Assembly: GCA_022799035.1 (NCBI GenBank) | Contig: JAAWNQ010000004.1 | Location: 1 to 64,000 of the forward strand | Direction: 5' to 3' | Origin: Oscillospiraceae bacterium | GTDB lineage: Bacteria; Bacillota; Clostridia; Oscillospirales; Oscillospiraceae | Length of the DNA stretch: 64,000 nucleotides | In this document: positions 1 through 64,000 of the stretch, piece by piece | Layout: each line of letters begins with the position of its first letter | Numbering within the stretch: position 1 is the first letter of the stretch | The notes under the pieces: generated by a model | Told to the model about the DNA's origin: nothing | The model's database searches: none | What the model saw: only the letters and a program-made list of their open reading frames with translations | Translations under genes and position numbers: made by a program

Positions 1-13
1 TGGGGGAGGATAC

Positions 14-1150
14 ATGTCCAAGGAGTTGATCCGTCTATCGGACTGCGTCGTGAAATTCGACGACGAGATCATTCTCGATCATCTCAATCTCTACATCAAC
101 GATAAAGAGTTTCTAACGCTCCTGGGCCCCAGCGGGTGTGGCAAGACCACCACGCTGAGGATCATTGGTGGGTTTCAAAAGCCTACCTCCGGAGACGTTT
201 TTTTTGACGGCCGACGATGTAACGACGTGCCGCCCCATAAACGGCAGGTGAACACGGTGTTCCAGAAGTACGCCCTGTTCACCCACATGAACATCTTTGA
301 GAACGTGGCCTTCGGCCTGCGCATCGCCAAGGCCCCCGAGGCCGAGATCACCCGCCGGGTGGAGGAGGCCCTGGAGCTTGTGAATCTGCCCGGCTACGGC
401 AGCCGGAGCGTCAGCTCCCTGTCCGGCGGGCAGCAGCAGCGGGTGGCCATCGCCCGGGCCATCGTCAACCGGCCCCAGGTGCTGCTCCTGGACGAGCCCT
501 TGGGCGCCCTGGACCTGAAGCTCCGGAAGGATATGCAGGTGGAGCTTAAGCGGATCCAGCGGGAGGTGGGCATCACCTTCATCTACGTGACCCACGACCA
601 GGAGGAGGCCCTCACCATGTCGGACACGGTGGTGGTCATGGACAAGGGCAACATCCAGCAGATCGGCACACCGCAGGATATCTACAACGAGCCCAAAAAT
701 GCCTTTGTGGCCGACTTTATCGGGGAGTCCAACATCATCGACGGGGTGATGCCGGAGGATAAGGTCGTAAAAATGTACGGCAAGAAGTTCCCCTGTCTGG
801 ACGGGGGCTTCGCCCCGGGCGAGCCGGTGGACGTGGTCATCCGCCCCGAGGACATCGACATCGTCCCGGTGGAGCAGGGCCAGATCACCGGCACGGTGAC
901 CGAGGTCACCTTCAAGGGGATGCACTACGATATCATCGTGGATTTTCAGGGCTTCAAGTGGCTCATCCAGACCACCGACTACTCCCCGGTGGGAGCCAGG
1001 ATCGGGGTGAAGATCGACCCCGACGGCATCCACATCATGCACAAGAGCCGGTACTCCGGTATGTTCGGCGACTACAGCTCCTACTCCGAGGAGTACGACG
1101 AGCTGAACGGAGACCCCGCCGGGTCGGAGGGCAGCGATGAAACGGACTAA
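14..1150 (+). CDS. potA: Spermidine/putrescine ABC transporter, ATP-binding protein
   Basis: Walker A GPSGCGKTT, signature LSGGQQQR, Walker B VLLLDEP, C-terminal TOBE-like region; followed by overlapping permease genes. Confidence 0.95.
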   Translation: MSKELIRLSDCVVKFDDEIILDHLNLYINDKEFLTLLGPSGCGKTTTLRIIGGFQKPTSGDVFFDGRRCNDVPPHKRQVNTVFQKYALFTHMNIFENVAFGLRIAKAPEAEITRRVEEALELVNLPGYGSRSVSSLSGGQQQRVAIARAIVNRPQVLLLDEPLGALDLKLRKDMQVELKRIQREVGITFIYVTHDQEEALTMSDTVVVMDKGNIQQIGTPQDIYNEPKNAFVADFIGESNIIDGVMPEDKVVKMYGKKFPCLDGGFAPGEPVDVVIRPEDIDIVPVEQGQITGTVTEVTFKGMHYDIIVDFQGFKWLIQTTDYSPVGARIGVKIDPDGIHIMHKSRYSGMFGDYSSYSEEYDELNGDPAGSEGSDETD

Positions 1151-1952
1151 CGCCTTCACCATCCCCTATGTGATCTGGATGGCCCTCTTCGTGGTGGCCC
1201 CCATCCTGATGATCCTGGTCTATGCCTTCTCCGGTGTGGAGGGGGGCTTCACCCTGGCCAACTTCAGCGCCATGGGGACCTATACCGTGGTGTTTATCCG
1301 CTCCTTCCGGCTGGCCGGCATCGCCACGGTCATCTGTCTTTTCATCGGCTATCCCGTGGCCTATCTCCTGAGCCGGGAGGGGCAGCGGTTTCAGCGGCTG
1401 GCCACAGTGCTCATCATGCTGCCCATGTGGATGAACTTTCTGCTGCGGACCTACTCCTGGATGGCGATTTTGGAGAATAACGGCCTCATTAACCAGTTTT
1501 TGGGCCTGTTCGGCCTGGGCCCCTTCAAAATGATCGACACCCAGGGGGCGGTGGTGCTGGGCATGGTGTATAACTACCTGCCCTTTATGATCCTGCCCAT
1601 CTACTCGGTCATCATCAAGCTGGACCACTCCCTGGTGGAGGCGGCCCACGACCTGGGGGCCGACAACGTGGTGGCCTTCCGCCGGGTCATCTTCCCCCTG
1701 TCCCTGCCGGGGGTACTCAGCGGCATCACCATGGTCTTTGTCCCCAGCGTGTCCACCTTCGCCATCAGCACCATGCTGGGGGGCGGCACCGAGTACCTGC
1801 TGGGGGACCTGATCGAGCAGCAGTTTTTAGGCGGGGCCTACAACCCCCAGCTGGGGGCCGCCATCGCGTTGGTGATGATGGTCGTGGTAGTCCTTTGCAT
1901 GTGGGTCATGAATCGCTTCGGTGAGGGCGAGGAACAGGCGGTGGTCCTATGA
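1137..1952 (+). CDS. potB: Spermidine/putrescine ABC transporter permease
   Basis: Multi-TM protein with EAAHDLGAD permease loop; overlaps potA end. Confidence 0.93.
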   Translation: MKRTNAFTIPYVIWMALFVVAPILMILVYAFSGVEGGFTLANFSAMGTYTVVFIRSFRLAGIATVICLFIGYPVAYLLSREGQRFQRLATVLIMLPMWMNFLLRTYSWMAILENNGLINQFLGLFGLGPFKMIDTQGAVVLGMVYNYLPFMILPIYSVIIKLDHSLVEAAHDLGADNVVAFRRVIFPLSLPGVLSGITMVFVPSVSTFAISTMLGGGTEYLLGDLIEQQFLGGAYNPQLGAAIALVMMVVVVLCMWVMNRFGEGEEQAVVL

Positions 1953-3946
1953 AAAAAAATTCCGTTTTCAGCCGCTTTTTCACCTTTCTGGTGTTCCTCT
2001 TTCTCTATGCCCCCATCATTCTGCTGATCTTCTTCTCCTTCAACCAGAATAACAGCAACGTGGTGTGGGGGGGCTTCTCCCTCCACTGGTATAAGGAGCT
2101 TTTTCAGAACCGGATCATCATGCGCAGCCTCTACACCACCCTTCTGGTGTCATTGCTGGCCACGGTGATCTCCACCATCGCCGGCACCTTTGCCGCCATC
2201 GGATTCTACGGCCTGCGGCGGCGGACCCGGAATACCCTCAATACCATCAACAATATCCCTATGATGAATGCCGATATCGTCACGGGCGTGGCCATGTGCC
2301 TGTTTTTCGTGGCCTTCTTCGCCCTGTGGAAGGACTTTGCCCTCTGGTTCAATTCGATCCAGGGCCTTGTTGTTCTGCCCACCCGGCTCACCCTGGGCTT
2401 TCCCACCCTGCTCATCGCCCACATCACCTTCAACATCCCCTATGTGCTGCTGTCGGTAAGTCCCAAGCTGCGGCAGCTGGACAAGAACCTTATTGACGCG
2501 GCCCAGGACCTGGGGTGCACCTGGTTCCAGGCTTTCTGGAAGGTGATCCTCCCCGAGATCAAGCCGGGCATCGTGTCCGGGGCCCTCACCGCCTTCACTA
2601 TGAGCATCGACGACTTTATCATCAGCTACTTTACCGCCGGGTCGGCCTCCTCCACCCTGGCCATGACCATCTACGGCATGACCAAGAAGCGGGTGAGCCC
2701 GGAGATCAACGCCATCTCCACCCTGCTGTTCGTGTCGGTCCTGCTGCTGCTGGCCATCATCAACATCCGGGAGGCCCGGCTGGAAAAGCAGACCGCCCGG
2801 CGGCAGGCGGCCCCCTCCGCCACCGTGGCGGAGATGGTCCGGCAAAAGCCCCGCACCGTCCCTCCCCTGGTTCGCTTTGCCGCGGCGGCCGCCTGCGGGG
2901 CCCTTCTCATCACCGCGGGGGTGGGGGCCTTCCACAACACCCGCAAGCCCGTTGTCAACGTGTGCTCCTGGGGGGAGTATATCGACGAGGACCTGATCAC
3001 CCAGTTTGAGGAGGAGACCGGTATTCTGGTGAACTACCAGACCGCTGAGAGCAACGAGGCCCTCTATTCCCTGCTGAAAAGCGGCGCGGGGGACTATGAC
3101 GTGATCGTCCCCTCGGACTACATGATCTCCCAGCTTATGGAGGAGGGGATGCTGGAGAAGCTGGATTACAGCCAGATCCCCAACTTCTCCCTCATTGACG
3201 ACCGGTTCAAAAACCTGCCCTATGACCCCACCAACGAGTATACTGTCCCCTACACCTGGGGCACTGTGGGCATCATCTACAACACCGCCATGGTTTCTGA
3301 GCCCATCACCAGCTGGGGCGCCATGTTCGACGACCGGTACGCCGGGGAGGTGCTCATGTTCCGCAACTCCCGGGACGCCATGGCCACCGCCCTGCTCTAT
3401 CTGGGTTACGATGTGAATACCACCGATGAGAAAGAGCTCCGGGAGGCCGCCGGGCTCATCGCCGACGCCAAGAGCCGGGGGGTCTACCAGGCCTTTGTTA
3501 TGGACGAGATCTTCCTGAAGATGGAGGGGGGCAACGCCGCCATCGGGGCGTACTACGCCGGGGATTACCTCACCGCTGTGGAAAACAACCCCGACCTGGC
3601 CTTCGTCATCCCGGAGGAGGGCTCCAACTGGTTCGTGGACGCCATGTGCGTACTCAAGGACGCCCCCCACTACGACGAGGCCATGGCCTGGATCAACTTC
3701 ATCGCCTCCACCGAGGCCAACCTTGCCAACATGGACTTCATCTGGTACGCCTCCCCCAACAAGGAGGCCCTGGAGGGGTATCCCGCCTATTATGAGAAGC
3801 TTTATGAGGAGGAACTGGATCAGGAGACCTATGAGATCATGGCCGCCCCGGCGGAGACCCTGGAGCGGTGCCAATCCTATATCTCCCTCCCCGCTGAGAC
3901 CCGGCGGCTCTACAATGAGCTGTGGATCACCCTGGGGATCCAGTAA
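1949..3946 (+). CDS. Fused spermidine/putrescine ABC permease (PotC) and substrate-binding domain (PotD)
   Basis: 665 aa; N-terminal PotC-like permease with DAAQDLGCT loop, then TM segment and PotD-like domain (VNVCSWGEYIDEDLITQFEEETGILVNYQ...); ATGA overlap with potB. Confidence 0.92.
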   Translation: MKKNSVFSRFFTFLVFLFLYAPIILLIFFSFNQNNSNVVWGGFSLHWYKELFQNRIIMRSLYTTLLVSLLATVISTIAGTFAAIGFYGLRRRTRNTLNTINNIPMMNADIVTGVAMCLFFVAFFALWKDFALWFNSIQGLVVLPTRLTLGFPTLLIAHITFNIPYVLLSVSPKLRQLDKNLIDAAQDLGCTWFQAFWKVILPEIKPGIVSGALTAFTMSIDDFIISYFTAGSASSTLAMTIYGMTKKRVSPEINAISTLLFVSVLLLLAIINIREARLEKQTARRQAAPSATVAEMVRQKPRTVPPLVRFAAAAACGALLITAGVGAFHNTRKPVVNVCSWGEYIDEDLITQFEEETGILVNYQTAESNEALYSLLKSGAGDYDVIVPSDYMISQLMEEGMLEKLDYSQIPNFSLIDDRFKNLPYDPTNEYTVPYTWGTVGIIYNTAMVSEPITSWGAMFDDRYAGEVLMFRNSRDAMATALLYLGYDVNTTDEKELREAAGLIADAKSRGVYQAFVMDEIFLKMEGGNAAIGAYYAGDYLTAVENNPDLAFVIPEEGSNWFVDAMCVLKDAPHYDEAMAWINFIASTEANLANMDFIWYASPNKEALEGYPAYYEKLYEEELDQETYEIMAAPAETLERCQSYISLPAETRRLYNELWITLGIQ

Positions 3947-3972
3947 TATTCTTCAAACGCGGAAACTCCTTC

Positions 3973-4001
3973 TTGACAGCGGAGCGGCGGCATGATATAT
4001 T
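3973..4001 (+). promoter_or_regulatory. Predicted sigma-A promoter (TTGACA - 17 bp - TATATT) for rubrerythrin
   Basis: -35 TTGACA at 3973-3978, -10 TATATT at 3996-4001. Confidence 0.7.
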
Positions 4002-4063
4002 GAGGACATAAATAGGAATTATTACTATTTAATATTCCCACATCATAAAAGGAGGATCTGACT

Positions 4064-4600
4064 ATGTCCAAGTACGCTGGAACCAAGACCGAGAAGAATC
4101 TGGAAGCCGCCTTTGCCGGGGAGTCCCAGGCCCGCAACAAATATACCTATTTTGCCTCCAAGGCCAAAAAGGAAGGCTTTGAGCAGATCGCCGCCCTGTT
4201 CCTCAAGACCGCCGACAACGAGAAAGAACACGCCAAGATGTGGTTCAAGGAGCTGGAGGGCATTGGCGACACTGCCCAGAACCTGGCCGCCGCCGCTGAC
4301 GGCGAGAACTATGAGTGGACCGACATGTATGAGGAGTTTGCCAAGACCGCCGAGGAGGAGGGCTTCCCCGAGCTGGCTCAGAAATTCCGCCTGGTGGCCG
4401 CCATTGAGAAGCATCACGAGGAGCGCTACCGCGCCCTGCTCAAGAATGTGGAGATGGCCCAGGTCTTTGCCAAGAGCGAGGTAAAGGTCTGGGAGTGCCG
4501 GAACTGCGGCCATATCGTGGTGGGCACCAAGGCCCCCGAGGTCTGCCCCACCTGCAACCACCCCCAGAGCTACTTTGAGATTCACGCCGAGAATTATTGA
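4064..4600 (+). CDS. Rubrerythrin
   Basis: Ferritin-like domain plus C-terminal rubredoxin motif [20 protein letters not shown]. Confidence 0.95.
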
Positions 4601-4614
4601 TCGGAAATGTATTA

Positions 4615-4648
4615 AGAGAGCCGCCTGAGAACAGGCGGCTCTCTTTTT
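4615..4648 (+). terminator. Intrinsic terminator
   Basis: AGAGAGCCGCCTG-agaa-CAGGCGGCTCTCT followed by T-tract. Confidence 0.9.
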
Positions 4649-4667
4649 CTGCTCTTTTCAGGGCACC

Positions 4668-5135
4668 CTACCCCCCGTGGACAAACCGGAGCCAGCCCTC
4701 CTGAAGCCCCTCCTCCCGAAAGCCCAGCTTTCTCAGCAGCCGGATGGAGGGGGTGTTCTCTGGGGCGGTCTCGGCTATAATGGGCTTGGCAGAGGTTTTC
4801 CGCAGGTATTCCACCAGCCCTCTCACGGCTTCCAGGGCATATCCCCGCCCTGTATAGTGAGGGGACAGGGTGAACCCGATCTCCACCCTCATGTCCTCCT
4901 CCCGGACATACAGATCCCCCACAAGCCAATCCTCCCTGTCCGTAAGGGCAAGCTGGGCTCCCTTTTCCAGGTCGGGAGGGGGCAAAAGCACCCGGGCGTA
5001 CTCCTCCCTTGTGCGGCCTTTGAAGCCCTGATATCTCATCCAGTCCAGGTCGTTCCTGTAAGCCATGAAAGGCTCCAGATCCCTCTCCTGAAAAGGCCGG
5101 ATCCCACATCTTTCGGTCTGGAACAGATACTCCAT
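4668..5135 (-). CDS. GNAT family N-acetyltransferase (RimJ/RimL type)
   Basis: MEYLFQTERCGIRPFQERDLEPF... GFTLSPHYTGRGYALEAVRGLVEY... NTPSIRLLRKLGFREEG. Confidence 0.88.
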   Translation of the reverse strand: MEYLFQTERCGIRPFQERDLEPFMAYRNDLDWMRYQGFKGRTREEYARVLLPPPDLEKGAQLALTDREDWLVGDLYVREEDMRVEIGFTLSPHYTGRGYALEAVRGLVEYLRKTSAKPIIAETAPENTPSIRLLRKLGFREEGLQEGWLRFVHGG

Positions 5136-5137
5136 CC

Positions 5138-5512
5138 CTATTTCCCTCTCCCCTTGGTCTGGGCGAAGTGATAGGCCTCCTCCATCCACTCCATCAGCTC
5201 CCCGTCCACCTCCTCGGGGGTGCGGACGGGAATGTGGTTTGTCCACCGTCCCGGATAGGGCTCCACAGCCACGGCCACCCGGGGGGAGTTCTCCCGCCGC
5301 TCCAGGCCCAGGGAGACCAGGATCCCACTCTCCCCCTTTTTCCGGGGCAGAGATACGCAGGCGAACACCCCGGGGGCGGCGTAGGTGATCTGGGACTTCT
5401 GTACCCGGGGCTCCAGGGGTCCCAGCCGCTTCTCCAGGGCTTCCTCAAAGGCGGCGTATACCGCTACCGCTTGGGGGCGGTCATTAAAAAACAGCAGGGC
5501 GTCTCCTGTCAT
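5138..5512 (-). CDS. DUF5655-like small protein
   Basis: 124 aa MTGDALLFFNDRPQAVAVYAAFEEALEKRLG...KSQITYAAPGVFACVSLPRKK; start chosen at internal ATG of the longer ORF. Confidence 0.6.
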   Translation of the reverse strand: MTGDALLFFNDRPQAVAVYAAFEEALEKRLGPLEPRVQKSQITYAAPGVFACVSLPRKKGESGILVSLGLERRENSPRVAVAVEPYPGRWTNHIPVRTPEEVDGELMEWMEEAYHFAQTKGRGK

Positions 5513-5639
5513 GTCCCTCTCCCCTTTCTTTTTTATGATTATACCATCAAAGCTCCCTAGGGACAACCCTCCCCGCTCTTGCCAAACGGGGGAAAATAGT
5601 CTATACTTTACATCAAACACAGGAATAGGAGGAGACCCC

Positions 5640-6032
5640 ATGCCTTTGACCATCGGTTTAAAGGGCCAGGCTGAAGCCCTTGTCACAGAGCAGAATACCG
5701 CCGCCGCGGTGGGCAGCGGCTCCCTGCCCGTCTTTGCCACCCCCATGATGGTGGCCCTGATGGAGCAGGCCGCCGTCAACGCCCTGGTCGGACAACTGGA
5801 GGAGGGCCAGGGCACCGTGGGCACCCACATGGATGTGTCCCACGACTCGGCCACCCCGGTGGGGCTCAAGGTCTGGGCCCAGGCCGAACTCACCGCCGTG
5901 GACGGTCGGGCCCTCACCTTTGCCGTCACCGCCTCTGACGAGGCCGGGCCTATTGGCAAGGGGATCCACACCCGCTTTGTCATCCAAAATGAAAAATTTA
6001 TGGCGAAAGCCAATGGGAAAGCGGGGAAATAA
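5640..6032 (+). CDS. Thioesterase family protein (FlK-like hot-dog fold)
   Basis: 130 aa with VGSGSLPVFATPMMVALMEQAA ... GTVGTHMDVSHDSATPVG. Confidence 0.8.
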   Translation: MPLTIGLKGQAEALVTEQNTAAAVGSGSLPVFATPMMVALMEQAAVNALVGQLEEGQGTVGTHMDVSHDSATPVGLKVWAQAELTAVDGRALTFAVTASDEAGPIGKGIHTRFVIQNEKFMAKANGKAGK

Positions 6033-6033
6033 T

Positions 6034-6516
6034 ATGTCCATTGAAAAGGTTCGCTCCTTTTTCGCCCAAAGGGGGCGGGAGAAGGATATTCTGGAGTTTG
6101 ACGTCTCCTCCGCCACGGTGGAGCTGGCGGCGGTGGCAGTGGGGTGTGAAGGCGCCCGCATCGCCAAGACCCTCTCCTTCGCCGCGGAGGAGGGCTGTGT
6201 ACTGGTGGTCTGCGCCGGGGACGCTAAGATCGACAATCCCAAGTTCAAAGCTCAATTCCACACCAAGGCCAGGATGCTTTCCCCCGATGAGGTGGTGGCC
6301 TTCACCGGCCACGCGGTGGGCGGGGTCTGCCCCTTTGCCATTGAAAACCCCGCCGCAGCAGTCTATCTGGATCACTCCCTCCGCCGCTTTACCACCGTCT
6401 ATCCCGCCGCCGGAAGCTCCAACTCCGCCATTGAGCTGACCCTCTCCGACCTGGAGGAGTTCTCCGGAGCCAAGGGCTGGGTGGACGTGTGCAAGAACTG
6501 GGACAACGAAGGCTGA
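6034..6516 (+). CDS. YbaK/EbsC (aminoacyl-tRNA editing-like) protein
   Basis: AKTLSFAAEEGCVLVVCAGDAKIDNPKFK...GHAVGGVCPFAI. Confidence 0.88.
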   Translation: MSIEKVRSFFAQRGREKDILEFDVSSATVELAAVAVGCEGARIAKTLSFAAEEGCVLVVCAGDAKIDNPKFKAQFHTKARMLSPDEVVAFTGHAVGGVCPFAIENPAAAVYLDHSLRRFTTVYPAAGSSNSAIELTLSDLEEFSGAKGWVDVCKNWDNEG

Positions 6517-6556
6517 GCCCTTTCCTATCCCCCACTGTTTTGCGAGGTGAGCCTCT

Positions 6557-7282
6557 ATGAACAACAACTGGTTGGACCAATATCCGGAGGCCGCCGCATT
6601 CTTCGGCCCCTTTTTGGATCATCAGGATCTGGAGGATATCCTGGTCTCCCGCTTTCCCGCCGGCAGTCCCATTATGGAGGAATCCTCCTATGACGACAGC
6701 GCCCTCTACTATATCCTGGAGGGAGTGGCAGAGGGGATGTGCTCCTCCCTGGCCGATATAGAGAACGGTCTATACTATGTGCCCAGCAAGGTGGGGCAGG
6801 GTAGCTTTACCGGCTTTTTTGAAGCCACCCAGGGGAAGCCCACCAAGCGGAGGCTCAGCATCTACGCCAAAACGGATGTGACCGCCCTTAAGATCTCCCA
6901 AAGCCTGGTCTACCGCTGGGCCCATTTCAAGCCTGACCTTCTTCTGAACATCTTTTCCCGCATCCTTGTCGGCTCCTGGAAGCAGCGGGAGGTGGTCAGC
7001 AATGTGAACTCCTTTAACTCCAATATTAAGCTGGCTGTCCATCTGTGCTACCTGTATGACATGTACCTCCACTCCTGCTATCCCCCGGAATATTCCGGAA
7101 GCGTCCGCATCATGGACACGCACCGGGAGCTGGGATACGCCGTGGGGTGCAGTATCCGCACGGTGGACCGCTGTATCGCCCGGTTTTGTGAGGAGGGCAG
7201 CCTTTCCCTCAGGCGGGGAAAGATCCATATGAATCAAAGCCAGTATGAGCTTCTGCTCCATTACGCGGAGACCCATTCCTAA
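6557..7282 (+). CDS. Crp/Fnr-like transcriptional regulator
   Basis: cNMP-binding-like N-terminus and C-terminal HTH (RELGYAVGCSIRTVDRCIARFCEEG). Confidence 0.8.
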   Translation: MNNNWLDQYPEAAAFFGPFLDHQDLEDILVSRFPAGSPIMEESSYDDSALYYILEGVAEGMCSSLADIENGLYYVPSKVGQGSFTGFFEATQGKPTKRRLSIYAKTDVTALKISQSLVYRWAHFKPDLLLNIFSRILVGSWKQREVVSNVNSFNSNIKLAVHLCYLYDMYLHSCYPPEYSGSVRIMDTHRELGYAVGCSIRTVDRCIARFCEEGSLSLRRGKIHMNQSQYELLLHYAETHS

Positions 7283-7292
7283 AGGGGAAGCT

Positions 7293-7335
7293 ATAAAAAC
7301 AAGGGAACGGCCCGAGGCCGTTCCCTTGTTTTTAT
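7293..7335. terminator. Bidirectional intrinsic terminator
   Basis: ATAAAAACAAGGGAACGGCC-cga-GGCCGTTCCCTTGTTTTTAT between convergent genes. Confidence 0.9.
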
Positions 7336-8243
7336 ACTCTTATGCCCGCCTTCCTCCGGCGGCGCACCACCGCGATCAAAATGAGGCACAGCATAGCCAC
7401 CACATAGGGGATCAACTGGATCAACTGAGAGGGGAAGCCGAAGGTCTGGATCTTCATGGTAAGTCCCGTGGTCACACTGAACAGCAGCGAGCCCAGGAAG
7501 GTCCCTCCCGCCGTCCGGTTGCCCAGGATGGACGCGATGTTTCCCAGATAGCCCCGGCCCGAGACCATTCCCACGGTAAACATGGAGAGATAGCTGGTGG
7601 AGAGATAGGCCCCCGCCAACCCGCAGAAGGTCCCGCTGAGGGTACACGCCACATACTTCACCCGGTCACTGTTGACTCCGGCGGTATTCACCGCCACATC
7701 ATTGAGGCCCGTGGCCCGCAGCCGCAGCCCTGCGGGGGTCTTGTTGACCACATACATTAACGCCAACGTACACAGAATACTCAGCCAAAATACGATGGAC
7801 TGTCCATTGAAGACCCGGAGCAGGGGGATCCCCTCCAGGAAGGGCAGTATAACGGTGGGCTGCTTTACGATATTACCGGAGGTGAAAGAGCCGCTGACGC
7901 CGAACATGGCCTTCAGCAAATATTTGGTCAAGGAGTAGCCCAGGGAGTTGATGGCTACACTGATAATGATATTGTTGACCCGGAACCGGATATTGAAAAG
8001 GCCAAACAGCCACCCCATAACAGAGGTCAGGACCACCGCGGCCAGCAGAGCCACCAGGGGCTGCCCCGTCATATGATCCACCACGGCCGCCGTAAAGGCC
8101 GCCATCATCATCATACCCTCCAGGCCCAGGTTCAACATATCCACCTTGACGGTTATCATGCCTCCCAGACCTGCCAGGACCAGGGGCGGCAGGGTCTTGA
8201 AGGTGGTCTCCAGCACGTTTTCCAAAAAAGCCACCATATCCAT
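7332..8243 (-). CDS. ABC transporter permease (BMP-associated nucleoside/simple sugar type)
   Basis: BPD_transp_2-like multi-TM; operon with second permease, ATPase and BMP protein. Confidence 0.87.
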   Translation of the reverse strand: MDMVAFLENVLETTFKTLPPLVLAGLGGMITVKVDMLNLGLEGMMMMAAFTAAVVDHMTGQPLVALLAAVVLTSVMGWLFGLFNIRFRVNNIIISVAINSLGYSLTKYLLKAMFGVSGSFTSGNIVKQPTVILPFLEGIPLLRVFNGQSIVFWLSILCTLALMYVVNKTPAGLRLRATGLNDVAVNTAGVNSDRVKYVACTLSGTFCGLAGAYLSTSYLSMFTVGMVSGRGYLGNIASILGNRTAGGTFLGSLLFSVTTGLTMKIQTFGFPSQLIQLIPYVVAMLCLILIAVVRRRRKAGIRV

Positions 8244-9328
8244 CAGGCCCCCTCCCTTCCCTGCTTCTCCCGGGCCTTGTTCCGGCGCTTGGCCCGGGTC
8301 TTTTTCACGATGAAGTCCGCGGAGATAAACATGATCACAATAGCCTGGATCACCCGTACCAGATCACTGGAAATGGCGGAGTTGCTCTCCAATTGCTGTC
8401 CACCGTAGGTAAGCCCGCCAAAAAAGATAGCGAAAATAGCTACAGCGATGGGGTTATCGTTGGCCAGCATACCGATGGAGATACCGGTGAAACCGTAATC
8501 GCTGGAAAAGTTGGGATAAAACCGCCCCAGGACTCCCATGGTCTGCTCCGCCCCACACAGGCCCGCCACCATGGCGCTGATGGTCAGTACCAGCATGGAG
8601 CGTCGGGCGTGACGGATCCCAATATACTCGCCAAAGGTGGCATTCTGCCCGATAGCGGAGCATTCATACCCAAAGCGGGTCTTGTACTGGACAAACCAGA
8701 ACAAAAGCACCAGCCCAAGGGCGATGAGCAGACCGCCATTCAGATCGGAGTAATTGGAGAAACGGAAAAATCTCGCCTGAGCCGCGATCCGGCCGGTGGC
8801 CTCCACCCCTACCAGCTCTCCCCGAAGGGGATTGCTGGCCAGATAGTCGGTGAGCAGACTGGCGATATTGTTGAAGATAAAGAACATGATAAAGATATTG
8901 ATCTCCAGCTTATTGTTCAAAAGCCCCGGGATCAGCGCCCACAGCACTGCCGCCGCCATGGCCGCTATCAGGCACAGCGGAATTAGGATCACCCCCGGCA
9001 GGCCACCGCAAAAATGGCCCACCAGCGCCGCCGCCATAGCTCCCATATAGAGCTGGCCCTCAATACCGATATTGAAGCAGCCGCCCCAACTGGCAAAAGC
9101 CGCGGCCAAGCCGGTAAACAGTAAGGGGGTGGCCTTGGCCAAAGTTCCCAGCCAGCCCACGGAGGAGCCAAAGGCTCCCTTGAATATGATCCCATAGGCC
9201 TTTAAGGGGGAGAACCCGGTGGGCAGGATAAAGAGCATTCCGATCACCAGGGCTACGGCGATCGTAGCTATGGGACGCAGGATGGCCCGTCCATATTTCT
9301 CTCCCAGGACACTTATTCTCTCCTTCAT
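8243..9328 (-). CDS. ABC transporter permease (BMP-associated)
   Basis: Multi-TM, GLAAAFASWGGCFNIGIEGQLYMGA motif typical of family. Confidence 0.88.
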   Translation of the reverse strand: MKERISVLGEKYGRAILRPIATIAVALVIGMLFILPTGFSPLKAYGIIFKGAFGSSVGWLGTLAKATPLLFTGLAAAFASWGGCFNIGIEGQLYMGAMAAALVGHFCGGLPGVILIPLCLIAAMAAAVLWALIPGLLNNKLEINIFIMFFIFNNIASLLTDYLASNPLRGELVGVEATGRIAAQARFFRFSNYSDLNGGLLIALGLVLLFWFVQYKTRFGYECSAIGQNATFGEYIGIRHARRSMLVLTISAMVAGLCGAEQTMGVLGRFYPNFSSDYGFTGISIGMLANDNPIAVAIFAIFFGGLTYGGQQLESNSAISSDLVRVIQAIVIMFISADFIVKKTRAKRRNKAREKQGREGA

Positions 9329-10863
9329 TCCTGTCCCCCTCCCTTCGCGCCTGACATATAAAGTCCGATCTCCTCCCGGGGCGTTGTCTTGGGATCCACC
9401 ACGCCCGCGATCTTCCCTTCATAGAGTATCATCACCCTGTCGCTGAGGGTAAGCACCTCATCCAGGGAGGAGGAGATCAGAAGGACGCCGCAGCCCTGGT
9501 TCCGGAGCTCCATGATGTGGCTGTATATGGAGTTGATAGCGTGAATATCGATTCCCCGGCTGGGTTCGGAAGCAATGATGAGAGAGGCGTCAAAGGCGGT
9601 CTCCCGGGCCACGATCACCTTCTGGCAGTTACCGCCGGACAGGGAGGCGATCTTTACCTTTGTCCCCGGAGTCTTGATCATGAATTTCTCCACCATCTCC
9701 TGGGCCTGCTTCTCTATGGCCTTCCGCCGCAATACCCCCAGGGGTCCGGAGAACCGGGGCATATCCTGATAGCCGCCAATGCTGTTATCCTCCACACTCC
9801 AGCTTAAACAGGCCCCCATCCGGTTGCGGTCCTCGGGAATGTAGCTGATCCCATCCTTGATCCTCAGCCGCCGGTCGTGGGCGGTTATATCCTTCCCCTG
9901 AAAGAGGATCCTTCCCTCACTGGGCTTGAGAAGTCCGGCTACCACATGGGCCAACTCATTCTGCCCGTTTCCTGAGATGCCGGCCACGCCCAAAATCTCT
10001 CCCCGGGAAATCGTCATGTCGATCCCCTGGAGGGCATAGCCCTCCCTTCCCCGGCGGACGCCGACCCTCTCCAGCGTCAACAGCTTCTCCCCCTTGACCT
10101 CTGCCCGTGCCATAATGGGAGGCAGCTCGTGGCCCACCATTTTCAGGGAGAGGTCCTCCACGCTGGTATCCTTGGGGGACACCCGGGTGATGAGCTTGCC
10201 GCTGCGCATGACGTAAATATCATCCGCCACCTCCATCACCTCATTGAGCTTATGGGTGATAAACAGCAGGGTCTTTCCCTTTTCGGCCAAGGCTCGCATG
10301 TTGACGAACAATTCCTTGGTCTCCTGAGGGGTCAGCACCGCCGTAGGTTCATCCAGAATAATGATCTCGGCTCCCCGGTACAGGACCTTCAGGATCTCCA
10401 GCTTCTGCTGCAGGCCGATCCAAAGGCTGCCGGCCGGCTGATCCAGGGGGAGCTTCATGTCATAGCTCTCCATGACCTCCTCGATCTCCCGACGGGCTTT
10501 ATCCAGGTCGATCCTGACTCCCTTGGTGGGCTCCGCGCCCAGAATAATATTCTCCAGGACCGACAGTTCGTTGACCAACATAAACTGCTGGAACACCATT
10601 CCGATCTTGTGCTTCATAGCTTCCCGGCCGGAGGCAAAGCTCACCCGCTCTCCATTGAGCAGGATCTCTCCGCTGTCGGGCTGCTCCATCCCGCTGAGGA
10701 TACTCATCAGTGTGGATTTCCCCGCTCCGTTCTCCCCGATGATGCAGACGATGGAGCCCTTTTCCGCCTGGATGCTCACATGATCGTTGGCCAAAACAGC
10801 GGGATACTGTTTTGTGATCTCCCGCATCTCCAAAGCTAACACAGTCCCCGTCTCTCCTTCCAT
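9325..10863 (-). CDS. ABC transporter ATP-binding protein (two NBDs, BMP/YufO-like)
   Basis: Two ABC domains: GENGAGKST...LDEPTAVLT and SLSGGNCQKVIVARE. An AAGGAG motif within the first codons suggests the real start may be GTG at 10842. Confidence 0.9.
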   Translation of the reverse strand: MEGETGTVLALEMREITKQYPAVLANDHVSIQAEKGSIVCIIGENGAGKSTLMSILSGMEQPDSGEILLNGERVSFASGREAMKHKIGMVFQQFMLVNELSVLENIILGAEPTKGVRIDLDKARREIEEVMESYDMKLPLDQPAGSLWIGLQQKLEILKVLYRGAEIIILDEPTAVLTPQETKELFVNMRALAEKGKTLLFITHKLNEVMEVADDIYVMRSGKLITRVSPKDTSVEDLSLKMVGHELPPIMARAEVKGEKLLTLERVGVRRGREGYALQGIDMTISRGEILGVAGISGNGQNELAHVVAGLLKPSEGRILFQGKDITAHDRRLRIKDGISYIPEDRNRMGACLSWSVEDNSIGGYQDMPRFSGPLGVLRRKAIEKQAQEMVEKFMIKTPGTKVKIASLSGGNCQKVIVARETAFDASLIIASEPSRGIDIHAINSIYSHIMELRNQGCGVLLISSSLDEVLTLSDRVMILYEGKIAGVVDPKTTPREEIGLYMSGAKGGGQE

Positions 10864-10864
10864 C

Positions 10865-10930
10865 GGCCGGCTCAGATGCCGGAGCCGGCCTTATTATTCG
10901 GGGCACAAGAAGACCCGCTCCTTGTGCCCC
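10865..10930 (-). promoter_or_regulatory. Two tandem stem-loops in the BMP-ATPase intercistronic region
   Basis: GGGGCACAAG...CTTGTGCCCC and GGCCGGCTC...GAGCCGGCC. Confidence 0.65.
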
Positions 10931-10941
10931 GTCTATCGTCC

Positions 10942-11949
10942 TTACTCCTCGAACAGGTCGGTGACCTTGATCTCGCCGGAGGAGATCTTCTCCTGGATAT
11001 CCGCCAGCTCCTGGATCATCTCGTCGGTGACCTTGTCCCGGGAGTGGGCAAACTCTGTCAGGCTCACGCCGCCGTTGCTCACGCCGTATTTGACGATCCC
11101 GCTCTGGAAGCTGCCCTCGGCCACCATCTTGGCAAAGTCATAGGCCACGTTGTCGCAGCGCTTCACCATGCTGGTCAGCACATTCCCCGGCGCGATCCCG
11201 TCCTGGTCGGCGTCCACCCCGATGGCGTACAGCCCGTCAGTCTCCTGGGCCGCCTCGATCACGCCCATGCCGGAGCCGCCGGCGATCTGGTAGATGATGT
11301 CCGCCCCCTCTTTGTTCATCTGCAGGGCGAACTCCTTGGCTGTGGCCGGATCATCCCAGGAGCCCACATAGGACTTCAGCACAGTGGCGTCGGGGTCAAC
11401 ATAGTGGACGCCCTCCTCATATCCCACAATAAAGCGGTTGATGGCGTCGGTCTCCGCCCCGCCGATGGCCCCTACCGTTCCGGTCTCGCTGGCCATAGCG
11501 GCCAGAGCTCCCGCCAGGAAGCTTCCCTCATGGTCATCCACAGAGGCCATGACCAGATTGTCCACCGGATTGGCGGAAACAGAGTTCAGCCCTCCGAAAT
11601 ATACCTCAGGAAAACGCTGGCAATACTCATTGAAGGTATCCGCGTAGGCCCCGCCGAAAATCAGGACCAGATCGGCTCCGCTGTTCACCGCAGATACCAC
11701 GCTGGTTCCATAGTCCGCGGCTGTGGCAGGCTCGATCACAGCCACCTCCACACCCAGCTCATCTCTGGCCCGCTCCAGGCCCTTCCAGGCCGAATCGTTG
11801 AAGGAGTTGTCACCCAAAGTGCCTACATAGACAACCTTGACAGGATCCTTCTCCACACTGTCGCTGGGGGTAGGCTCTTTTTTGTCACCGCAAGCCGCTG
11901 TTGTTACCGTCAGAGCAAGAGCAAGCATCATAACCAGGGTCTTCTTCAT
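10942..11949 (-). CDS. BMP-family ABC substrate-binding lipoprotein
   Basis: Lipobox MLALALTVTTAACG; VVYVGTLGDNSFNDSAWKGLERA typical of BMP family. Confidence 0.92.
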   Translation of the reverse strand: MKKTLVMMLALALTVTTAACGDKKEPTPSDSVEKDPVKVVYVGTLGDNSFNDSAWKGLERARDELGVEVAVIEPATAADYGTSVVSAVNSGADLVLIFGGAYADTFNEYCQRFPEVYFGGLNSVSANPVDNLVMASVDDHEGSFLAGALAAMASETGTVGAIGGAETDAINRFIVGYEEGVHYVDPDATVLKSYVGSWDDPATAKEFALQMNKEGADIIYQIAGGSGMGVIEAAQETDGLYAIGVDADQDGIAPGNVLTSMVKRCDNVAYDFAKMVAEGSFQSGIVKYGVSNGGVSLTEFAHSRDKVTDEMIQELADIQEKISSGEIKVTDLFEE

Positions 11950-12168
11950 TCTGTTCTCCTCCTTGACTGTTTTTGGCACAAGGCCGTTGACTTGATATTA
12001 GCACATATTGCAGACTCAAAAAACGACAAATGGCATTCTCTTTCATTTTTATTTTCCTCGATAACCCGCCAATTGACGTTTTTCGGCTCATTTGTTTATG
12101 CTATACTTTTACCAGTTTTCCGCAGCCGGCCTTTTGGGAGGGCTGCGATTTTATCAAGGAGGGGTCAT

Positions 12169-13809
12169 ATGCTTCGTCAATCCCAGTCCCGTCCCAATAT
12201 CCTTCTGATCACCATGGATCAACTGCGCTATGACTATGTAGGCGCCTACCAGCCCGAAGGACAGCGGTTTATGGACACTCCCTGCATGGACGCTCTGGCC
12301 CAAAACGGCTGCCTGTATACCCACGCCTACTCTCCCAACCCGGTTTGCATCCCGGCCCGCTATAACCTGATTACCGGCCTTACCGCCCGGCATCACGGCT
12401 TTGACGACAACTATTTTGGAGCCGAGGCCAAGCCCGCCCCTTGGAACCTTCCCACCTTCGCCCAGATCCTCTCCGACGCAGGCTATTCCACTGCCGCCGT
12501 CGGCAAAATGCACTTTCAGCCGGAACGCCGGGCCACCGGCTTCGATTTCTTCCTGAACGCCGACGAGGTGGTGGACGATGTTCTGGAGGACGACTATGCC
12601 ATGGATCTTCGCGCCAAGGGCTACGGCAACCTGGGCAGCTATCACGGCGTTCGAAACGCCCTCTATATGCAGCCCCAGCAATCCATTCTACCCGAGGAGC
12701 TTCACGGCTCCCGATGGATCGCCGACCGTTCCATCGACTTTCTGCGGCTCCGGGGAAACACCTCCCGCCCCTTCCTTCTTTGGACAGGCTTCAAGCATCC
12801 CCATCCTCCTTTCGATATTCCCGAGGCCTGGGCCCACAAGTATGACGGAAAGATCCCGCCCCACACCTCCAGCGTCACCCCCCTATCCCTTTTGGCTGAG
12901 GAAAACAAATGCATCGCCGATCTCCCTGACGAGGAGAACATCAACCGGATGAGGGAGCTGTACGCCTGCGCCATCTCTTTCGCGGACTACAATATCGGCC
13001 GGATCGTCCAGGCCTTAAAGGACTACGGCTACTATGACAATACCCTGATCATCGTTACCGCCGACCATGGGGAGATGCTGGGGGATCTGGACACCTATCA
13101 AAAGTTTCTGCCCCACGACCCCTCCTGCCGTATCCCCCTGATCCTCCACTGGCCCCAGGGGATCCAGCCGGGCACGGTGGAAAACGACTTCGCCGACCTC
13201 AACGACATCCTTCCCACCATGGTGGACCTGGCCGGGACGACCTACCCCGCCGACTACGATCTGCCCGGGGAATCCCTTTTCGCCTCCACCCCCAAAAAAG
13301 ACCGCCGCTGGCAGTACGTGGAGCATCAGCGGGAGAGCAAGCGTTGGTGCATGATTCGGAATGAACGGTATAAGTATGTCCATTTTTATGGGGACCAGGA
13401 CCAGCTTTTTGATATGCTCTCCGATCCTCAGGAGCAGGTCAACCTTCTTCACGGCCAACCCGATCCCTCCGTTCTGGCCATCCGGGAGGAGCTGAGGTCC
13501 GTTCTGCTCCGCTACGAGGCCCGCTACGGCCTGCCCGGCTATGCGGATAAGGATGGCTTTACCTCCTTCCCCCCCTACCAGATCCAAACCTACCGGGAGT
13601 TCTGCTCCCCCTGCCAGACCATCCGGATCCGGGGGGAGGAGGATTCCCTCACCCCCCTGGAGGAGGAGATCATCGCCGCCATCCGCCGGGAGCCCACCGT
13701 CCACCTGTCCAAACTGGATATCGAGTCCCTTCTGAAAACCCACTCCGGCCTTACCGAAGAGCGGTACCGCCGCCTGTGCGAAATGGCGAGGGAGATCGGC
13801 CGTTACTGA
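12169..13809 (+). CDS. Cys-type sulfatase (alkaline phosphatase superfamily)
   Basis: RPNILLITMDQLRYD...; formylglycine motif CIPAR (CxPxR); TADHGEMLGD; AAGGAGG SD before ATG 12169; next to maturase; no signal peptide. Confidence 0.92.
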   Translation: MLRQSQSRPNILLITMDQLRYDYVGAYQPEGQRFMDTPCMDALAQNGCLYTHAYSPNPVCIPARYNLITGLTARHHGFDDNYFGAEAKPAPWNLPTFAQILSDAGYSTAAVGKMHFQPERRATGFDFFLNADEVVDDVLEDDYAMDLRAKGYGNLGSYHGVRNALYMQPQQSILPEELHGSRWIADRSIDFLRLRGNTSRPFLLWTGFKHPHPPFDIPEAWAHKYDGKIPPHTSSVTPLSLLAEENKCIADLPDEENINRMRELYACAISFADYNIGRIVQALKDYGYYDNTLIIVTADHGEMLGDLDTYQKFLPHDPSCRIPLILHWPQGIQPGTVENDFADLNDILPTMVDLAGTTYPADYDLPGESLFASTPKKDRRWQYVEHQRESKRWCMIRNERYKYVHFYGDQDQLFDMLSDPQEQVNLLHGQPDPSVLAIREELRSVLLRYEARYGLPGYADKDGFTSFPPYQIQTYREFCSPCQTIRIRGEEDSLTPLEEEIIAAIRREPTVHLSKLDIESLLKTHSGLTEERYRRLCEMAREIGRY

Positions 13810-13838
13810 TTCCTTGAAAGAAAGCGGGGAGGCATGTC

Positions 13839-14990
13839 ATGCGTAATATGCACATTATGCTCAAGCCCGCCAGCGGTCTATGCAACATGGCCTGCCGGTA
13901 CTGCTTTTACGCCGATGAGACCCAAAAACGCAGCGTCGCCAACCACGGCCTTATGAGCGAGGAAACTCTGCGCAATGTTCTCTCCCGGGCGTTGGAAAGC
14001 GTCACCCACAACTGTACCATCTCCTTTCAGGGAGGAGAACCCACCCTGGCCGGCCTTGCCTTTTTCCAAAGGGCCGTCCGTCTCTCCCGGGAGCTCAACG
14101 TGAACCGTTGCCGGCTCTCCTTCTCCATCCAGACCAACGGCCTGCTCCTGGACGAGGAGTGGTGTTCCTTTTTTGCCAGGGAAGGGTTTCTTGTGGGACT
14201 CTCTCTGGACGGACCCAAGGAGCTCCACGACGCCAACCGGGTAGACCGGGAGGGGCGGGGGACCTATAACCGGGTCCTTCACGCCCTCCATCTTCTGCGG
14301 CGGCACCGGGTCTCGGTCAATATCCTCACCGTTGTCACCGGAGATACCAGCCGAAGGTTCCGCCACGTCTACCAGTTCTTCCGTCGCGAGGGACTGGAGT
14401 ATCAGCAGTATATCCCCTGTCTGGACCCCTTGGAGCAGGAGCGGGGAACACAGCCCTGGTCCCTCTCCCCCCCACGGTTTGAACGATACCTTAAAACCGC
14501 CTTTGACTGCTGGTATCAGGATCTCACCGCCGGGCGGGAGACCCGTCACCGCTATTTTGACAATCTCCTTCTCCTCATGGACGCCCAGCCCCCTGAAGCC
14601 TGCGGGATGCTGGGCGTCTGCGGGATGCAGTATGTGGTGGAGGCTGACGGCAGCGCCTATCCCTGCGACTTCTATATGCTGGATCCGTACTGTCTGGGAA
14701 ACCTGAACCAGGATACCATCGCCGACCTGGATATCCGGCGGGAGAAGATGGGCTTTGTGCAGCAGAGCCTTTCCCTTCACCCGGACTGCCGATCCTGCCA
14801 ATGGCTTCCCCTCTGTCGGGGAGGCTGCCGCCGGGATCGGGACCTCTTTCAAGATGGTATCGGCAAAAACTATTACTGCTCCGCCTATCAGGGCTTTTTT
14901 TCTTATGCCTGGCCCCGGCTGGAAGCGCTTTACCGGGCAGGGCGCGGCCACCCGCCCCGCATAGGTCCGTGCTCCGCCTCCACCCCTTAA
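13839..14990 (+). CDS. Anaerobic sulfatase-maturating enzyme (radical SAM/SPASM)
   Basis: MLKPASGLCNMACRYCFYADE (CxxxCxxC) and C-terminal Cys clusters CRSCQWLPLCRGGCRRD. Confidence 0.95.
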   Translation: MRNMHIMLKPASGLCNMACRYCFYADETQKRSVANHGLMSEETLRNVLSRALESVTHNCTISFQGGEPTLAGLAFFQRAVRLSRELNVNRCRLSFSIQTNGLLLDEEWCSFFAREGFLVGLSLDGPKELHDANRVDREGRGTYNRVLHALHLLRRHRVSVNILTVVTGDTSRRFRHVYQFFRREGLEYQQYIPCLDPLEQERGTQPWSLSPPRFERYLKTAFDCWYQDLTAGRETRHRYFDNLLLLMDAQPPEACGMLGVCGMQYVVEADGSAYPCDFYMLDPYCLGNLNQDTIADLDIRREKMGFVQQSLSLHPDCRSCQWLPLCRGGCRRDRDLFQDGIGKNYYCSAYQGFFSYAWPRLEALYRAGRGHPPRIGPCSASTP

Positions 14991-15026
14991 CTCTCCCCCC
15001 TACAACTCATCATGGAGGTCAGTCCT

Positions 15027-15812
15027 ATGGAGCTTCTCTTTCCCCTTATCAGCCTCCTGGCCTCCCTCCTGGGGGCCATCTGCGGCATTGGCGGCGGCGT
15101 GATCATCAAGCCCGTCCTGGATCTCTTCGGCTTGGCCGACGCCTCCACCATCAACTTTCTGTCAAGCTGTACCGTTTTATCCATGAGTATCTACTCCGTC
15201 GCCAGGGGGCTTTGGGCCCGGGACAGCCTTGTGGACCTGCGGCTGGGAACCCCTCTGGCCCTCGGCGCTGCCGCCGGAGGCGTAGTGGGCAACCGCCTGT
15301 TTCGGGTCCTCGCCGCCGGCTTTGGCCCTTCCAACACCGTCTACGCCGCTCAGTCCGCAGCCCTGAGTGTTTTGACGGCGCTCACCCTTCTCTATACCCT
15401 TTTTCGTTCCAAGATCCGTCCTCACCCGGTCCGCCGTCCGGCGGTCTGTCTCCTGATCGGCCTTCTTCTGGGACTTCTGTCCAGCTTTTTGGGCATTGGC
15501 GGCGGTCCTTTCAATCTGGCCGTGCTGTTTTTCTTTTTTGACATGGATACAAAGACCGCCGCCCAAAACAGTCTCTACATCATTCTGTTCAGTCAGACCG
15601 CCAACCTGTCGGTCACTCTCCTGTCCCACTCCCTTCCCCTCTTTTCTCCCGCCGTCCTCCTGTCCATGGTCCTGGGTGGGCTATGCGGCGGCGCTGCCGG
15701 CCGCTTTTTCTACCGGCGGATGAGCAACCGGGCTATTGACCGGCTCTTTCTTTTCCTTATTGTGGGCATTCTTTTCATCAGCCTTTTCAATGTCTGGCAA
15801 TACTCCGTCTAA
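15027..15812 (+). CDS. TauE/SafE family sulfite exporter
   Basis: Multi-TM with GAICGIGGGVIIKP and SSFLGIGGGPFNLAVL repeats. Confidence 0.9.
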   Translation: MELLFPLISLLASLLGAICGIGGGVIIKPVLDLFGLADASTINFLSSCTVLSMSIYSVARGLWARDSLVDLRLGTPLALGAAAGGVVGNRLFRVLAAGFGPSNTVYAAQSAALSVLTALTLLYTLFRSKIRPHPVRRPAVCLLIGLLLGLLSSFLGIGGGPFNLAVLFFFFDMDTKTAAQNSLYIILFSQTANLSVTLLSHSLPLFSPAVLLSMVLGGLCGGAAGRFFYRRMSNRAIDRLFLFLIVGILFISLFNVWQYSV

Positions 15813-15928
15813 AGCTATGGCTATCCCCTTGCATTTCCCCGTTGACCCCAGTATAATGAATGGACAACCGGATCCCGTATCACCTCCGGCACAGCTCCCT
15901 GATCCTGATACAGAAAGGAATCTCTCCC

Positions 15929-16390
15929 ATGCTCCGAGTTGTCATTCTCTCCGACACCCATGGTCTTCTGCGGCCCCAGGTCCTGGAGTACCTCTCCCAG
16001 TCCGACGTTATCCTCCATGGCGGCGATATCAACACCCAGGCTATCGTGGACACCCTCCAGAGCTACGCCCCCCTCTATATCGTCCGGGGCAACAACGACA
16101 AGGAGTGGGCGGAGGACATGCCCCTCAGCCTTACCGTCTCCTTGGAGGGCGTCCGCTTTTTCCTTGTCCATAACAGGAAGGACGTCCCCGCCGGTTTGAG
16201 GGATGTAGATGTGGTGGTCTACGGCCATTCCCACAAATACGCCTGTGAGGAGAAGGACGGGGTCCTCTGGTTAAACCCCGGAAGCTGCGGTAAGCGGCGG
16301 TTTGACCAGGAGGTCACCCTGGCACAGATGACTCTTGACCAGGGAACCTTTCAGGTAGAAAAGCTCCTGATCCCCCAGGAAAGCAATTGA
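15929..16390 (+). CDS. YfcE/MJ0936-family metallophosphoesterase
   Basis: VVILSDTHG, HGGDI, VRGNND, YGHSH. Confidence 0.92.
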   Translation: MLRVVILSDTHGLLRPQVLEYLSQSDVILHGGDINTQAIVDTLQSYAPLYIVRGNNDKEWAEDMPLSLTVSLEGVRFFLVHNRKDVPAGLRDVDVVVYGHSHKYACEEKDGVLWLNPGSCGKRRFDQEVTLAQMTLDQGTFQVEKLLIPQESN

Positions 16391-16421
16391 CCTGAAAACA
16401 CGCCGCTCCCCTCCAACCAAC

Positions 16422-16461
16422 AAAAGAGGGTGAACCAGAGATCTGGTTCACCCTCTTTTTT
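16422..16461. terminator. Bidirectional intrinsic terminator
   Basis: AAAAGAGGGTGAACCAGA...TCTGGTTCACCCTCTTTT. Confidence 0.88.
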
Positions 16462-16633
16462 AATCGTCCCCCCGCAGAAGGTTGTTCACATAGCCCTCCA
16501 GCCCGTCCAGGGTGTTCACATGCTCACTGCGGGTCATGATCTGATCCCTGGCATACTGGGGGATCTCCGCGAAAAGGGCTGCCGCCTTGGGCTCCCCCTT
16601 CAAAAGGGCGTCCAGATCCGGATATTTCTTCAT
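16460..16633 (-). CDS. Small conserved-looking protein of unknown function (57 aa)
   Basis: MKKYPDLDALLKGEPKAAALFAEIPQYARDQIMTRSEHVNTLDGLEGYVNNLLRGDD; ends at a terminator. Confidence 0.65.
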   Translation of the reverse strand: MKKYPDLDALLKGEPKAAALFAEIPQYARDQIMTRSEHVNTLDGLEGYVNNLLRGDD

Positions 16634-16768
16634 TGTTCTCACCTCACCCCCAGTTTGCCCCAAATCCCCCGGCCTATTCCCAAAAATGCCCTTGCACTCC
16701 CCCTTTGGAAAGAGTACAATACCAATGTCAAACCTTCCAACTTCCAATCATCAAAGGAGTGAGCGGCT

Positions 16769-17446
16769 ATGCGGTATCAGATCATCGGGGAACCTCTGCC
16801 CGTGGTGGAGTGCCAGCTATCCCAGGGGGAGACCATGATCACAGAGCGGGGCTCCATGTGCTGGATGAGCCCCAACATGCGTATGGAGACCGGGGCGGGC
16901 GGCCTTGGCAAAGCCTTTGGCCGAATGTTCTCCGGGGAGGCCCTGTTCCAAAACTCCTATACCGCCGAGGGAGGCACAGGTATGATCTCCTTCGCCTCCA
17001 GCTTCCCCGGCTCCATCCGGGCCATCGACATCGCCCCCGGGCGGGAGGTCGTGGTGCAGAAATCGGGCTTTCTGGCCTCCGAGGCGGGGGTAGAGCTGTC
17101 CATCTTCTTCCAAAAGAAGGCGGGAGCCGGTTTCTTTGGGGGTGAGGGCTTCATCATGCAGCGTCTCTCCGGTCAGGGCACCGCCTTCCTGGAGATCGAC
17201 GGCCATGCCGTAGAATATGAGCTGGCCCCGGGTCAGCAGATGGTGGTGGACACCGGCTATCTGGCCATGTGCGACGCCACCTGTTCCATCGACATAGTGG
17301 GCGTAAAGGGGGTCAAAAATGTTCTGTTCGGCGGCGAGGGGCTGTTCAACACCCTGATCACCGGCCCGGGGCGGATCGTCCTCCAGACCATGCCCATCAG
17401 CAGCTTCGCCGGCGCTCTGGGCCCCTTCTTCGCCACCGGAAAGTAA
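16769..17446 (+). CDS. TIGR00266/AIM24 family protein
   Basis: MRYQIIGEPLPVVECQLSQGETMITERGSMCWMSPNM...; FLEIDGHAVEYELAPGQQMVVDTGYLA. Confidence 0.92.
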   Translation: MRYQIIGEPLPVVECQLSQGETMITERGSMCWMSPNMRMETGAGGLGKAFGRMFSGEALFQNSYTAEGGTGMISFASSFPGSIRAIDIAPGREVVVQKSGFLASEAGVELSIFFQKKAGAGFFGGEGFIMQRLSGQGTAFLEIDGHAVEYELAPGQQMVVDTGYLAMCDATCSIDIVGVKGVKNVLFGGEGLFNTLITGPGRIVLQTMPISSFAGALGPFFATGK

Positions 17447-17471
17447 AAATCGTTTTTTTCTTCAGAACCTC

Positions 17472-17499
17472 TTGACAATCCCCTTATATTTGGTATAAT
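17472..17499 (+). promoter_or_regulatory. Predicted promoter for tRNA-Gln (TTGACA - 16 bp - TATAAT)
   Basis: -35 at 17472-17477, -10 at 17494-17499, 31 bp before the tRNA. Confidence 0.8.
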
Positions 17500-17530
17500 A
17501 ACTCTTGCGTTTGCTCCGGCATCGCAAGAT

Positions 17531-17604
17531 AGCGGGTTTGTGTAAGGGTAGCACAGCAGACTCTGACTCTGTATGTGAGGGTTCGAATCCTTCACCCGCT
17601 GCCA
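17531..17604 (+). tRNA. tRNA-Gln (anticodon CTG), CCA encoded
   Basis: Acceptor AGCGGGT/ACCCGCT, D-stem GTGT/GCAC, anticodon stem GCAGA/TCTGT with loop CTCTGAC, T-arm GAGGG-TTCGAAT-CCTTC, discriminator G + CCA. Confidence 0.95.
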
Positions 17605-17608
17605 AAAG

Positions 17609-17640
17609 CACCCTGGTACAAAATCGTACCAGGGTGTTTT
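17609..17640 (+). terminator. Weak intrinsic terminator after tRNA-Gln
   Basis: CACCCTGGTAC-aaaatc-GTACCAGGGTG-TTTT. Confidence 0.75.
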
Positions 17641-17693
17641 ACTATCCGTCAACCGCATTCTTCCCTACATACAGATAACGGAGGACTTTTTCC

Positions 17694-19070
17694 ATGGATA
17701 AAACCCCATCCCCCCATTCCCGGGGTAGCTTCTCCGGCCGTATCGGCTACGTGCTGGCCGTGGCCGGCTCCGCCGTCGGCCTGGGCAATATCTGGCGCTT
17801 CCCCTACCTGGCGGCCAGGTACGGCGGCGGAATGTTTCTGCTGACCTACCTCATTCTCATGGTCACCTTCGGCTATGTGCTCATCGTATCGGAAACCGCC
17901 CTGGGCCGCATGACCCGGAAAAGCCCCGTGGGGGCCTTCCGGACCTTTGGAGACAGCCTGCCCTTCCACTTCGGCGGCTGGATCAACGCCGTCGTTCCCA
18001 TGCTCATCGTCCCCTATTACTGCGTCATCGGCGGCTGGGTGCTGAAATACCTTTTCGAGTATCTGCGGGGCAGCGCCCAACTTCTGTCCGGGGACAGCTA
18101 TTTTACCGGCTTCATCGCCGACTCTCTCCAGGTGGAGTTCTGGTTCCTCCTCTTTACCGCCCTTGTCTTCCTGGTGATCCTGGCGGGAGTAAAGCGGGGG
18201 GTGGAGAACGTGACAAAGGTGATGATGCCCGTGCTGGTGCTTCTGGCCATCTGCGTGGCTGCCTATTCCGTCACCCGCCCCGGGGCCATGGAGGGGGTCA
18301 AATACTTCCTGATCCCCAATTTTCAGGACTTCTCCTGGATGACGGTGGTGGCCGCCATGGGGCAGATGTTCTACTCCCTGTCCATCGCCATGGGCGTCCT
18401 CTACACATACGGCTCCTATATCGGCAAGGACGTGGACATTGAGAAAAGCACCTCCCAGGTGGAGCTTTTCGACACCGCCATCGCCCTTCTGGCCGGGCTT
18501 ATGATCATCCCCGCCGTCTTTGCCTTCTCCGGGGGAGACATGGCCACCCTCCAGGCCGGCCCCTCCCTCACCTTCATCACCCTGCCCAAGATCTTCGCCA
18601 GCATGGGAGTGGGCTCCCTTGTGGGAATCGCCTTCTTTCTCATGTTCCTCTTCGCCGCTCTCACCAGCGCCATCTCCATTATGGAGGCCAGCGTATCCAC
18701 CTTCCAGGACGAGTTCCACCTGAGCCGGGGCAAAAGCTGCCTTATCATGGTGGCGGTCTCCCTCCTGGCGGGCTCCGCCTCCGCCCTGGGCTTTGGGGTC
18801 TGGGATCATGTGCGGCTCCTGGGGATGCAGTTCCTGGACTTCTTCGACTTCCTCACCAACTCCATCATGATGCCCCTGGGGGCCATGGCCACCTGCTTCC
18901 TCATCCTCCGGGTGGTGGGCTTTCAGCGGATCCAGGAGGAGGTGGAACTCTCCTCCGCCTTCCGCCGGAAAAAGCTGTACCGCTTTTTCCTGAAATATCT
19001 GGCCCTTATCTGTATCGGCATCATCCTGCTCAGCTCCATCGCCAACGTATTGGGCTGGATCTCCCTGTAA
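17694..19070 (+). CDS. NSS-family sodium-dependent transporter
   Basis: RIGYVLAVAGSAVGLGNIWRFPYLA is diagnostic of the SNF/NSS family. Confidence 0.95.
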   Translation: MDKTPSPHSRGSFSGRIGYVLAVAGSAVGLGNIWRFPYLAARYGGGMFLLTYLILMVTFGYVLIVSETALGRMTRKSPVGAFRTFGDSLPFHFGGWINAVVPMLIVPYYCVIGGWVLKYLFEYLRGSAQLLSGDSYFTGFIADSLQVEFWFLLFTALVFLVILAGVKRGVENVTKVMMPVLVLLAICVAAYSVTRPGAMEGVKYFLIPNFQDFSWMTVVAAMGQMFYSLSIAMGVLYTYGSYIGKDVDIEKSTSQVELFDTAIALLAGLMIIPAVFAFSGGDMATLQAGPSLTFITLPKIFASMGVGSLVGIAFFLMFLFAALTSAISIMEASVSTFQDEFHLSRGKSCLIMVAVSLLAGSASALGFGVWDHVRLLGMQFLDFFDFLTNSIMMPLGAMATCFLILRVVGFQRIQEEVELSSAFRRKKLYRFFLKYLALICIGIILLSSIANVLGWISL

Positions 19071-19075
19071 CTGTA

Positions 19076-19116
19076 AAAAGATCCCCGGCACAGGCTTCTG
19101 TGCCGGGGATCTTTTT
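19076..19116. terminator. Bidirectional intrinsic terminator
   Basis: AAAAAGATCCCCGGCACAG-gctt-CTGTGCCGGGGATCTTTTT. Confidence 0.9.
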
Positions 19117-20314
19117 ATTTCTTGCACTTCAAAACATCCGTATAAAACCGGTCCATCTCCTTTTTAGTGGAGAACACGGCCACATACATCTGATTGCCCA
19201 TGGCGTCGGCCAGCACGTCCGGGATCCGATCCACCATCCGCAGCTCTCCGGCATACTTCTCCAGCAGCTCCTGGTGGCTCAGCGCGAAATTTTTCCCGTC
19301 CCGCCGCCCCGCATAGGCGCAGTATCCCCGCGCTCCCCCCTCCTGGGTGGAGCGGTCAAAGGCGATCATATCCGCCCAGATCTTATAGACGTTGGTGGAG
19401 TTGGCAAAGTTCATCATATCCGGGCTGAACCCGCCGCAGGGCCGCATGTTGACCTCCAGGGCCACCACGTCCCCCTTCCTCCCCATCCCCTCCTGATCCT
19501 GGGTCAGACGGAAAAATTCAAAGTGGATAAACCGGCTTTTCACTCCAAAACTCTTTACCGTATCCCGCCCCGCCTTCCGCACGTCGGCGGGGAGATCCTT
19601 GACAATGTAGTAGATGGAGTTGTCGTTCTCATTGACGATATCCATGATGGACATGGGGGTCACGTTCCCCGTCTCGAAGATGGGCTCTCCCCGGGAGTCG
19701 ATGATGGCGTCGTAGGAGTTCACCTCGGCATGGATGAACTCCTCCATGATATAGGGTACTCCCTCCACCCTCTTGCGCTCCAGGAATTCCCTCAGTTCCT
19801 CCTCCCCGGTCAGCTTGTAGGTGTGGGAAGCGCCCACCCCGTTATCCGGCTTCACCACCACCGGCCAGCCCACCGTCCGTACAAAGGCCATACAGCCCTC
19901 AAGGTCGTCCACCAGATGATACCGGGCGGTGGGGATCCCAACCGCCTGATAGTATTTCTTCATCCGGGACTTATACTTGATCCGGGGCATGTCCTCCGCC
20001 TGAAAGCCGGAGGTAATATGGAAGTCGGTGCGAAGCTGGGCGTCCCGCTCCAGCCAGTACTCATTGTTGGACTCCAGCCAGTCGATGCGGCCGTAGCGGA
20101 AAATGAAGTAGCCCACCGCCCGGTAGACCTGGTCGTAGTCCTCCAGGGAGTCCACCCGGAAATATTCAGTCAGGCTCCCCTTCAGCTCCTCCATCAGCTC
20201 CTCGTAGGGCTGATCCCCGATCCCCAGCACATTCATGCCGTTGTTCCGGAGCTCCCGGCAGAACTGCCAGTAGTTGGTGGGGAAGTTGGGGGAAAGGAAA
20301 ATGACGTTTTTCAT
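19115..20314 (-). CDS. ATP-grasp domain protein (carboxylate-amine ligase-like)
   Basis: GWPVVVKPDNGVGASHTYKL ... YIMEEFIHAEVNSYDAIID ... ALEVNMRPCGG. Confidence 0.9.
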   Translation of the reverse strand: MKNVIFLSPNFPTNYWQFCRELRNNGMNVLGIGDQPYEELMEELKGSLTEYFRVDSLEDYDQVYRAVGYFIFRYGRIDWLESNNEYWLERDAQLRTDFHITSGFQAEDMPRIKYKSRMKKYYQAVGIPTARYHLVDDLEGCMAFVRTVGWPVVVKPDNGVGASHTYKLTGEEELREFLERKRVEGVPYIMEEFIHAEVNSYDAIIDSRGEPIFETGNVTPMSIMDIVNENDNSIYYIVKDLPADVRKAGRDTVKSFGVKSRFIHFEFFRLTQDQEGMGRKGDVVALEVNMRPCGGFSPDMMNFANSTNVYKIWADMIAFDRSTQEGGARGYCAYAGRRDGKNFALSHQELLEKYAGELRMVDRIPDVLADAMGNQMYVAVFSTKKEMDRFYTDVLKCKK

Positions 20315-20345
20315 GGTGTGTCCCTCTCTCTTTTATGTTGTGTGG

Positions 20346-21149
20346 CTATTTGGCGTAGTAGGCCCGGAGTATAGGCTCCAGCTCCCGCCACTTGATCTCA
20401 TACTGCTGGCGGTAGTCCTCTATGGTGTAGTAAGGTTCTATCAGCCGCTCCTTGCCCCGGTAGGTCATCGTGTGGGGCTTGAAGGCGCTGGACTCCGGAT
20501 CCAGGCCGTACAGCCCGTCCAGCAGCTCCCGGCCCTCCTCCATATTCCGCAGGATCACCGAGACATGGGACAGGCCCTCCTCGTTGGGCGGTCCGAAATC
20601 GTGGATATCCGCCCCATGCTTGAGAAGCTCGTCCAGCACGGCCTTGAGCATCTCCCGCAGCCGCCGGTTCTCTTCCTTGCTCTCCTCCACATAGTAGCTG
20701 GGATAAGACTTGCGGGCAAACTGGTCGTACTCCTCCAGGGCATGCTGCCAAGCGGTGAGACCATGTGAGGTCATCTGGTTGGGATCCATCCCCATGTCCA
20801 GCAGGCGGCGGAGGAGCAGGAAGTAACCCTTGCTCCGCTCCGGGCCGGGGCCAACAGTATGCCGTGCCCGCATAAAGCACTGGCCCACGGCGTCATACCA
20901 GATGGGGGCGGAGAAATTGATGCCGTAGGGGTTGATGGCGTCCGCGAAGTTCACGTCTGCCCCCCGGTCCAGCAGCAGGTGGGCCACCTCCAGGTTGTCG
21001 CTCTTGATGGCCACCATCAGGGGGGACTGGCCGTCGTCCTTCTTCGGGGGCGCCTTGGCCAGGCAGGAGATCAGGTCGGGGTTTTTGTCCAGAATGGCGG
21101 CCACCTCCTCCAGATTCCCCCGGCGGATGGCCACGAACAGCTTTTTCAT
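20346..21149 (-). CDS. Ankyrin-repeat protein
   Basis: MKKLFVAIRRGNLEEVAAILDKNPD ... GQSPLMVAIKSDNLEVAHLLLDRGADVNFAD. Confidence 0.88.
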   Translation of the reverse strand: MKKLFVAIRRGNLEEVAAILDKNPDLISCLAKAPPKKDDGQSPLMVAIKSDNLEVAHLLLDRGADVNFADAINPYGINFSAPIWYDAVGQCFMRARHTVGPGPERSKGYFLLLRRLLDMGMDPNQMTSHGLTAWQHALEEYDQFARKSYPSYYVEESKEENRRLREMLKAVLDELLKHGADIHDFGPPNEEGLSHVSVILRNMEEGRELLDGLYGLDPESSAFKPHTMTYRGKERLIEPYYTIEDYRQQYEIKWRELEPILRAYYAK

Positions 21150-21152
21150 CCC

Positions 21153-21908
21153 TTATCCCTCCAGCAGATAGGGCCCGAAGTAGGTCACCTGCTTATACCA
21201 CCAGTCCCAGTCATGCTTCACGTCGTAGCCCCAGGCGTCCACCCAAAGGTCGATGCCCTTCTCCCGGCAGATGTCCCCTATGCGGAAGGTGGTCTCAGGC
21301 ATCTCCCAGTCCCCCTGGCCCACACAGATAATGCCCTTATTCTGATTGTACCGGGCGATAAAGGGGTGGTCGACAGGCATATTTGCCAGATAGTGGACAG
21401 GAGAGTTGCGGTAGACTACCTCATCCATATAGTCTCCAAATCCATACTCGGCGGTGTAGATGCCGCTGAGAGCCAGCAGGCCGTCGAAGAGGTCGGGGAA
21501 GCGGAAATAGAGGTTGGCGGCGTGGGTGGCCCCCAGGCTACAGCCGAAAACGGTGACGCCGGGGTAGCCCGTCCAGCCGTTGCGCTCATTGACCATGGCC
21601 CGGATAAAGGGTACCATCTCCCGGGTGATATAGTCGATCCACTGCTCATAGCGGCGGATGCGCCAGTAGGGGTCCCCCTCTTTGTCCGACCAGCTCTCGG
21701 CGTCCATAGTGTCGATGGAGAAGACCATCACCTTCCCCGAATCGATCCAGGAAGCCCACACGTCGGTCATCTTGAAGTTCTCAAAATCAAAGAATCGCCC
21801 GTCCTGACAGGGGATAAACAGCACCGGCCTCCCCGCGTGTCCGTAGACCTTGCACTCCATCTCCCGCCCCAGGGCCGGGCTGTACTCCTTGAAATATTGG
21901 GTCTCCAT
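21153..21908 (-). CDS. Alpha/beta-hydrolase fold esterase
   Basis: Nucleophile elbow FGCSLGATHAANLYFRFPDLFDGLLALSG. Confidence 0.87.
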   Translation of the reverse strand: METQYFKEYSPALGREMECKVYGHAGRPVLFIPCQDGRFFDFENFKMTDVWASWIDSGKVMVFSIDTMDAESWSDKEGDPYWRIRRYEQWIDYITREMVPFIRAMVNERNGWTGYPGVTVFGCSLGATHAANLYFRFPDLFDGLLALSGIYTAEYGFGDYMDEVVYRNSPVHYLANMPVDHPFIARYNQNKGIICVGQGDWEMPETTFRIGDICREKGIDLWVDAWGYDVKHDWDWWYKQVTYFGPYLLEG

Positions 21909-22085
21909 ACCCTCACCTCGATCATCACATTTTTAACAGTTTAGCACAGCAAAGCGCAAAATGCAACAGGTAAAAAAGAGGAAGTGCGCTATGCACTCCT
22001 CCCTTGTTGTTCTCAGGTATCAGGGCAAAGGCGCCAACCTGTCATCATTCCTCAAACAGAGGGATCCTCCCTCTATCTCCGTCCT

Positions 22086-22853
22086 TCACTCCAAATCATA
22101 CAGCAGTACATTCATAAAAAAGGGGATCTGCCTCTCCCAACTGGCCTCGTTGTGGTTGCCGTTTGGCACGATCCGGGCCGTCAGATCCACCCTCCGCTCC
22201 AGGAGCAGGTCGGCCACATGGCGGAACTGGCCCGCCATCTCCGGGTGGTAGCCCAGCTCCCGGGCTCCATAATCCATATAGATCACCGTGTCCGTCTTGA
22301 TCCGGGCCGAGCGCAACAGCTTCTCCAGCCTCTCCTGCCCAAACCAGACAGAGGGGGACAGGGCCGCCCCCCGGGAAAAGACCTTGTTGTACTTCATGAC
22401 GGCGTAGAGGCTCATAAGCCCCCCCATGGAGCTACCGGCGATAAAGGTGTGCTCCCGGTCGGGGAGAGTGGGAAAATGTCGGTCAATGACGGGCTTGAAC
22501 TCATTGACCAGCCAATCCATGGTGGTCTTCCCCTTCCCCACGATCTTTCCCACCCCCGGCATCTCGCAGGAGTAGGGACAGTACTCCCTCAGCCTCCCAT
22601 GGTCAGGAGAGTGGTTGCACTCCACCGCCGCGATGATAAGGGGCGTCCCCGTCTCCTCCATGTATCGCAGCAGCCCCCAGCTCTTACCGTAGGTGGCCTC
22701 CTCATCAAAAAACAGGTTGTGCCCGTCGAACATGTAGAGCACCGGCAGCCGCAGCTCCGGCTCCTCCCCACAGAAATCCGGCACATAGACATAGGCCCTC
22801 CGGGTCTCCTCCCCCGTCAGCGCCGGAATGGTAACGTCCCAGGTCTCAAGCAT
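22086..22853 (-). CDS. Alpha/beta-hydrolase fold esterase (putative esterase, EstD/Fes-like)
   Basis: RLPVLYMFDGHNLFFDE... AGSSMGGLMSLYAVMKYNKVFSRGAALSPS. Confidence 0.9.
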   Translation of the reverse strand: MLETWDVTIPALTGEETRRAYVYVPDFCGEEPELRLPVLYMFDGHNLFFDEEATYGKSWGLLRYMEETGTPLIIAAVECNHSPDHGRLREYCPYSCEMPGVGKIVGKGKTTMDWLVNEFKPVIDRHFPTLPDREHTFIAGSSMGGLMSLYAVMKYNKVFSRGAALSPSVWFGQERLEKLLRSARIKTDTVIYMDYGARELGYHPEMAGQFRHVADLLLERRVDLTARIVPNGNHNEASWERQIPFFMNVLLYDLE

Positions 22854-22949
22854 AGCGAATAGATCCTTCCCTTCGGGGTATAGTTTCGGTTCAGTATAGC
22901 ATAGCCCAGGGCAAAAAGCAAACCCAGCCCCGGCGCGGGTGCCGCCCTC

Positions 22950-24128
22950 TCAGTTCTCTGTGCCCCATTCCTCTCCTGTTTCATCCAAATACCAATATAT
23001 CTCGTAGTCCTCCCAGTTTTCCGAGTTGTTCTTTCCTTTGTACCAGATGTAATGCATATGAGGTTTCTGAGCCTCACCCTGAACTTCCACCCTATAGTAG
23101 TAGAGGTCCCCTTCGCCGTTGGTATAGTAATAGCCAGGAACGGGATAACTCAGGGCGGCGGAGTAATTGACCCGGGTCTCCTCTGTCCAGGGGATATCTA
23201 CCCGCCACATATCAGGGTGATAGTCCTCTTTGGCCTTGTCCAGCAGTGTTTCCGGGGACTGAAGCGGCGGGGCCGACATATATCCGCCCGGACTGGGCAG
23301 GGGCGGAAGCTCCACCCAGGACTCACCCGCCTCATCGGCCTCCTTCATCTCCTCTAACCGGGGCGGGACGGCAGAAAATGCCTGCCGCCAAATGATCAGC
23401 CCCTCGCCTTCCTCCCCACGAGGGTTGAACTTCTCGGTATATTCGCCTGTGGTGAAATCATAGAGCTCATACGTCGGCTGATTGTTATATACCCAAAAGC
23501 GTCCGCTACCAAAAGACTTCAATTCCAGGCCGTCCCCCACCCAATGAAAGGTATAGCCCTCGCTCCACCGCAGGGCGCTGCCGCCATAGGTACCATAGTG
23601 CAGCTCTCCATTTTCAATGAAAATTCCCATATAGGGATCCCCGTTCACGCCGCCCTGGCTGGCCCGGCGGATAAGGCGGTCGTTGGTCTGTCCCAGGATG
23701 TAGCCGCCCTTTCCATCGTCCAAAAGAATGGTCAGGGTCCGGGGGGCATCCCGGTAAAAGCTCTCCGGATCCACCCCCTCCAAGTGTTCCACAACCACCG
23801 CCCAGTCCTCCGCCCCGTCCCCGTTCAGATCCCCGACGGCCTTATCCAGAACTCGGTCAGTATCCGCCAGAGTCAGCAGGGCCAAGGCCTCCCCAGGCAG
23901 CTCAGGCTCCGGAGTGGTCACAGGGACAGGCTCTGGAGAGGTCACAGAGTCAGGCTCCTGGGTAGGCTCGGGAAGGATCTCCGGCGAAGGACTCGGAATA
24001 ACGGTGGTCTCCAGATCCGTCTCCACTTCCGGAGTCTCTGTCACCACAGGAAGGCTCTTCTCCATCCTCCTCCCCCCGCATCCCGACAAAAGAAGCAGGG
24101 TCAAAATCAAGGGCAAATACCGCTTCAT
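22950..24128 (-). CDS. Putative lipoprotein of unknown function
   Basis: Lipobox LILTLLLLSGCGG, Thr/Pro/Glu-rich linker, DLNGDGAEDWAVVVE segment. Confidence 0.75.
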   Translation of the reverse strand: MKRYLPLILTLLLLSGCGGRRMEKSLPVVTETPEVETDLETTVIPSPSPEILPEPTQEPDSVTSPEPVPVTTPEPELPGEALALLTLADTDRVLDKAVGDLNGDGAEDWAVVVEHLEGVDPESFYRDAPRTLTILLDDGKGGYILGQTNDRLIRRASQGGVNGDPYMGIFIENGELHYGTYGGSALRWSEGYTFHWVGDGLELKSFGSGRFWVYNNQPTYELYDFTTGEYTEKFNPRGEEGEGLIIWRQAFSAVPPRLEEMKEADEAGESWVELPPLPSPGGYMSAPPLQSPETLLDKAKEDYHPDMWRVDIPWTEETRVNYSAALSYPVPGYYYTNGEGDLYYYRVEVQGEAQKPHMHYIWYKGKNNSENWEDYEIYWYLDETGEEWGTEN

Positions 24129-24211
24129 ACCGCGCGCCTCCTTTGCCCTTATTTTAACCCTGCTTTTCCCAAAAGTCATATCATTTCAGCAACAAAAGAT
24201 GACAACTTCCT

Positions 24212-24682
24212 TTATTTTACCGCCTCCAGCCGGCAGTATACCTCCCCGTCCCGCTCCTCAATGACCCCATAGGTAGCCCTGGGAAAACCGCTGACCGTGC
24301 CCGGATTCATGACCCACATAAGCCCCTCCCGGAAACAGGTGGGCTCGTGGGTGTGTCCAAAGAGGGCCACCGCCGCCTCCCTGCTCCGGGCCTCCGAGGT
24401 AAAAGCCCCCACCCCCAGCTTCACATGGTACTCATGCCCGTGGGCCATCCAGACCTTCCGGCCCAGGAATGTCAGCTCCTTCTCCACAGGGGCCTCCCCA
24501 TACCACCCATCGCAGTTGCCCCGCACCATCTCCACCGGAATGTCCGGGTACAGGCTCTGGAGCCGCTCGGCGTCCCGGCTCACATCCCCCAGGTGGAGGA
24601 TCCTATCCGGGCTCTCCCCCTCCACTGCCTTTCTCATATGATCCAAATTCCCATGGGAATCAGAAAAAACCAACCACTTCAT
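24212..24682 (-). CDS. YfcE-family metallophosphoesterase
   Basis: MKWLVFSDSHGNLDHM, LHLGDV, VRGNCD, FGHTH. Confidence 0.93.
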   Translation of the reverse strand: MKWLVFSDSHGNLDHMRKAVEGESPDRILHLGDVSRDAERLQSLYPDIPVEMVRGNCDGWYGEAPVEKELTFLGRKVWMAHGHEYHVKLGVGAFTSEARSREAAVALFGHTHEPTCFREGLMWVMNPGTVSGFPRATYGVIEERDGEVYCRLEAVK

Positions 24683-24754
24683 ACCCAGTCACCTTTCCTC
24701 TCCTCACTCATATAATAGAGGGAAACCCACTATATTTACAGGGAGGGACCCGCT

Positions 24755-25036
24755 ATGAACAAGCCCGACCCCACTTTCGACGCATTGAAAAAAGACCCCA
24801 AAGCCGCTCAGCTCTTAGGCGACCCCACCGCCCTCAAATCCATCCTCTCCTCCCCCGAGACCCAAAAACTGGTCTCCCTGCTCAACCAGGCGGGAGGGGA
24901 TGGCCTCCAGGCCGCCGCCAAGGAGGCGGCAAAGGGAAAGCCCGATGCCCTCATGGGGATCCTGAATCGGGTCATGGGCAGCCCCGAGGGGGCCAAGGCC
25001 GCGGCGGCTTTTCAAAAAAAGACGGAAAAATCCTGA
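24755..25036 (+). CDS. Small protein of unknown function (93 aa)
   Basis: MNKPDPTFDALKKDPKAAQLLGDPTALKSILSS...; RBS-like GGGAGGG upstream; first of three collinear orphans. Confidence 0.75.
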   Translation: MNKPDPTFDALKKDPKAAQLLGDPTALKSILSSPETQKLVSLLNQAGGDGLQAAAKEAAKGKPDALMGILNRVMGSPEGAKAAAAFQKKTEKS

Positions 25037-25098
25037 GTTTTTGAGCTTTTTTGCAAAAAGAATGTAAACCATGATACAATCTGGAGGGAGGGAGATCC

Positions 25099-25566
25099 GT
25101 GGCGGAACTGCAGGAGCAATTACAGGCCATTTTAGGCGACCCGGAGGCCATGAGTCAGATCACCGCCATCGCCCGGGCCCTTACAGGGGGCCCTTCCCCG
25201 GAACCTCCCTCCCCCCCGCCGGAGGCGCAGGATGTGGACTTTGTCCCTGTGGAGGAGGACCCCGCCTCCCCCTCGCAGGAGTCTGACTCCGGCGGGGGGG
25301 AGGCTCCCGACCTGGGGGCCCTGTTGGGGATGCTGGGGGGAGGAAGCCTTCCCGACATCGACCCCCGGCTTATCCAGATCGCCCTGCGGGTCTTTTCAGA
25401 GTATTCCGCCCAGGACGACCAGAAGGTGGCCCTCCTCTCCGCCCTGAAACCCTTTTTGCGGGAGGAACGGCTGGAGAAGATGGAGAAGGCGGAGAAGATC
25501 GCCCGGCTCAGCCGGGTGGTCCGGGTGGCTGTCCAACTCTTGAAGGAGGAGGACGGCCATGTATAA
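25099..25566 (+). CDS. Protein of unknown function (155 aa), GTG start
   Basis: Helical N- and C-terminal parts around a Pro/Ser/Glu linker; GGAGGGAGGGAG upstream. Confidence 0.75.
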   Translation: MAELQEQLQAILGDPEAMSQITAIARALTGGPSPEPPSPPPEAQDVDFVPVEEDPASPSQESDSGGGEAPDLGALLGMLGGGSLPDIDPRLIQIALRVFSEYSAQDDQKVALLSALKPFLREERLEKMEKAEKIARLSRVVRVAVQLLKEEDGHV

Positions 25567-25798
25567 CCCCTACCTGTCTCAAACCTGGGAGGACCGGGAG
25601 CACCGGCCCCACCCCAAGGAAAAGACCCCGCCCCCCAAAGAAAAAACCGGGCTGGGCGGGATCCTGAAAAGCCTGAAACTGGAGGATCTGGACACAGGGG
25701 ACGTGCTGCTCCTGCTGATCCTGCTCTTTCTCTTTTTGGACGACCGGGAGGAGAATCTGGAGCTGCTTATCACCTTAGGTCTTATGCTTATCCTGTAA
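25559..25798 (+). CDS. Small C-terminally hydrophobic protein (79 aa)
   Basis: ...KLEDLDTGDVLLLLILLFLFLDDREENLELLITLGLMLIL; 8-bp overlap with preceding gene. Confidence 0.75.
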   Translation: MYNPYLSQTWEDREHRPHPKEKTPPPKEKTGLGGILKSLKLEDLDTGDVLLLLILLFLFLDDREENLELLITLGLMLIL

Positions 25799-25834
25799 TA
25801 TGCCTCAGGAAAGCGGACAAGACCGGGAGCCGCC

Positions 25835-26593
25835 CTACTGCTGGACTGCCTCCCCCACCGTATGCAGTACCGTGCCGTCAGGGAGGGTGAAGGAGGCCGT
25901 CGCCGCCACGGGACTTTCCAGGGCGGCGGCGGTCATGGTATAGACCACCTCGTCCCCCACCAGAGTCTCCGCCGCGGTCAAAAGGCCGGTATCCGCCGAC
26001 ACCCAAAACCGTTCCGTTTGGGACAGCTCAGGTACGGAAACCTCCACATAGACGCAGGCCTCCCCATTCTTTTCCTCATAGCCCGCGGCGGTGATGGTCT
26101 CGGTCTCCAGCTCCAGCACATCCTCGTAGGTGGGGATCCGCTGGCCCTCCACGTCCACCGAGGAGCCGTCGGCGGGCCAGGAGGCCACTTCCCGGTCGTT
26201 GCCGTACCACCTCCAGACCTTCCCCTCCCCCACGATGGTGTGGGCGGTGAGGTGGTCGGGCAGCTCCATGTCCGCCCGGGTCCAGGCTCCATCCACCCAT
26301 ACCCGGGCGGTGGCCGAGATCCCTTCCAGTGTGGTGGTAACGCTCCGGGAATAACTCTCCAGCCGATCCATGACAGCGATAACGCTCTGGACAGTGGCGG
26401 GGGTCACCTCCACCCGGGCCCCCTCCTCCTGCTGGGTCCCGCTGGGCCCCAGTGTCACTGCAGGGACGGGAGTCGGCAGGGTGATGGTGGGCGTAGGACC
26501 GGTAAAGAGGGGCAGGCCGAAGCTGGAAAAGACCGCCACAGTGATGACAATGGCGATCAAAATCACCAGAATGGTACGGTTATTCCGTTCCAT
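25835..26593 (-). CDS. Membrane-anchored protein of unknown function (possible LolA-like outer-domain fold)
   Basis: N-terminal TM TILVILIAIVITVAVFSSFGLPLF then Thr/Pro linker and beta-rich domain. Confidence 0.65.
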   Translation of the reverse strand: MERNNRTILVILIAIVITVAVFSSFGLPLFTGPTPTITLPTPVPAVTLGPSGTQQEEGARVEVTPATVQSVIAVMDRLESYSRSVTTTLEGISATARVWVDGAWTRADMELPDHLTAHTIVGEGKVWRWYGNDREVASWPADGSSVDVEGQRIPTYEDVLELETETITAAGYEEKNGEACVYVEVSVPELSQTERFWVSADTGLLTAAETLVGDEVVYTMTAAALESPVAATASFTLPDGTVLHTVGEAVQQ

Positions 26594-26701
26594 GGGCGGC
26601 CACCTCCTCTCCCTGCTTTGCCCCACGGCAGGATCATTTGAATCAGTCTTATCCATGTGGTATACTTCTCTCCAGGGTCAAAAATCAGAAGGAGGCCCCA
26701 C

Positions 26702-27166
26702 ATGGAAAAGACCATCCAGGAAAAATTATCCGTCCTTTCCTCCATCGCCGAGAAGCTGAACAGCGCCCACATAGTATGGGCGGTGGGGGCCTCTGCCCTG
26801 CTGTATTTCCATGCCCTGGTCCCGGACTTCCACGACCTGGATATCATGGTGGACAGCAGGGACGCCCTTCGGGCCAAGGAGCTCCTCCAGTCCATGGGGA
26901 GCCTTCAGCCCTCCCTTCGGGAGGCGCGGTACCAGACCCAGTATTTCTTTGAGTTCCTGATCGGCGGCGTGGAGGTGGATCTGATGGGCGGCTTTGCCAT
27001 CCTGAGGGATGGCGTCGTCCACGACTGCGGTCTGGAGCCCTCACAGATCACAGGGAGTACCCAGATCAACGGGCAGAGGATACCCCTCCACTCCCTGCAT
27101 GCCTGGCGGGGATATTACTCTCTTATGGGACGAGCCGAGAAGGCCGCCCTGATCGGCGGAGAGTGA
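26702..27166 (+). CDS. Nucleotidyltransferase-like protein
   Basis: VWAVGASALLYFHALVPDFHDLDIMVD resembles the GxSxxxx...DxDI core of NTase-fold proteins. Confidence 0.6.
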   Translation: MEKTIQEKLSVLSSIAEKLNSAHIVWAVGASALLYFHALVPDFHDLDIMVDSRDALRAKELLQSMGSLQPSLREARYQTQYFFEFLIGGVEVDLMGGFAILRDGVVHDCGLEPSQITGSTQINGQRIPLHSLHAWRGYYSLMGRAEKAALIGGE

Positions 27167-27175
27167 CCCTATGGC

Positions 27176-28324
27176 CTATTGGCCAAACTCCTCCGGTCCC
27201 CTGTCCCGGAGGCCGAAGGTATATTCGATGGCGTCGGCGATCCGCTCGCAGGCGCGGCCGTCGCCGTAGGGATTCACCGCGTGGGCCATGGCGTCATAGG
27301 CGGCCTTGTCGGTAATCAACTGGGAACCCAGGGTAAAGATGGCCTCCTCCCCGGTCCCCGCCAGCTTCACCGTACCCGCCGCCACCGCCTCAGGCCGCTC
27401 GGTCTCCCGGCGAAGGACAAGCACCGGCTTGCCCAGGGCGGGGGCCTCCTCCTGAAGTCCGCCGGAGTCGGTCATGACAAAGGAGCACCGGGCCATCAGG
27501 TTGTGCATCTCCTCCACATCCACGGGGTCAATGAGATGGATCCGCTGGTGACCCGCCAGGTACTTCTCCGCCGCCTGGCGAACCACCGGGGAGAGGTGAA
27601 CAGGGTAGACAAGCTCCACCTGGGGATGGGCCTCCACCAGGCGGCGGAGGGCGGTCATGATGTTCTTCATGGGCTCCCCGTAGTTCTCCCGCCGGTGGCA
27701 GGTCACCAGGATCACCGTCCGTCCGGCATAGTCCAGGTGGTTCAGAAGCTCTGTGGGGAAGGTGAAATCGGGCCGCACGGTGGTGGCCATGGCGTCAATG
27801 ACCGTATTGCCCGTGAGGAACACCCCCTGGGTGATCCCCTCCCTGGACAGGTTATCCCGGTTGGCGGCGGTGGGGCTGAAATGGAGGTCGGCAAGATCCC
27901 CCACCAAGGTGCGGTTCATCTCCTCGGGGAAGGGGGAGTATTTGTCGTAGGTGCGAAGGCCCGCCTCCACATGGCCCAGCCGGATCTGGCCATAGAAGGC
28001 GGCCAGGGCGGCGGAGAAGGCGGTGGTGGTGTCCCCGTGAACCAGCACCAGATCGGGCTTGGCCTGGGCAAAGACCTTCTCCAGGCCCACCAGACATTTG
28101 GTGGTGATTGTGGAGAGGGTCTGCCCCGGCTCCATGATGTTCAGGTCAAAGTCGGGGGTAAGCTTGAAAATATCCAGCACGCTGTCCAGCATCTCCCGGT
28201 GCTGGGCGGTGACGCAGCAAAGGCTCTCCATGGTCTCCCGGCCCGCCAGGGTCTTGACCAGGGGGGCCATTTTGATGGCCTCCGGCCGGGTGCCGAAGAT
28301 GGACATGACGCGGAGTTTTTTCAT
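27176..28324 (-). CDS. wecB: UDP-N-acetylglucosamine 2-epimerase (non-hydrolysing)
   Basis: FGTRPEAIKMAPLVK, VHGDTTTAFSAALAAFY, HVEAGLRTYDKYSPFPEEMNR. Confidence 0.95.
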   Translation of the reverse strand: MKKLRVMSIFGTRPEAIKMAPLVKTLAGRETMESLCCVTAQHREMLDSVLDIFKLTPDFDLNIMEPGQTLSTITTKCLVGLEKVFAQAKPDLVLVHGDTTTAFSAALAAFYGQIRLGHVEAGLRTYDKYSPFPEEMNRTLVGDLADLHFSPTAANRDNLSREGITQGVFLTGNTVIDAMATTVRPDFTFPTELLNHLDYAGRTVILVTCHRRENYGEPMKNIMTALRRLVEAHPQVELVYPVHLSPVVRQAAEKYLAGHQRIHLIDPVDVEEMHNLMARCSFVMTDSGGLQEEAPALGKPVLVLRRETERPEAVAAGTVKLAGTGEEAIFTLGSQLITDKAAYDAMAHAVNPYGDGRACERIADAIEYTFGLRDRGPEEFGQ

Positions 28325-29424
28325 TTTTTGTCCTCCTCCCTGTCACGGCGGCTTCTGTTGTTGTGGGCCCCGTAGTAGATACTGAGGGCAACCGCCCCCG
28401 CCGCGCAGAAGGCGAACAGGAGCAGCATGGCCTTCACCGCTCCCGAGGTGGTGAGGACCACGGCGGAGAGGCCCAGGATAGCGGTGATCACGTAGAGCAC
28501 CGCCACCGCCTGCTTCTGGGAGAAGCCCATGTCGATGAGCCGGTGGTGAACGTGGCTCCGGTCGGCGTGCATGGGACTCTGACCGTGGGCGATCCGGCGG
28601 ATAAAGGCGAAGCAGGTGTCAAAGATGGGAAGTCCAAAGAGAAGGAAGGGCACCACGAAAGAGATGAGGGTATACATCTTAAAAAGGCCCTGGACCGAGA
28701 TCACCGCCAGAATATACCCCAAGAAGGTGGAGCCTGTGTCCCCCATAAAGATCTTGGCCGGGTTCATATTGTAGGGCAGGAACCCCAGACAGCCCCCCGC
28801 CAGGGCGGCCACCAGGATGGCTACAATGGGCTCCCCCAGGATAAGGGCGATGACCAGCAGGGTCAGGGAGCTGATGGAGGAGACCCCGCAGGCCAGGCCG
28901 TCCAAACCGTCGATAAGGTTGACGGCGTTGGTCATCCCCACGATCCACACCACCGTCACCGGGATGGACAGCCAGCCCAGGATCCAGTAGGGCTCGGAGG
29001 AAAAGACATTGGGGTTGGACAGGGCCACGATCTGATTGCCCGACAGCACGGCGATGAGGGCGGCGATGATCTGCACCCCCAGCTTGAACTTGGCCCGCAG
29101 GTCGTAGATATCGTCAAAGACCCCCAGCACCACCACAATGACCGCCCCCAGCAGCATCCCCCGGTAGTTGCCGTACTCCTCCCCCAGAATAGGCAGGAAG
29201 ATGAGGGTGCTTAAGAGAAATCCCAGGGCGATAGCCAGTCCCCCCATCCGGGGGATGGGGTTGGAGTGCATCCGCCGCTCCGGATCCTTGTCCTTCCGGG
29301 GGTCGTCCACCGCCCCCATCCTCACCGCCAGGTTCTTCACCACGGGGGTGAGGATCAGGGCGATAAGGAAGGAGGCGCCCAGGGCGGCGGCCACCTGACC
29401 GATCAATTCCAATGAAATAGGCAT
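28321..29424 (-). CDS. MraY/WecA/TagO-family undecaprenyl-phosphate glycosyltransferase
   Basis: NPIPRMGGLAI, GVFDDIYDLRAKFKLGVQ, NLIDGLDGLACG, GDTGSTFLGY; ATGA overlap with wecB. Confidence 0.94.
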   Translation of the reverse strand: MPISLELIGQVAAALGASFLIALILTPVVKNLAVRMGAVDDPRKDKDPERRMHSNPIPRMGGLAIALGFLLSTLIFLPILGEEYGNYRGMLLGAVIVVVLGVFDDIYDLRAKFKLGVQIIAALIAVLSGNQIVALSNPNVFSSEPYWILGWLSIPVTVVWIVGMTNAVNLIDGLDGLACGVSSISSLTLLVIALILGEPIVAILVAALAGGCLGFLPYNMNPAKIFMGDTGSTFLGYILAVISVQGLFKMYTLISFVVPFLLFGLPIFDTCFAFIRRIAHGQSPMHADRSHVHHRLIDMGFSQKQAVAVLYVITAILGLSAVVLTTSGAVKAMLLLFAFCAAGAVALSIYYGAHNNRSRRDREEDKK

Positions 29425-29549
29425 TTTCTTTTTCTCCTTGGAAATATGCGAATTACAGTTAAAATGGAAAGGTGTGGCGTCCGGCGGGGCTGGAGGCATT
29501 TTAACAGGCCGCCGCTTTTTCCCTTTTCATTTTTAACTTTCAGCTTTTC

Positions 29550-30551
29550 TTATCGCGGCAGGAAACCTACCTTCTTATAAACCTTCCGGAGGGTCTTGTT
29601 GGCGATATACTCCGCCTTCTCCGCCCCGGCGCGGTAGACGCTCTCCAGGTATGCCTTGTCGGCCAGGAGCCGCTGGGCCTCCGCCTGGATGGGGCGGAGG
29701 GTCTCCACCACCGCCTCCCCCACGGCGGGCTTGAAGGCGCCGTAGCCCTTGCCCTCAAACTCCCTCTCGATCTCCTCATAGCTCTTTCCGGTGACCGAGG
29801 CGTAGATCTGCATCAGGTTGGCCACCCCGGGCTTGGCCTCCGGGGCGTAGCGGACGCAGCGCTCCATGTCGCTGTCAGTGACCGCCCGCTTGAATTTACG
29901 CATAATGTCCTCCGGCTTGTCCATGAGGAACACGCAGCCCTCGGGCTGGGACTTGGACATCTTCTTCTCCGGGGTGGAAAGGCTCATGATCCTGGCTCCC
30001 ACCTTCTGGATCAGGGGCTCGGGAACCTTGAACACATCGCCGTAGACCCCGTTGAAGCGGTTGGCGATATCCCGGCAGATCTCCACATGCTGGCGCTGAT
30101 CCTCCCCCACGGGGACAAAGTCAGGCTGGTAGATGAGGATATCCGCCGCCATGAGGACGGGGTAGGTGAACAGGCCCGCATTGATATTGTCCGCGTTCCG
30201 GGCGGACTTATCCTTGAACTGGGTCATGCGGGAAAGCTCTCCAAACATGGTATAGCAGTCCAGCACCCAGGCAAGCTGGCTGTGGGCGGGGACATGGGAC
30301 TGGATAAAGAGGGTACATTTCTCCGGATCCAGGCCGCAGGCAATATAGCTGGCCAGCAGATTCAGCACCCGACGGCGTAGCTCAGCCGGCTCCTGCCGGA
30401 CGGTGATGGTGTGCAGGTCGGCCAGGAAGAAATAGCAGTCGTACTCCTCGATCATCTCCGGCCAGTGGCGCAGGGGGCCCAGATAGTTGCCGATATGGAG
30501 CTCTCCGCTGGGCTGGATGCCGGAGAGCATTACTTTTTTCTCATTTTCCAT
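29550..30551 (-). CDS. trpS: Tryptophanyl-tRNA synthetase
   Basis: SGIQPSGELHIGNYLG, KMSKS. Confidence 0.97.
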   Translation of the reverse strand: MENEKKVMLSGIQPSGELHIGNYLGPLRHWPEMIEEYDCYFFLADLHTITVRQEPAELRRRVLNLLASYIACGLDPEKCTLFIQSHVPAHSQLAWVLDCYTMFGELSRMTQFKDKSARNADNINAGLFTYPVLMAADILIYQPDFVPVGEDQRQHVEICRDIANRFNGVYGDVFKVPEPLIQKVGARIMSLSTPEKKMSKSQPEGCVFLMDKPEDIMRKFKRAVTDSDMERCVRYAPEAKPGVANLMQIYASVTGKSYEEIEREFEGKGYGAFKPAVGEAVVETLRPIQAEAQRLLADKAYLESVYRAGAEKAEYIANKTLRKVYKKVGFLPR

Positions 30552-30615
30552 GGTCGTTCACTCCTTTTAAGGTACATTGACCCATGTTGGTTTATCATAC
30601 CACATTTTCCCCCGC

Positions 30616-30644
30616 TTGACAAGTTCTTCCCCGCCCGATAAAAT
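30616..30644 (+). promoter_or_regulatory. Predicted promoter for gltX (TTGACA - 17 bp - TAAAAT)
   Basis: -35 30616-30621, -10 30639-30644. Confidence 0.7.
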
Positions 30645-30679
30645 AAGGGTATACGTCCGATATTTTGGAGGAATTCATC

Positions 30680-32161
30680 ATGGATATGACATGGTTTGAC
30701 GAGATGGAAAGCCGCATCCCCACCGGGACGGTCCGCACCCGGTTTGCCCCCTCCCCCACGGGGTATATGCATGTGGGGAATCTCCGCACCGCCCTCTATA
30801 CCTGGCTCATCGCCCGGCATCAGAAGGGAACCTTCATTCTCCGCATCGAGGACACCGACCAGGGCCGGCTGGTGGAGGGGGCTGTGGACGTGATCTACAA
30901 CACCCTCCGGGAGTGCGGCCTTGACTGGGACGAGGGCCCCGACGTGGGCGGCCCTGTGGGTCCCTATGTCCAGACCCAGCGGCGGGATCTCTACGGCAAG
31001 TATGCCCAGCTTTTGGTGGAGAAGGGCCACGCTTACTACTGCTTCTGTGACAAGGCCGAGTCCGCCGAGGACTCCGGGGACTTCACCAGGGAGGCCGATC
31101 CCTGCCGGGAGCTGTCCCTGGAGGAGGCTAAGGCCCGGGTGGCGGCGGGGGAGCCCTACGTGATCCGCCAGCGGATCCCGGACAGTGGCCAGACCACCTT
31201 CCACGACGCCATCTTCGGCTCCATCACCGTGGACAACGACACCCTGGACGATCAGGTTCTCTTAAAGCGGGACGGACTGCCCACCTACAACTTCGCCAAC
31301 GTTGTCGACGACCACCTCATGGGCATCACCCACGTGGTCCGGGGCAGCGAGTACCTGTCCTCCGCCCCCAAGTATAACCTGCTGTACGAGGGCTTCGGCT
31401 GGGCGGTGCCTGAGTATATCCACTGCTCCCCCGTCATGCGGGACGCCCACAACAAAATGAGCAAGCGGCACGGGGATCCCTCCTATGAGGATCTGAAGGC
31501 CCAGGGCTATCTCACCGGGGCCATCCTGAACTATGTGACCCTGTTGGGCTGGGCCCCCAAGGGGGAGAACTCCGAGCGGGAGTTCTTCACCCTGCCCGAG
31601 CTGGCCCAGGTCTTTGAGCTGGCGGGCGTGTCCAAGTCCCCCGCCATCTTTGACCGGGAGAAGCTGAACTACTTCAACGCCCACTACCTGCGGGAGATGG
31701 AGGCCGACGCCTTCTACGCCGCGGCGGAGCCCTACCTCCGGGAGGCGGTGAAGGATCCCGCCATCGATCTGAAGCTCATCGCCCCCCTGGTGCAGGGCCG
31801 GTGCGACACCCTGCTGGACATCGCCCCCCAGGTGGATTTCTTCGACGCCCTGCCCGAGTATTCCAACGAGCTTTACTGCCACAAGAAGATGAAAACCGAC
31901 GAGGCCAATTCCCTGGAGGCTCTGAAGACCACCCTGCCCGTGCTGGAGGGGCTGACCGAGTGGACCTACGACGCCATCCACGACGCCCTGGTGGGTCTGG
32001 CCGAAAAGCTGGAGCTGAAAAACGGCCGTATCATGTGGCCGGTGCGCACCGCCCTCTCGGGCAAGGCCGTCACCCCCGGCGGAGCGGTGGAGCTGTGCCA
32101 CATCCTGGGCCGGGAGGAGACCTTAAAGCGGATGGAGCAGGGCATCGCCCAGCTTTCCTGA
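30680..32161 (+). CDS. gltX: Glutamyl-tRNA synthetase
   Basis: TRFAPSPTGYMHVGNLRTALYTWLIAR, KMSKRHGD. Confidence 0.97.
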   Translation: MDMTWFDEMESRIPTGTVRTRFAPSPTGYMHVGNLRTALYTWLIARHQKGTFILRIEDTDQGRLVEGAVDVIYNTLRECGLDWDEGPDVGGPVGPYVQTQRRDLYGKYAQLLVEKGHAYYCFCDKAESAEDSGDFTREADPCRELSLEEAKARVAAGEPYVIRQRIPDSGQTTFHDAIFGSITVDNDTLDDQVLLKRDGLPTYNFANVVDDHLMGITHVVRGSEYLSSAPKYNLLYEGFGWAVPEYIHCSPVMRDAHNKMSKRHGDPSYEDLKAQGYLTGAILNYVTLLGWAPKGENSEREFFTLPELAQVFELAGVSKSPAIFDREKLNYFNAHYLREMEADAFYAAAEPYLREAVKDPAIDLKLIAPLVQGRCDTLLDIAPQVDFFDALPEYSNELYCHKKMKTDEANSLEALKTTLPVLEGLTEWTYDAIHDALVGLAEKLELKNGRIMWPVRTALSGKAVTPGGAVELCHILGREETLKRMEQGIAQLS

Positions 32162-32176
32162 GAGGGGACGGCCCTT

Positions 32177-32254
32177 ATGATAAAAGAACTGCGGAAAAAG
32201 CGGGCGGTAGCCACCTTATTTTGCCTTGGAAAGGACGTGATAACAGCCAGCTAA
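32177..32254 (+). CDS. Putative regulatory leader peptide MIKELRKKRAVATLFCLGKDVITAS
   Basis: 25-codon ORF with AGGGG 9 nt upstream, in the gltX-vat gap; codons 12-16 pair with the downstream vat Shine-Dalgarno. Confidence 0.6.
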   Translation: MIKELRKKRAVATLFCLGKDVITAS

Positions 32255-32264
32255 AATAAGGAGG
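32211..32264 (+). promoter_or_regulatory. SD-sequestering stem upstream of Vat-like gene
   Basis: CCaCCTTATTTTG (32211-32223) pairs with TAAAATAAGGaGG (32252-32264), covering AAGGAGG. Confidence 0.7.
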
Positions 32265-32269
32265 ACAAT

Positions 32270-32929
32270 ATGAGTCATATTCCAAGCCCTGACCAGGTGT
32301 TCCCCAACCAGTTCGGGACCACCTGCTTTCTGAAAAACGTGATCAAGGCTCCCAATATTCTGGTGGGAGATTACACCTATTATGATGACCCGTCGGATCC
32401 CGCCGGGTTTGAGAAAAACAATGTTCTGTTCAATTACCCGGAGTTCGGAGATAAGCTGATCATCGGCAAATTCTGCGCCATCGCCACAGGGACCACCTTT
32501 ATCATGGGCCCCGCCAACCACCGGCTTTCCAGCGTGACCACCTACCCCTTCGCCGTCTTCGGCGGCCTTTGGGAGGAGGCGGTCCCGCCCCATATGTCCC
32601 AGCTTCCCTTCAAGGGGGACACGGTGATCGGGAACGACGTTTGGATCGGCCGGGAGAGCGTTATCATGCCCGGAGTCCACATCGGGGATGGCGCCATCAT
32701 CGCCGCTTACTCCGTGGTCACCAAGGACGTCCCTCCCTACACTGTGGCGGGAGGCAACCCCGCCCGGGTAATAAAAGACCGCTTCGATGAGGAGCTGACC
32801 CAATTACTGCTGCGATTTCAGTGGTGGGATCTTCCCTCTCACGAGCTGGCGGAGACCCTGCCCCTGCTGTGCGACAAAGATTTGGAAAGGGTTCGGAGGT
32901 TTCTCCGGGAAAGGATGTCTGAGGGATGA
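32270..32929 (+). CDS. Vat/CatB-type xenobiotic O-acetyltransferase (left-handed beta-helix)
   Basis: [10 protein letters not shown]...[34 protein letters not shown]...[51 protein letters not shown], strongly VatD-like. Confidence 0.92.
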
Positions 32930-33831
32930 TCTATACCGTCACCTGCAACCCCGCCCTGGACTATGTGATGAGGGTACCCTCCTTCCTCCCCGGGGAGACC
33001 AACCGGGCTGAGACAGCGGAGCTTCAGGCGGGAGGCAAGGGCATAAACGTATCCTATATTCTGACCCAGTTAGGCCGGGAAAGCGTGGCCCTTGGTTTTT
33101 TGGCGGGGGACACGGGGGAGCTTCTTCTCCGGCGCATCCGGGAGATGGGCGTGAGATCCGATTTTCTTTTCCTTCCCGCCGGACAGACCCGGATCAATGT
33201 GAAGGTGAAAAGCCGGTTGGAGACCGAACTCAACGGCCGGGGGCCGGAGATCCCAAGCGCCTCTCTGACGGCTCTTTTGGAAAAGCTGGACCGGCTGGAT
33301 GAGGGGGACACCCTGGTCCTCTCCGGCTCCGTCCCTCCCTCCCTTCCCCCCAGCGTGTATGGAGATATTCTCAACCGTCTGGCAGGCAAGGGGGTCCGGT
33401 CTGTGGTGGACGCGGCCGGAGACCTGCTGGCCCTCAGTCTGCCCTTCCGTCCCTTCCTGGTAAAGCCCAACCACCGGGAGTTGGGGGACTTGTTAGGCCG
33501 TTTCCTTGCCCCTGATGACATTCCCGCCCTGACCCTGGGGGCCCGGGAGTTGCAGCGGCGGGGGGCCGAGAATGTGCTGGTCTCCCTGGGGGAGCACGGC
33601 GCTCTGCTGGCAGCGGCGGACGGAGAGATATATCTCCAAAAAGCCCCGGCGGGAAGTCCTCAGAACTCTGTGGGGGCCGGAGATTCCGCAGTGGCAGGCT
33701 TTCTGGCCGCCTGTGACCAGGGGTACGCCCAGGGCCTTCGGCTGGCGGTAGCCGCCGGGAGCGCCACCGCCTTCTCTCCGGGTTTGGCCCGGAGAGAGGA
33801 GATCCTGTCGGTATCCCGTCAGATGGAGTAA
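32926..33831 (+). CDS. 1-phosphofructokinase family hexose kinase (PfkB)
   Basis: [17 protein letters not shown]... [11 protein letters not shown] ... [19 protein letters not shown] overlap with the acetyltransferase gene. Confidence 0.93.
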
Positions 33832-33868
33832 AAAAGCGTCATCCGGAGTCTCCGGATGACGCTTTTTT
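33831..33868. terminator. Bidirectional intrinsic terminator
   Basis: AAAAAGCGTCATCCGGA-gtc-TCCGGATGACGCTTTTTT. Confidence 0.9.
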
Positions 33869-33871
33869 CCT

Positions 33872-34708
33872 CTATTTCAGATCCTTCCTCCGGAAAGCCG
33901 CCATCCCGCCCAGGGTGGCGGTCAGGATCACCGCCGCCGAGGCGAGAAGGTTCCACAGGGGGCGGTCCACCGTCATATCCGCCAGAAGGACCGCCTGCCC
34001 GGTGGGAAGAAGGTTCAAAAGCCCCTGAAAAACCTGCCGCAGAGCTCCGCTCACATAACGGGGATTGGGGGTGGGATCTCCCCACTCCATGCCCCCGGCG
34101 GTGATGATGAGCCCGGACTCCATCTCCGGCTCCAAAAGCCGGGAATAGAGCCAGGTGGAGGCCAGCACCAGCCCCAGGGCCAGAAGGATGGAGACCACCG
34201 CGGCGGTGGACTTTTTCTCGGCCAGCATCCCTACCATTGTCAGAACGGAGGTCAGCGCCAAAGCGGAGAACAGAGCCACCAGGATATAAAGCCCGGTCTG
34301 TCCGGCCCCCATCTGCCAAAGGTCCCGGTAGAAAAGGGCCGGGAGCCCGCCCCCCAGAAACCAGGCCGCCATAAAGCAGATCGTACCCGTCATGGCTGTT
34401 CCCAGCCCCGCCAGGTAGATCCGTCCCCGGCCGTGGCCCACCATCAGCCGGTTTCGGAGGCCTCCCTCGCTGTGGTCGGTGCCCAGATACAGACCCGTAA
34501 ACACCGCAACGCACACCATCACCGCCTGTATCAAGGGGAAAAAGGACCCCTCCAAGGTCACTGTATATCCCTCTGCCGCCATGGCCCGGCATTGCCGGAC
34601 GCCCATGGACATCTGGCCCCCGGCGATGATCAGCATGGCCCCCAGGCAGAGCCAAAACACCCTGTCCCGTTTCATCCGGAACAGCCCCGCCCTCATCAAT
34701 TCATTCAT
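33872..34708 (-). CDS. ABC-2 type permease
   Basis: Six-TM-like protein, overlaps upstream ABC ATPase gene. Confidence 0.8.
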   Translation of the reverse strand: MNELMRAGLFRMKRDRVFWLCLGAMLIIAGGQMSMGVRQCRAMAAEGYTVTLEGSFFPLIQAVMVCVAVFTGLYLGTDHSEGGLRNRLMVGHGRGRIYLAGLGTAMTGTICFMAAWFLGGGLPALFYRDLWQMGAGQTGLYILVALFSALALTSVLTMVGMLAEKKSTAAVVSILLALGLVLASTWLYSRLLEPEMESGLIITAGGMEWGDPTPNPRYVSGALRQVFQGLLNLLPTGQAVLLADMTVDRPLWNLLASAAVILTATLGGMAAFRRKDLK

Positions 34709-35420
34709 CCCAGTCCCCTCCCATCAGCTTCATGTAGTGCTTTTCCAGCTCCTCCCCCATGTCCGCGGCCTCCATTTCCTCCACCATACGCCCCTTGTCG
34801 ATAAAGCCGTAGTGGGTGGCCAGCTTGGAAAGCTCATCCAGAATATGGCTGGAGATAAGGATGGTGACCCCCTTCTCCCGGTTCAGCTTTTGGAGGAGTC
34901 TCCGCATCTCGATGATCCCCTGGGGATCCAGGCCGTTCACCGGTTCGTCCAGGATCAGCAGCTCCGGCTCCCCTGCCAGGGCCACCGCAATGCCCAGCCG
35001 CTGGCGCATACCCAGGGAAAAATTTTTCACCTTTTTCCTCCCCGTGTTCTCCAGGCCCACCAGTTCCAGCAGGCCGGAGATACCCTCCAGATCCCTGCGG
35101 CCCAGGACCTTATACTGGATCCGCAGGTTCTCCTCCGCCGTAAGCTCCTGGTAGACGGCGGGGGCCTCCACCACCGCCCCCATCCGACCGCGGGCCTGGA
35201 GGATCCCCCTGTCCCCGCTGTCCACGCCGAAAATCGTATACTCTCCGGCGGACGGCTCCTGCAGGGCGCAGAGAATACGGATCAGGGTGGTCTTCCCCGC
35301 CCCATTCTTTCCCACCAGACCGTAGACGGCCCCCTTTGGCACGTGGAGGGATAGATTATCCAGAGCTCGGAAGCCCTTATAATCTTTACTCAGATTTTTT
35401 GCGGTCAACACATATTCCAT
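34701..35420 (-). CDS. ABC transporter ATP-binding protein (antibiotic/bacteriocin type)
   Basis: GLVGKNGAGKTTLIRIL, FSLGMRQRLGIAVAL, LLILDEPVNGLDP. Confidence 0.93.
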   Translation of the reverse strand: MEYVLTAKNLSKDYKGFRALDNLSLHVPKGAVYGLVGKNGAGKTTLIRILCALQEPSAGEYTIFGVDSGDRGILQARGRMGAVVEAPAVYQELTAEENLRIQYKVLGRRDLEGISGLLELVGLENTGRKKVKNFSLGMRQRLGIAVALAGEPELLILDEPVNGLDPQGIIEMRRLLQKLNREKGVTILISSHILDELSKLATHYGFIDKGRMVEEMEAADMGEELEKHYMKLMGGDWDE

Positions 35421-35515
35421 AAAACGGCCTCCCTTTCTGTTGGGATACTTTAACATCAAAATTGGTAAACCCTTTTATGAAAATCTTACATTTTTTTGAA
35501 ATTTCCCATAGGCAA

Positions 35516-35551
35516 AAAGAGGACGGACGGCTTTCGCCGTCCGTCCTCTTT
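35516..35551 (-). terminator. Intrinsic terminator
   Basis: AAAGAGGACGGACGG-ctttcg-CCGTCCGTCCTCTTT, U-tract on minus strand. Confidence 0.85.
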
Positions 35552-35555
35552 CCTC

Positions 35556-36113
35556 TCAGGCCGCGCCGCCGGCCATGCTCCCCACCTCTCCCCGAAGGAT
35601 GGGCCGCAGGCCCTGGATCCGGCAGAAATCCATAGGGTGGGTCAGGGCCGGATCCCGTTCCAGCTCCACAGCCCCGCTCTCGTACAGCACCTCCGCCACG
35701 AACTCCGAGCAGAACTTATGGTTCCTCCGAACCAGGGGGAGCTTAAAATAGCTTGCCATAGCCCCCAGCATATTGTAGTGATACCGCTCCCTGTTCTCAT
35801 ACATCATCCGGACCCGCCGGCAGATGGACTGGTATGTATCCTCCGAGACCGTGAGAGCGTAAAGACAACAGGGTATGTGGGGGTGAAGGGAGAAGAATCC
35901 CCGGTCCACCTGCTCCCGGATCAAACCTCCCGGAAAGGGCAGTCTGGGATACTTCCTGGCGAAGCTGTAAAAGGCTCCGGTGGGACCCTCCAGCCCAATG
36001 GAGGCGTGGGTGAACTCCCCCTGGGTGAAAAGATGGATCAACCGGGAGAAATAAGTCTCCGACCGGGTGAGCAATAGATATACCGTTCTGGTTCCCTGCT
36101 TCTGGGTTGTCAT
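35556..36113 (-). CDS. NlpC/P60-superfamily-like (permuted papain fold) protein
   Basis: FTHASIGLEG...NHKFCSEFVAEVLYESGAVEL pattern (His ... Cys). Confidence 0.65.
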   Translation of the reverse strand: MTTQKQGTRTVYLLLTRSETYFSRLIHLFTQGEFTHASIGLEGPTGAFYSFARKYPRLPFPGGLIREQVDRGFFSLHPHIPCCLYALTVSEDTYQSICRRVRMMYENRERYHYNMLGAMASYFKLPLVRRNHKFCSEFVAEVLYESGAVELERDPALTHPMDFCRIQGLRPILRGEVGSMAGGAA

Positions 36114-36329
36114 GGGAAGCCCTCCTCCTGTTACTGGGGACAGTATAGCATAAAATATGGGGAATGTCCTGAAGAAAGTATTAAAATTTTAAAAAGAAAT
36201 GATTTTTCCTTACAGCGGGGCGGAATGAAGGAGGAGGTGGAAAATTCCGGGATCCTTTTCCGCTTGACAGGGAAAAAGGAACTCTATAGTATAATGGTAG
36301 TACAATTAAAAATAGAGGAGGACGGCCCC

Positions 36330-38957
36330 ATGAGAAAAAAGATCCTGGCTCCGCTTCTGTCCCTCGCCCTGTGTCTGTCCCTGCTCCCCACCGCCCTGGC
36401 CGCCGGAAAGACCTATGAGGAGGCGGTAAAGGAGTTCCAGGAGGAGGATTCCATGCGTACCGTCTCCCAGACCTTCGAGAGCGATTACGGAACCATCTTC
36501 ATCTATGGGTCCCCCAATCCCCACGGGGCCACCGGCTCCCTGCGGTTTATCACCAAGGCCCCCTGCGCCAAGGGGGAGGGGGAGGTCATCGGTCTGCCCA
36601 ATCCCCGCCACAGCATCATGTGCGCCACGAAGGACCCCCAGACGGCGGTTTTGAGTGAGGACGGCAAAACCTTCACCTACACCTACCACTATGACGAGCC
36701 CCTGACCGCCCCTCAAGGACCTATGCTCCGCCCCGCCGGAGATTTTATCTACACCCTGGACCTGACCACCGGGGAGGTGACCGAGGACGTCCCCGCCATC
36801 CCCGAGGATTACAACACCTACGCCGCCGCTCTGGAGCGGGTGAAGAATGAGGAGGGCTGGGTGGTGGAGCAGACCCTGGAGGCCCCCGCCTGTACCGTGC
36901 TCCTGCGGTATTTCCAGGCCGAGGACGGCCAGCGGTCCTACTTTCTGAATTTTGTTTACAAGGTGGAAAGCGCCTACTCCAGCGAGGGGGGTGTGGCCTC
37001 CCATAGCCTGACCATCACCCGGGACGACGGCACCGGGGAGGCGGGCTTCCCCGTCCACTACACCCACCGGGCCCCGGATACTCTGACCCTGAACGAGGAC
37101 AAGACCCTCCTCACCTATACATACAGCGAGAGCCTGGCCGGCGGAGCGGACAGCGAGACCCTGGAGTTGGCCTCCGGACTTTCCAGCAAATTCAACACCC
37201 TGCCCACCATCGAACCCCAGGAGACCCAGCAGCCCACCACCACGGAGTTTACCGACGTGCCCTCCGGGAGCTGGTTTGAGAAAGGGGTGGCCACCTGCGC
37301 CGAGAAGGGCGTGATGGTGGGCACCGGGGAGGGACTTTTCTCCCCCGATACCAAGCTTACCGTAGCCGAATGCCTCGCCTTGGCCCTTCGGCTCTATGAT
37401 CTCCAGCGGGGCGGGGACGGTACGATGGAGAAGGCCCCGGAGGATTGGGGCAAGCTGACCCTCACCCTCAACGACGGCACAGTCTTCCAGGGCTATGGCG
37501 AGGTCTACCAGCCCTTCGCCTGGTCCGATGGGGAGGACGGCGGGCTGTATGTGTCCTGTGAGGACTATGGGACCACCCTCTGGGAGGAGGAGGTCTGGGG
37601 CAATGCCCACCTGGGTCCCGCCACCGTCTCCCTCGGCGGCAGGGATATCTCCGGTACCATCCGAATGCACATGGGTAATAGCCACTTTCTCCTCTGTTTT
37701 GACCCGGATGACCCCGGGGACAACGAGGCCATCAAAAGCACCTACTGTGAGGAGGCCCCCACCCCCCCCAAATGGTACCGGGACGCGGCCTACACCGTGA
37801 AGACGTGGGGGCTGCGGGATGACGGTCACCCCGGTTTTTCCGGCCTTTTGGAGTGGAGCGGCTCCAACCTGGATCACTGGGCCGACCGGAAGGAGTTCGC
37901 CCTGGCCCTCTACGATGCCGCTGGCAAATTGGAAAAGAAATTTTCTGTGGACGCTATCCACGATGTCTACAACGGCAAAAGCCATTTTCTGACCCGCGAA
38001 AAGGACGGGGGCATCTTTGCCCTCTACGAGGCGGGCATTCTGGGCGGCATCAACGAGTTTGGCACCTTTGGGAGCCATGAGGACCTTACCCGGGCGGAGG
38101 CCGCCACCATGGTGGCCCGTATCCTAGACGAAAGCCAGCGACTGACCAAGGCCCCCACCCCACCCAACGCTTACGACCAGGCCGTGGCTGAGCTGCGAAA
38201 CGGTTTCACCTATTACGCCCCCAGTGAGAGGACCTACGAGACCGAAGACTGCACCATCTTCGTCTATGACCGGGGCGGAGCCATGCACACCGGCCCCGGC
38301 AACATCACCATCATCTATAAACCCGGCTCCCAGCTTGGGGCGGGGACTTTGATATCCCAGGAAAGCCCCAATAACTGGGCGACCCTTCAGACCGGGGCAG
38401 ACATGCTCTCCCTCAGTGAGAACGGGAAGACCTTTACCTACGGCTACCTTCTCAAAAATGAGGTGCTGGATCTGGCGGGGATGGATACTGCCCTCCCCGC
38501 CGGGCTATACACCTACACCGTGGATCTGCCCACCGGGACGACCACCCCCAGCTATGTCCCCCTCTCCTATGAGAGCTCCATCCGCTCCCTGACTTACGGA
38601 CGCAACTACACCCTGGAAAAGCGGCTGGACGGCGAAGGCTGTACCATCCTCCTCCGCTGGAAGCCTCTGGCCGCCCGGGAGCCTGATGTCAAGGACTATG
38701 AACTGTGGCTGATCCGCAAGGATGAGACGGGAAGCTGTTCCCAGCTACTTCTGCCCAGCACGGTGATCAGCGAGGTCTATCACTACACCCCCACTGACCG
38801 CTCCCCCGATTCCCTGACCCTCAGCGAGGACGGCAGGGCCCTCACCTACATCTACCGCTTTGACGAGGCCCTGGAGAACTACCACGAGGCCGGGACCTAC
38901 ACCTACACGGTGGACCTGTCCACCGGGGATTTGAGCGTCGTCCACACAGAGAACTGA
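36330..38957 (+). CDS. Secreted SLH-domain protein with internally duplicated ectodomain
   Basis: Signal peptide [27 protein letters not shown] motif [45 protein letters not shown] in the middle. Confidence 0.85.
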
Positions 38958-38965
38958 AAAACGGC

Positions 38966-39004
38966 AGAGGCCCCGGCGGTCCACAAAATCCGCCGGGGCC
39001 TTTC
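38966..39004 (+). terminator. Intrinsic terminator
   Basis: GGCCCCGGCGG...CCGCCGGGGCCTTTCT. Confidence 0.8.
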
Positions 39005-39096
39005 TCCGCGTATATCTTGCATTTCTTTTCCCTATCCGCTATAATATACGAGATATTTTTCCTCGTCGCACAAATACACAAGGAAAGCGTGATACC

Positions 39097-41532
39097 ATGA
39101 AATACGATTTCGGTTCCATCGAGCCCAAATGGCAAAAGATCTGGCAGGAGAAAAAATCCTTCGCCGCCCAGGATTTTGGGGATAAGCCCAAGTTCTACGG
39201 GCTGGTGGAGTTCCCCTACCCCTCCGGCCAGGGGCTCCACGTGGGCCACGCCCGGCCCTACACCGCCATGGACGTGGTAGCCCGGAAGAAGCGGATGGAT
39301 GGGTACAATGTACTGTTCCCCATGGGCTACGACGCCTTTGGCCTGCCCACCGAGAACTACGCCATCAAGAACCACATCCACCCCGCCAAGGTGACCCACG
39401 ACAACATCCAGAACTTCCGCTCCCAGCTCCAGATGCTGGGCTACTCCTTCGACTACGACCGGGAGGTCAACACCACCGATCCCGCCTACTACAAGTGGAC
39501 CCAGTGGATCTTCCTCCAGCTTTTCAAGAAGGGCCTGGCCTACAAGACCACCATGCCGGTGAACTGGTGTACCTCCTGCAAGTGTGTCCTGGCCAACGAG
39601 GAGGTGGTGGACGGGGTCTGTGAGCGGTGCGGCTCGGCCGTCATCCGCAAGGAGAAAAGCCAGTGGATGCTGAAGATCACCCAGTACGCCCAGCGGCTCA
39701 TCGACGACCTGGATGGTCTGGACTTCATTGAGCGGGTGAAGATCCAGCAGAAAAACTGGATCGGCCGCTCCACCGGCGCCGAGGTCACCTTCAAGGCCAC
39801 CACCGGGGACGAGATCGTGGTCTTTACCACCCGGCCCGACACCCTCTTCGGGGCCACCTATATGGTCATCTCCCCGGAGCACAAGTACGTCAAAGAGTGG
39901 GCGGACAAGCTGACCAATCTGGAGGAGGTCAACGCCTATGTGGCCGAGGCCGCCCGGAAGTCCGACTTCGAGCGCACCGAGCTGGCCGCCGACAAGGAAA
40001 AGACCGGGGTCATGCTCCAGGGGGTCAAGGCGGTCAACCCGGTAAACGGCAAGGAGATCCCCATCTTCATCTCCGACTACGTCCTGGCCTCCTACGGCAC
40101 GGGGGCCATCATGGCCGTCCCCGCCCACGACACCCGGGACTGGGCCTTCGCCAAGAAATTTGGCTGCGAGATCATCGAGGTGGTCGCCGGCGGCGAGGAC
40201 GTGCAGAAGGAGGCCTTTACCGCCAAGGACGACACGGGTATTTTGGTCAACTCCGAATTCCTCAACGGCCTCACCGTGAAGGAGGCCATCCCCGTCATCA
40301 CCAAATGGCTGGAGGACAAGGGCATCGGCCATGAGCAGGTCAACTATAAGCTCCGGGACTGGGTCTTCTCCCGCCAGCGCTACTGGGGAGAGCCCATCCC
40401 CATGGTCTGGTGCGATAAATGCGGCTGGGTGCCCCTCCCCGAGGATCAGCTTCCCCTCACCCTTCCCGAGGTGGAAAACTACGAGCCCACCGACGACGGG
40501 GAATCCCCCATCTCTAAGATGACCGACTGGGTCAACACCACCTGCCCCTGCTGCGGCGCCCCCGCCAGGCGGGAGACCGACACCATGCCCCAGTGGGCGG
40601 GTTCCAGCTGGTATTTCCTCCGGTATATGGATCCCCACAACCCGGATGCCCTGGCCTCCCCCGAGGCTCTGAAGTACTGGTCCCCCGTGGACTGGTATAA
40701 CGGCGGCATGGAGCACACCACCCTCCACCTTCTCTACTCCCGGTTCTGGCACAAGTTCCTCTATGACCTGGGGGTGGTCCCCACCAAGGAGCCTTACGCC
40801 AAGCGCACCAGCCACGGCATGATCCTGGGTGAGGGCGGGGAGAAAATGTCCAAGTCCCGGGGCAACGTGATCAACCCCAACGACGTGATCGCCGCCTACG
40901 GGGCCGACACCATGCGCACCTATATCATGTTCATCGGCGATTTCGAGAAGGCCGCCTCCTGGTCGGATAACGGCGTCAAGGGCTGCAAGCGGTTCCTTGA
41001 CCGGGTGTGGAACCTCTCCGAAAAAGTCACGGGCGGCATGGAGCAGTCTGAGGCCAACGCCGCCGCCCTCCACAAGGCCATCAGGAAGGTCAATGAGGAC
41101 ATCGACGCCATGAAGTTCAACACCGCCATCGCCGCCCTCATGGCCCTGGTCAACGACTTCTACGCCAACGGCTGCTCCAAGGGAGATTACGGCGCGCTGC
41201 TGCAAATGCTCTCCCCCTTCGCCCCCCACATGGCCGAGGAGCTTTGGGAGCAGATGGGCTACGCCAAGGAAGCGGGCAAAATGGCCTGCGAGATGCCCTG
41301 GCCCGCCTACGACGAGAGCAAGACGGTGTCCCAGACCGTGACCATCGCCATCCAGGTCGCCGGCAAGCTTCGCGGCACCGTGGAGGTCCTCGCCGGCAGC
41401 GATAACGCCGCCATTGAGACCGCCGCCAAGGAGGTCCCCACCGTGGCAAAATTCCTGGACGGCCTGGATATCGTCAAGGTCATCCACGTCCCCGGCAAGC
41501 TGGTGAACTTCATCGGCAAGCCCAAGGGCTGA
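39097..41532 (+). CDS. leuS: Leucyl-tRNA synthetase
   Basis: [30 protein letters not shown]. Confidence 0.97.
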
Positions 41533-41540
41533 TAAAAAAG

Positions 41541-41580
41541 CAAAATCGGGCCCCTCTCAAAGGAGAGGGGCCCGATTTTG
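41541..41580 (+). terminator. Intrinsic terminator
   Basis: CAAAATCGGGCCCCTCTC-aaag-GAGAGGGGCCCGATTTTG. Confidence 0.85.
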
Positions 41581-41678
41581 AAAGAGGCACAAAGCCCACC
41601 AAGCCCCCTTGAAGTTTCAGCGCAGCGGTCGCCTTCGCCCCTTTCCCCCAAATCAGAAAAAGTCAAAGAAAAAGTTCC

Positions 41679-41707
41679 TTGACATTCCCCGGCAAATCAC
41701 ATATAAT
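41679..41707 (+). promoter_or_regulatory. Consensus sigma-A promoter for rpsU (TTGACA - 17 bp - TATAAT)
   Basis: -35 41679-41684, -10 41702-41707. Confidence 0.88.
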
Positions 41708-41781
41708 GAATCTGTTAAAGCCATGATTATGGCCCTTTCGCGGTGGAACTATTCCCGCCGCTTCGGAGGGAGGGGAAGTCA

Positions 41782-41964
41782 ATGTCGGAGATCCACGTAA
41801 AAGAGGGCGAGTCCCTTGATAACGCGCTGAAACGTTTTAAGCGCAGCTGCGCCAAGTCTGGCGTCCTGGCCGAGGTCCGTAAGCGCGAGCATTACGAGAG
41901 CCCCAGCGTCAAGCGCCGCAAGAAGTCTGAGGCCGCCCGGAAAAATCGCAAAAAGTTTTACTAA
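41782..41964 (+). CDS. rpsU: 30S ribosomal protein S21
   Basis: [60 protein letters not shown]. Confidence 0.97.
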
Positions 41965-41970
41965 GCGAGC

Positions 41971-42006
41971 AAAAGCCCTGTGCCAAAAAGGTACAGGGCT
42001 TTTTTC
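41971..42006 (+). terminator. Intrinsic terminator
   Basis: AAAAGCCCTGT...ACAGGGCTTTTTT. Confidence 0.88.
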
Positions 42007-42055
42007 CACCCAAAACCGTCCCTTATCCCGCCCGGGCCGCCCCGGATGCAGGTCC

Positions 42056-42826
42056 TTAATTCCTGTCCTTTAATTCCCCCAGATCCTCCCCCAGATCCCC
42101 GTACTCCAAAAAAGCGGTCCTGATCCCCAATTCCTCCCCCAGACGCAGCTTCTTTCGGATGCTTCCCACGTCATCAAAGAGGACAAAATGCCCCTTCTCC
42201 CCCGCCATATAGGTGAAGTAATGGGCGCACAGCTCCGCGGAGAAAAACACATCCCCCCCATATTCCCCCCGCCGCCGTTCCAGCTCCTCCGCCGTCAGCG
42301 GGGACCCCGCCCCACTGGGGGAGGGCAGCAGGAAATCCTCCGCCCTCCGCTCCACCCACAGGGCCAGCCGGTCATGGCCATACCGCTCCCTCGCCTCCTC
42401 CAGCCGCCCCCGGAGGGAGCCTCCGGACAGGGCCGTGGAGATCAGGATCCTCCCCCCTCCACCCGCCCCGGCATATCCTTCGGAGACATAGAGCTCCAGC
42501 CCCCGCCCCCCACACAGCTCCCCCAGCTTCCCCACCGCCTGGGCCAACACCGGAGCGGGCCGCTCCAAAAACCGGCAGACCACCCCCCGGAACCTTCGGG
42601 CGGCGCACTCCCGCAACACCTCATTGCAGAATCCCTCCGGCTCCCCCCCGCCGGAAAACCCTGCGTCATCTATCACCATCAGCCCCCCCTGGGGAGTCAC
42701 CGGCCCGTTGGCCCGGAACAGGTGGGGGCCTCCCCCCACCCGGTAAGCCAGGTGAGCCAGGGGCCAACCCCAGCCTCCCGCGGCGTTGATCTCCCCCGGC
42801 TTGGCCGCCAAAAACAGCTTCTCCAT
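42056..42826 (-). CDS. Protein of unknown function (TIM-barrel-like)
   Basis: MEKLFLAAKPGEINAAGGWGWPLAHLAYRV...; coherent ORF divergent from yqeG. Confidence 0.6.
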   Translation of the reverse strand: MEKLFLAAKPGEINAAGGWGWPLAHLAYRVGGGPHLFRANGPVTPQGGLMVIDDAGFSGGGEPEGFCNEVLRECAARRFRGVVCRFLERPAPVLAQAVGKLGELCGGRGLELYVSEGYAGAGGGGRILISTALSGGSLRGRLEEARERYGHDRLALWVERRAEDFLLPSPSGAGSPLTAEELERRRGEYGGDVFFSAELCAHYFTYMAGEKGHFVLFDDVGSIRKKLRLGEELGIRTAFLEYGDLGEDLGELKDRN

Positions 42827-42918
42827 CTTCCATTTCCCCCTTGTCCAAATACCCATAAAAGTGTTATAATCTTATGAGCGCGACCGGCAAAACAGACCCA
42901 TAAAAAAGAGGTGATCCC

Positions 42919-43431
42919 TTGGCCTTCTCTCTGGTCCCCCGCCATCTGGCGGAGAATGTTTATCGGCTGCCCCCCCAACGCCTGAAGGAGCAGGGCATTC
43001 GCCTGGTCCTGGCCGACCTGGACAACACCCTGGCCCCTTATGAGGATGCCCTCCCCTCCCCCGCCCTCCGGCGGTGGAAGGAGGAGCTGGAGGCCCATGG
43101 GATCACCCTTTTCGTGGTCTCCAACAGCCGGAAAAGCCGCCGCTGTCCCGACTTCTGTCAGGCCCTGGGGGTCCCCTACGTCCGCCACTCCGGCAAGCCC
43201 AGCCGGAAGGGCTTCTTCCGGGCGTTGGAGGAGACGGGGATCCCTCCGGAACAGACCATCATGGTGGGTGACCAGATCTTTACCGACATCCTGGGGGCCA
43301 ACCGGGCGGGGATCACCAGTGTCCTGGTAAGACCCATCGCCTGGGGCAAAAACCCCTTCCGGCGTATCCGCTACGCCATCGAGACCCCCTTCCGTATGGC
43401 GGCTATGGCCCGTCACACCCCGACCCCGTAG
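42919..43431 (+). CDS. YqeG-family HAD IIIA phosphatase
   Basis: VLADLDNTLAPYE...VVSNSRKSR...MVGDQIFTDILGANRAGI. Confidence 0.93.
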   Translation: MAFSLVPRHLAENVYRLPPQRLKEQGIRLVLADLDNTLAPYEDALPSPALRRWKEELEAHGITLFVVSNSRKSRRCPDFCQALGVPYVRHSGKPSRKGFFRALEETGIPPEQTIMVGDQIFTDILGANRAGITSVLVRPIAWGKNPFRRIRYAIETPFRMAAMARHTPTP

Positions 43432-43470
43432 GGCACAACGCCCCACCCTTCACCAAAGGAGCTGATCCCT

Positions 43471-44319
43471 ATGTCCGCCAAATTCGGACCCGCCGGCAAC
43501 CCCGACGCCTTTCCCTATAAATCCTCCGTAGACGCTCCCAGATGGCTGAGGGAGATCGGCCTGGACTGCTACGAATACCAATGCGGCAAGGGGGTCAACG
43601 TGGGGGAGGCCACCGCCCGAAAGCTGGGCCAGGCCGCCATAGAGGCGGGTATCTCCCTGTCCCTCCACGCCCCCTACTTCATCAACCTTGCCAACCCCGA
43701 TCCTGAGAGCCTTCGCAAGACCACCGGCTATATTTTGTCCGCCTGTCAGGCGGCGGATTGGATGGGGGCCAACCGGGTGGTGGTCCACACCGGAGCCCTG
43801 ATGAAGCGCACCCGGCGGGAGGCCCTGGACATCGCCCTCCGCTCCATGGGCGAGATCCTGAAGGTCTGGGAGGGCGAGGGGTACAGCCACATCGCCCTCT
43901 GCCCCGAGACCATGGGCAAGATCGGCCAACTGGGCGACCTCGCTGAAGTCCTGGAGTTATGCGGACTGGACCAGCGTCTCATCCCCTGCGTCGACTTCGG
44001 ACACCTCTACGCCCGGACCCTGGGGGCGCTCACCGGCCCCGAGGCCTGCCGGACCATGCTGGACGATATGGAAAAGGCCCTTGGCCCCCAGCGGGCCCGG
44101 ACCTTCCACAGCCACTTCTCCCAGATCGAGTTCACCCCCGCCGGGGGAGAGAAATGTCACCGGACCTTTGATGACAACGGCGGCTTCGGCCCCGACCCGG
44201 CCCCCCTCATGGCGGAGGTGGCCCGCCGCGGCTGGGAACCCACCTTCATCTGCGAGAGCGCCGGGACCCAGGACAAGGACGCCCTGACCATGAAGGATCT
44301 CTACCTAAAGGCGCAGTAA
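43471..44319 (+). CDS. Endonuclease IV-like TIM-barrel protein
   Basis: SLHAPYFINLANPD, VVVHTGALMKR, CVDFGHLYARTLG, HSHFSQIEF. Confidence 0.85.
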   Translation: MSAKFGPAGNPDAFPYKSSVDAPRWLREIGLDCYEYQCGKGVNVGEATARKLGQAAIEAGISLSLHAPYFINLANPDPESLRKTTGYILSACQAADWMGANRVVVHTGALMKRTRREALDIALRSMGEILKVWEGEGYSHIALCPETMGKIGQLGDLAEVLELCGLDQRLIPCVDFGHLYARTLGALTGPEACRTMLDDMEKALGPQRARTFHSHFSQIEFTPAGGEKCHRTFDDNGGFGPDPAPLMAEVARRGWEPTFICESAGTQDKDALTMKDLYLKAQ

Positions 44320-44538
44320 CTCTATCCCCAGCCGTATCCCATTGAGAAGATAGCGCCGACATTCTATCTCCATGTACTCCCAATGGGCGTCTATAAATTT
44401 ATCCATAAGCTCCGTCCCTACCGCCGCCTCAATCTTATCTCCCAATTTGTCCCGGAGTTCTCTATTCTCTAAATACTCCTCTGTTTTGGGGGTTGGCTCC
44501 TGCCAAAGCAGATCAAATAACTCTTCTAAGAAATCCAC
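44305..44538 (-). CDS. 77-aa protein, DUF6809-like
   Basis: FLEELFDLLWQEPTPKTEEYLENRELRDKLGDKI...RRYLLNGIRLGIELL pattern common in phage/mobile-element small proteins. Confidence 0.6.
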   Translation of the reverse strand: MDFLEELFDLLWQEPTPKTEEYLENRELRDKLGDKIEAAVGTELMDKFIDAHWEYMEIECRRYLLNGIRLGIELLRL

Positions 44539-44542
44539 AAAA

Positions 44543-44582
44543 TCACCTCTAAGTATAGTTTATCACCTTTAAGTGTAATTGT
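44543..44582. promoter_or_regulatory. Tandem 20-bp operator-like direct repeat between divergent genes
   Basis: TCACCTCTAAGTATAGTTTA | TCACCTTTAAGTGTAATTGT. Confidence 0.65.
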
Positions 44583-44596
44583 CAAGGGAGGATATT

Positions 44597-44815
44597 ATGT
44601 TTGACCAGCAAAAATTCTCTACCCGTCTTCGAAAGCTACGGAAGGATGCCAATATTTCTCAAAAGATTTTGGCCGATACCATCGGGGTCTGTACAAATCA
44701 AATCAGCCAGATGGAAAAGGGTGCAAAAACCACATCTCTCGCAAAGCTGTGCCTCCTCTGCGACTATTTCAACGTCTCCGCCGACTACCTTCTGGGCCGC
44801 ACGGATACCCCATAA
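44597..44815 (+). CDS. XRE-family HTH transcriptional regulator
   Basis: FSTRLRKLRKDANISQKILADTIGVCTNQISQMEKGAKTTSLAKLCLLCDYFNVSADYLLGRTD. Confidence 0.93.
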   Translation: MFDQQKFSTRLRKLRKDANISQKILADTIGVCTNQISQMEKGAKTTSLAKLCLLCDYFNVSADYLLGRTDTP

Positions 44816-44882
44816 GACGGATGGGGAGTACCGTTTGGTTGATGGTTGCGATCAAAGCTATCCGTTGCGTGGTTCTGAAGGA

Positions 44883-44906
44883 CTATTCTTTTCGAGAAAA
44901 GAATAG
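44883..44906. repeat. Near-perfect palindrome
   Basis: CTATTCTTTTC-ga-GAAAAGAATAG. Confidence 0.85.
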
Positions 44907-45150
44907 CCCCTCAGACTCCCCAAGAAAAGCATTCTGACGGTGTTGTTTCCGGCTTATCCATAAAGTTAGGATAGCTCCTCCAGCCCCACTGCCGTTACCG
45001 TCCGGAAAAGAGGCAGATATTTGCCGCTGACCGGGAAACGCCTGGAGACATCCGGTCGTTTCGTTGGCGGCGGGGCCGCGGGGCCACACCCCACCCAGGC
45101 GGCGCGCCCCACAGGAGCCTCCCACCCAGGCGGTGGGGAGTTCAGCGAAG

Positions 45151-45249
45151 AACCCAAAGGTCATGATGTTTTTAGCGGCAGCGGCGCAAGAGGGACGGCG
45201 GGTCGACATGAGGGAGCCGCCGGTCAATAACGGGCGTGACCTTAGGGTT
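45151..45249. other. Long-range inverted repeat in noncoding region (candidate structured RNA or palindromic element)
   Basis: AACCCAAAGGTCA (45151-45163) and TGACCTTAGGGTT (45237-45249), 12/13 complementary. Confidence 0.6.
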
Positions 45250-45351
45250 TTCATTCGAGGGATAACCCGGCAGCTCCCATCCCACGTAAGGTTGTACCGC
45301 AGTTCCCCCCATCCTCCACTGGTCTTATGCCCTTAAAGATTCGGAGTCCAG

Positions 45352-45394
45352 AACCGCTTCTAAAGCGGTTTTGGCCCCCGGCCGGGAGGCCGGG
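45352..45394. repeat. Two adjacent hairpins
   Basis: AACCGCTT-cta-AAGCGGTT and CCCGGCC-ggga-GGCCGGG. Confidence 0.7.
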
Positions 45395-45521
45395 AAAAAG
45401 TGTTGCTCCCAACCAAGCAGTTGAAAAAACATATTAAAGTATAAAACTAACCCAACGGGCAAATGAATTGCCCCTTTCCCCATCAAAAATAGCAACCTAT
45501 AAGGAAGGAAGGCTTTACACC

Positions 45522-46586
45522 ATGAACCATCTGAAACAGATCGCCTCCAAGCTCCCGGAATACCAAATCGACGCCATGCTCTGCTCCTCCGAACCCGGCG
45601 AGTTCTACGCCGTGGGCCTCCACGGGGAGGGCTACGCCATCGTCACCCCCACCGCCGCCCGCTATATCACCGACTCCCGGTATATCGAGGTGGCGGGCGA
45701 GACCGTAACGGATGCCGAGGTCGTCCTGGTGGACGGCCAGCGCAACTACGCCGCCATGCTCAACGAGTTCATCGACGCCCACGGTATCAAGACCCTGGGC
45801 GTGGAGGACGGCTACATGTCCCTGTGGCAGTATAACGCCCTCAACAAGGACCTCCACGCCAAACTGGTCCCCGCCAACGGCCTTATCACCGGGCTCCGGG
45901 CCAGCAAGGACGAGGAGGAGTTCTCCCGCATGGTGAAAGCCCAGGAGATCACCGACAGGGCCTTCTCCGAGATCCTGAACTTCATCAAGCCCGGCATGAC
46001 CGAGGCCGAGATCGCCGCCAAGCTGGTCTTTGACATGATGCGCTTCGGGGCCCAGCGGACCAGCTTTGACCCCATCGTGGCCTCCGGCCCCAACGGCAGC
46101 AAGCCTCACGCCATCCCCGGTCCCCGCCAGGTCCGCGCCGGGGAGTTCATCACCATGGACTTCGGCTGTGTCTACGAGGGCTACTGCTCCGATATGACCC
46201 GCACCATCGCCCTGGGCTCCATCGACGAGGACAAGAAACGGGTCTACGAGACCGTTCTGGCCGCCCAGAAGGCGGGTATCGCCGTCTCCAAGGCCGGGGT
46301 CCCCGGCGTGGATATCCACAGGGCCGCCGCCCAGGTCATCCAGGAGGCGGGCTACGGCCCCTACTTCGGCCACGGTTACGGCCACAGCGTAGGCATTGAG
46401 ATCCACGAGAGTCCTAACGCCAACACCCGGGATCATACCCCCATGCCCTTGGGGGCCATGGTCTCCGCCGAGCCGGGCATCTACCTTCCCGGCCAGTTCG
46501 GCGTCCGCATTGAGGACGTGGTCCGCATGGACAAGGACGGCTGTACCGACATTACCCACTCCCCCAAGGAGCTTATCATCCTGTAA
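45522..46586 (+). CDS. M24-family Xaa-Pro aminopeptidase
   Basis: TSFDPIVASGPNGSKPHAIPG, ITMDFGCVYEGYCSDMTRT, GHGYGHSVGIEIHESP. Confidence 0.95.
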   Translation: MNHLKQIASKLPEYQIDAMLCSSEPGEFYAVGLHGEGYAIVTPTAARYITDSRYIEVAGETVTDAEVVLVDGQRNYAAMLNEFIDAHGIKTLGVEDGYMSLWQYNALNKDLHAKLVPANGLITGLRASKDEEEFSRMVKAQEITDRAFSEILNFIKPGMTEAEIAAKLVFDMMRFGAQRTSFDPIVASGPNGSKPHAIPGPRQVRAGEFITMDFGCVYEGYCSDMTRTIALGSIDEDKKRVYETVLAAQKAGIAVSKAGVPGVDIHRAAAQVIQEAGYGPYFGHGYGHSVGIEIHESPNANTRDHTPMPLGAMVSAEPGIYLPGQFGVRIEDVVRMDKDGCTDITHSPKELIIL

Positions 46587-46598
46587 AGGAGACTTTTT

Positions 46599-47270
46599 AT
46601 GGTTATCGAGATCATCCAGCGGGAGATCCCCACCCGCGGCATCGGCTACCTGATCCTCCGGGACTGCCCTGAGGACCGACTGGACGAAGGTCTGAAAAAA
46701 GGCATGGAGCGGCTGAAAAAAGCCGGGGCCAAGCAGGTCCTGGCCACCTCCCTGCCCGACGGCGAGCCCTTCCACACCGGTCCTGTCGGCATCTGGCGGC
46801 TCACCCATGTCCACGATATCCTCCGTTTGGAGCGGCCCCTTCCCGCCGAAAAGCCGGAGCTTCGTCTGAATCTTCGCTCTCCCAAGCGTGGCCAGGAGGA
46901 GGCCCTCTACCTGGACCTGGTGAACCGGGCCTTCCGGGAAGTGCCCAACGCCTCCACCCAGCGTTCCTCCGACCTGCGCAGGCAGAATCACCGTTACTCC
47001 CTGGCCTACCAAGGAGACAAGCTGGTGGGGGCCTATGAGCTGGACCTGTCCGAACAGGTCCCCGAGCTGGTCACTCTGGCGGTGGAACCTGATCTCTGGC
47101 GGCAGGGGCTGGGCCGCTCTCTCCTCCGCGCTGCCCTGGACTCCCTGGGCTCCAAGACCCCCTCCTGCTTCCTCCGGGTCTCCTCCGCCAACCCGGCGGC
47201 CCTGGCCCTGTATGAGTCCGAGGGCTTTGCCCAAACCGGGGTGGTCTCCAGCTGGTTCGAGGTGGTCTAA
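46599..47270 (+). CDS. GNAT family N-acetyltransferase
   Basis: LVTLAVEPDLWRQGLGRSLLRAALDSL...NPAALALYESEGFAQTG. Confidence 0.9.
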   Translation: MVIEIIQREIPTRGIGYLILRDCPEDRLDEGLKKGMERLKKAGAKQVLATSLPDGEPFHTGPVGIWRLTHVHDILRLERPLPAEKPELRLNLRSPKRGQEEALYLDLVNRAFREVPNASTQRSSDLRRQNHRYSLAYQGDKLVGAYELDLSEQVPELVTLAVEPDLWRQGLGRSLLRAALDSLGSKTPSCFLRVSSANPAALALYESEGFAQTGVVSSWFEVV

Positions 47271-47271
47271 G

Positions 47272-47985
47272 GTGCTCCCCAGCGAATTTCTCACCCCCAT
47301 CCCTTCCCCTCCCTATGAGGACTGGGACAGCGTCCCCCCTCCCCAGGAGTGCGGCGAACCCTTGGTGGACCCCACCCTTCTCTCCCCCAGGATCACATAC
47401 GGCGCGGCCTATCTCCGCCAGGGTCTTCCAGGGGAAGCCGCCTGCCTTGTCCGTGAGACCGTGGCCCGAAAGCTGTGCCAGGCCGCGGAGAGGCTGCCCC
47501 AGGGATATGGGATCTATATCTTCGACTCCCTCCGCTCCCTGCGGGTGCAGAAGGCCCTTTATGACCAGTACCGGCTCACAGCGGAGAAGGAGCATCCCGG
47601 CCTTGGCCCCCAGGAGCTTGACGCCATTATCGACGAGTTTGTGGCCCTCCCGGTAAAGCGTCTGGACAAGCCCTCCCCCCACGCCACCGGCGGAGCGGTG
47701 GATCTCACTCTCACAAGGGATGACCGGCTTTTGGACATGGGTACAGGCTTTGACGATTTCACCCCCATGGCCTACACCAACGCCCTGGAATCCCACTGTC
47801 CCCCTGGGCTGGAGGAGGCCCGGCAAAACCGCCGGCTGCTCTATCATCTGATGGCCTCGGTGGGCCTTGTCAACTACTCCAGCGAGTGGTGGCACTACGC
47901 CTACGGCGAACGCCAGTGGGCCGTCCGAACAGGCCACGCCCCCATCTACGGCTTCTGCCCGGAGTGCGATTTTGAAACAGACTAA
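47272..47985 (+). CDS. M15-family D-alanyl-D-alanine dipeptidase (VanX/DdpX-like), GTG start
   Basis: SPHATGGAVDLTL metal-binding motif and EWWHYAYG. Confidence 0.9.
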   Translation: MLPSEFLTPIPSPPYEDWDSVPPPQECGEPLVDPTLLSPRITYGAAYLRQGLPGEAACLVRETVARKLCQAAERLPQGYGIYIFDSLRSLRVQKALYDQYRLTAEKEHPGLGPQELDAIIDEFVALPVKRLDKPSPHATGGAVDLTLTRDDRLLDMGTGFDDFTPMAYTNALESHCPPGLEEARQNRRLLYHLMASVGLVNYSSEWWHYAYGERQWAVRTGHAPIYGFCPECDFETD

Positions 47986-47992
47986 AAAGAAT

Positions 47993-48030
47993 AAAAAGGA
48001 GCGGACTTTTTCAAAAGTCCGCTCCTTTTT
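47993..48030. terminator. Bidirectional intrinsic terminator
   Basis: AAAAAGGAGCGGACTTTT-tc-AAAAGTCCGCTCCTTTTT. Confidence 0.9.
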
Positions 48031-48070
48031 TAGTTACAAATAGTTACAATTTTGTAACTATTTGTAACTA
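48031..48070. repeat. 40-bp AT-rich palindrome of four TAGTTACAA units
   Basis: TAGTTACAAATAGTTACAAT|TTTGTAACTATTTGTAACTA, 19 bp arms. Confidence 0.92.
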
Positions 48071-48760
48071 TTACATCTCAAAAAACTTTCCGATATACCG
48101 GCCCAGAAAGGGGTAGGACTTCATCTCCGTAATGACCCCCTCCTCCACCGTTACCTCCAGCTTAGCGCCATAGGCCCCGAAATTTTTCTTCTCCGACAGC
48201 GGGTACCCCAGCGCTTCCGCCTCCTCCGCGGTAAGCCCCACCTTCAAGCCGTACCGGGTCTCATAGCTATCGCCGGTTATTGTTGCAAAAACGATCCATT
48301 CCCGGCCTTCTTCCCCCTCAATATCGGCCCAAAAGTCGTCCTCCGCAGGATAGTTGTCCTTGTCCACCTCCGCCTTGTATTCCAGGTAGGCCGCCGTGGG
48401 GGCGGTGGTGGTGAGCTCCAGGCCGGGAGCGGTGTAGACCCGGCGAATACACCAGTTCGTGTCCTCGCCGTACATCTCCTCCCAGGGGCTCTCCTCCTTG
48501 AGCACCAGGCTGTCCCGCACCTCCTGGGGCAGCTCGTCCAGGGGGATATGCCCCAGGCCTACCACAGCGGCATGGTCGTCCTCCGCACTGGGGTCCCCTG
48601 TCCAAGAAAAGGCAGGGCCGCGGGTGGGCTCCGGCGTTGAGGCAGGCTCCGGGGTGAACATTGCCACCGGGGTGGGGACCGCCATCTCTGTTGGGGCCGG
48701 GGCAATACAGCCTGCCAGCAGGCTTAAGGACAACAGTGCGAAAGCTAGGCCTTTTTTCAT
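48071..48760 (-). CDS. Putative lipoprotein of unknown function
   Basis: Lipobox LSLSLLAGCIAPAPT. Confidence 0.75.
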   Translation of the reverse strand: MKKGLAFALLSLSLLAGCIAPAPTEMAVPTPVAMFTPEPASTPEPTRGPAFSWTGDPSAEDDHAAVVGLGHIPLDELPQEVRDSLVLKEESPWEEMYGEDTNWCIRRVYTAPGLELTTTAPTAAYLEYKAEVDKDNYPAEDDFWADIEGEEGREWIVFATITGDSYETRYGLKVGLTAEEAEALGYPLSEKKNFGAYGAKLEVTVEEGVITEMKSYPFLGRYIGKFFEM

Positions 48761-48784
48761 CCTTATCTCCCCTTCTAAACCGCA

Positions 48785-48808
48785 GGGCACGGCAATTCTG
48801 CCGTGCCC
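48785..48808. repeat. REP-like palindrome
   Basis: GGGCACGGCA-ATTC-TGCCGTGCCC with CGCAGGG head. Confidence 0.75.
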
Positions 48809-48815
48809 CACAAGG

Positions 48816-49175
48816 TCAATTTTCCGTCAAAATTTCGCCCAGGTCCACAGGGGTGGCGTCGCTCCAGAGGCGCTCCAGGTCGTAGAACTCCCGGGCCTCC
48901 TCGTTGAAGATGTGGACCACCACCGCGGAGAAGTCCAGCAGGATCCAGGTGCCGCCCCGGTGGCCCTCCACATGGTGGGGGGGCTCCCCGGCCTCCTTCA
49001 TCTCCTTTTCGCAGACGTCGGCCAGGGCCTTGATCTGGGTGGAGGAGGTGGCGGAGCAAAGTACGAAATAGTCGGCCAGGGTGGTGAGATGGCCGGTCTC
49101 CAGGACCTTGATATCCAGTCCCTTTTTGCTGTCAAGGGCCTTGGCAAGCAGTAAAGCGGTTTCCTTGGGTGTCAT
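48816..49175 (-). CDS. rsfS: Ribosome silencing factor
   Basis: KGLDIKVLETGHLTTLADYFVLCSATSSTQIKALADVCEKEMKE...WILLDFSAVVVHIFNEEAREFYDLERLW. Confidence 0.96.
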   Translation of the reverse strand: MTPKETALLLAKALDSKKGLDIKVLETGHLTTLADYFVLCSATSSTQIKALADVCEKEMKEAGEPPHHVEGHRGGTWILLDFSAVVVHIFNEEAREFYDLERLWSDATPVDLGEILTEN

Positions 49176-49249
49176 AGAAATGACTCCTTTCCTTGGTAAG
49201 GGATGGGTTCAAGCCCCATCCACACAGAGTATCCTTCAGCTTCTTCCCG

Positions 49250-50845
49250 TCACATGGGGGGCAGGATGGGCTCCTCCTCCACAGGGGGCGGGGTAAAGAC
49301 CGGGACGGCCGTCTCCGCGGGGGGCGGAGTGGACTCCGGGTCCGGGGAGTGGGTGGGAGCGGAGGTCTCGGCGGGAGCCTCGCTGTTCCCGGGGGTAGGC
49401 TCCGGCTCCTCGCTTTCCGTGGGCCGGGGACTGCTGCTGGGACGGGGGCTGGCCGGGGGCCGGGTGAAGCTGCCCGGGGGCAGGATCACATCCTGGCTCT
49501 CAGACGGCCGGGGGGACTCTGTGGGCAGGCCGCTCTCCCCCGGGCCGGGGCTCCCCGAGGCCTCGGGATCCTCCGGAAGCTCACTCTCCTCCGGATCGGG
49601 GGTGGCGGAGGGCCGGGGGACATTATCCATAGTAGCCAGCTTCAACTCCCCAAGCCGGATATCGTTTTCATAGGGATTAAACCCATTGTTGACCACCTTG
49701 ACGATCTGGCTGCCTGTGGGCAGGATGTGGGCGTTTCCGGCGCTGTACCAGGGCAGGGTCTCAAACTTCACATTGTCCATGTCAAGCCCGGTGAGAGCGG
49801 ACTGGGCAAAGTAGGCGATGTTGCCGGCAGAGAGGTCGGTGACCACATTTTTCTGGAAGATGGATACATACTCCCCCAAATTGTTCAGCAGCTTATCCAT
49901 CTGCAGACACTGCTTGATGACCTCTTTCAAGAAGGCCTGCTGGGTCTTGATCCGGCCGATATCCCCCTCGGCGTAGCCGTAGGTGTGGGAGATATGTCCC
50001 CTGTCGTCGCTGTTGTGCCGCCAACGGACCAGACCCATTGCCCCCTCCCCGTCCAGAAGCTGGTAGCCCTTTTTCAGGTCGATCTTAAAGTGCTGGGACA
50101 GGTCGTTATAATACATGTCGAAGGGCACGTCGTAGTAGACCCCGCCGATGGCGTCCACCAATTCTCCCAGGGCCTCCCACTGGACGATGACGTGGAAGTC
50201 AGGGTAAACCCCCGTCAGGTCCCGGACCGCCTTCTTCAAGCCCTGGATGCCCTTGTTCTCCTTATCTCCCCCGGCGGCGTTGTAGACCGCGTTGAGAAGC
50301 ATGAGCCGGCCATTATACAGAACGTAGGTATCCCGGGGAAGGCTCATAACACTGAGGGCCTGGTTGGGTACGTCGTAGGCCACCAGCATCATGGTATCAG
50401 AGAGCTTGCCGCCGGTATCCTGGCTCTGGCCCACCAGGAGGAAGGTGTAGAACTCCTTCTTCCTGTCGGTGGGAAGGCCGGGGATCTCCACCTCCACCAC
50501 CTCCCCCGTGAGCTCATCCACATACTGGGTGGTGATGGGGGGACGGGTCACCTCGTCAGGACCGCCCGGACCCAGTTTGCTGGGATCGGGGGGGGCGGCA
50601 AACATCTTCCAGAAGATATACACCGCCACCACCACGGCAGAGATGGCTACCAGCGCGATGTAAAGGCCCCGGAGGATCTTCTGTTTTTGGGTCAGAGGTT
50701 TTTCCTTCCTCGGGGCACCGGGGACGCCGGTACTCCGTTTGGAAGGTCGGGGGGCTGGTTTCTTCTCCATCCGCCTTCCTCCGCCTTTCCCTCCCGGTCT
50801 TCTCTCCGGGCTGTGCCCGGTCTTCTTATCCTTCGGCTCGCTCAT
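49250..50845 (-). CDS. LytR-CpsA-Psr family protein with Pro/Ser/Glu-rich C-terminal tail
   Basis: FLLVGQSQDTGGKLSDTMMLVAYDVPNQALSVMSLPRDTYV. Confidence 0.93.
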   Translation of the reverse strand: MSEPKDKKTGHSPERRPGGKGGGRRMEKKPAPRPSKRSTGVPGAPRKEKPLTQKQKILRGLYIALVAISAVVVAVYIFWKMFAAPPDPSKLGPGGPDEVTRPPITTQYVDELTGEVVEVEIPGLPTDRKKEFYTFLLVGQSQDTGGKLSDTMMLVAYDVPNQALSVMSLPRDTYVLYNGRLMLLNAVYNAAGGDKENKGIQGLKKAVRDLTGVYPDFHVIVQWEALGELVDAIGGVYYDVPFDMYYNDLSQHFKIDLKKGYQLLDGEGAMGLVRWRHNSDDRGHISHTYGYAEGDIGRIKTQQAFLKEVIKQCLQMDKLLNNLGEYVSIFQKNVVTDLSAGNIAYFAQSALTGLDMDNVKFETLPWYSAGNAHILPTGSQIVKVVNNGFNPYENDIRLGELKLATMDNVPRPSATPDPEESELPEDPEASGSPGPGESGLPTESPRPSESQDVILPPGSFTRPPASPRPSSSPRPTESEEPEPTPGNSEAPAETSAPTHSPDPESTPPPAETAVPVFTPPPVEEEPILPPM

Positions 50846-50848
50846 AGG

Positions 50849-52048
50849 TTATCCTTTCCCGTGTTCCAGCAGCCAGTCCATGGCTCCCTGGGTATTTTTA
50901 TGGATGGGTACCCCCCGCTCGTTCAGGTCCTCGATGCTCATGCGGACCCCCAGCAGGAGGGCTTGGTCCAAATCTGTGTAACAGAGCCGCCGCAGTTCCT
51001 CCACCCCGTCAAACTTTCGGTTGGGTTCCATATAGTCGGCTAAGTATATGATCTTTTCCAAAGGGGTCATGTCCTCTTTCCCCGTGGTATGCCAGTAGAT
51101 GGCCCAGTAGACTTCATCATTCTGGCCGTACAGGTGCCTTGCCAGGGCCGCCCCCGTTTTGGCGTGGAGGAGTTTGGCGCTGCCGGCCTCCATCTCATCC
51201 AGCTCCAAGCCGTATTCCTCACAGATGGCAAGGTGATCCTCCAGAGAGAGATATTTGGTGCAGTCATGAAGGATCCCCGCTCGAAAGGCCAGTTTCTCAT
51301 CACAGTTCCAGCGCTTCGCCAGCTCCACCGCCGTCTGGGCCACCCCCAGGATATGGGCGTGGCGCTTGGCGTAGACCATGGACAGGGAGCAGGCGGTCAA
51401 ATCCTCATGGTCCAGATCCCTCAGATCGGCGCAAGTACCGTAAAGGCCATTGCGGAGGATATCCCCATATACGGCGGGAGGCAGGTATTGCCGCCCCTCC
51501 CCCTTCGCCAGCAGCTCCCGAAGCTGGGTGGAGGACACGGGGGTGATTTGGGGCAACTGGATCAACGCGCATTTGGCCCCATAGGTCTCACTGAGATATT
51601 TGGCCTGGATCTCCAGCATCTCCCCGCTGTCCGCCTGGGTACGGGCGAAGGCCGCCAGATGGGCCAGGGAGCAAATGACCTCCGGCCTTTTCCAATGCTG
51701 GAGGGTGAGAAACATATCCGTCCCCATGAGAAGCCACAGCTCATCCTCAGGATACTGGTCGTGAAGCTCCTCCAGGGTGTCGGCGGTGTAGCTTTTCCCC
51801 TCCCGGCGCACCTCCATGTCAGAGACCTCCACCCGGCCGGGAAGGAGCATGGAGTCGGCGGCCAGGGTCATCATCTCCAGCCGCCGCCGGGCGGGGGGAG
51901 AGTTGGGGGGCAGGTCCTTGTGGGGCGGGTCTCCCGCCGGCATGAAGATCAGCCGGTCCAGTTCCAGATACTCCATGGCAAACCGGGCAGAGATCAGATG
52001 GCCCAGATGGGGCGGGTTGAAGGTGCCTCCGTAGACGCCGATCTTCAT
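50849..52048 (-). CDS. NadD nicotinate-nucleotide adenylyltransferase fused to YqeK HD-domain hydrolase
   Basis: MKIGVYGGTFNPPHLGHL... and C-terminal HILGVAQTAVELAKRW...AGILHDCTKY HD domain in one 399-aa ORF. Confidence 0.94.
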   Translation of the reverse strand: MKIGVYGGTFNPPHLGHLISARFAMEYLELDRLIFMPAGDPPHKDLPPNSPPARRRLEMMTLAADSMLLPGRVEVSDMEVRREGKSYTADTLEELHDQYPEDELWLLMGTDMFLTLQHWKRPEVICSLAHLAAFARTQADSGEMLEIQAKYLSETYGAKCALIQLPQITPVSSTQLRELLAKGEGRQYLPPAVYGDILRNGLYGTCADLRDLDHEDLTACSLSMVYAKRHAHILGVAQTAVELAKRWNCDEKLAFRAGILHDCTKYLSLEDHLAICEEYGLELDEMEAGSAKLLHAKTGAALARHLYGQNDEVYWAIYWHTTGKEDMTPLEKIIYLADYMEPNRKFDGVEELRRLCYTDLDQALLLGVRMSIEDLNERGVPIHKNTQGAMDWLLEHGKG

Positions 52049-52074
52049 TCAGGATTCCCCCTTTTCTCTGTGAA

Positions 52075-52383
52075 TTACCGCCGGACCAGGATAATTTTAT
52101 CCTTCTTATCCTTTTTATGACTTTGACGATACAAAATGAATTTTGTTCCAATGACCTGAACCACCTCGGACCGGGTGGCCTTTCCCAGCGCCTCCGCCGC
52201 CTGTCGGGGGGAGTACTCCGAGGTCTCCAGGACCCGGCACTTGATCAGCTCCCGGGCCTCCAGAGCGTCATCGGCCTGACGGATCAGGTTGTCCCCCAGA
52301 TCCCCCTTACCAATGTGGACGATGGGCTCCAGAGGGTTACCGAGAGCCCGAAGCTGGGCCCGCTGCTTGCTTGTAAGTTCCAT
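52075..52383 (-). CDS. YhbY-family CRM-domain RNA-binding protein
   Basis: LTSKQRAQLRALGNPLEPIVHIGKGDLGDNLIRQADDALEARELIKCRVLE. Confidence 0.94.
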   Translation of the reverse strand: MELTSKQRAQLRALGNPLEPIVHIGKGDLGDNLIRQADDALEARELIKCRVLETSEYSPRQAAEALGKATRSEVVQVIGTKFILYRQSHKKDKKDKIILVRR

Positions 52384-52436
52384 ATTTTCGATTCTCCTTG
52401 GGATTCAGGATGAGGGCAGGCGTACCATGCGCACCC

Positions 52437-53036
52437 CTACACAGAGGTCTTTGCCAGGTATTTCTCCAACTCCACCTTGAAGTTTTGCAGAGCCACCCCA
52501 CGGTGGGAGATGGCATTTTTCTCCTCCGCCGACATCTCCGCGAAGGTCTTTTTCCTCTCGGGCACCAGGAAGATAGGGTCATAGCCAAAGGTGCCGCTGC
52601 CCCTGGGGGCGTATGCGATAATGCCGGGACACTCCCCCCGGGCGGTGACTGTGTCCCCGTTGGGGAAGGCACAGCAGATGGCGGAGACAAATTTTGCGCT
52701 CCGGTCCAACTGGCCGGAGAGACCCTTGAGGACCAGCTCGTAGCGGTCCTTATCGGTGAGGCCCTCCCCCCCGTAGCGGGCGGAATAGACCCCGGGACCG
52801 CCCCCCAGGGCGGTGACGCAGAGGCCGGAGTCGTCGGCGATGGCGGGAAGTCCGGAGGCCTTCATCACCGCTGTGGCCTTGAGCTGGGCGTTCTCCTCAA
52901 AGGTGGTCCCAGTCTCCTCCACGTCCACATCCACCCCGGCGTCGGACTCCAGGATGACCTGGATCCCCAACTGGGAGAGGATGGCGGACATCTCCACCAG
53001 CTTGTGGGGATTTTTGCTGGCAAGTACCATTTTCAT
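52437..53036 (-). CDS. rdgB: XTP/dITP pyrophosphatase
   Basis: MVLASKNPHKLVEM, ADDSGLCVTALGGGPGVYSARYGGE, GSGTFGYDPIFLVP. Confidence 0.95.
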   Translation of the reverse strand: MKMVLASKNPHKLVEMSAILSQLGIQVILESDAGVDVDVEETGTTFEENAQLKATAVMKASGLPAIADDSGLCVTALGGGPGVYSARYGGEGLTDKDRYELVLKGLSGQLDRSAKFVSAICCAFPNGDTVTARGECPGIIAYAPRGSGTFGYDPIFLVPERKKTFAEMSAEEKNAISHRGVALQNFKVELEKYLAKTSV

Positions 53037-53039
53037 CTG

Positions 53040-53756
53040 TTATCCCTCCAAAATGTTCTTCTGGATGGCCTGGAGCTCCCCGATCCCCTTGGCGCAGAGG
53101 TCTACCAAAGCCCTCTGCTCGGCGACGGTGAAGGCCCGGCCCTCCCCGGTGCCCTGGATCTCCACCAAGCCGCCGGAGCCGGTCATGACACAGTTCAGAT
53201 CCACCTGGGCGGAGGAGTCCTCCTCGTAGCAGAGGTCCAGGAGGAGTTCATCGCCCACGATGCCCGCCGAGACGGCGGCCACGCTGTCCACAAGGGGGCT
53301 TTCCGCGAGGATCCCGTCGGAGAGCAGCTTTTTGACCGCCAGAGCAAGGGCCACATAGCCCCCGGTGACGCTGGCGGTGCGGGTGCCCCCATCCCCCTGC
53401 AATACGTCGCAGTCGATGGTGATAGTGCGCTCCCCCAGCTTGGACATGTCCACGCAGGAGCGGAGGGAGCGGCCGATGAGCCTTTGGATCTCGGCGGAGC
53501 GGGGGGAGAGCTTCAGCTTGCTCACGTCCCGGCGGCTCCGCTCCCGGTTGGCCCGGGGGAGCATGGAGTACTCCGCCGTCACCCAGCCGGAGCCCTCGGG
53601 AACGTGGCGGGGAGCCCCCTCCTCCACGCTGGCGGTGCAGAGGACGTGGGTGTTGCCGCAGCGGATGTGGCAGGAGCCCTCGGCGAATTTGTTGATGTGG
53701 GGGAGGATCTCCACGGGGCGGAGCTGGTCATTTTTTCTCTGGTCCATACGGGACAT
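53040..53756 (-). CDS. rph: Ribonuclease PH
   Basis: GSCHIRCGNTHVLCTASVEEGAPRH, EIQRLIGRSLRS, QGDGGTRTASVTGGYVAL. Confidence 0.95.
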   Translation of the reverse strand: MSRMDQRKNDQLRPVEILPHINKFAEGSCHIRCGNTHVLCTASVEEGAPRHVPEGSGWVTAEYSMLPRANRERSRRDVSKLKLSPRSAEIQRLIGRSLRSCVDMSKLGERTITIDCDVLQGDGGTRTASVTGGYVALALAVKKLLSDGILAESPLVDSVAAVSAGIVGDELLLDLCYEEDSSAQVDLNCVMTGSGGLVEIQGTGEGRAFTVAEQRALVDLCAKGIGELQAIQKNILEG

Positions 53757-53792
53757 GGGGATTACCTCGATTCTGTTGGGGTGGTGGGGCGA

Positions 53793-53911
53793 GCGGGTCT
53801 GGGACCCGCCCCTACGAAAAAAGCGGGACATTACGGGCAGGGGCGGGCGAAGGATATCCGCCCGCCGCAAAAGGCTGTGGGGCGTGTAGGGGCGGGTTCC
53901 AAACCCGCCCG
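53793..53911. repeat. BIME-like cluster of three REP-like palindromes
   Basis: GCGGGTCTGGGACCCGCCCCTAC (53793-53815), GGGGCGGGCGAAGGATATCCGCCCGCC (53840-53866), GTAGGGGCGGGTTCCAAACCCGCCCG (53886-53911). Confidence 0.8.
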
Positions 53912-53921
53912 TTTTCCCGGG

Positions 53922-54821
53922 TTACAACAGGGCCTCCACAAAGGCCTCCGGGTCGAAGGGCATCAGGTCGTCGATGCCCTCCCCCACGCCGATAAATTTC
54001 ACGGGCACGCCCAGCTCCCGGGCGATGGCCACCACGATGCCCCCCTTAGCGGTGCCGTCCAGCTTGGTGAGGACCACCCCGGTGAGGCCGGCGGACTCCA
54101 TAAACTGCTTGGCCTGGATGAGGCCGTTCTGGCCGGTGGTGGCGTCCAGCACCAGGAGGGTCTCCCGGCTGGCGTTTGGCAATTCCCGATCGATGACCCG
54201 GCTTATTTTGTTCAGCTCGTTCATCAGGTTCTGCTTGTTGTGGAGCCGCCCGGCGGTGTCCACCAGGATCACGTCCGCCTTCCGGGCCTTGGCGGCGGTG
54301 CAGGCGTCAAAGACCACGGCGGCGGGGTCGGCCCCCTCGTGCTGGCGGATGATCTCCACCCCGGAGCGCTCGCTCCAGATCTCCAGCTGGTCGGCGGCGG
54401 CGGCCCGGAAGGTGTCCCCGGCGGCCATGAGGACACGGAGGCCCTCCCCCTTCATCCGGGCGGAGAGCTTGCCGATGGTGGTGGTCTTGCCCACCCCGTT
54501 GACCCCGATGAAAAGGCAGACGGCGGGGCGGCTTTCCAGATTCATCCCGGTGCCGCCGATGTTGAGAAGGCCGGTGAGGATGTCCTTCAGGGTCTCCCGG
54601 GCCTCGGCGGCGGATTTGCACTTGCCCAGCTTGGCCCGGCGTTTTACCTCTCCGCTGATTTCCAGGGCGGTGTCCACCCCCACGTCGGAGAGGATGAGGG
54701 TCTCCTCCAGCAGGTCATAAAAGTCGTCGTCCAGCTCTCCGGCAAAGAGCTGGTCGAAGGAGTGGCCGATGTTTTCCTTGGTGCGGGTCAGGCCCTGGCG
54801 TATCTTTTCAAAAAAGCCCAT
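53922..54821 (-). CDS. ftsY: Signal recognition particle receptor FtsY
   Basis: GVNGVGKTTTIGKLSARMK, DTFRAAAADQLEIW, VDTAGRLHNK, TKLDGTAKGG. Confidence 0.96.
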   Translation of the reverse strand: MGFFEKIRQGLTRTKENIGHSFDQLFAGELDDDFYDLLEETLILSDVGVDTALEISGEVKRRAKLGKCKSAAEARETLKDILTGLLNIGGTGMNLESRPAVCLFIGVNGVGKTTTIGKLSARMKGEGLRVLMAAGDTFRAAAADQLEIWSERSGVEIIRQHEGADPAAVVFDACTAAKARKADVILVDTAGRLHNKQNLMNELNKISRVIDRELPNASRETLLVLDATTGQNGLIQAKQFMESAGLTGVVLTKLDGTAKGGIVVAIARELGVPVKFIGVGEGIDDLMPFDPEAFVEALL

Positions 54822-54835
54822 GACTGTCCTCCCGA

Positions 54836-55084
54836 TTATTTCTCGTTGTAGTCGATCTTCTCGCCGCAGCGGCAGCAGTATTCCCCTCTTCCCTGGCCCA
54901 ACCACTCGCCGCAGCTGGGGCAGCGCCGCCACAGGAAATTCAACAGGATGGCGACCACCACGCCCCCTACGGCCAGGTATTCTGTCCCGGCGTTTTGGAC
55001 CGCCACGTTGAGTATGGCCAGGATGACTGTCAGGCCCATCAGACCATAGATGATCCACTCCTTTTGCCGCAGGCTCAGCTTCAT
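54836..55084 (-). CDS. Small two-TM membrane protein with zinc-ribbon
   Basis: TM segments then CPSCGEWLGQGRGEYCCRCGEKIDYNEK. Confidence 0.75.
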   Translation of the reverse strand: MKLSLRQKEWIIYGLMGLTVILAILNVAVQNAGTEYLAVGGVVVAILLNFLWRRCPSCGEWLGQGRGEYCCRCGEKIDYNEK

Positions 55085-55302
55085 GGGGGTCATCCCCTTC
55101 CGGTATAGTATTCGTCCTCCGCCCAGCGGGCGGGGTTGGTTTCGATGTAGTTCCATTTGGTCAGGTAGTCCGTTTCGTCCCGGATGATGTGGTCGTAGAA
55201 GGAGGGTTGCCAGAGTTTTTGACCCGCAGTTCCCCTCAAAGTGTTCCACCGCCGAGTGGTCATGGATTTCAATACCCGCATGATATCCATGATGGTGCCC
55301 TC

Positions 55303-55328
55303 CGTAGGGCGGGGGCTTGCCCCCGCCG
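55303..55328. repeat. REP-like palindrome inside RAYT CDS, copy 1
   Basis: CGTAGGGCGGGGGCTTGCCCCCGCCG. Confidence 0.92.
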
Positions 55329-55457
55329 AAAGCCGAAGGAGAAGGTGGATGTGGTTGGGCATAATGACCGCCTGGTCGATGGACATGGTGGGGAAACGGG
55401 TTTTTAGATTTTCCAGTTCCTCCGATACAAGTTGACCCGCAGGCAGGAGGAGCACCG

Positions 55458-55483
55458 CGGCGGGGGCAAGCCCCCGCCCTACG
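55458..55483. repeat. REP-like palindrome inside RAYT CDS, copy 2 (opposite orientation, identical)
   Basis: Reverse complement is CGTAGGGCGGGGGCTTGCCCCCGCCG, 26/26 to copy 1. Confidence 0.92.
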
Positions 55484-55598
55484 ATCCTGCTTAGGACTTT
55501 TCTCTTTTTATTGGTACAGGCGGTAATGAAATAGACACCGTCCTGTCCGTAGTCATACCCCTTTAGACGGGGGTGTTTTCGTTGGTTCATTTGCTCCG

Positions 55599-58500
55599 TC
55601 ACTTGATATTCAGTTCCTTCTCCACGTCGTTGAGGTTGATGGCGAGAACTCTCGTCACGCCCTGCTCCTGCATGGTCACGCCGTAGAGGGCGTCGGCCTC
55701 CTCCATGGTGCCCCGGCGGTGGGTGATGACGATGAACTGGGTGTTCTCCGACATCTGGCGCATGTAGCGGGCGAAGCGGGCGATGTTGGGGTCGTCCAGG
55801 GCGGCCTCGATCTCGTCCATGACCACGAAGGGGGTGGGACGGACCTTCAGGATGGCGAAGTAGAGGGCGATGGCCACGAAGGCCTTCTCACCGCCGGAGA
55901 GGAGGGTGATGATCTTCAGGCTCTTGCCCGGGGGCTGGACCTTGATCTCGATGCCGCAGTTGAGGATGTCCTCCGGGTCCTCCAGCTCCAGAGTGGCCTT
56001 ACCGCCCCCGAAGAGCTCGGTGAAGGTACCCTGGAAGGCTTCGTTGATCTTGGTGAACTGCTCGGCAAAGATCCGTTCCATCTCTCCGGTGACGTCGGCG
56101 ATGACCTTCAGCAGTTCCGCTTTGGAGCCCCGCACGTCGTCCCGCTGGCTGGTGAAGTAGGTGTACCGCTCATTGACCCGCTGGAACTCCTCGATGGCAT
56201 CCAGGTTGATATTGCCCAGGGCGGAGATGGAGCGCTTCAGCTCCCCCACCCTCCGCTGGGCCTTGGGAACGCTCTCCAGCTCCACCCGCTGGGCCCGGGC
56301 GGCCTCGTGGGTGAGCTCATAGGTCTCCCACAGTCGGTCCAGGATCTGCTTCTCCTCCATCTCGGCGGAGACCTTCTTCTGCTCCAGGACGGAGACCTCC
56401 CGCTCCATGGCGAGAAGTTCATTGTTCTTATCCCGGCTCTGCTTGTCTGCCTTGGTCCGCTCCCCCTCCAGATCCAGCCGCTCCTGGTTGAGCCGCTGGA
56501 TATCCGCCTGTTTATTGGCCGTCTCGGTCTGGATGGCCTGGAGCTGCTGTTGGCGGGTCTGGATCTGGCTTTCCAGATCCAGATTCTGCACTTTCAGTTC
56601 GTCGATACGGCGGGTCCGGTCCTCCCGGTCTCCCACCATATCCCGGCGCAGGTCCTCCAGCTCCCGAAGGGACTGACGGGCCGCCAGGGTCTCGGCCTCC
56701 AACGCCGCCTTCTGGGCGTTAAGGAGAGCGATCTCCCCATTGATAGCCTCGCTGCGCTCCCGGGCCTCGTTCTGGCCCTGGATCTTGCTGTCCGCCTCCG
56801 CCCGGAGGGCAGCGGCGGAGCCCTCCAGCTCCTCGATCCGCCGGCGGGCGTTGGCGGTGTCCTCCTCGGTGCGCTGGGCACGCTGGGAGAGCTGGTCCAG
56901 CTCCCGCCGCCACTCCTCCTGCTGGCGCTGAACGTCGGCGGCGGCCTGGTCCAGGTGACCCACCCGCTCCTCCAGCTTCAGGATATCGTCCTCATGCTGG
57001 CGCTGCTGGGCCTGGGCCGCGTCCATCTCATACTGGGCGCCGGTGACCTCCCGCTTGGCCTCCTCCAAAACTTTGGCGGCGGCGGAGAGCTTCTCATTCA
57101 GGTCCCCCTCCTGCTCCCGGAGCCGTTCCAGCTCCCCCTGGCGGGAGAGGATCCCCGCGGTGCGGGAGGCGGAGCCGCCGGTCATGGAGCCGCCCGGGTT
57201 CAGCACCTGACCATCCAGGGTGACGATCTTCAGCTTGTGCTTATACTTCCGGGCCATGGCGATGGCGGTATCCATATCCTCCGCGATAACGGTGCGGCCC
57301 AGAAGGTAGGCAAAGACCTTCTGGTACTTTTTCTCGCACTCAATGAGCTCGTCTCCCAGGCCCACGAAGCCGGGCTCGTCCACCACCCCGGTCTCCTTGA
57401 ACTCCTGGGGCTCAATAGCGTTCAGAGGCAGGAAGGTACACCGGCCCCCGTCCCGGCGCTTGAGATACTGGATGGCGTTCTTACCGTCCTCCTCCCGGTC
57501 CACCACAATGTTCTGCATGGCGGAGCCCAGGGCGGTCTCAATGGCTACGGTGTACTCCCCCGAGACCCGGAGAAGACCCGCCACAGGACCCAGGATCCCC
57601 TTCATCTGGCCCCGCTCGGCCTCCCCCATCACCATCTTCACCGCCTTGGAGTAGCCCTCGTAGAGCTTCTCCATCTCGGAGAGCATATGGATCCTGGACT
57701 GGAGGGCGCTGACCTCCATCTGGAGCTTCACGTGCTTCTCGTCAGCCTCCTGGAGCTTCTTTGTCCGGCTGGACAAACGCAGGGCGTACCCGCTGATGAT
57801 ATTCTGGATGGAATCCCGGTCCTCCCGGGCCTGCTCCAGGTCCTTTCGCGCCGCCTTGGCTTCGGCTTTGGCGGCCTCCAGCCGCTCCTCCCCCTGGGAC
57901 AACTCCTGACGGACCGTCTCATCCCGGTCCAGCACCTCCTGGGCGGCGGCGGCCAGAGCGGAGAGCAGGGCCTTGGCCTCGGCGGCGGAGGCGGTCTCCA
58001 CCGCCTCCTTCTGGCGCAGGGCCTCCATCTCGGCGGCAAGGCTGCCCGCGTTCCGGCCTACCTCGTCCGCCTCGGCCTGCTTGGCGGCGATCTGTCCCTC
58101 CAGGGCGGCGGTCTCCGCCCGGATCTCATCCAGACGGCCCTGCCGCTGGGTGATCTGGCCCTCGATGGAGCCGGCCCGTCCCTCCTGGGTCTCCAGCTCC
58201 CGCTTGAGCCGGTCTGTGTTCTCCAGGTTGTTCTGAATATTGGCCTTCAAGACCTCAATAGCCTTCTCACACTCGTTGGCGTCGGCCTGACGGCCCATCA
58301 TCTCGAAGCGGATGCCCTCGGCGTCCATCTCCTTTTGGCGCATCTGCTGGGCGATGGCCTCGGCGGCGGCGTAGAGACGCTCCACCTCCGCCTGGACCTC
58401 CCCCTTCTGGCGGACGGCGCTTTCATAGTCGGATTGGATCTTGATGCTTCCGGTGCGGATCCGGTCTAACTGCTCCATCCACAGGGAGATCTCCAGTCCC

Positions 58501-59180
58501 CGCAGCTCGTCCCGGAGGATAAGGAACTTTTTGGCTTTCTCCGCCGAGATCCGCAGGGGCTCCACCTGGAGCTCCAGCTCGTCGATCTTATCGTTAATCC
58601 TCGTCAGGTTCTCCTCGGTCCGCTCCAGCTTCCGCTCGGCCTCCTCCTTCCGGTGGCGGTAGCGGGAGATGCCCGCCGCCTCCTCAAAGACCTCCCGGCG
58701 GTCGGCGGACTTGATGGATAATATCTCGTCGATCTTCCCCTGGCCGATGATGGAGTAGCCCTCCCGGCCCAGGCCGGTATCCATGAACAGCTCGTTTACG
58801 TCCTTGAGCCGGACAGAACGGCGGTTGATGTAGTATTCGCTCTCCCCCGAACGGTAGTACCGCCGGGTGACCATGACCTCGCTCTCCTCCATATGGGGGA
58901 ACAGGTGCTCGGTGTTGTCCAGCACAAGGGAGACCTCGGCAAAGCCAAGCTGCTTGCGCTTGGCCGTACCGCCGAAGATCACGTCCTCCATCTTGCCCCC
59001 CCGCAGAGCCCGGGTGGACTGCTCCCCCATGACCCAGCGGATGGCGTCGGAGATATTCGACTTTCCCGAGCCGTTGGGGCCTACGATGGCGGTGATGTCC
59101 TCGTCAAAGGACAGCACCGTTTTATCGGGAAAGGATTTAAACCCTTGAATTTCCAATGCTTTCAGGTACAAATGGCACAC
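55599..59180 (-). CDS. smc: Chromosome segregation SMC ATPase
   Basis: YLKALEIQGFKSFPDKTVLSF, GPNGSGKSNISDAIRWVMGEQS, long coiled coils, LLSGGEKAFVAIAL, DEIEAALDDPN. Confidence 0.97.
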   Translation of the reverse strand: MCHLYLKALEIQGFKSFPDKTVLSFDEDITAIVGPNGSGKSNISDAIRWVMGEQSTRALRGGKMEDVIFGGTAKRKQLGFAEVSLVLDNTEHLFPHMEESEVMVTRRYYRSGESEYYINRRSVRLKDVNELFMDTGLGREGYSIIGQGKIDEILSIKSADRREVFEEAAGISRYRHRKEEAERKLERTEENLTRINDKIDELELQVEPLRISAEKAKKFLILRDELRGLEISLWMEQLDRIRTGSIKIQSDYESAVRQKGEVQAEVERLYAAAEAIAQQMRQKEMDAEGIRFEMMGRQADANECEKAIEVLKANIQNNLENTDRLKRELETQEGRAGSIEGQITQRQGRLDEIRAETAALEGQIAAKQAEADEVGRNAGSLAAEMEALRQKEAVETASAAEAKALLSALAAAAQEVLDRDETVRQELSQGEERLEAAKAEAKAARKDLEQAREDRDSIQNIISGYALRLSSRTKKLQEADEKHVKLQMEVSALQSRIHMLSEMEKLYEGYSKAVKMVMGEAERGQMKGILGPVAGLLRVSGEYTVAIETALGSAMQNIVVDREEDGKNAIQYLKRRDGGRCTFLPLNAIEPQEFKETGVVDEPGFVGLGDELIECEKKYQKVFAYLLGRTVIAEDMDTAIAMARKYKHKLKIVTLDGQVLNPGGSMTGGSASRTAGILSRQGELERLREQEGDLNEKLSAAAKVLEEAKREVTGAQYEMDAAQAQQRQHEDDILKLEERVGHLDQAAADVQRQQEEWRRELDQLSQRAQRTEEDTANARRRIEELEGSAAALRAEADSKIQGQNEARERSEAINGEIALLNAQKAALEAETLAARQSLRELEDLRRDMVGDREDRTRRIDELKVQNLDLESQIQTRQQQLQAIQTETANKQADIQRLNQERLDLEGERTKADKQSRDKNNELLAMEREVSVLEQKKVSAEMEEKQILDRLWETYELTHEAARAQRVELESVPKAQRRVGELKRSISALGNINLDAIEEFQRVNERYTYFTSQRDDVRGSKAELLKVIADVTGEMERIFAEQFTKINEAFQGTFTELFGGGKATLELEDPEDILNCGIEIKVQPPGKSLKIITLLSGGEKAFVAIALYFAILKVRPTPFVVMDEIEAALDDPNIARFARYMRQMSENTQFIVITHRRGTMEEADALYGVTMQEQGVTRVLAINLNDVEKELNIK

Positions 59181-59364
59181 CTCGCCGCCACTTCAGATTT
59201 TTGGCACGTTCTCAATGGATGCTTAGTAAGTCATTATATCAATTTTTCCGCTATAATGCAAATGATTTTCTGTGAATTTCTCCCCCTTCAAAAGGAGCTT
59301 CAAGCCTTGCAAGGTGGAAAAAAAGGTGCTATTCTATGTGTGCGGAAAGGAATGAGATTCTTTT

Positions 59365-60741
59365 ATGGCAGTCAAGCGTCACGAAATTGATATGTGTAAC
59401 GGCTCTCTGGGGCCGAAGATCCTGGCCTTCTCCCTCCCTCTAATGGCCTCCAGCATCCTCCAGCTTCTGTTCAACGCCGCCGACGTCATCGTGGTGGGCC
59501 GCTTTGCCAGCGATGCCTCCCTGGCGGCGGTGACCTCCACCGGCTCCCTGGTGAACCTGCTGGTCAACCTGTTTATGGGCCTGTCCATCGGCGCCAATGT
59601 GGTGGTGGCCCAGGCTATCGGCCACAATGACACCCAGCGGACGGAGCGGGCGGTCCACACCTCCCTTCTGGTAAGCCTGATCAGCGGCCTTCTGCTGATG
59701 GTCATCGGCTTTTTTGCCGCCCGCCAGCTTTTGGAGTGGATGTCCTCCCCGGAGAATGTGATCGAACTGAGTTCCCTCTATCTTCGCATCTACTTTTTGG
59801 GGATGCCCGCCTCCCTGTTCTACAACTTCGGAAGCGCCCTTCTCCGGGCGGTGGGAGACACCCGGCGGCCCCTGAACTATCTGTCCCTGGCGGGGATCGT
59901 CAACGTTTGCCTCAATCTGCTGCTGGTCATCGTGTTCCATCTGGACGTAGCGGGGGTAGCTATCGCCACCATCACCTCCCAGTATATCTCCGCCGCCCTG
60001 GTGCTCCGGTGTCTGCTTCGGGAATCAGGCCCCCTTCACCTGGAGCTCCGCCAGCTCCGCATCGACCGGGAGATCTTTCTCTCCATCGTCCGGATCGGTC
60101 TGCCCGCCGGGTTCCAGGGGGTGGTGTTCTCCCTGTCCAACGTGGTCATCCAGTCCTCCATCAACTCCTTCGGGGATATCGTCATGGCCGGCTCCGGGGC
60201 GGCTGCCAATATTGAGGGCTTTGTCTACATGGGAATGAACGCCTTCTACCAGTCCTGCCTCACCTTCACCAGCCAGAACTACGGCGCGGGCAAGCGGGAC
60301 CGGGTGGACAAGACCCTGCTGTGGTGCCAGCTTTATGTGGTGGTCACAGGGCTTCTGCTGGGCAATCTGGCCTACTTCTTCGGCCCCCAGCTTTTGGGGG
60401 TATACACCCCCAGCGCCGACGTGGCGGCCCAGGGAATGGTCCGTCTGCTTTACGTGTGCGTACCCTACTTCCTCTGCGGTATCATGGACGTGATGGTGGG
60501 CTCCCTCCGGGGCCTGGGCTGGTCGGTGGCCCCCATGATCGTGTCGGTGGTGGGAGCCTGCGGGCTGCGTTTGCTGTGGGTAGCCACCGTATTCCAGTTT
60601 TACCGGACTCCCCGGTGTCTCTACATTTCCTATCCCATCACCTGGGTGGTCACAGGGGCTGTGCATATCCTGTGCTTCCTGGTCATCCGCAAAAGAGTCT
60701 ACGCCCGAATGGAAGCGGCGGCGGAGCTGGTGAACAATTGA
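59365..60741 (+). CDS. MATE family efflux transporter
   Basis: 12-TM protein, LAFSLPLMASSILQLLFNAADVIVVGRFASDASLAAVTSTGSLVNL. Confidence 0.95.
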   Translation: MAVKRHEIDMCNGSLGPKILAFSLPLMASSILQLLFNAADVIVVGRFASDASLAAVTSTGSLVNLLVNLFMGLSIGANVVVAQAIGHNDTQRTERAVHTSLLVSLISGLLLMVIGFFAARQLLEWMSSPENVIELSSLYLRIYFLGMPASLFYNFGSALLRAVGDTRRPLNYLSLAGIVNVCLNLLLVIVFHLDVAGVAIATITSQYISAALVLRCLLRESGPLHLELRQLRIDREIFLSIVRIGLPAGFQGVVFSLSNVVIQSSINSFGDIVMAGSGAAANIEGFVYMGMNAFYQSCLTFTSQNYGAGKRDRVDKTLLWCQLYVVVTGLLLGNLAYFFGPQLLGVYTPSADVAAQGMVRLLYVCVPYFLCGIMDVMVGSLRGLGWSVAPMIVSVVGACGLRLLWVATVFQFYRTPRCLYISYPITWVVTGAVHILCFLVIRKRVYARMEAAAELVNN

Positions 60742-60791
60742 TCCCTGACCCGCCGCACCTTTTGTCTCCAAATTTTGAAAGGAGGATCCGG

Positions 60792-61487
60792 ATGAAAAGG
60801 GAGTCTAAATTTTTCTCTGCTTTGACCTCGGTGGCCCTGGTTCTGTTCCTGATCACCGGGTCTGTGGCTGTGCCCATCCTCTGCCGGGGCTTCTACTACT
60901 CTCAGATCCAGGCTTTGGAGCTGCCCCGGGAGACCGGATACTCCCAGGAGGTCATCCGGGAGGCCTTCGACGAGGTGATGGACTACCTGGTGAAGGACGC
61001 CCCCTTCGGCACCGGGGAACTGAAATGGTCTGAGAGCGGGCGGGATCACTTTGCCGACTGCCGGGTTTTGTTTCAACTGGATTTTCGTATTTTAGAGGTC
61101 TCCGCCGCTCTGCTGGCGGCGGTACTGCTCCTCACCCTGGCCGGAAAGCTGCGGCTCCATCCCTTTGCCGGACGGGGGCCTTGCTTCTGGGCTTTTCTGG
61201 GGCTGGGGACAGCGGTCCTCCTGCTGGGGATCTGAGCGGCCGTGGATTTCACCTCCCTGTTTACCACCTTTCACACTCTTTTCTTCCCCGGAAAAAGCAA
61301 CTGGATCTTTGATCATCGCACCGACCAGATCATCCTCATATTGCCCGAAGCCTTCTGGCTTCGGGCGGCAGCCCTGGCAGCAGGGCTGGCCTTTGGTACG
61401 GGAGCCCTGCTGTCGGTTTTGGAGGCCGTCTTCCGTCGGGCCCGCCGGCCTAAAAGCGTGTATGAACAGTTAAAGGGAATCAAATAA
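60792..61487 (+). pseudogene. TIGR01906-like integral membrane protein interrupted by in-frame TGA (61233-61235), or two coupled ORFs
   Basis: 60792-61235 and 61242-61487 are in the same frame; GGG ATC TGA GCG GCC GTG GAT TTC; both halves look like parts of one membrane protein. Confidence 0.65.
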
Positions 61488-61490
61488 AGG

Positions 61491-61521
61491 AAAACACCGT
61501 GGAGACCCTCCACGGTGTTTT
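61491..61521. terminator. Bidirectional intrinsic terminator
   Basis: AAAACACCGTGGAG-acc-CTCCACGGTGTTTT. Confidence 0.9.
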
Positions 61522-62850
61522 TTATCCTCTTTTGCTCCGGTCCTTCTCCCCACCTCCGGGCAACACACGGTGGGCCTCCCGGTAGTCGTTGGGACTCAGC
61601 CCTACCTCCTTTTTGAAGCAGGCGCTGAAGTAGGGGGTATTGCGGATCCCCACCGCCTGGGCCACCTCGGCCACCTTCAGATTGGTGGAGGAGAGGATCT
61701 CCCGGGCCTTTTTCATCCGCAGATCCACCAGATAGTTGTTTACCGTCTGCCCCATCTCCCGTCGAAAAACACTGCTGAGATAGGTGGGGACCACATTGAC
61801 ATATCGGGCGATATCCCCCAGGGACAGCTCCTCCATATAGTGGGCATGGATAAAGTAGACCGCCTCTTTTGTCAGGCGGCTGAACCGCCGTCCCACTCCG
61901 CCCATTCTTTTACAAAGCTCCTCAGCCGTCTGAACCAAGGTCTGACAGCAGTCCTCAATGGTGATATAGCGGTTCAAATCACAAAGCTGGTCCAATTCTT
62001 CCTCCCAGGTCAGATCCCGGATAAGTCCAGCGGTCCGCATCACATTTTTGAAGTAGGCCAAGGCGTCCTCCACCCGCCGGAACTGATAACTGTCCTTTAA
62101 CCGCAGGAGGAAGACCTCCTCCAGAATAGCGGCGGCCTCCTGACCATTGCCTCCCAGGACCGCCTCCTGCAAGGCGTTGGCCCGCTCGTTCAGATAGACT
62201 CCATCCACAGGTCTGCTCCATTCCTCCAGCCGCTGAGCATTGAGGGCAACAGGCTCCATGCGGAAGAAGGAATATCCCGCCATCTCCGCCGTCCCGGCAA
62301 AGGCGGGAGCGATGTCTTCAAAGCGGCGGATGGGGTCGGACAGTGCGGTGAAGGTGCAGTATTCTCTGCTCTTCCCCAGCAGCTTCTCCTCGTACCGGAC
62401 CTGGAGGCGGGCGGTCAGCTCCTCCGCCATGGCAACCACCTCCCCCGGTCTTCCCTCTCCTTTGGGGCTGAAGATGGTCACCAGCCGCTTTTTCCCATCA
62501 AAAAGGTAGATCAGAGAAATGCCCCTATAGCCGTATTTTTCCATCAGCTCATCGGCCAGCGGCTTATACTCCAAAGTGAAGAAGGCCATGGCGTCGGGCT
62601 GCCGCCAGCCGAATATGTCATGGTATATCTGGGTGGGGATCCCTGTCACCAGGATCCGGCAGTCCTCGTAGCAAAAGGGAAGCTCGTCCCCATATTCATC
62701 CAGGGTGTGATCCATGGCCTCCCGTTCATGCCCGGAGAGAAGCTCGCTGAAATGAAACAGCACCCCCATCACATCCATGTGCATGGGATAACAGTCATTG
62801 ATGGCCTCACTCAGGCCGGGATATTTTTTGTCATAGTAGAGATCGCCCAT
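61522..62850 (-). CDS. AraC-family transcriptional regulator
   Basis: C-terminal double HTH LSLGDIARYVNVVPTYLSSVFRREMGQTVNNYLVDLRMKKAREILSSTNLKVAEVAQAVGIRNTPYFSACFKKEVGLSPNDYR. Confidence 0.93.
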   Translation of the reverse strand: MGDLYYDKKYPGLSEAINDCYPMHMDVMGVLFHFSELLSGHEREAMDHTLDEYGDELPFCYEDCRILVTGIPTQIYHDIFGWRQPDAMAFFTLEYKPLADELMEKYGYRGISLIYLFDGKKRLVTIFSPKGEGRPGEVVAMAEELTARLQVRYEEKLLGKSREYCTFTALSDPIRRFEDIAPAFAGTAEMAGYSFFRMEPVALNAQRLEEWSRPVDGVYLNERANALQEAVLGGNGQEAAAILEEVFLLRLKDSYQFRRVEDALAYFKNVMRTAGLIRDLTWEEELDQLCDLNRYITIEDCCQTLVQTAEELCKRMGGVGRRFSRLTKEAVYFIHAHYMEELSLGDIARYVNVVPTYLSSVFRREMGQTVNNYLVDLRMKKAREILSSTNLKVAEVAQAVGIRNTPYFSACFKKEVGLSPNDYREAHRVLPGGGEKDRSKRG

Positions 62851-63046
62851 ACTTCTCCCTCCCCCACCGGGTTTCGGTATAGTATACCATAAAAGTGGGG
62901 TTTTTTGAAGCGGACCTTAAAAAAGAAAAGAAGATTTTAGTATGAAACAAAAGATTTTGTCGTTTAGTTAACAATCTTGAAAATGGTACAATAGGGGAAA
63001 GAGGGAGAACTTCCTCTCCCTCAGCAGATGATAAGGAGGAGTTTTT

Positions 63047-64000
63047 ATGAAAAAAAGGATCACAGCCCTCGCTCTGGCCGCTTTGATGGTGGCGGGAACG
63101 GTCGCCGTAGCGGCCGGGACTGAAAAGACCATCACGGTCACCCCCATGACCCTGAACGTCAACGGCGAGGTGGTCAGCCCCAACGGCGGCGCCGAGGCCT
63201 TCGCCTACAACGGCACCACCTACGTCCCCCTGCGCAGCCTCAATGAGCTCCAGAACGGCAAGGTGGAGTGGGATCCCGCCGACCCCACCACCGCCAAGAT
63301 CACCGGCCTGACCTACGCCGACACCATCGCCTGGGACGGCCAGTATGACGTGGTGGTCATCGGCATGGGCTTCGCCGGCTCCACCGCCGCCATCGAGGCC
63401 GCCGACAACGGCGCCAGCGTCCTCCTCACCGAGAAGGCCCCCGAGGGGGAGGCCGGCGGCAACTCCCGGGTATGCCACCAGCTTTTCGCCACCGTGGACA
63501 CCGCCGAGGGCGGCTTTGAGTACTACTCCAACATGCGGGGCAACTTCGACAGCACCAGCGACGATATGCTCATGACCTTCATGGAGGGGATGACCCACCT
63601 CCAGGACTATGTGGCCTCCCTGGGTACCAGCAAGGAGACCATGACCGGCTGGAAGGGCAAGGGCATCGGCACCTACGACTGTGAGCACCCTGAGATCCCC
63701 GGCGGTCTGGAGCACTTCTACACCTACACCATCACCGACCAGGTGGCCGACGGCGCCCTCTACCGGCTGGTGAAGCAGAACATCATTGACCGTGGGGACA
63801 AGATCGACGTATGGTATGAGTCCCCCGCCGTCCACCTCCTCCAGGATCCTCAGTCCAAGACCATCGTGGGCGTTCAGATCGAGAGGGGCGGCAAGACCCT
63901 GAACATCCGGGCCACCAACGGCGTGGTCATGGCCTGCGGCGGCTTTGAGAACAACCCCGAGATGCTGGAGACCTATCTCCGGCTGGGAGGCCAGACCACC
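63047..64000 (+). CDS. Secreted FAD-dependent oxidoreductase (fumarate/urocanate reductase-like) with N-terminal stalk domain; truncated by window end
   Basis: Signal peptide MKKRITALALAALMVAGTVAVAAG; copper-amine-oxidase-N-like TYVPLRSLNEL; FAD motif VVVIGMGFAGSTAAIEAADNGASVLLTEK. Confidence 0.87.
   Translation, partial: MKKRITALALAALMVAGTVAVAAGTEKTITVTPMTLNVNGEVVSPNGGAEAFAYNGTTYVPLRSLNELQNGKVEWDPADPTTAKITGLTYADTIAWDGQYDVVVIGMGFAGSTAAIEAADNGASVLLTEKAPEGEAGGNSRVCHQLFATVDTAEGGFEYYSNMRGNFDSTSDDMLMTFMEGMTHLQDYVASLGTSKETMTGWKGKGIGTYDCEHPEIPGGLEHFYTYTITDQVADGALYRLVKQNIIDRGDKIDVWYESPAVHLLQDPQSKTIVGVQIERGGKTLNIRATNGVVMACGGFENNPEMLETYLRLGGQTT

Follow-up and report, generated by a model that had tools for sequence, protein, structure and literature searches.

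A RAYT transposase gene in the 64,000-nucleotide stretch of Oscillospiraceae DNA analysed here (hereafter the window) carries two identical REP palindromes within its own coding sequence, inverted with respect to each other and lying one on each side of the codons for the HUH motif. Paired internal REPs are a family trait of such genes and not a one-off. The results establish the pair, its fixed positions in most homologues, its invariable inversion, the in-step turnover of its two arms and its match to the dispersed REPs of the same genome; the arrangement resembles a REPIN that encloses the catalytic core. We consider it probable that the gene is a RAYT kept by vertical descent in a single copy, with inverted cognate REPs that straddle the HUH codons, and that recognition by the enzyme and matching of the arms make it a cis-linked master copy.

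The RAYT gene of the window

The open reading frame (55090-55602, minus strand) encodes 170 amino acids with NHIH, WQ and YIETNP motifs. It matches Pfam Y1_Tnp (PF01797) at 8.9e-6, and an AlphaFold model built from 29 homologues (pLDDT 84) matches the IS608 and ISDra2 transposases as well as E. coli TnpA_REP 4er8 (TMq 0.61), to which a profile match was also obtained (1.8e-11). A Y1 transposase fold with an HUH and a single Tyr motif places the protein among the RAYTs (TnpA_REP), the identity that an initial annotation of this DNA had proposed. The sequence CGTAGGGCGGGGGCTTGCCCCCGCCG lies at 55303-55328 on the plus strand and at 55458-55483 on the minus strand, inverted and identical at 26 of 26 positions, as that annotation had reported. 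REP copy 1 (site 1; 55458-55483) reads on the coding strand as a GTAG head followed by a hairpin and encodes IVGRGLAPAAV, and the inverted REP copy 2 (site 2; 55303-55328) encodes SAGASPRPTEG; both are in frame, and the HUH codons (NHIH; 55345-55356, minus strand) are indeed within the 129-bp spacer that separates them. These two REPs were the sole matches to the 26-mer in the window at three mismatches or fewer, and dinucleotide shuffles gave none.

In the model, the site 1 REP codes for the tip of a beta-hairpin that links beta1 to alphaA (residues ∼41-49) and the site 2 REP for a loop between the HUH strand and alphaC (residues ∼92-103), and neither insertion is present in E. coli TnpA_REP. 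Alignment to homologues likewise showed the REP-encoded peptides to be insertions, since palindrome-free homologues lack those residues and have a short turn at site 1, for example VDGEMRLN. A GTAG-anchored 24-mer occurred 25 times in the 2.27-Mb genome at two mismatches or fewer, with 20 exact copies, and a control read backwards occurred 0 times. The repeat is a REP of the GTAG class, being present in many copies and having a 7-20 nt hairpin with GT[AG]G at its foot, and the cognate family of the RAYT is dispersed in its own genome; a GTAG head at the hairpin foot is the standard layout of a RAYT substrate (PMC6006769, PMC3733652). The initial annotation had named two findings that would speak against it, the same residues in palindrome-free homologues and a lack of further copies of the 26-mer family; with the residues missing and about 25 copies present, neither occurred. 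One copy of the 26-mer family in this genome lies in frame within a truB-like open reading frame (SPSVGRGLAPAAPDS; L007, G000:C18:7295-7318).

Paired REPs in homologues and dispersed REPs in genomes

Homologues were drawn from relatives, named GTDB genomes and further stretches. With a GT[AG]G head and a stem of at least 7 as the criterion, 96 of 136 distinct RAYT genes had a REP at each of the two sites, a count that treats genes and genomes as independent despite shared ancestry and that comes from homologues picked by similarity to a pair-bearing gene. All 96 pairs were inverted: 93 had their heads outward (forward at site 1, reversed at site 2), 3 had their heads inward and none was direct. 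A REP at one site only was present in 22 genes and at neither site in 18, the rate per site in a codon-shuffle control was 0.005-0.007, and the stretch between the sites held a GT[AG]G-headed palindrome in none of the 136 genes. The criterion is conservative, as L038 and L148 count as one-sided although their alignment shows clear pairs. In a set of 107 genes, an inverted site-to-site match score of at least 17 was reached in 68 genes and a direct one in none; in the controls this score was reached by 2.8% of pairs whose arms were swapped between genes and by 0 of 2140 with a codon-shuffled site 1. Among the named genes, both sites were filled in 44 of 57 from Clostridia versus 1 of 18 from other phyla, and 7 of the latter 18 had an insertion at site 2 only. 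RAYTs from Chloroflexi, Desulfuromonas, Latescibacterota and Prevotella (L103, L121, L088 and L140) have a REP-like palindrome at site 2 only, and in L161, L162 and L183 site 2 holds in-frame tandem arrays of 3-4 REP-derived units.

The REP sequences at the two sites form about 32 clusters, and the two arms of a gene change together. The arms were identical at 24 of 24 positions in 48 of the 96 paired genes, and 67 distinct units were found; when related units were compared, 964 base differences at one site had their mirror image at the other, 514 were confined to a single site and 142 had changed differently at the two sites. The window gene and L035, the homologue closest to it, were 68% identical at third codon positions of the core and 100% identical in both REPs. 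On a quick-method tree of the 136 genes, pair state changed 32 times and REP cluster 45 times; these counts were set aside. In genome G092 both internal arms read CTCG and the exact dispersed copies CTTG, and master and copies can therefore diverge; L064 combines an arm of the one kind with an arm of the other. Judged from these bases, copying from arm to arm would fit better than overwriting by dispersed copies.

Within 20-kb flanks of the named loci there were 17.7 versus 9.4 copies per Mb, too few to test cognacy, and therefore whole-genome pattern counts were used instead. Seven REP families were counted by pattern in 32 genomes. A family found inside a RAYT had a median of 15 further copies in that genome, compared with 0 elsewhere (Mann-Whitney 2e-17), and at least 5 dispersed copies were present in 19 of the 22 cells with an internal pair versus 13 of the 202 without (Fisher 2.6e-16), both statistics treating the genomes as independent, which they are not. 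In permutation among RAYT-bearing genomes, 0 of 20000 permutations reached the observed value. The family GGGATGCCCTCATCCC was confined, among the 32 genomes, to the two whose RAYT carries GGGATGCCCTCATCCC. The match extends to variants: in G075, GCTCCC occurs in the internal pair as well as in about 45 of 48 copies and is absent among the copies listed for G000, G092 and G053, and in the window's genome a second RAYT (L034) and 17 of 17 listed copies of its family have a GTGG head, whereas other genomes mostly have GTAG. Many copies, for example 97 of P4 type in G092 and 25 of P5 type in the window's genome, occur with no detectable RAYT that carries their family, and the internal pair is therefore dispensable for the persistence of dispersed copies.

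Homotypic dispersed doublets match the orientation of the internal pair, being outward in G075 and inward in G003, G007 and G014. A general link between the two orientations was considered and rejected, as it fails on mixed pairs in G092 and G050. In G092, two REP families form mixed inward pairs with fixed spacings of 113 or 73 bp in more than 10 places.

RNA control, tolerated insertion, peptide and mobility

Control at the level of RNA would make the identity of the REPs incidental: in the mRNA, either a long stem formed by the two arms across the HUH codons or a pair of local hairpins would throttle translation or stability of the transposase. The RAYT mRNA segment does fold arm to arm (-96.7 kcal/mol, z -5.2, with 0 of 200 shuffles as stable), and such pairing requires the inverted orientation that is seen. 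However, pairing of this kind would work without a palindrome or a GT[AG]G head in the individual arms, whereas 96 genes retain both, and it leaves the match to dispersed copies unexplained; we regard this reading as unlikely.

About equally improbable is that REPs simply survive where loops tolerate them, the pair being two old, fixed and functionless landing sites at positions shared by descent. REP insertions are known in unrelated genes (PMC3733652), the truB-like copy in the window's genome is a further instance, and other phyla have insertions at site 2 only. Nevertheless, a functionless relic would decay and its arms would drift apart, and this is at odds with 0 direct pairs in 96, arms that change together and about 32 clusters at unchanged positions. 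Of the earlier suggestion that the gene is a landing site for REPs, the insertions themselves thus stand, but a simple landing site is too weak an account of both sites being filled in 96 of 136 genes. The self-targeting or autoregulatory arrangement that the initial annotation also raised is a possible further reading.

A role for the encoded residues in the enzyme, with the repeat in the DNA as its consequence, appears very unlikely. The same combination of reading frames was found in 56 of 68 tested pairs, as such a role would favour. Two frames are nonetheless in use at site 1 and two at site 2, both orientations occur (in L044, L045 and L144 the orientation is flipped as a pair), and conservation extends to third codon positions in the REPs but not elsewhere. 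The peptides are diverse (VGRGLAP, VGADIIRP, RAGLEPAP and GAQCAP) because the REP sequences form so many clusters. Since reading frame and orientation vary, it is the DNA and not the peptide that is conserved.

We give equally little credence to the REP pair as the boundary of a self-mobile unit, an idea raised in the initial annotation for which we found no support, for although the catalytic core is flanked by inverted repeats and one relative has a RAYT remnant from which the inter-REP stretch, including the HUH codons, has been lost and a single REP left (L163; G101:C11:41102-41440), the inter-REP segment is too little for a whole enzyme, the gene is single-copy and it keeps its place. The smc gene lies immediately upstream on the same strand (55599-59180, minus strand) and ftsY downstream (53922-54836, minus strand), and the smc-rayt-ftsY order is common to the window's genome and L035, L036, L064, L065, L038 and L148; with this synteny in seven genomes the gene is therefore not a jumping unit. 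Other RAYTs of the window's genome are at most about 50% identical to it, and plasmids and phages contain almost no close homologues. Nor is it an IS200/IS605 insertion sequence, which would be mobile, present in several copies and equipped with subterminal hairpins beyond the gene.

L038 and L148 have different REP pairs at the same place between smc and ftsY, and L038 is similar to the window gene over its N-terminal (0.63) and C-terminal (0.82) parts, compared with 0.18 in alphaC. Therefore, the pair can be exchanged, by conversion or gene replacement, while the position of the gene stays. That the inter-REP core is swapped as a cassette was not adopted: there is one clear case (L038) and a weak overall trend, and we keep it as a lead.

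Enzyme and candidate substrate in one gene

We thus return to the RAYT gene as a cis-linked master copy, the reading that we favour. From the known biochemistry of RAYTs, the encoded enzyme would be expected to recognise the internal hairpins on single-stranded DNA. Copying between the arms, either RAYT-driven or by snap-back, together with selection for substrate recognition, could then hold the two arms in agreement with one another and with the current specificity of the enzyme, and the protein would tolerate the REPs because both sites encode surface loops. The gene would in this way be the source of the dispersed REPs. A stronger form, which we put forward only tentatively, is that the gene is the genome's master REPIN, that arm-to-arm copying keeps its arms identical and that changes in enzyme specificity and in substrate are inherited together and seed a new dispersed family. 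These results suggest that the gene for the enzyme and the DNA of its substrate are carried along and evolve as a single unit.

The gene bears on two open questions, namely how RAYTs and REPs remain matched although both evolve rapidly, and how a transposase that does not mobilise its own gene is retained by bacteria. A gene with its own substrate pair in frame is a natural linkage of enzyme and substrate; about 100 homologues with about 32 REP clusters provide a ready matrix of cognate and non-cognate combinations for binding tests, and the internal pair serves to assign dispersed REP families to their enzymes.

In-frame REPs, mostly after the HUH motif, are already known. According to Quentin et al. 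(2018; PMC6006769), tnpA_REP genes of subclass 2.4 (Bertels group 4) contain REPs inserted in frame, as a rule between HuH and Y, and the subclass is described as abundant in Cyanobacteria and Bacteroidetes. The site 2 insertions found here fit that description, including those in non-clostridial phyla that have site 2 alone. Against the traits given there (NH[IFV]H, WQ and a variable beta3-alphaC insertion), the window gene has NHIH and WQ, its YIETNP is one position off the printed YIxNNP, and at site 2, between the HuH strand and alphaC, it has the variable insertion of REP origin. It differs from the subclass as described there in having a second, inverted copy before the HUH motif (site 1) that is matched to the other and changes with it, and in the dominance of the paired form in Clostridia. 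A two-site, inverted, co-evolving pair, a match of cognate variants and clostridial prevalence were not found in the texts compared, although overlap with Figure S10 of PMC6006769 is possible.

Other known arrangements share single features with this one. In-frame palindromes encoding short peptides are found as Rickettsia RPE and intragenic REPs (Di Nocera 2013; PMC3733652), but the hosts there are unrelated genes, many of them for DNA repair, whereas the host here is the candidate enzyme for the repeat itself. The internal pair has two inverted REPs in common with the REPIN (Bertels and Rainey 2011; PMC3116915), but it spans about 130-150 bp of coding sequence (a 129-bp spacer in the window gene), and the whole unit is not dispersed. 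The REPtron (Nunvar 2010; PMC2817692) likewise combines one RAYT with two inverted cognate REPs that co-evolve with the enzyme and have dispersed copies in the genome, but those REPs flank the open reading frame; here the coding sequence itself holds them, and no copy of the family flanks the gene in the window. The nearest other REPs belong to another family and form an inverted doublet between ftsY and the next gene, at 53791-53815 (minus strand; GGGTTCCAAACCC) and 53886-53911 (plus strand; GGGTCCCAGACCC); this family has 25 copies in the genome, in which no RAYT with the family inside was found. A further GTGG-headed hairpin (GTGGGGCACGGCAGAATTGCCGTGCCC) lies at 48785-48811 on the minus strand of the window. 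A classical REPtron was seen in L167 (G111:C47), a RAYT without internal REPs that has inverted REP doublets on both sides.
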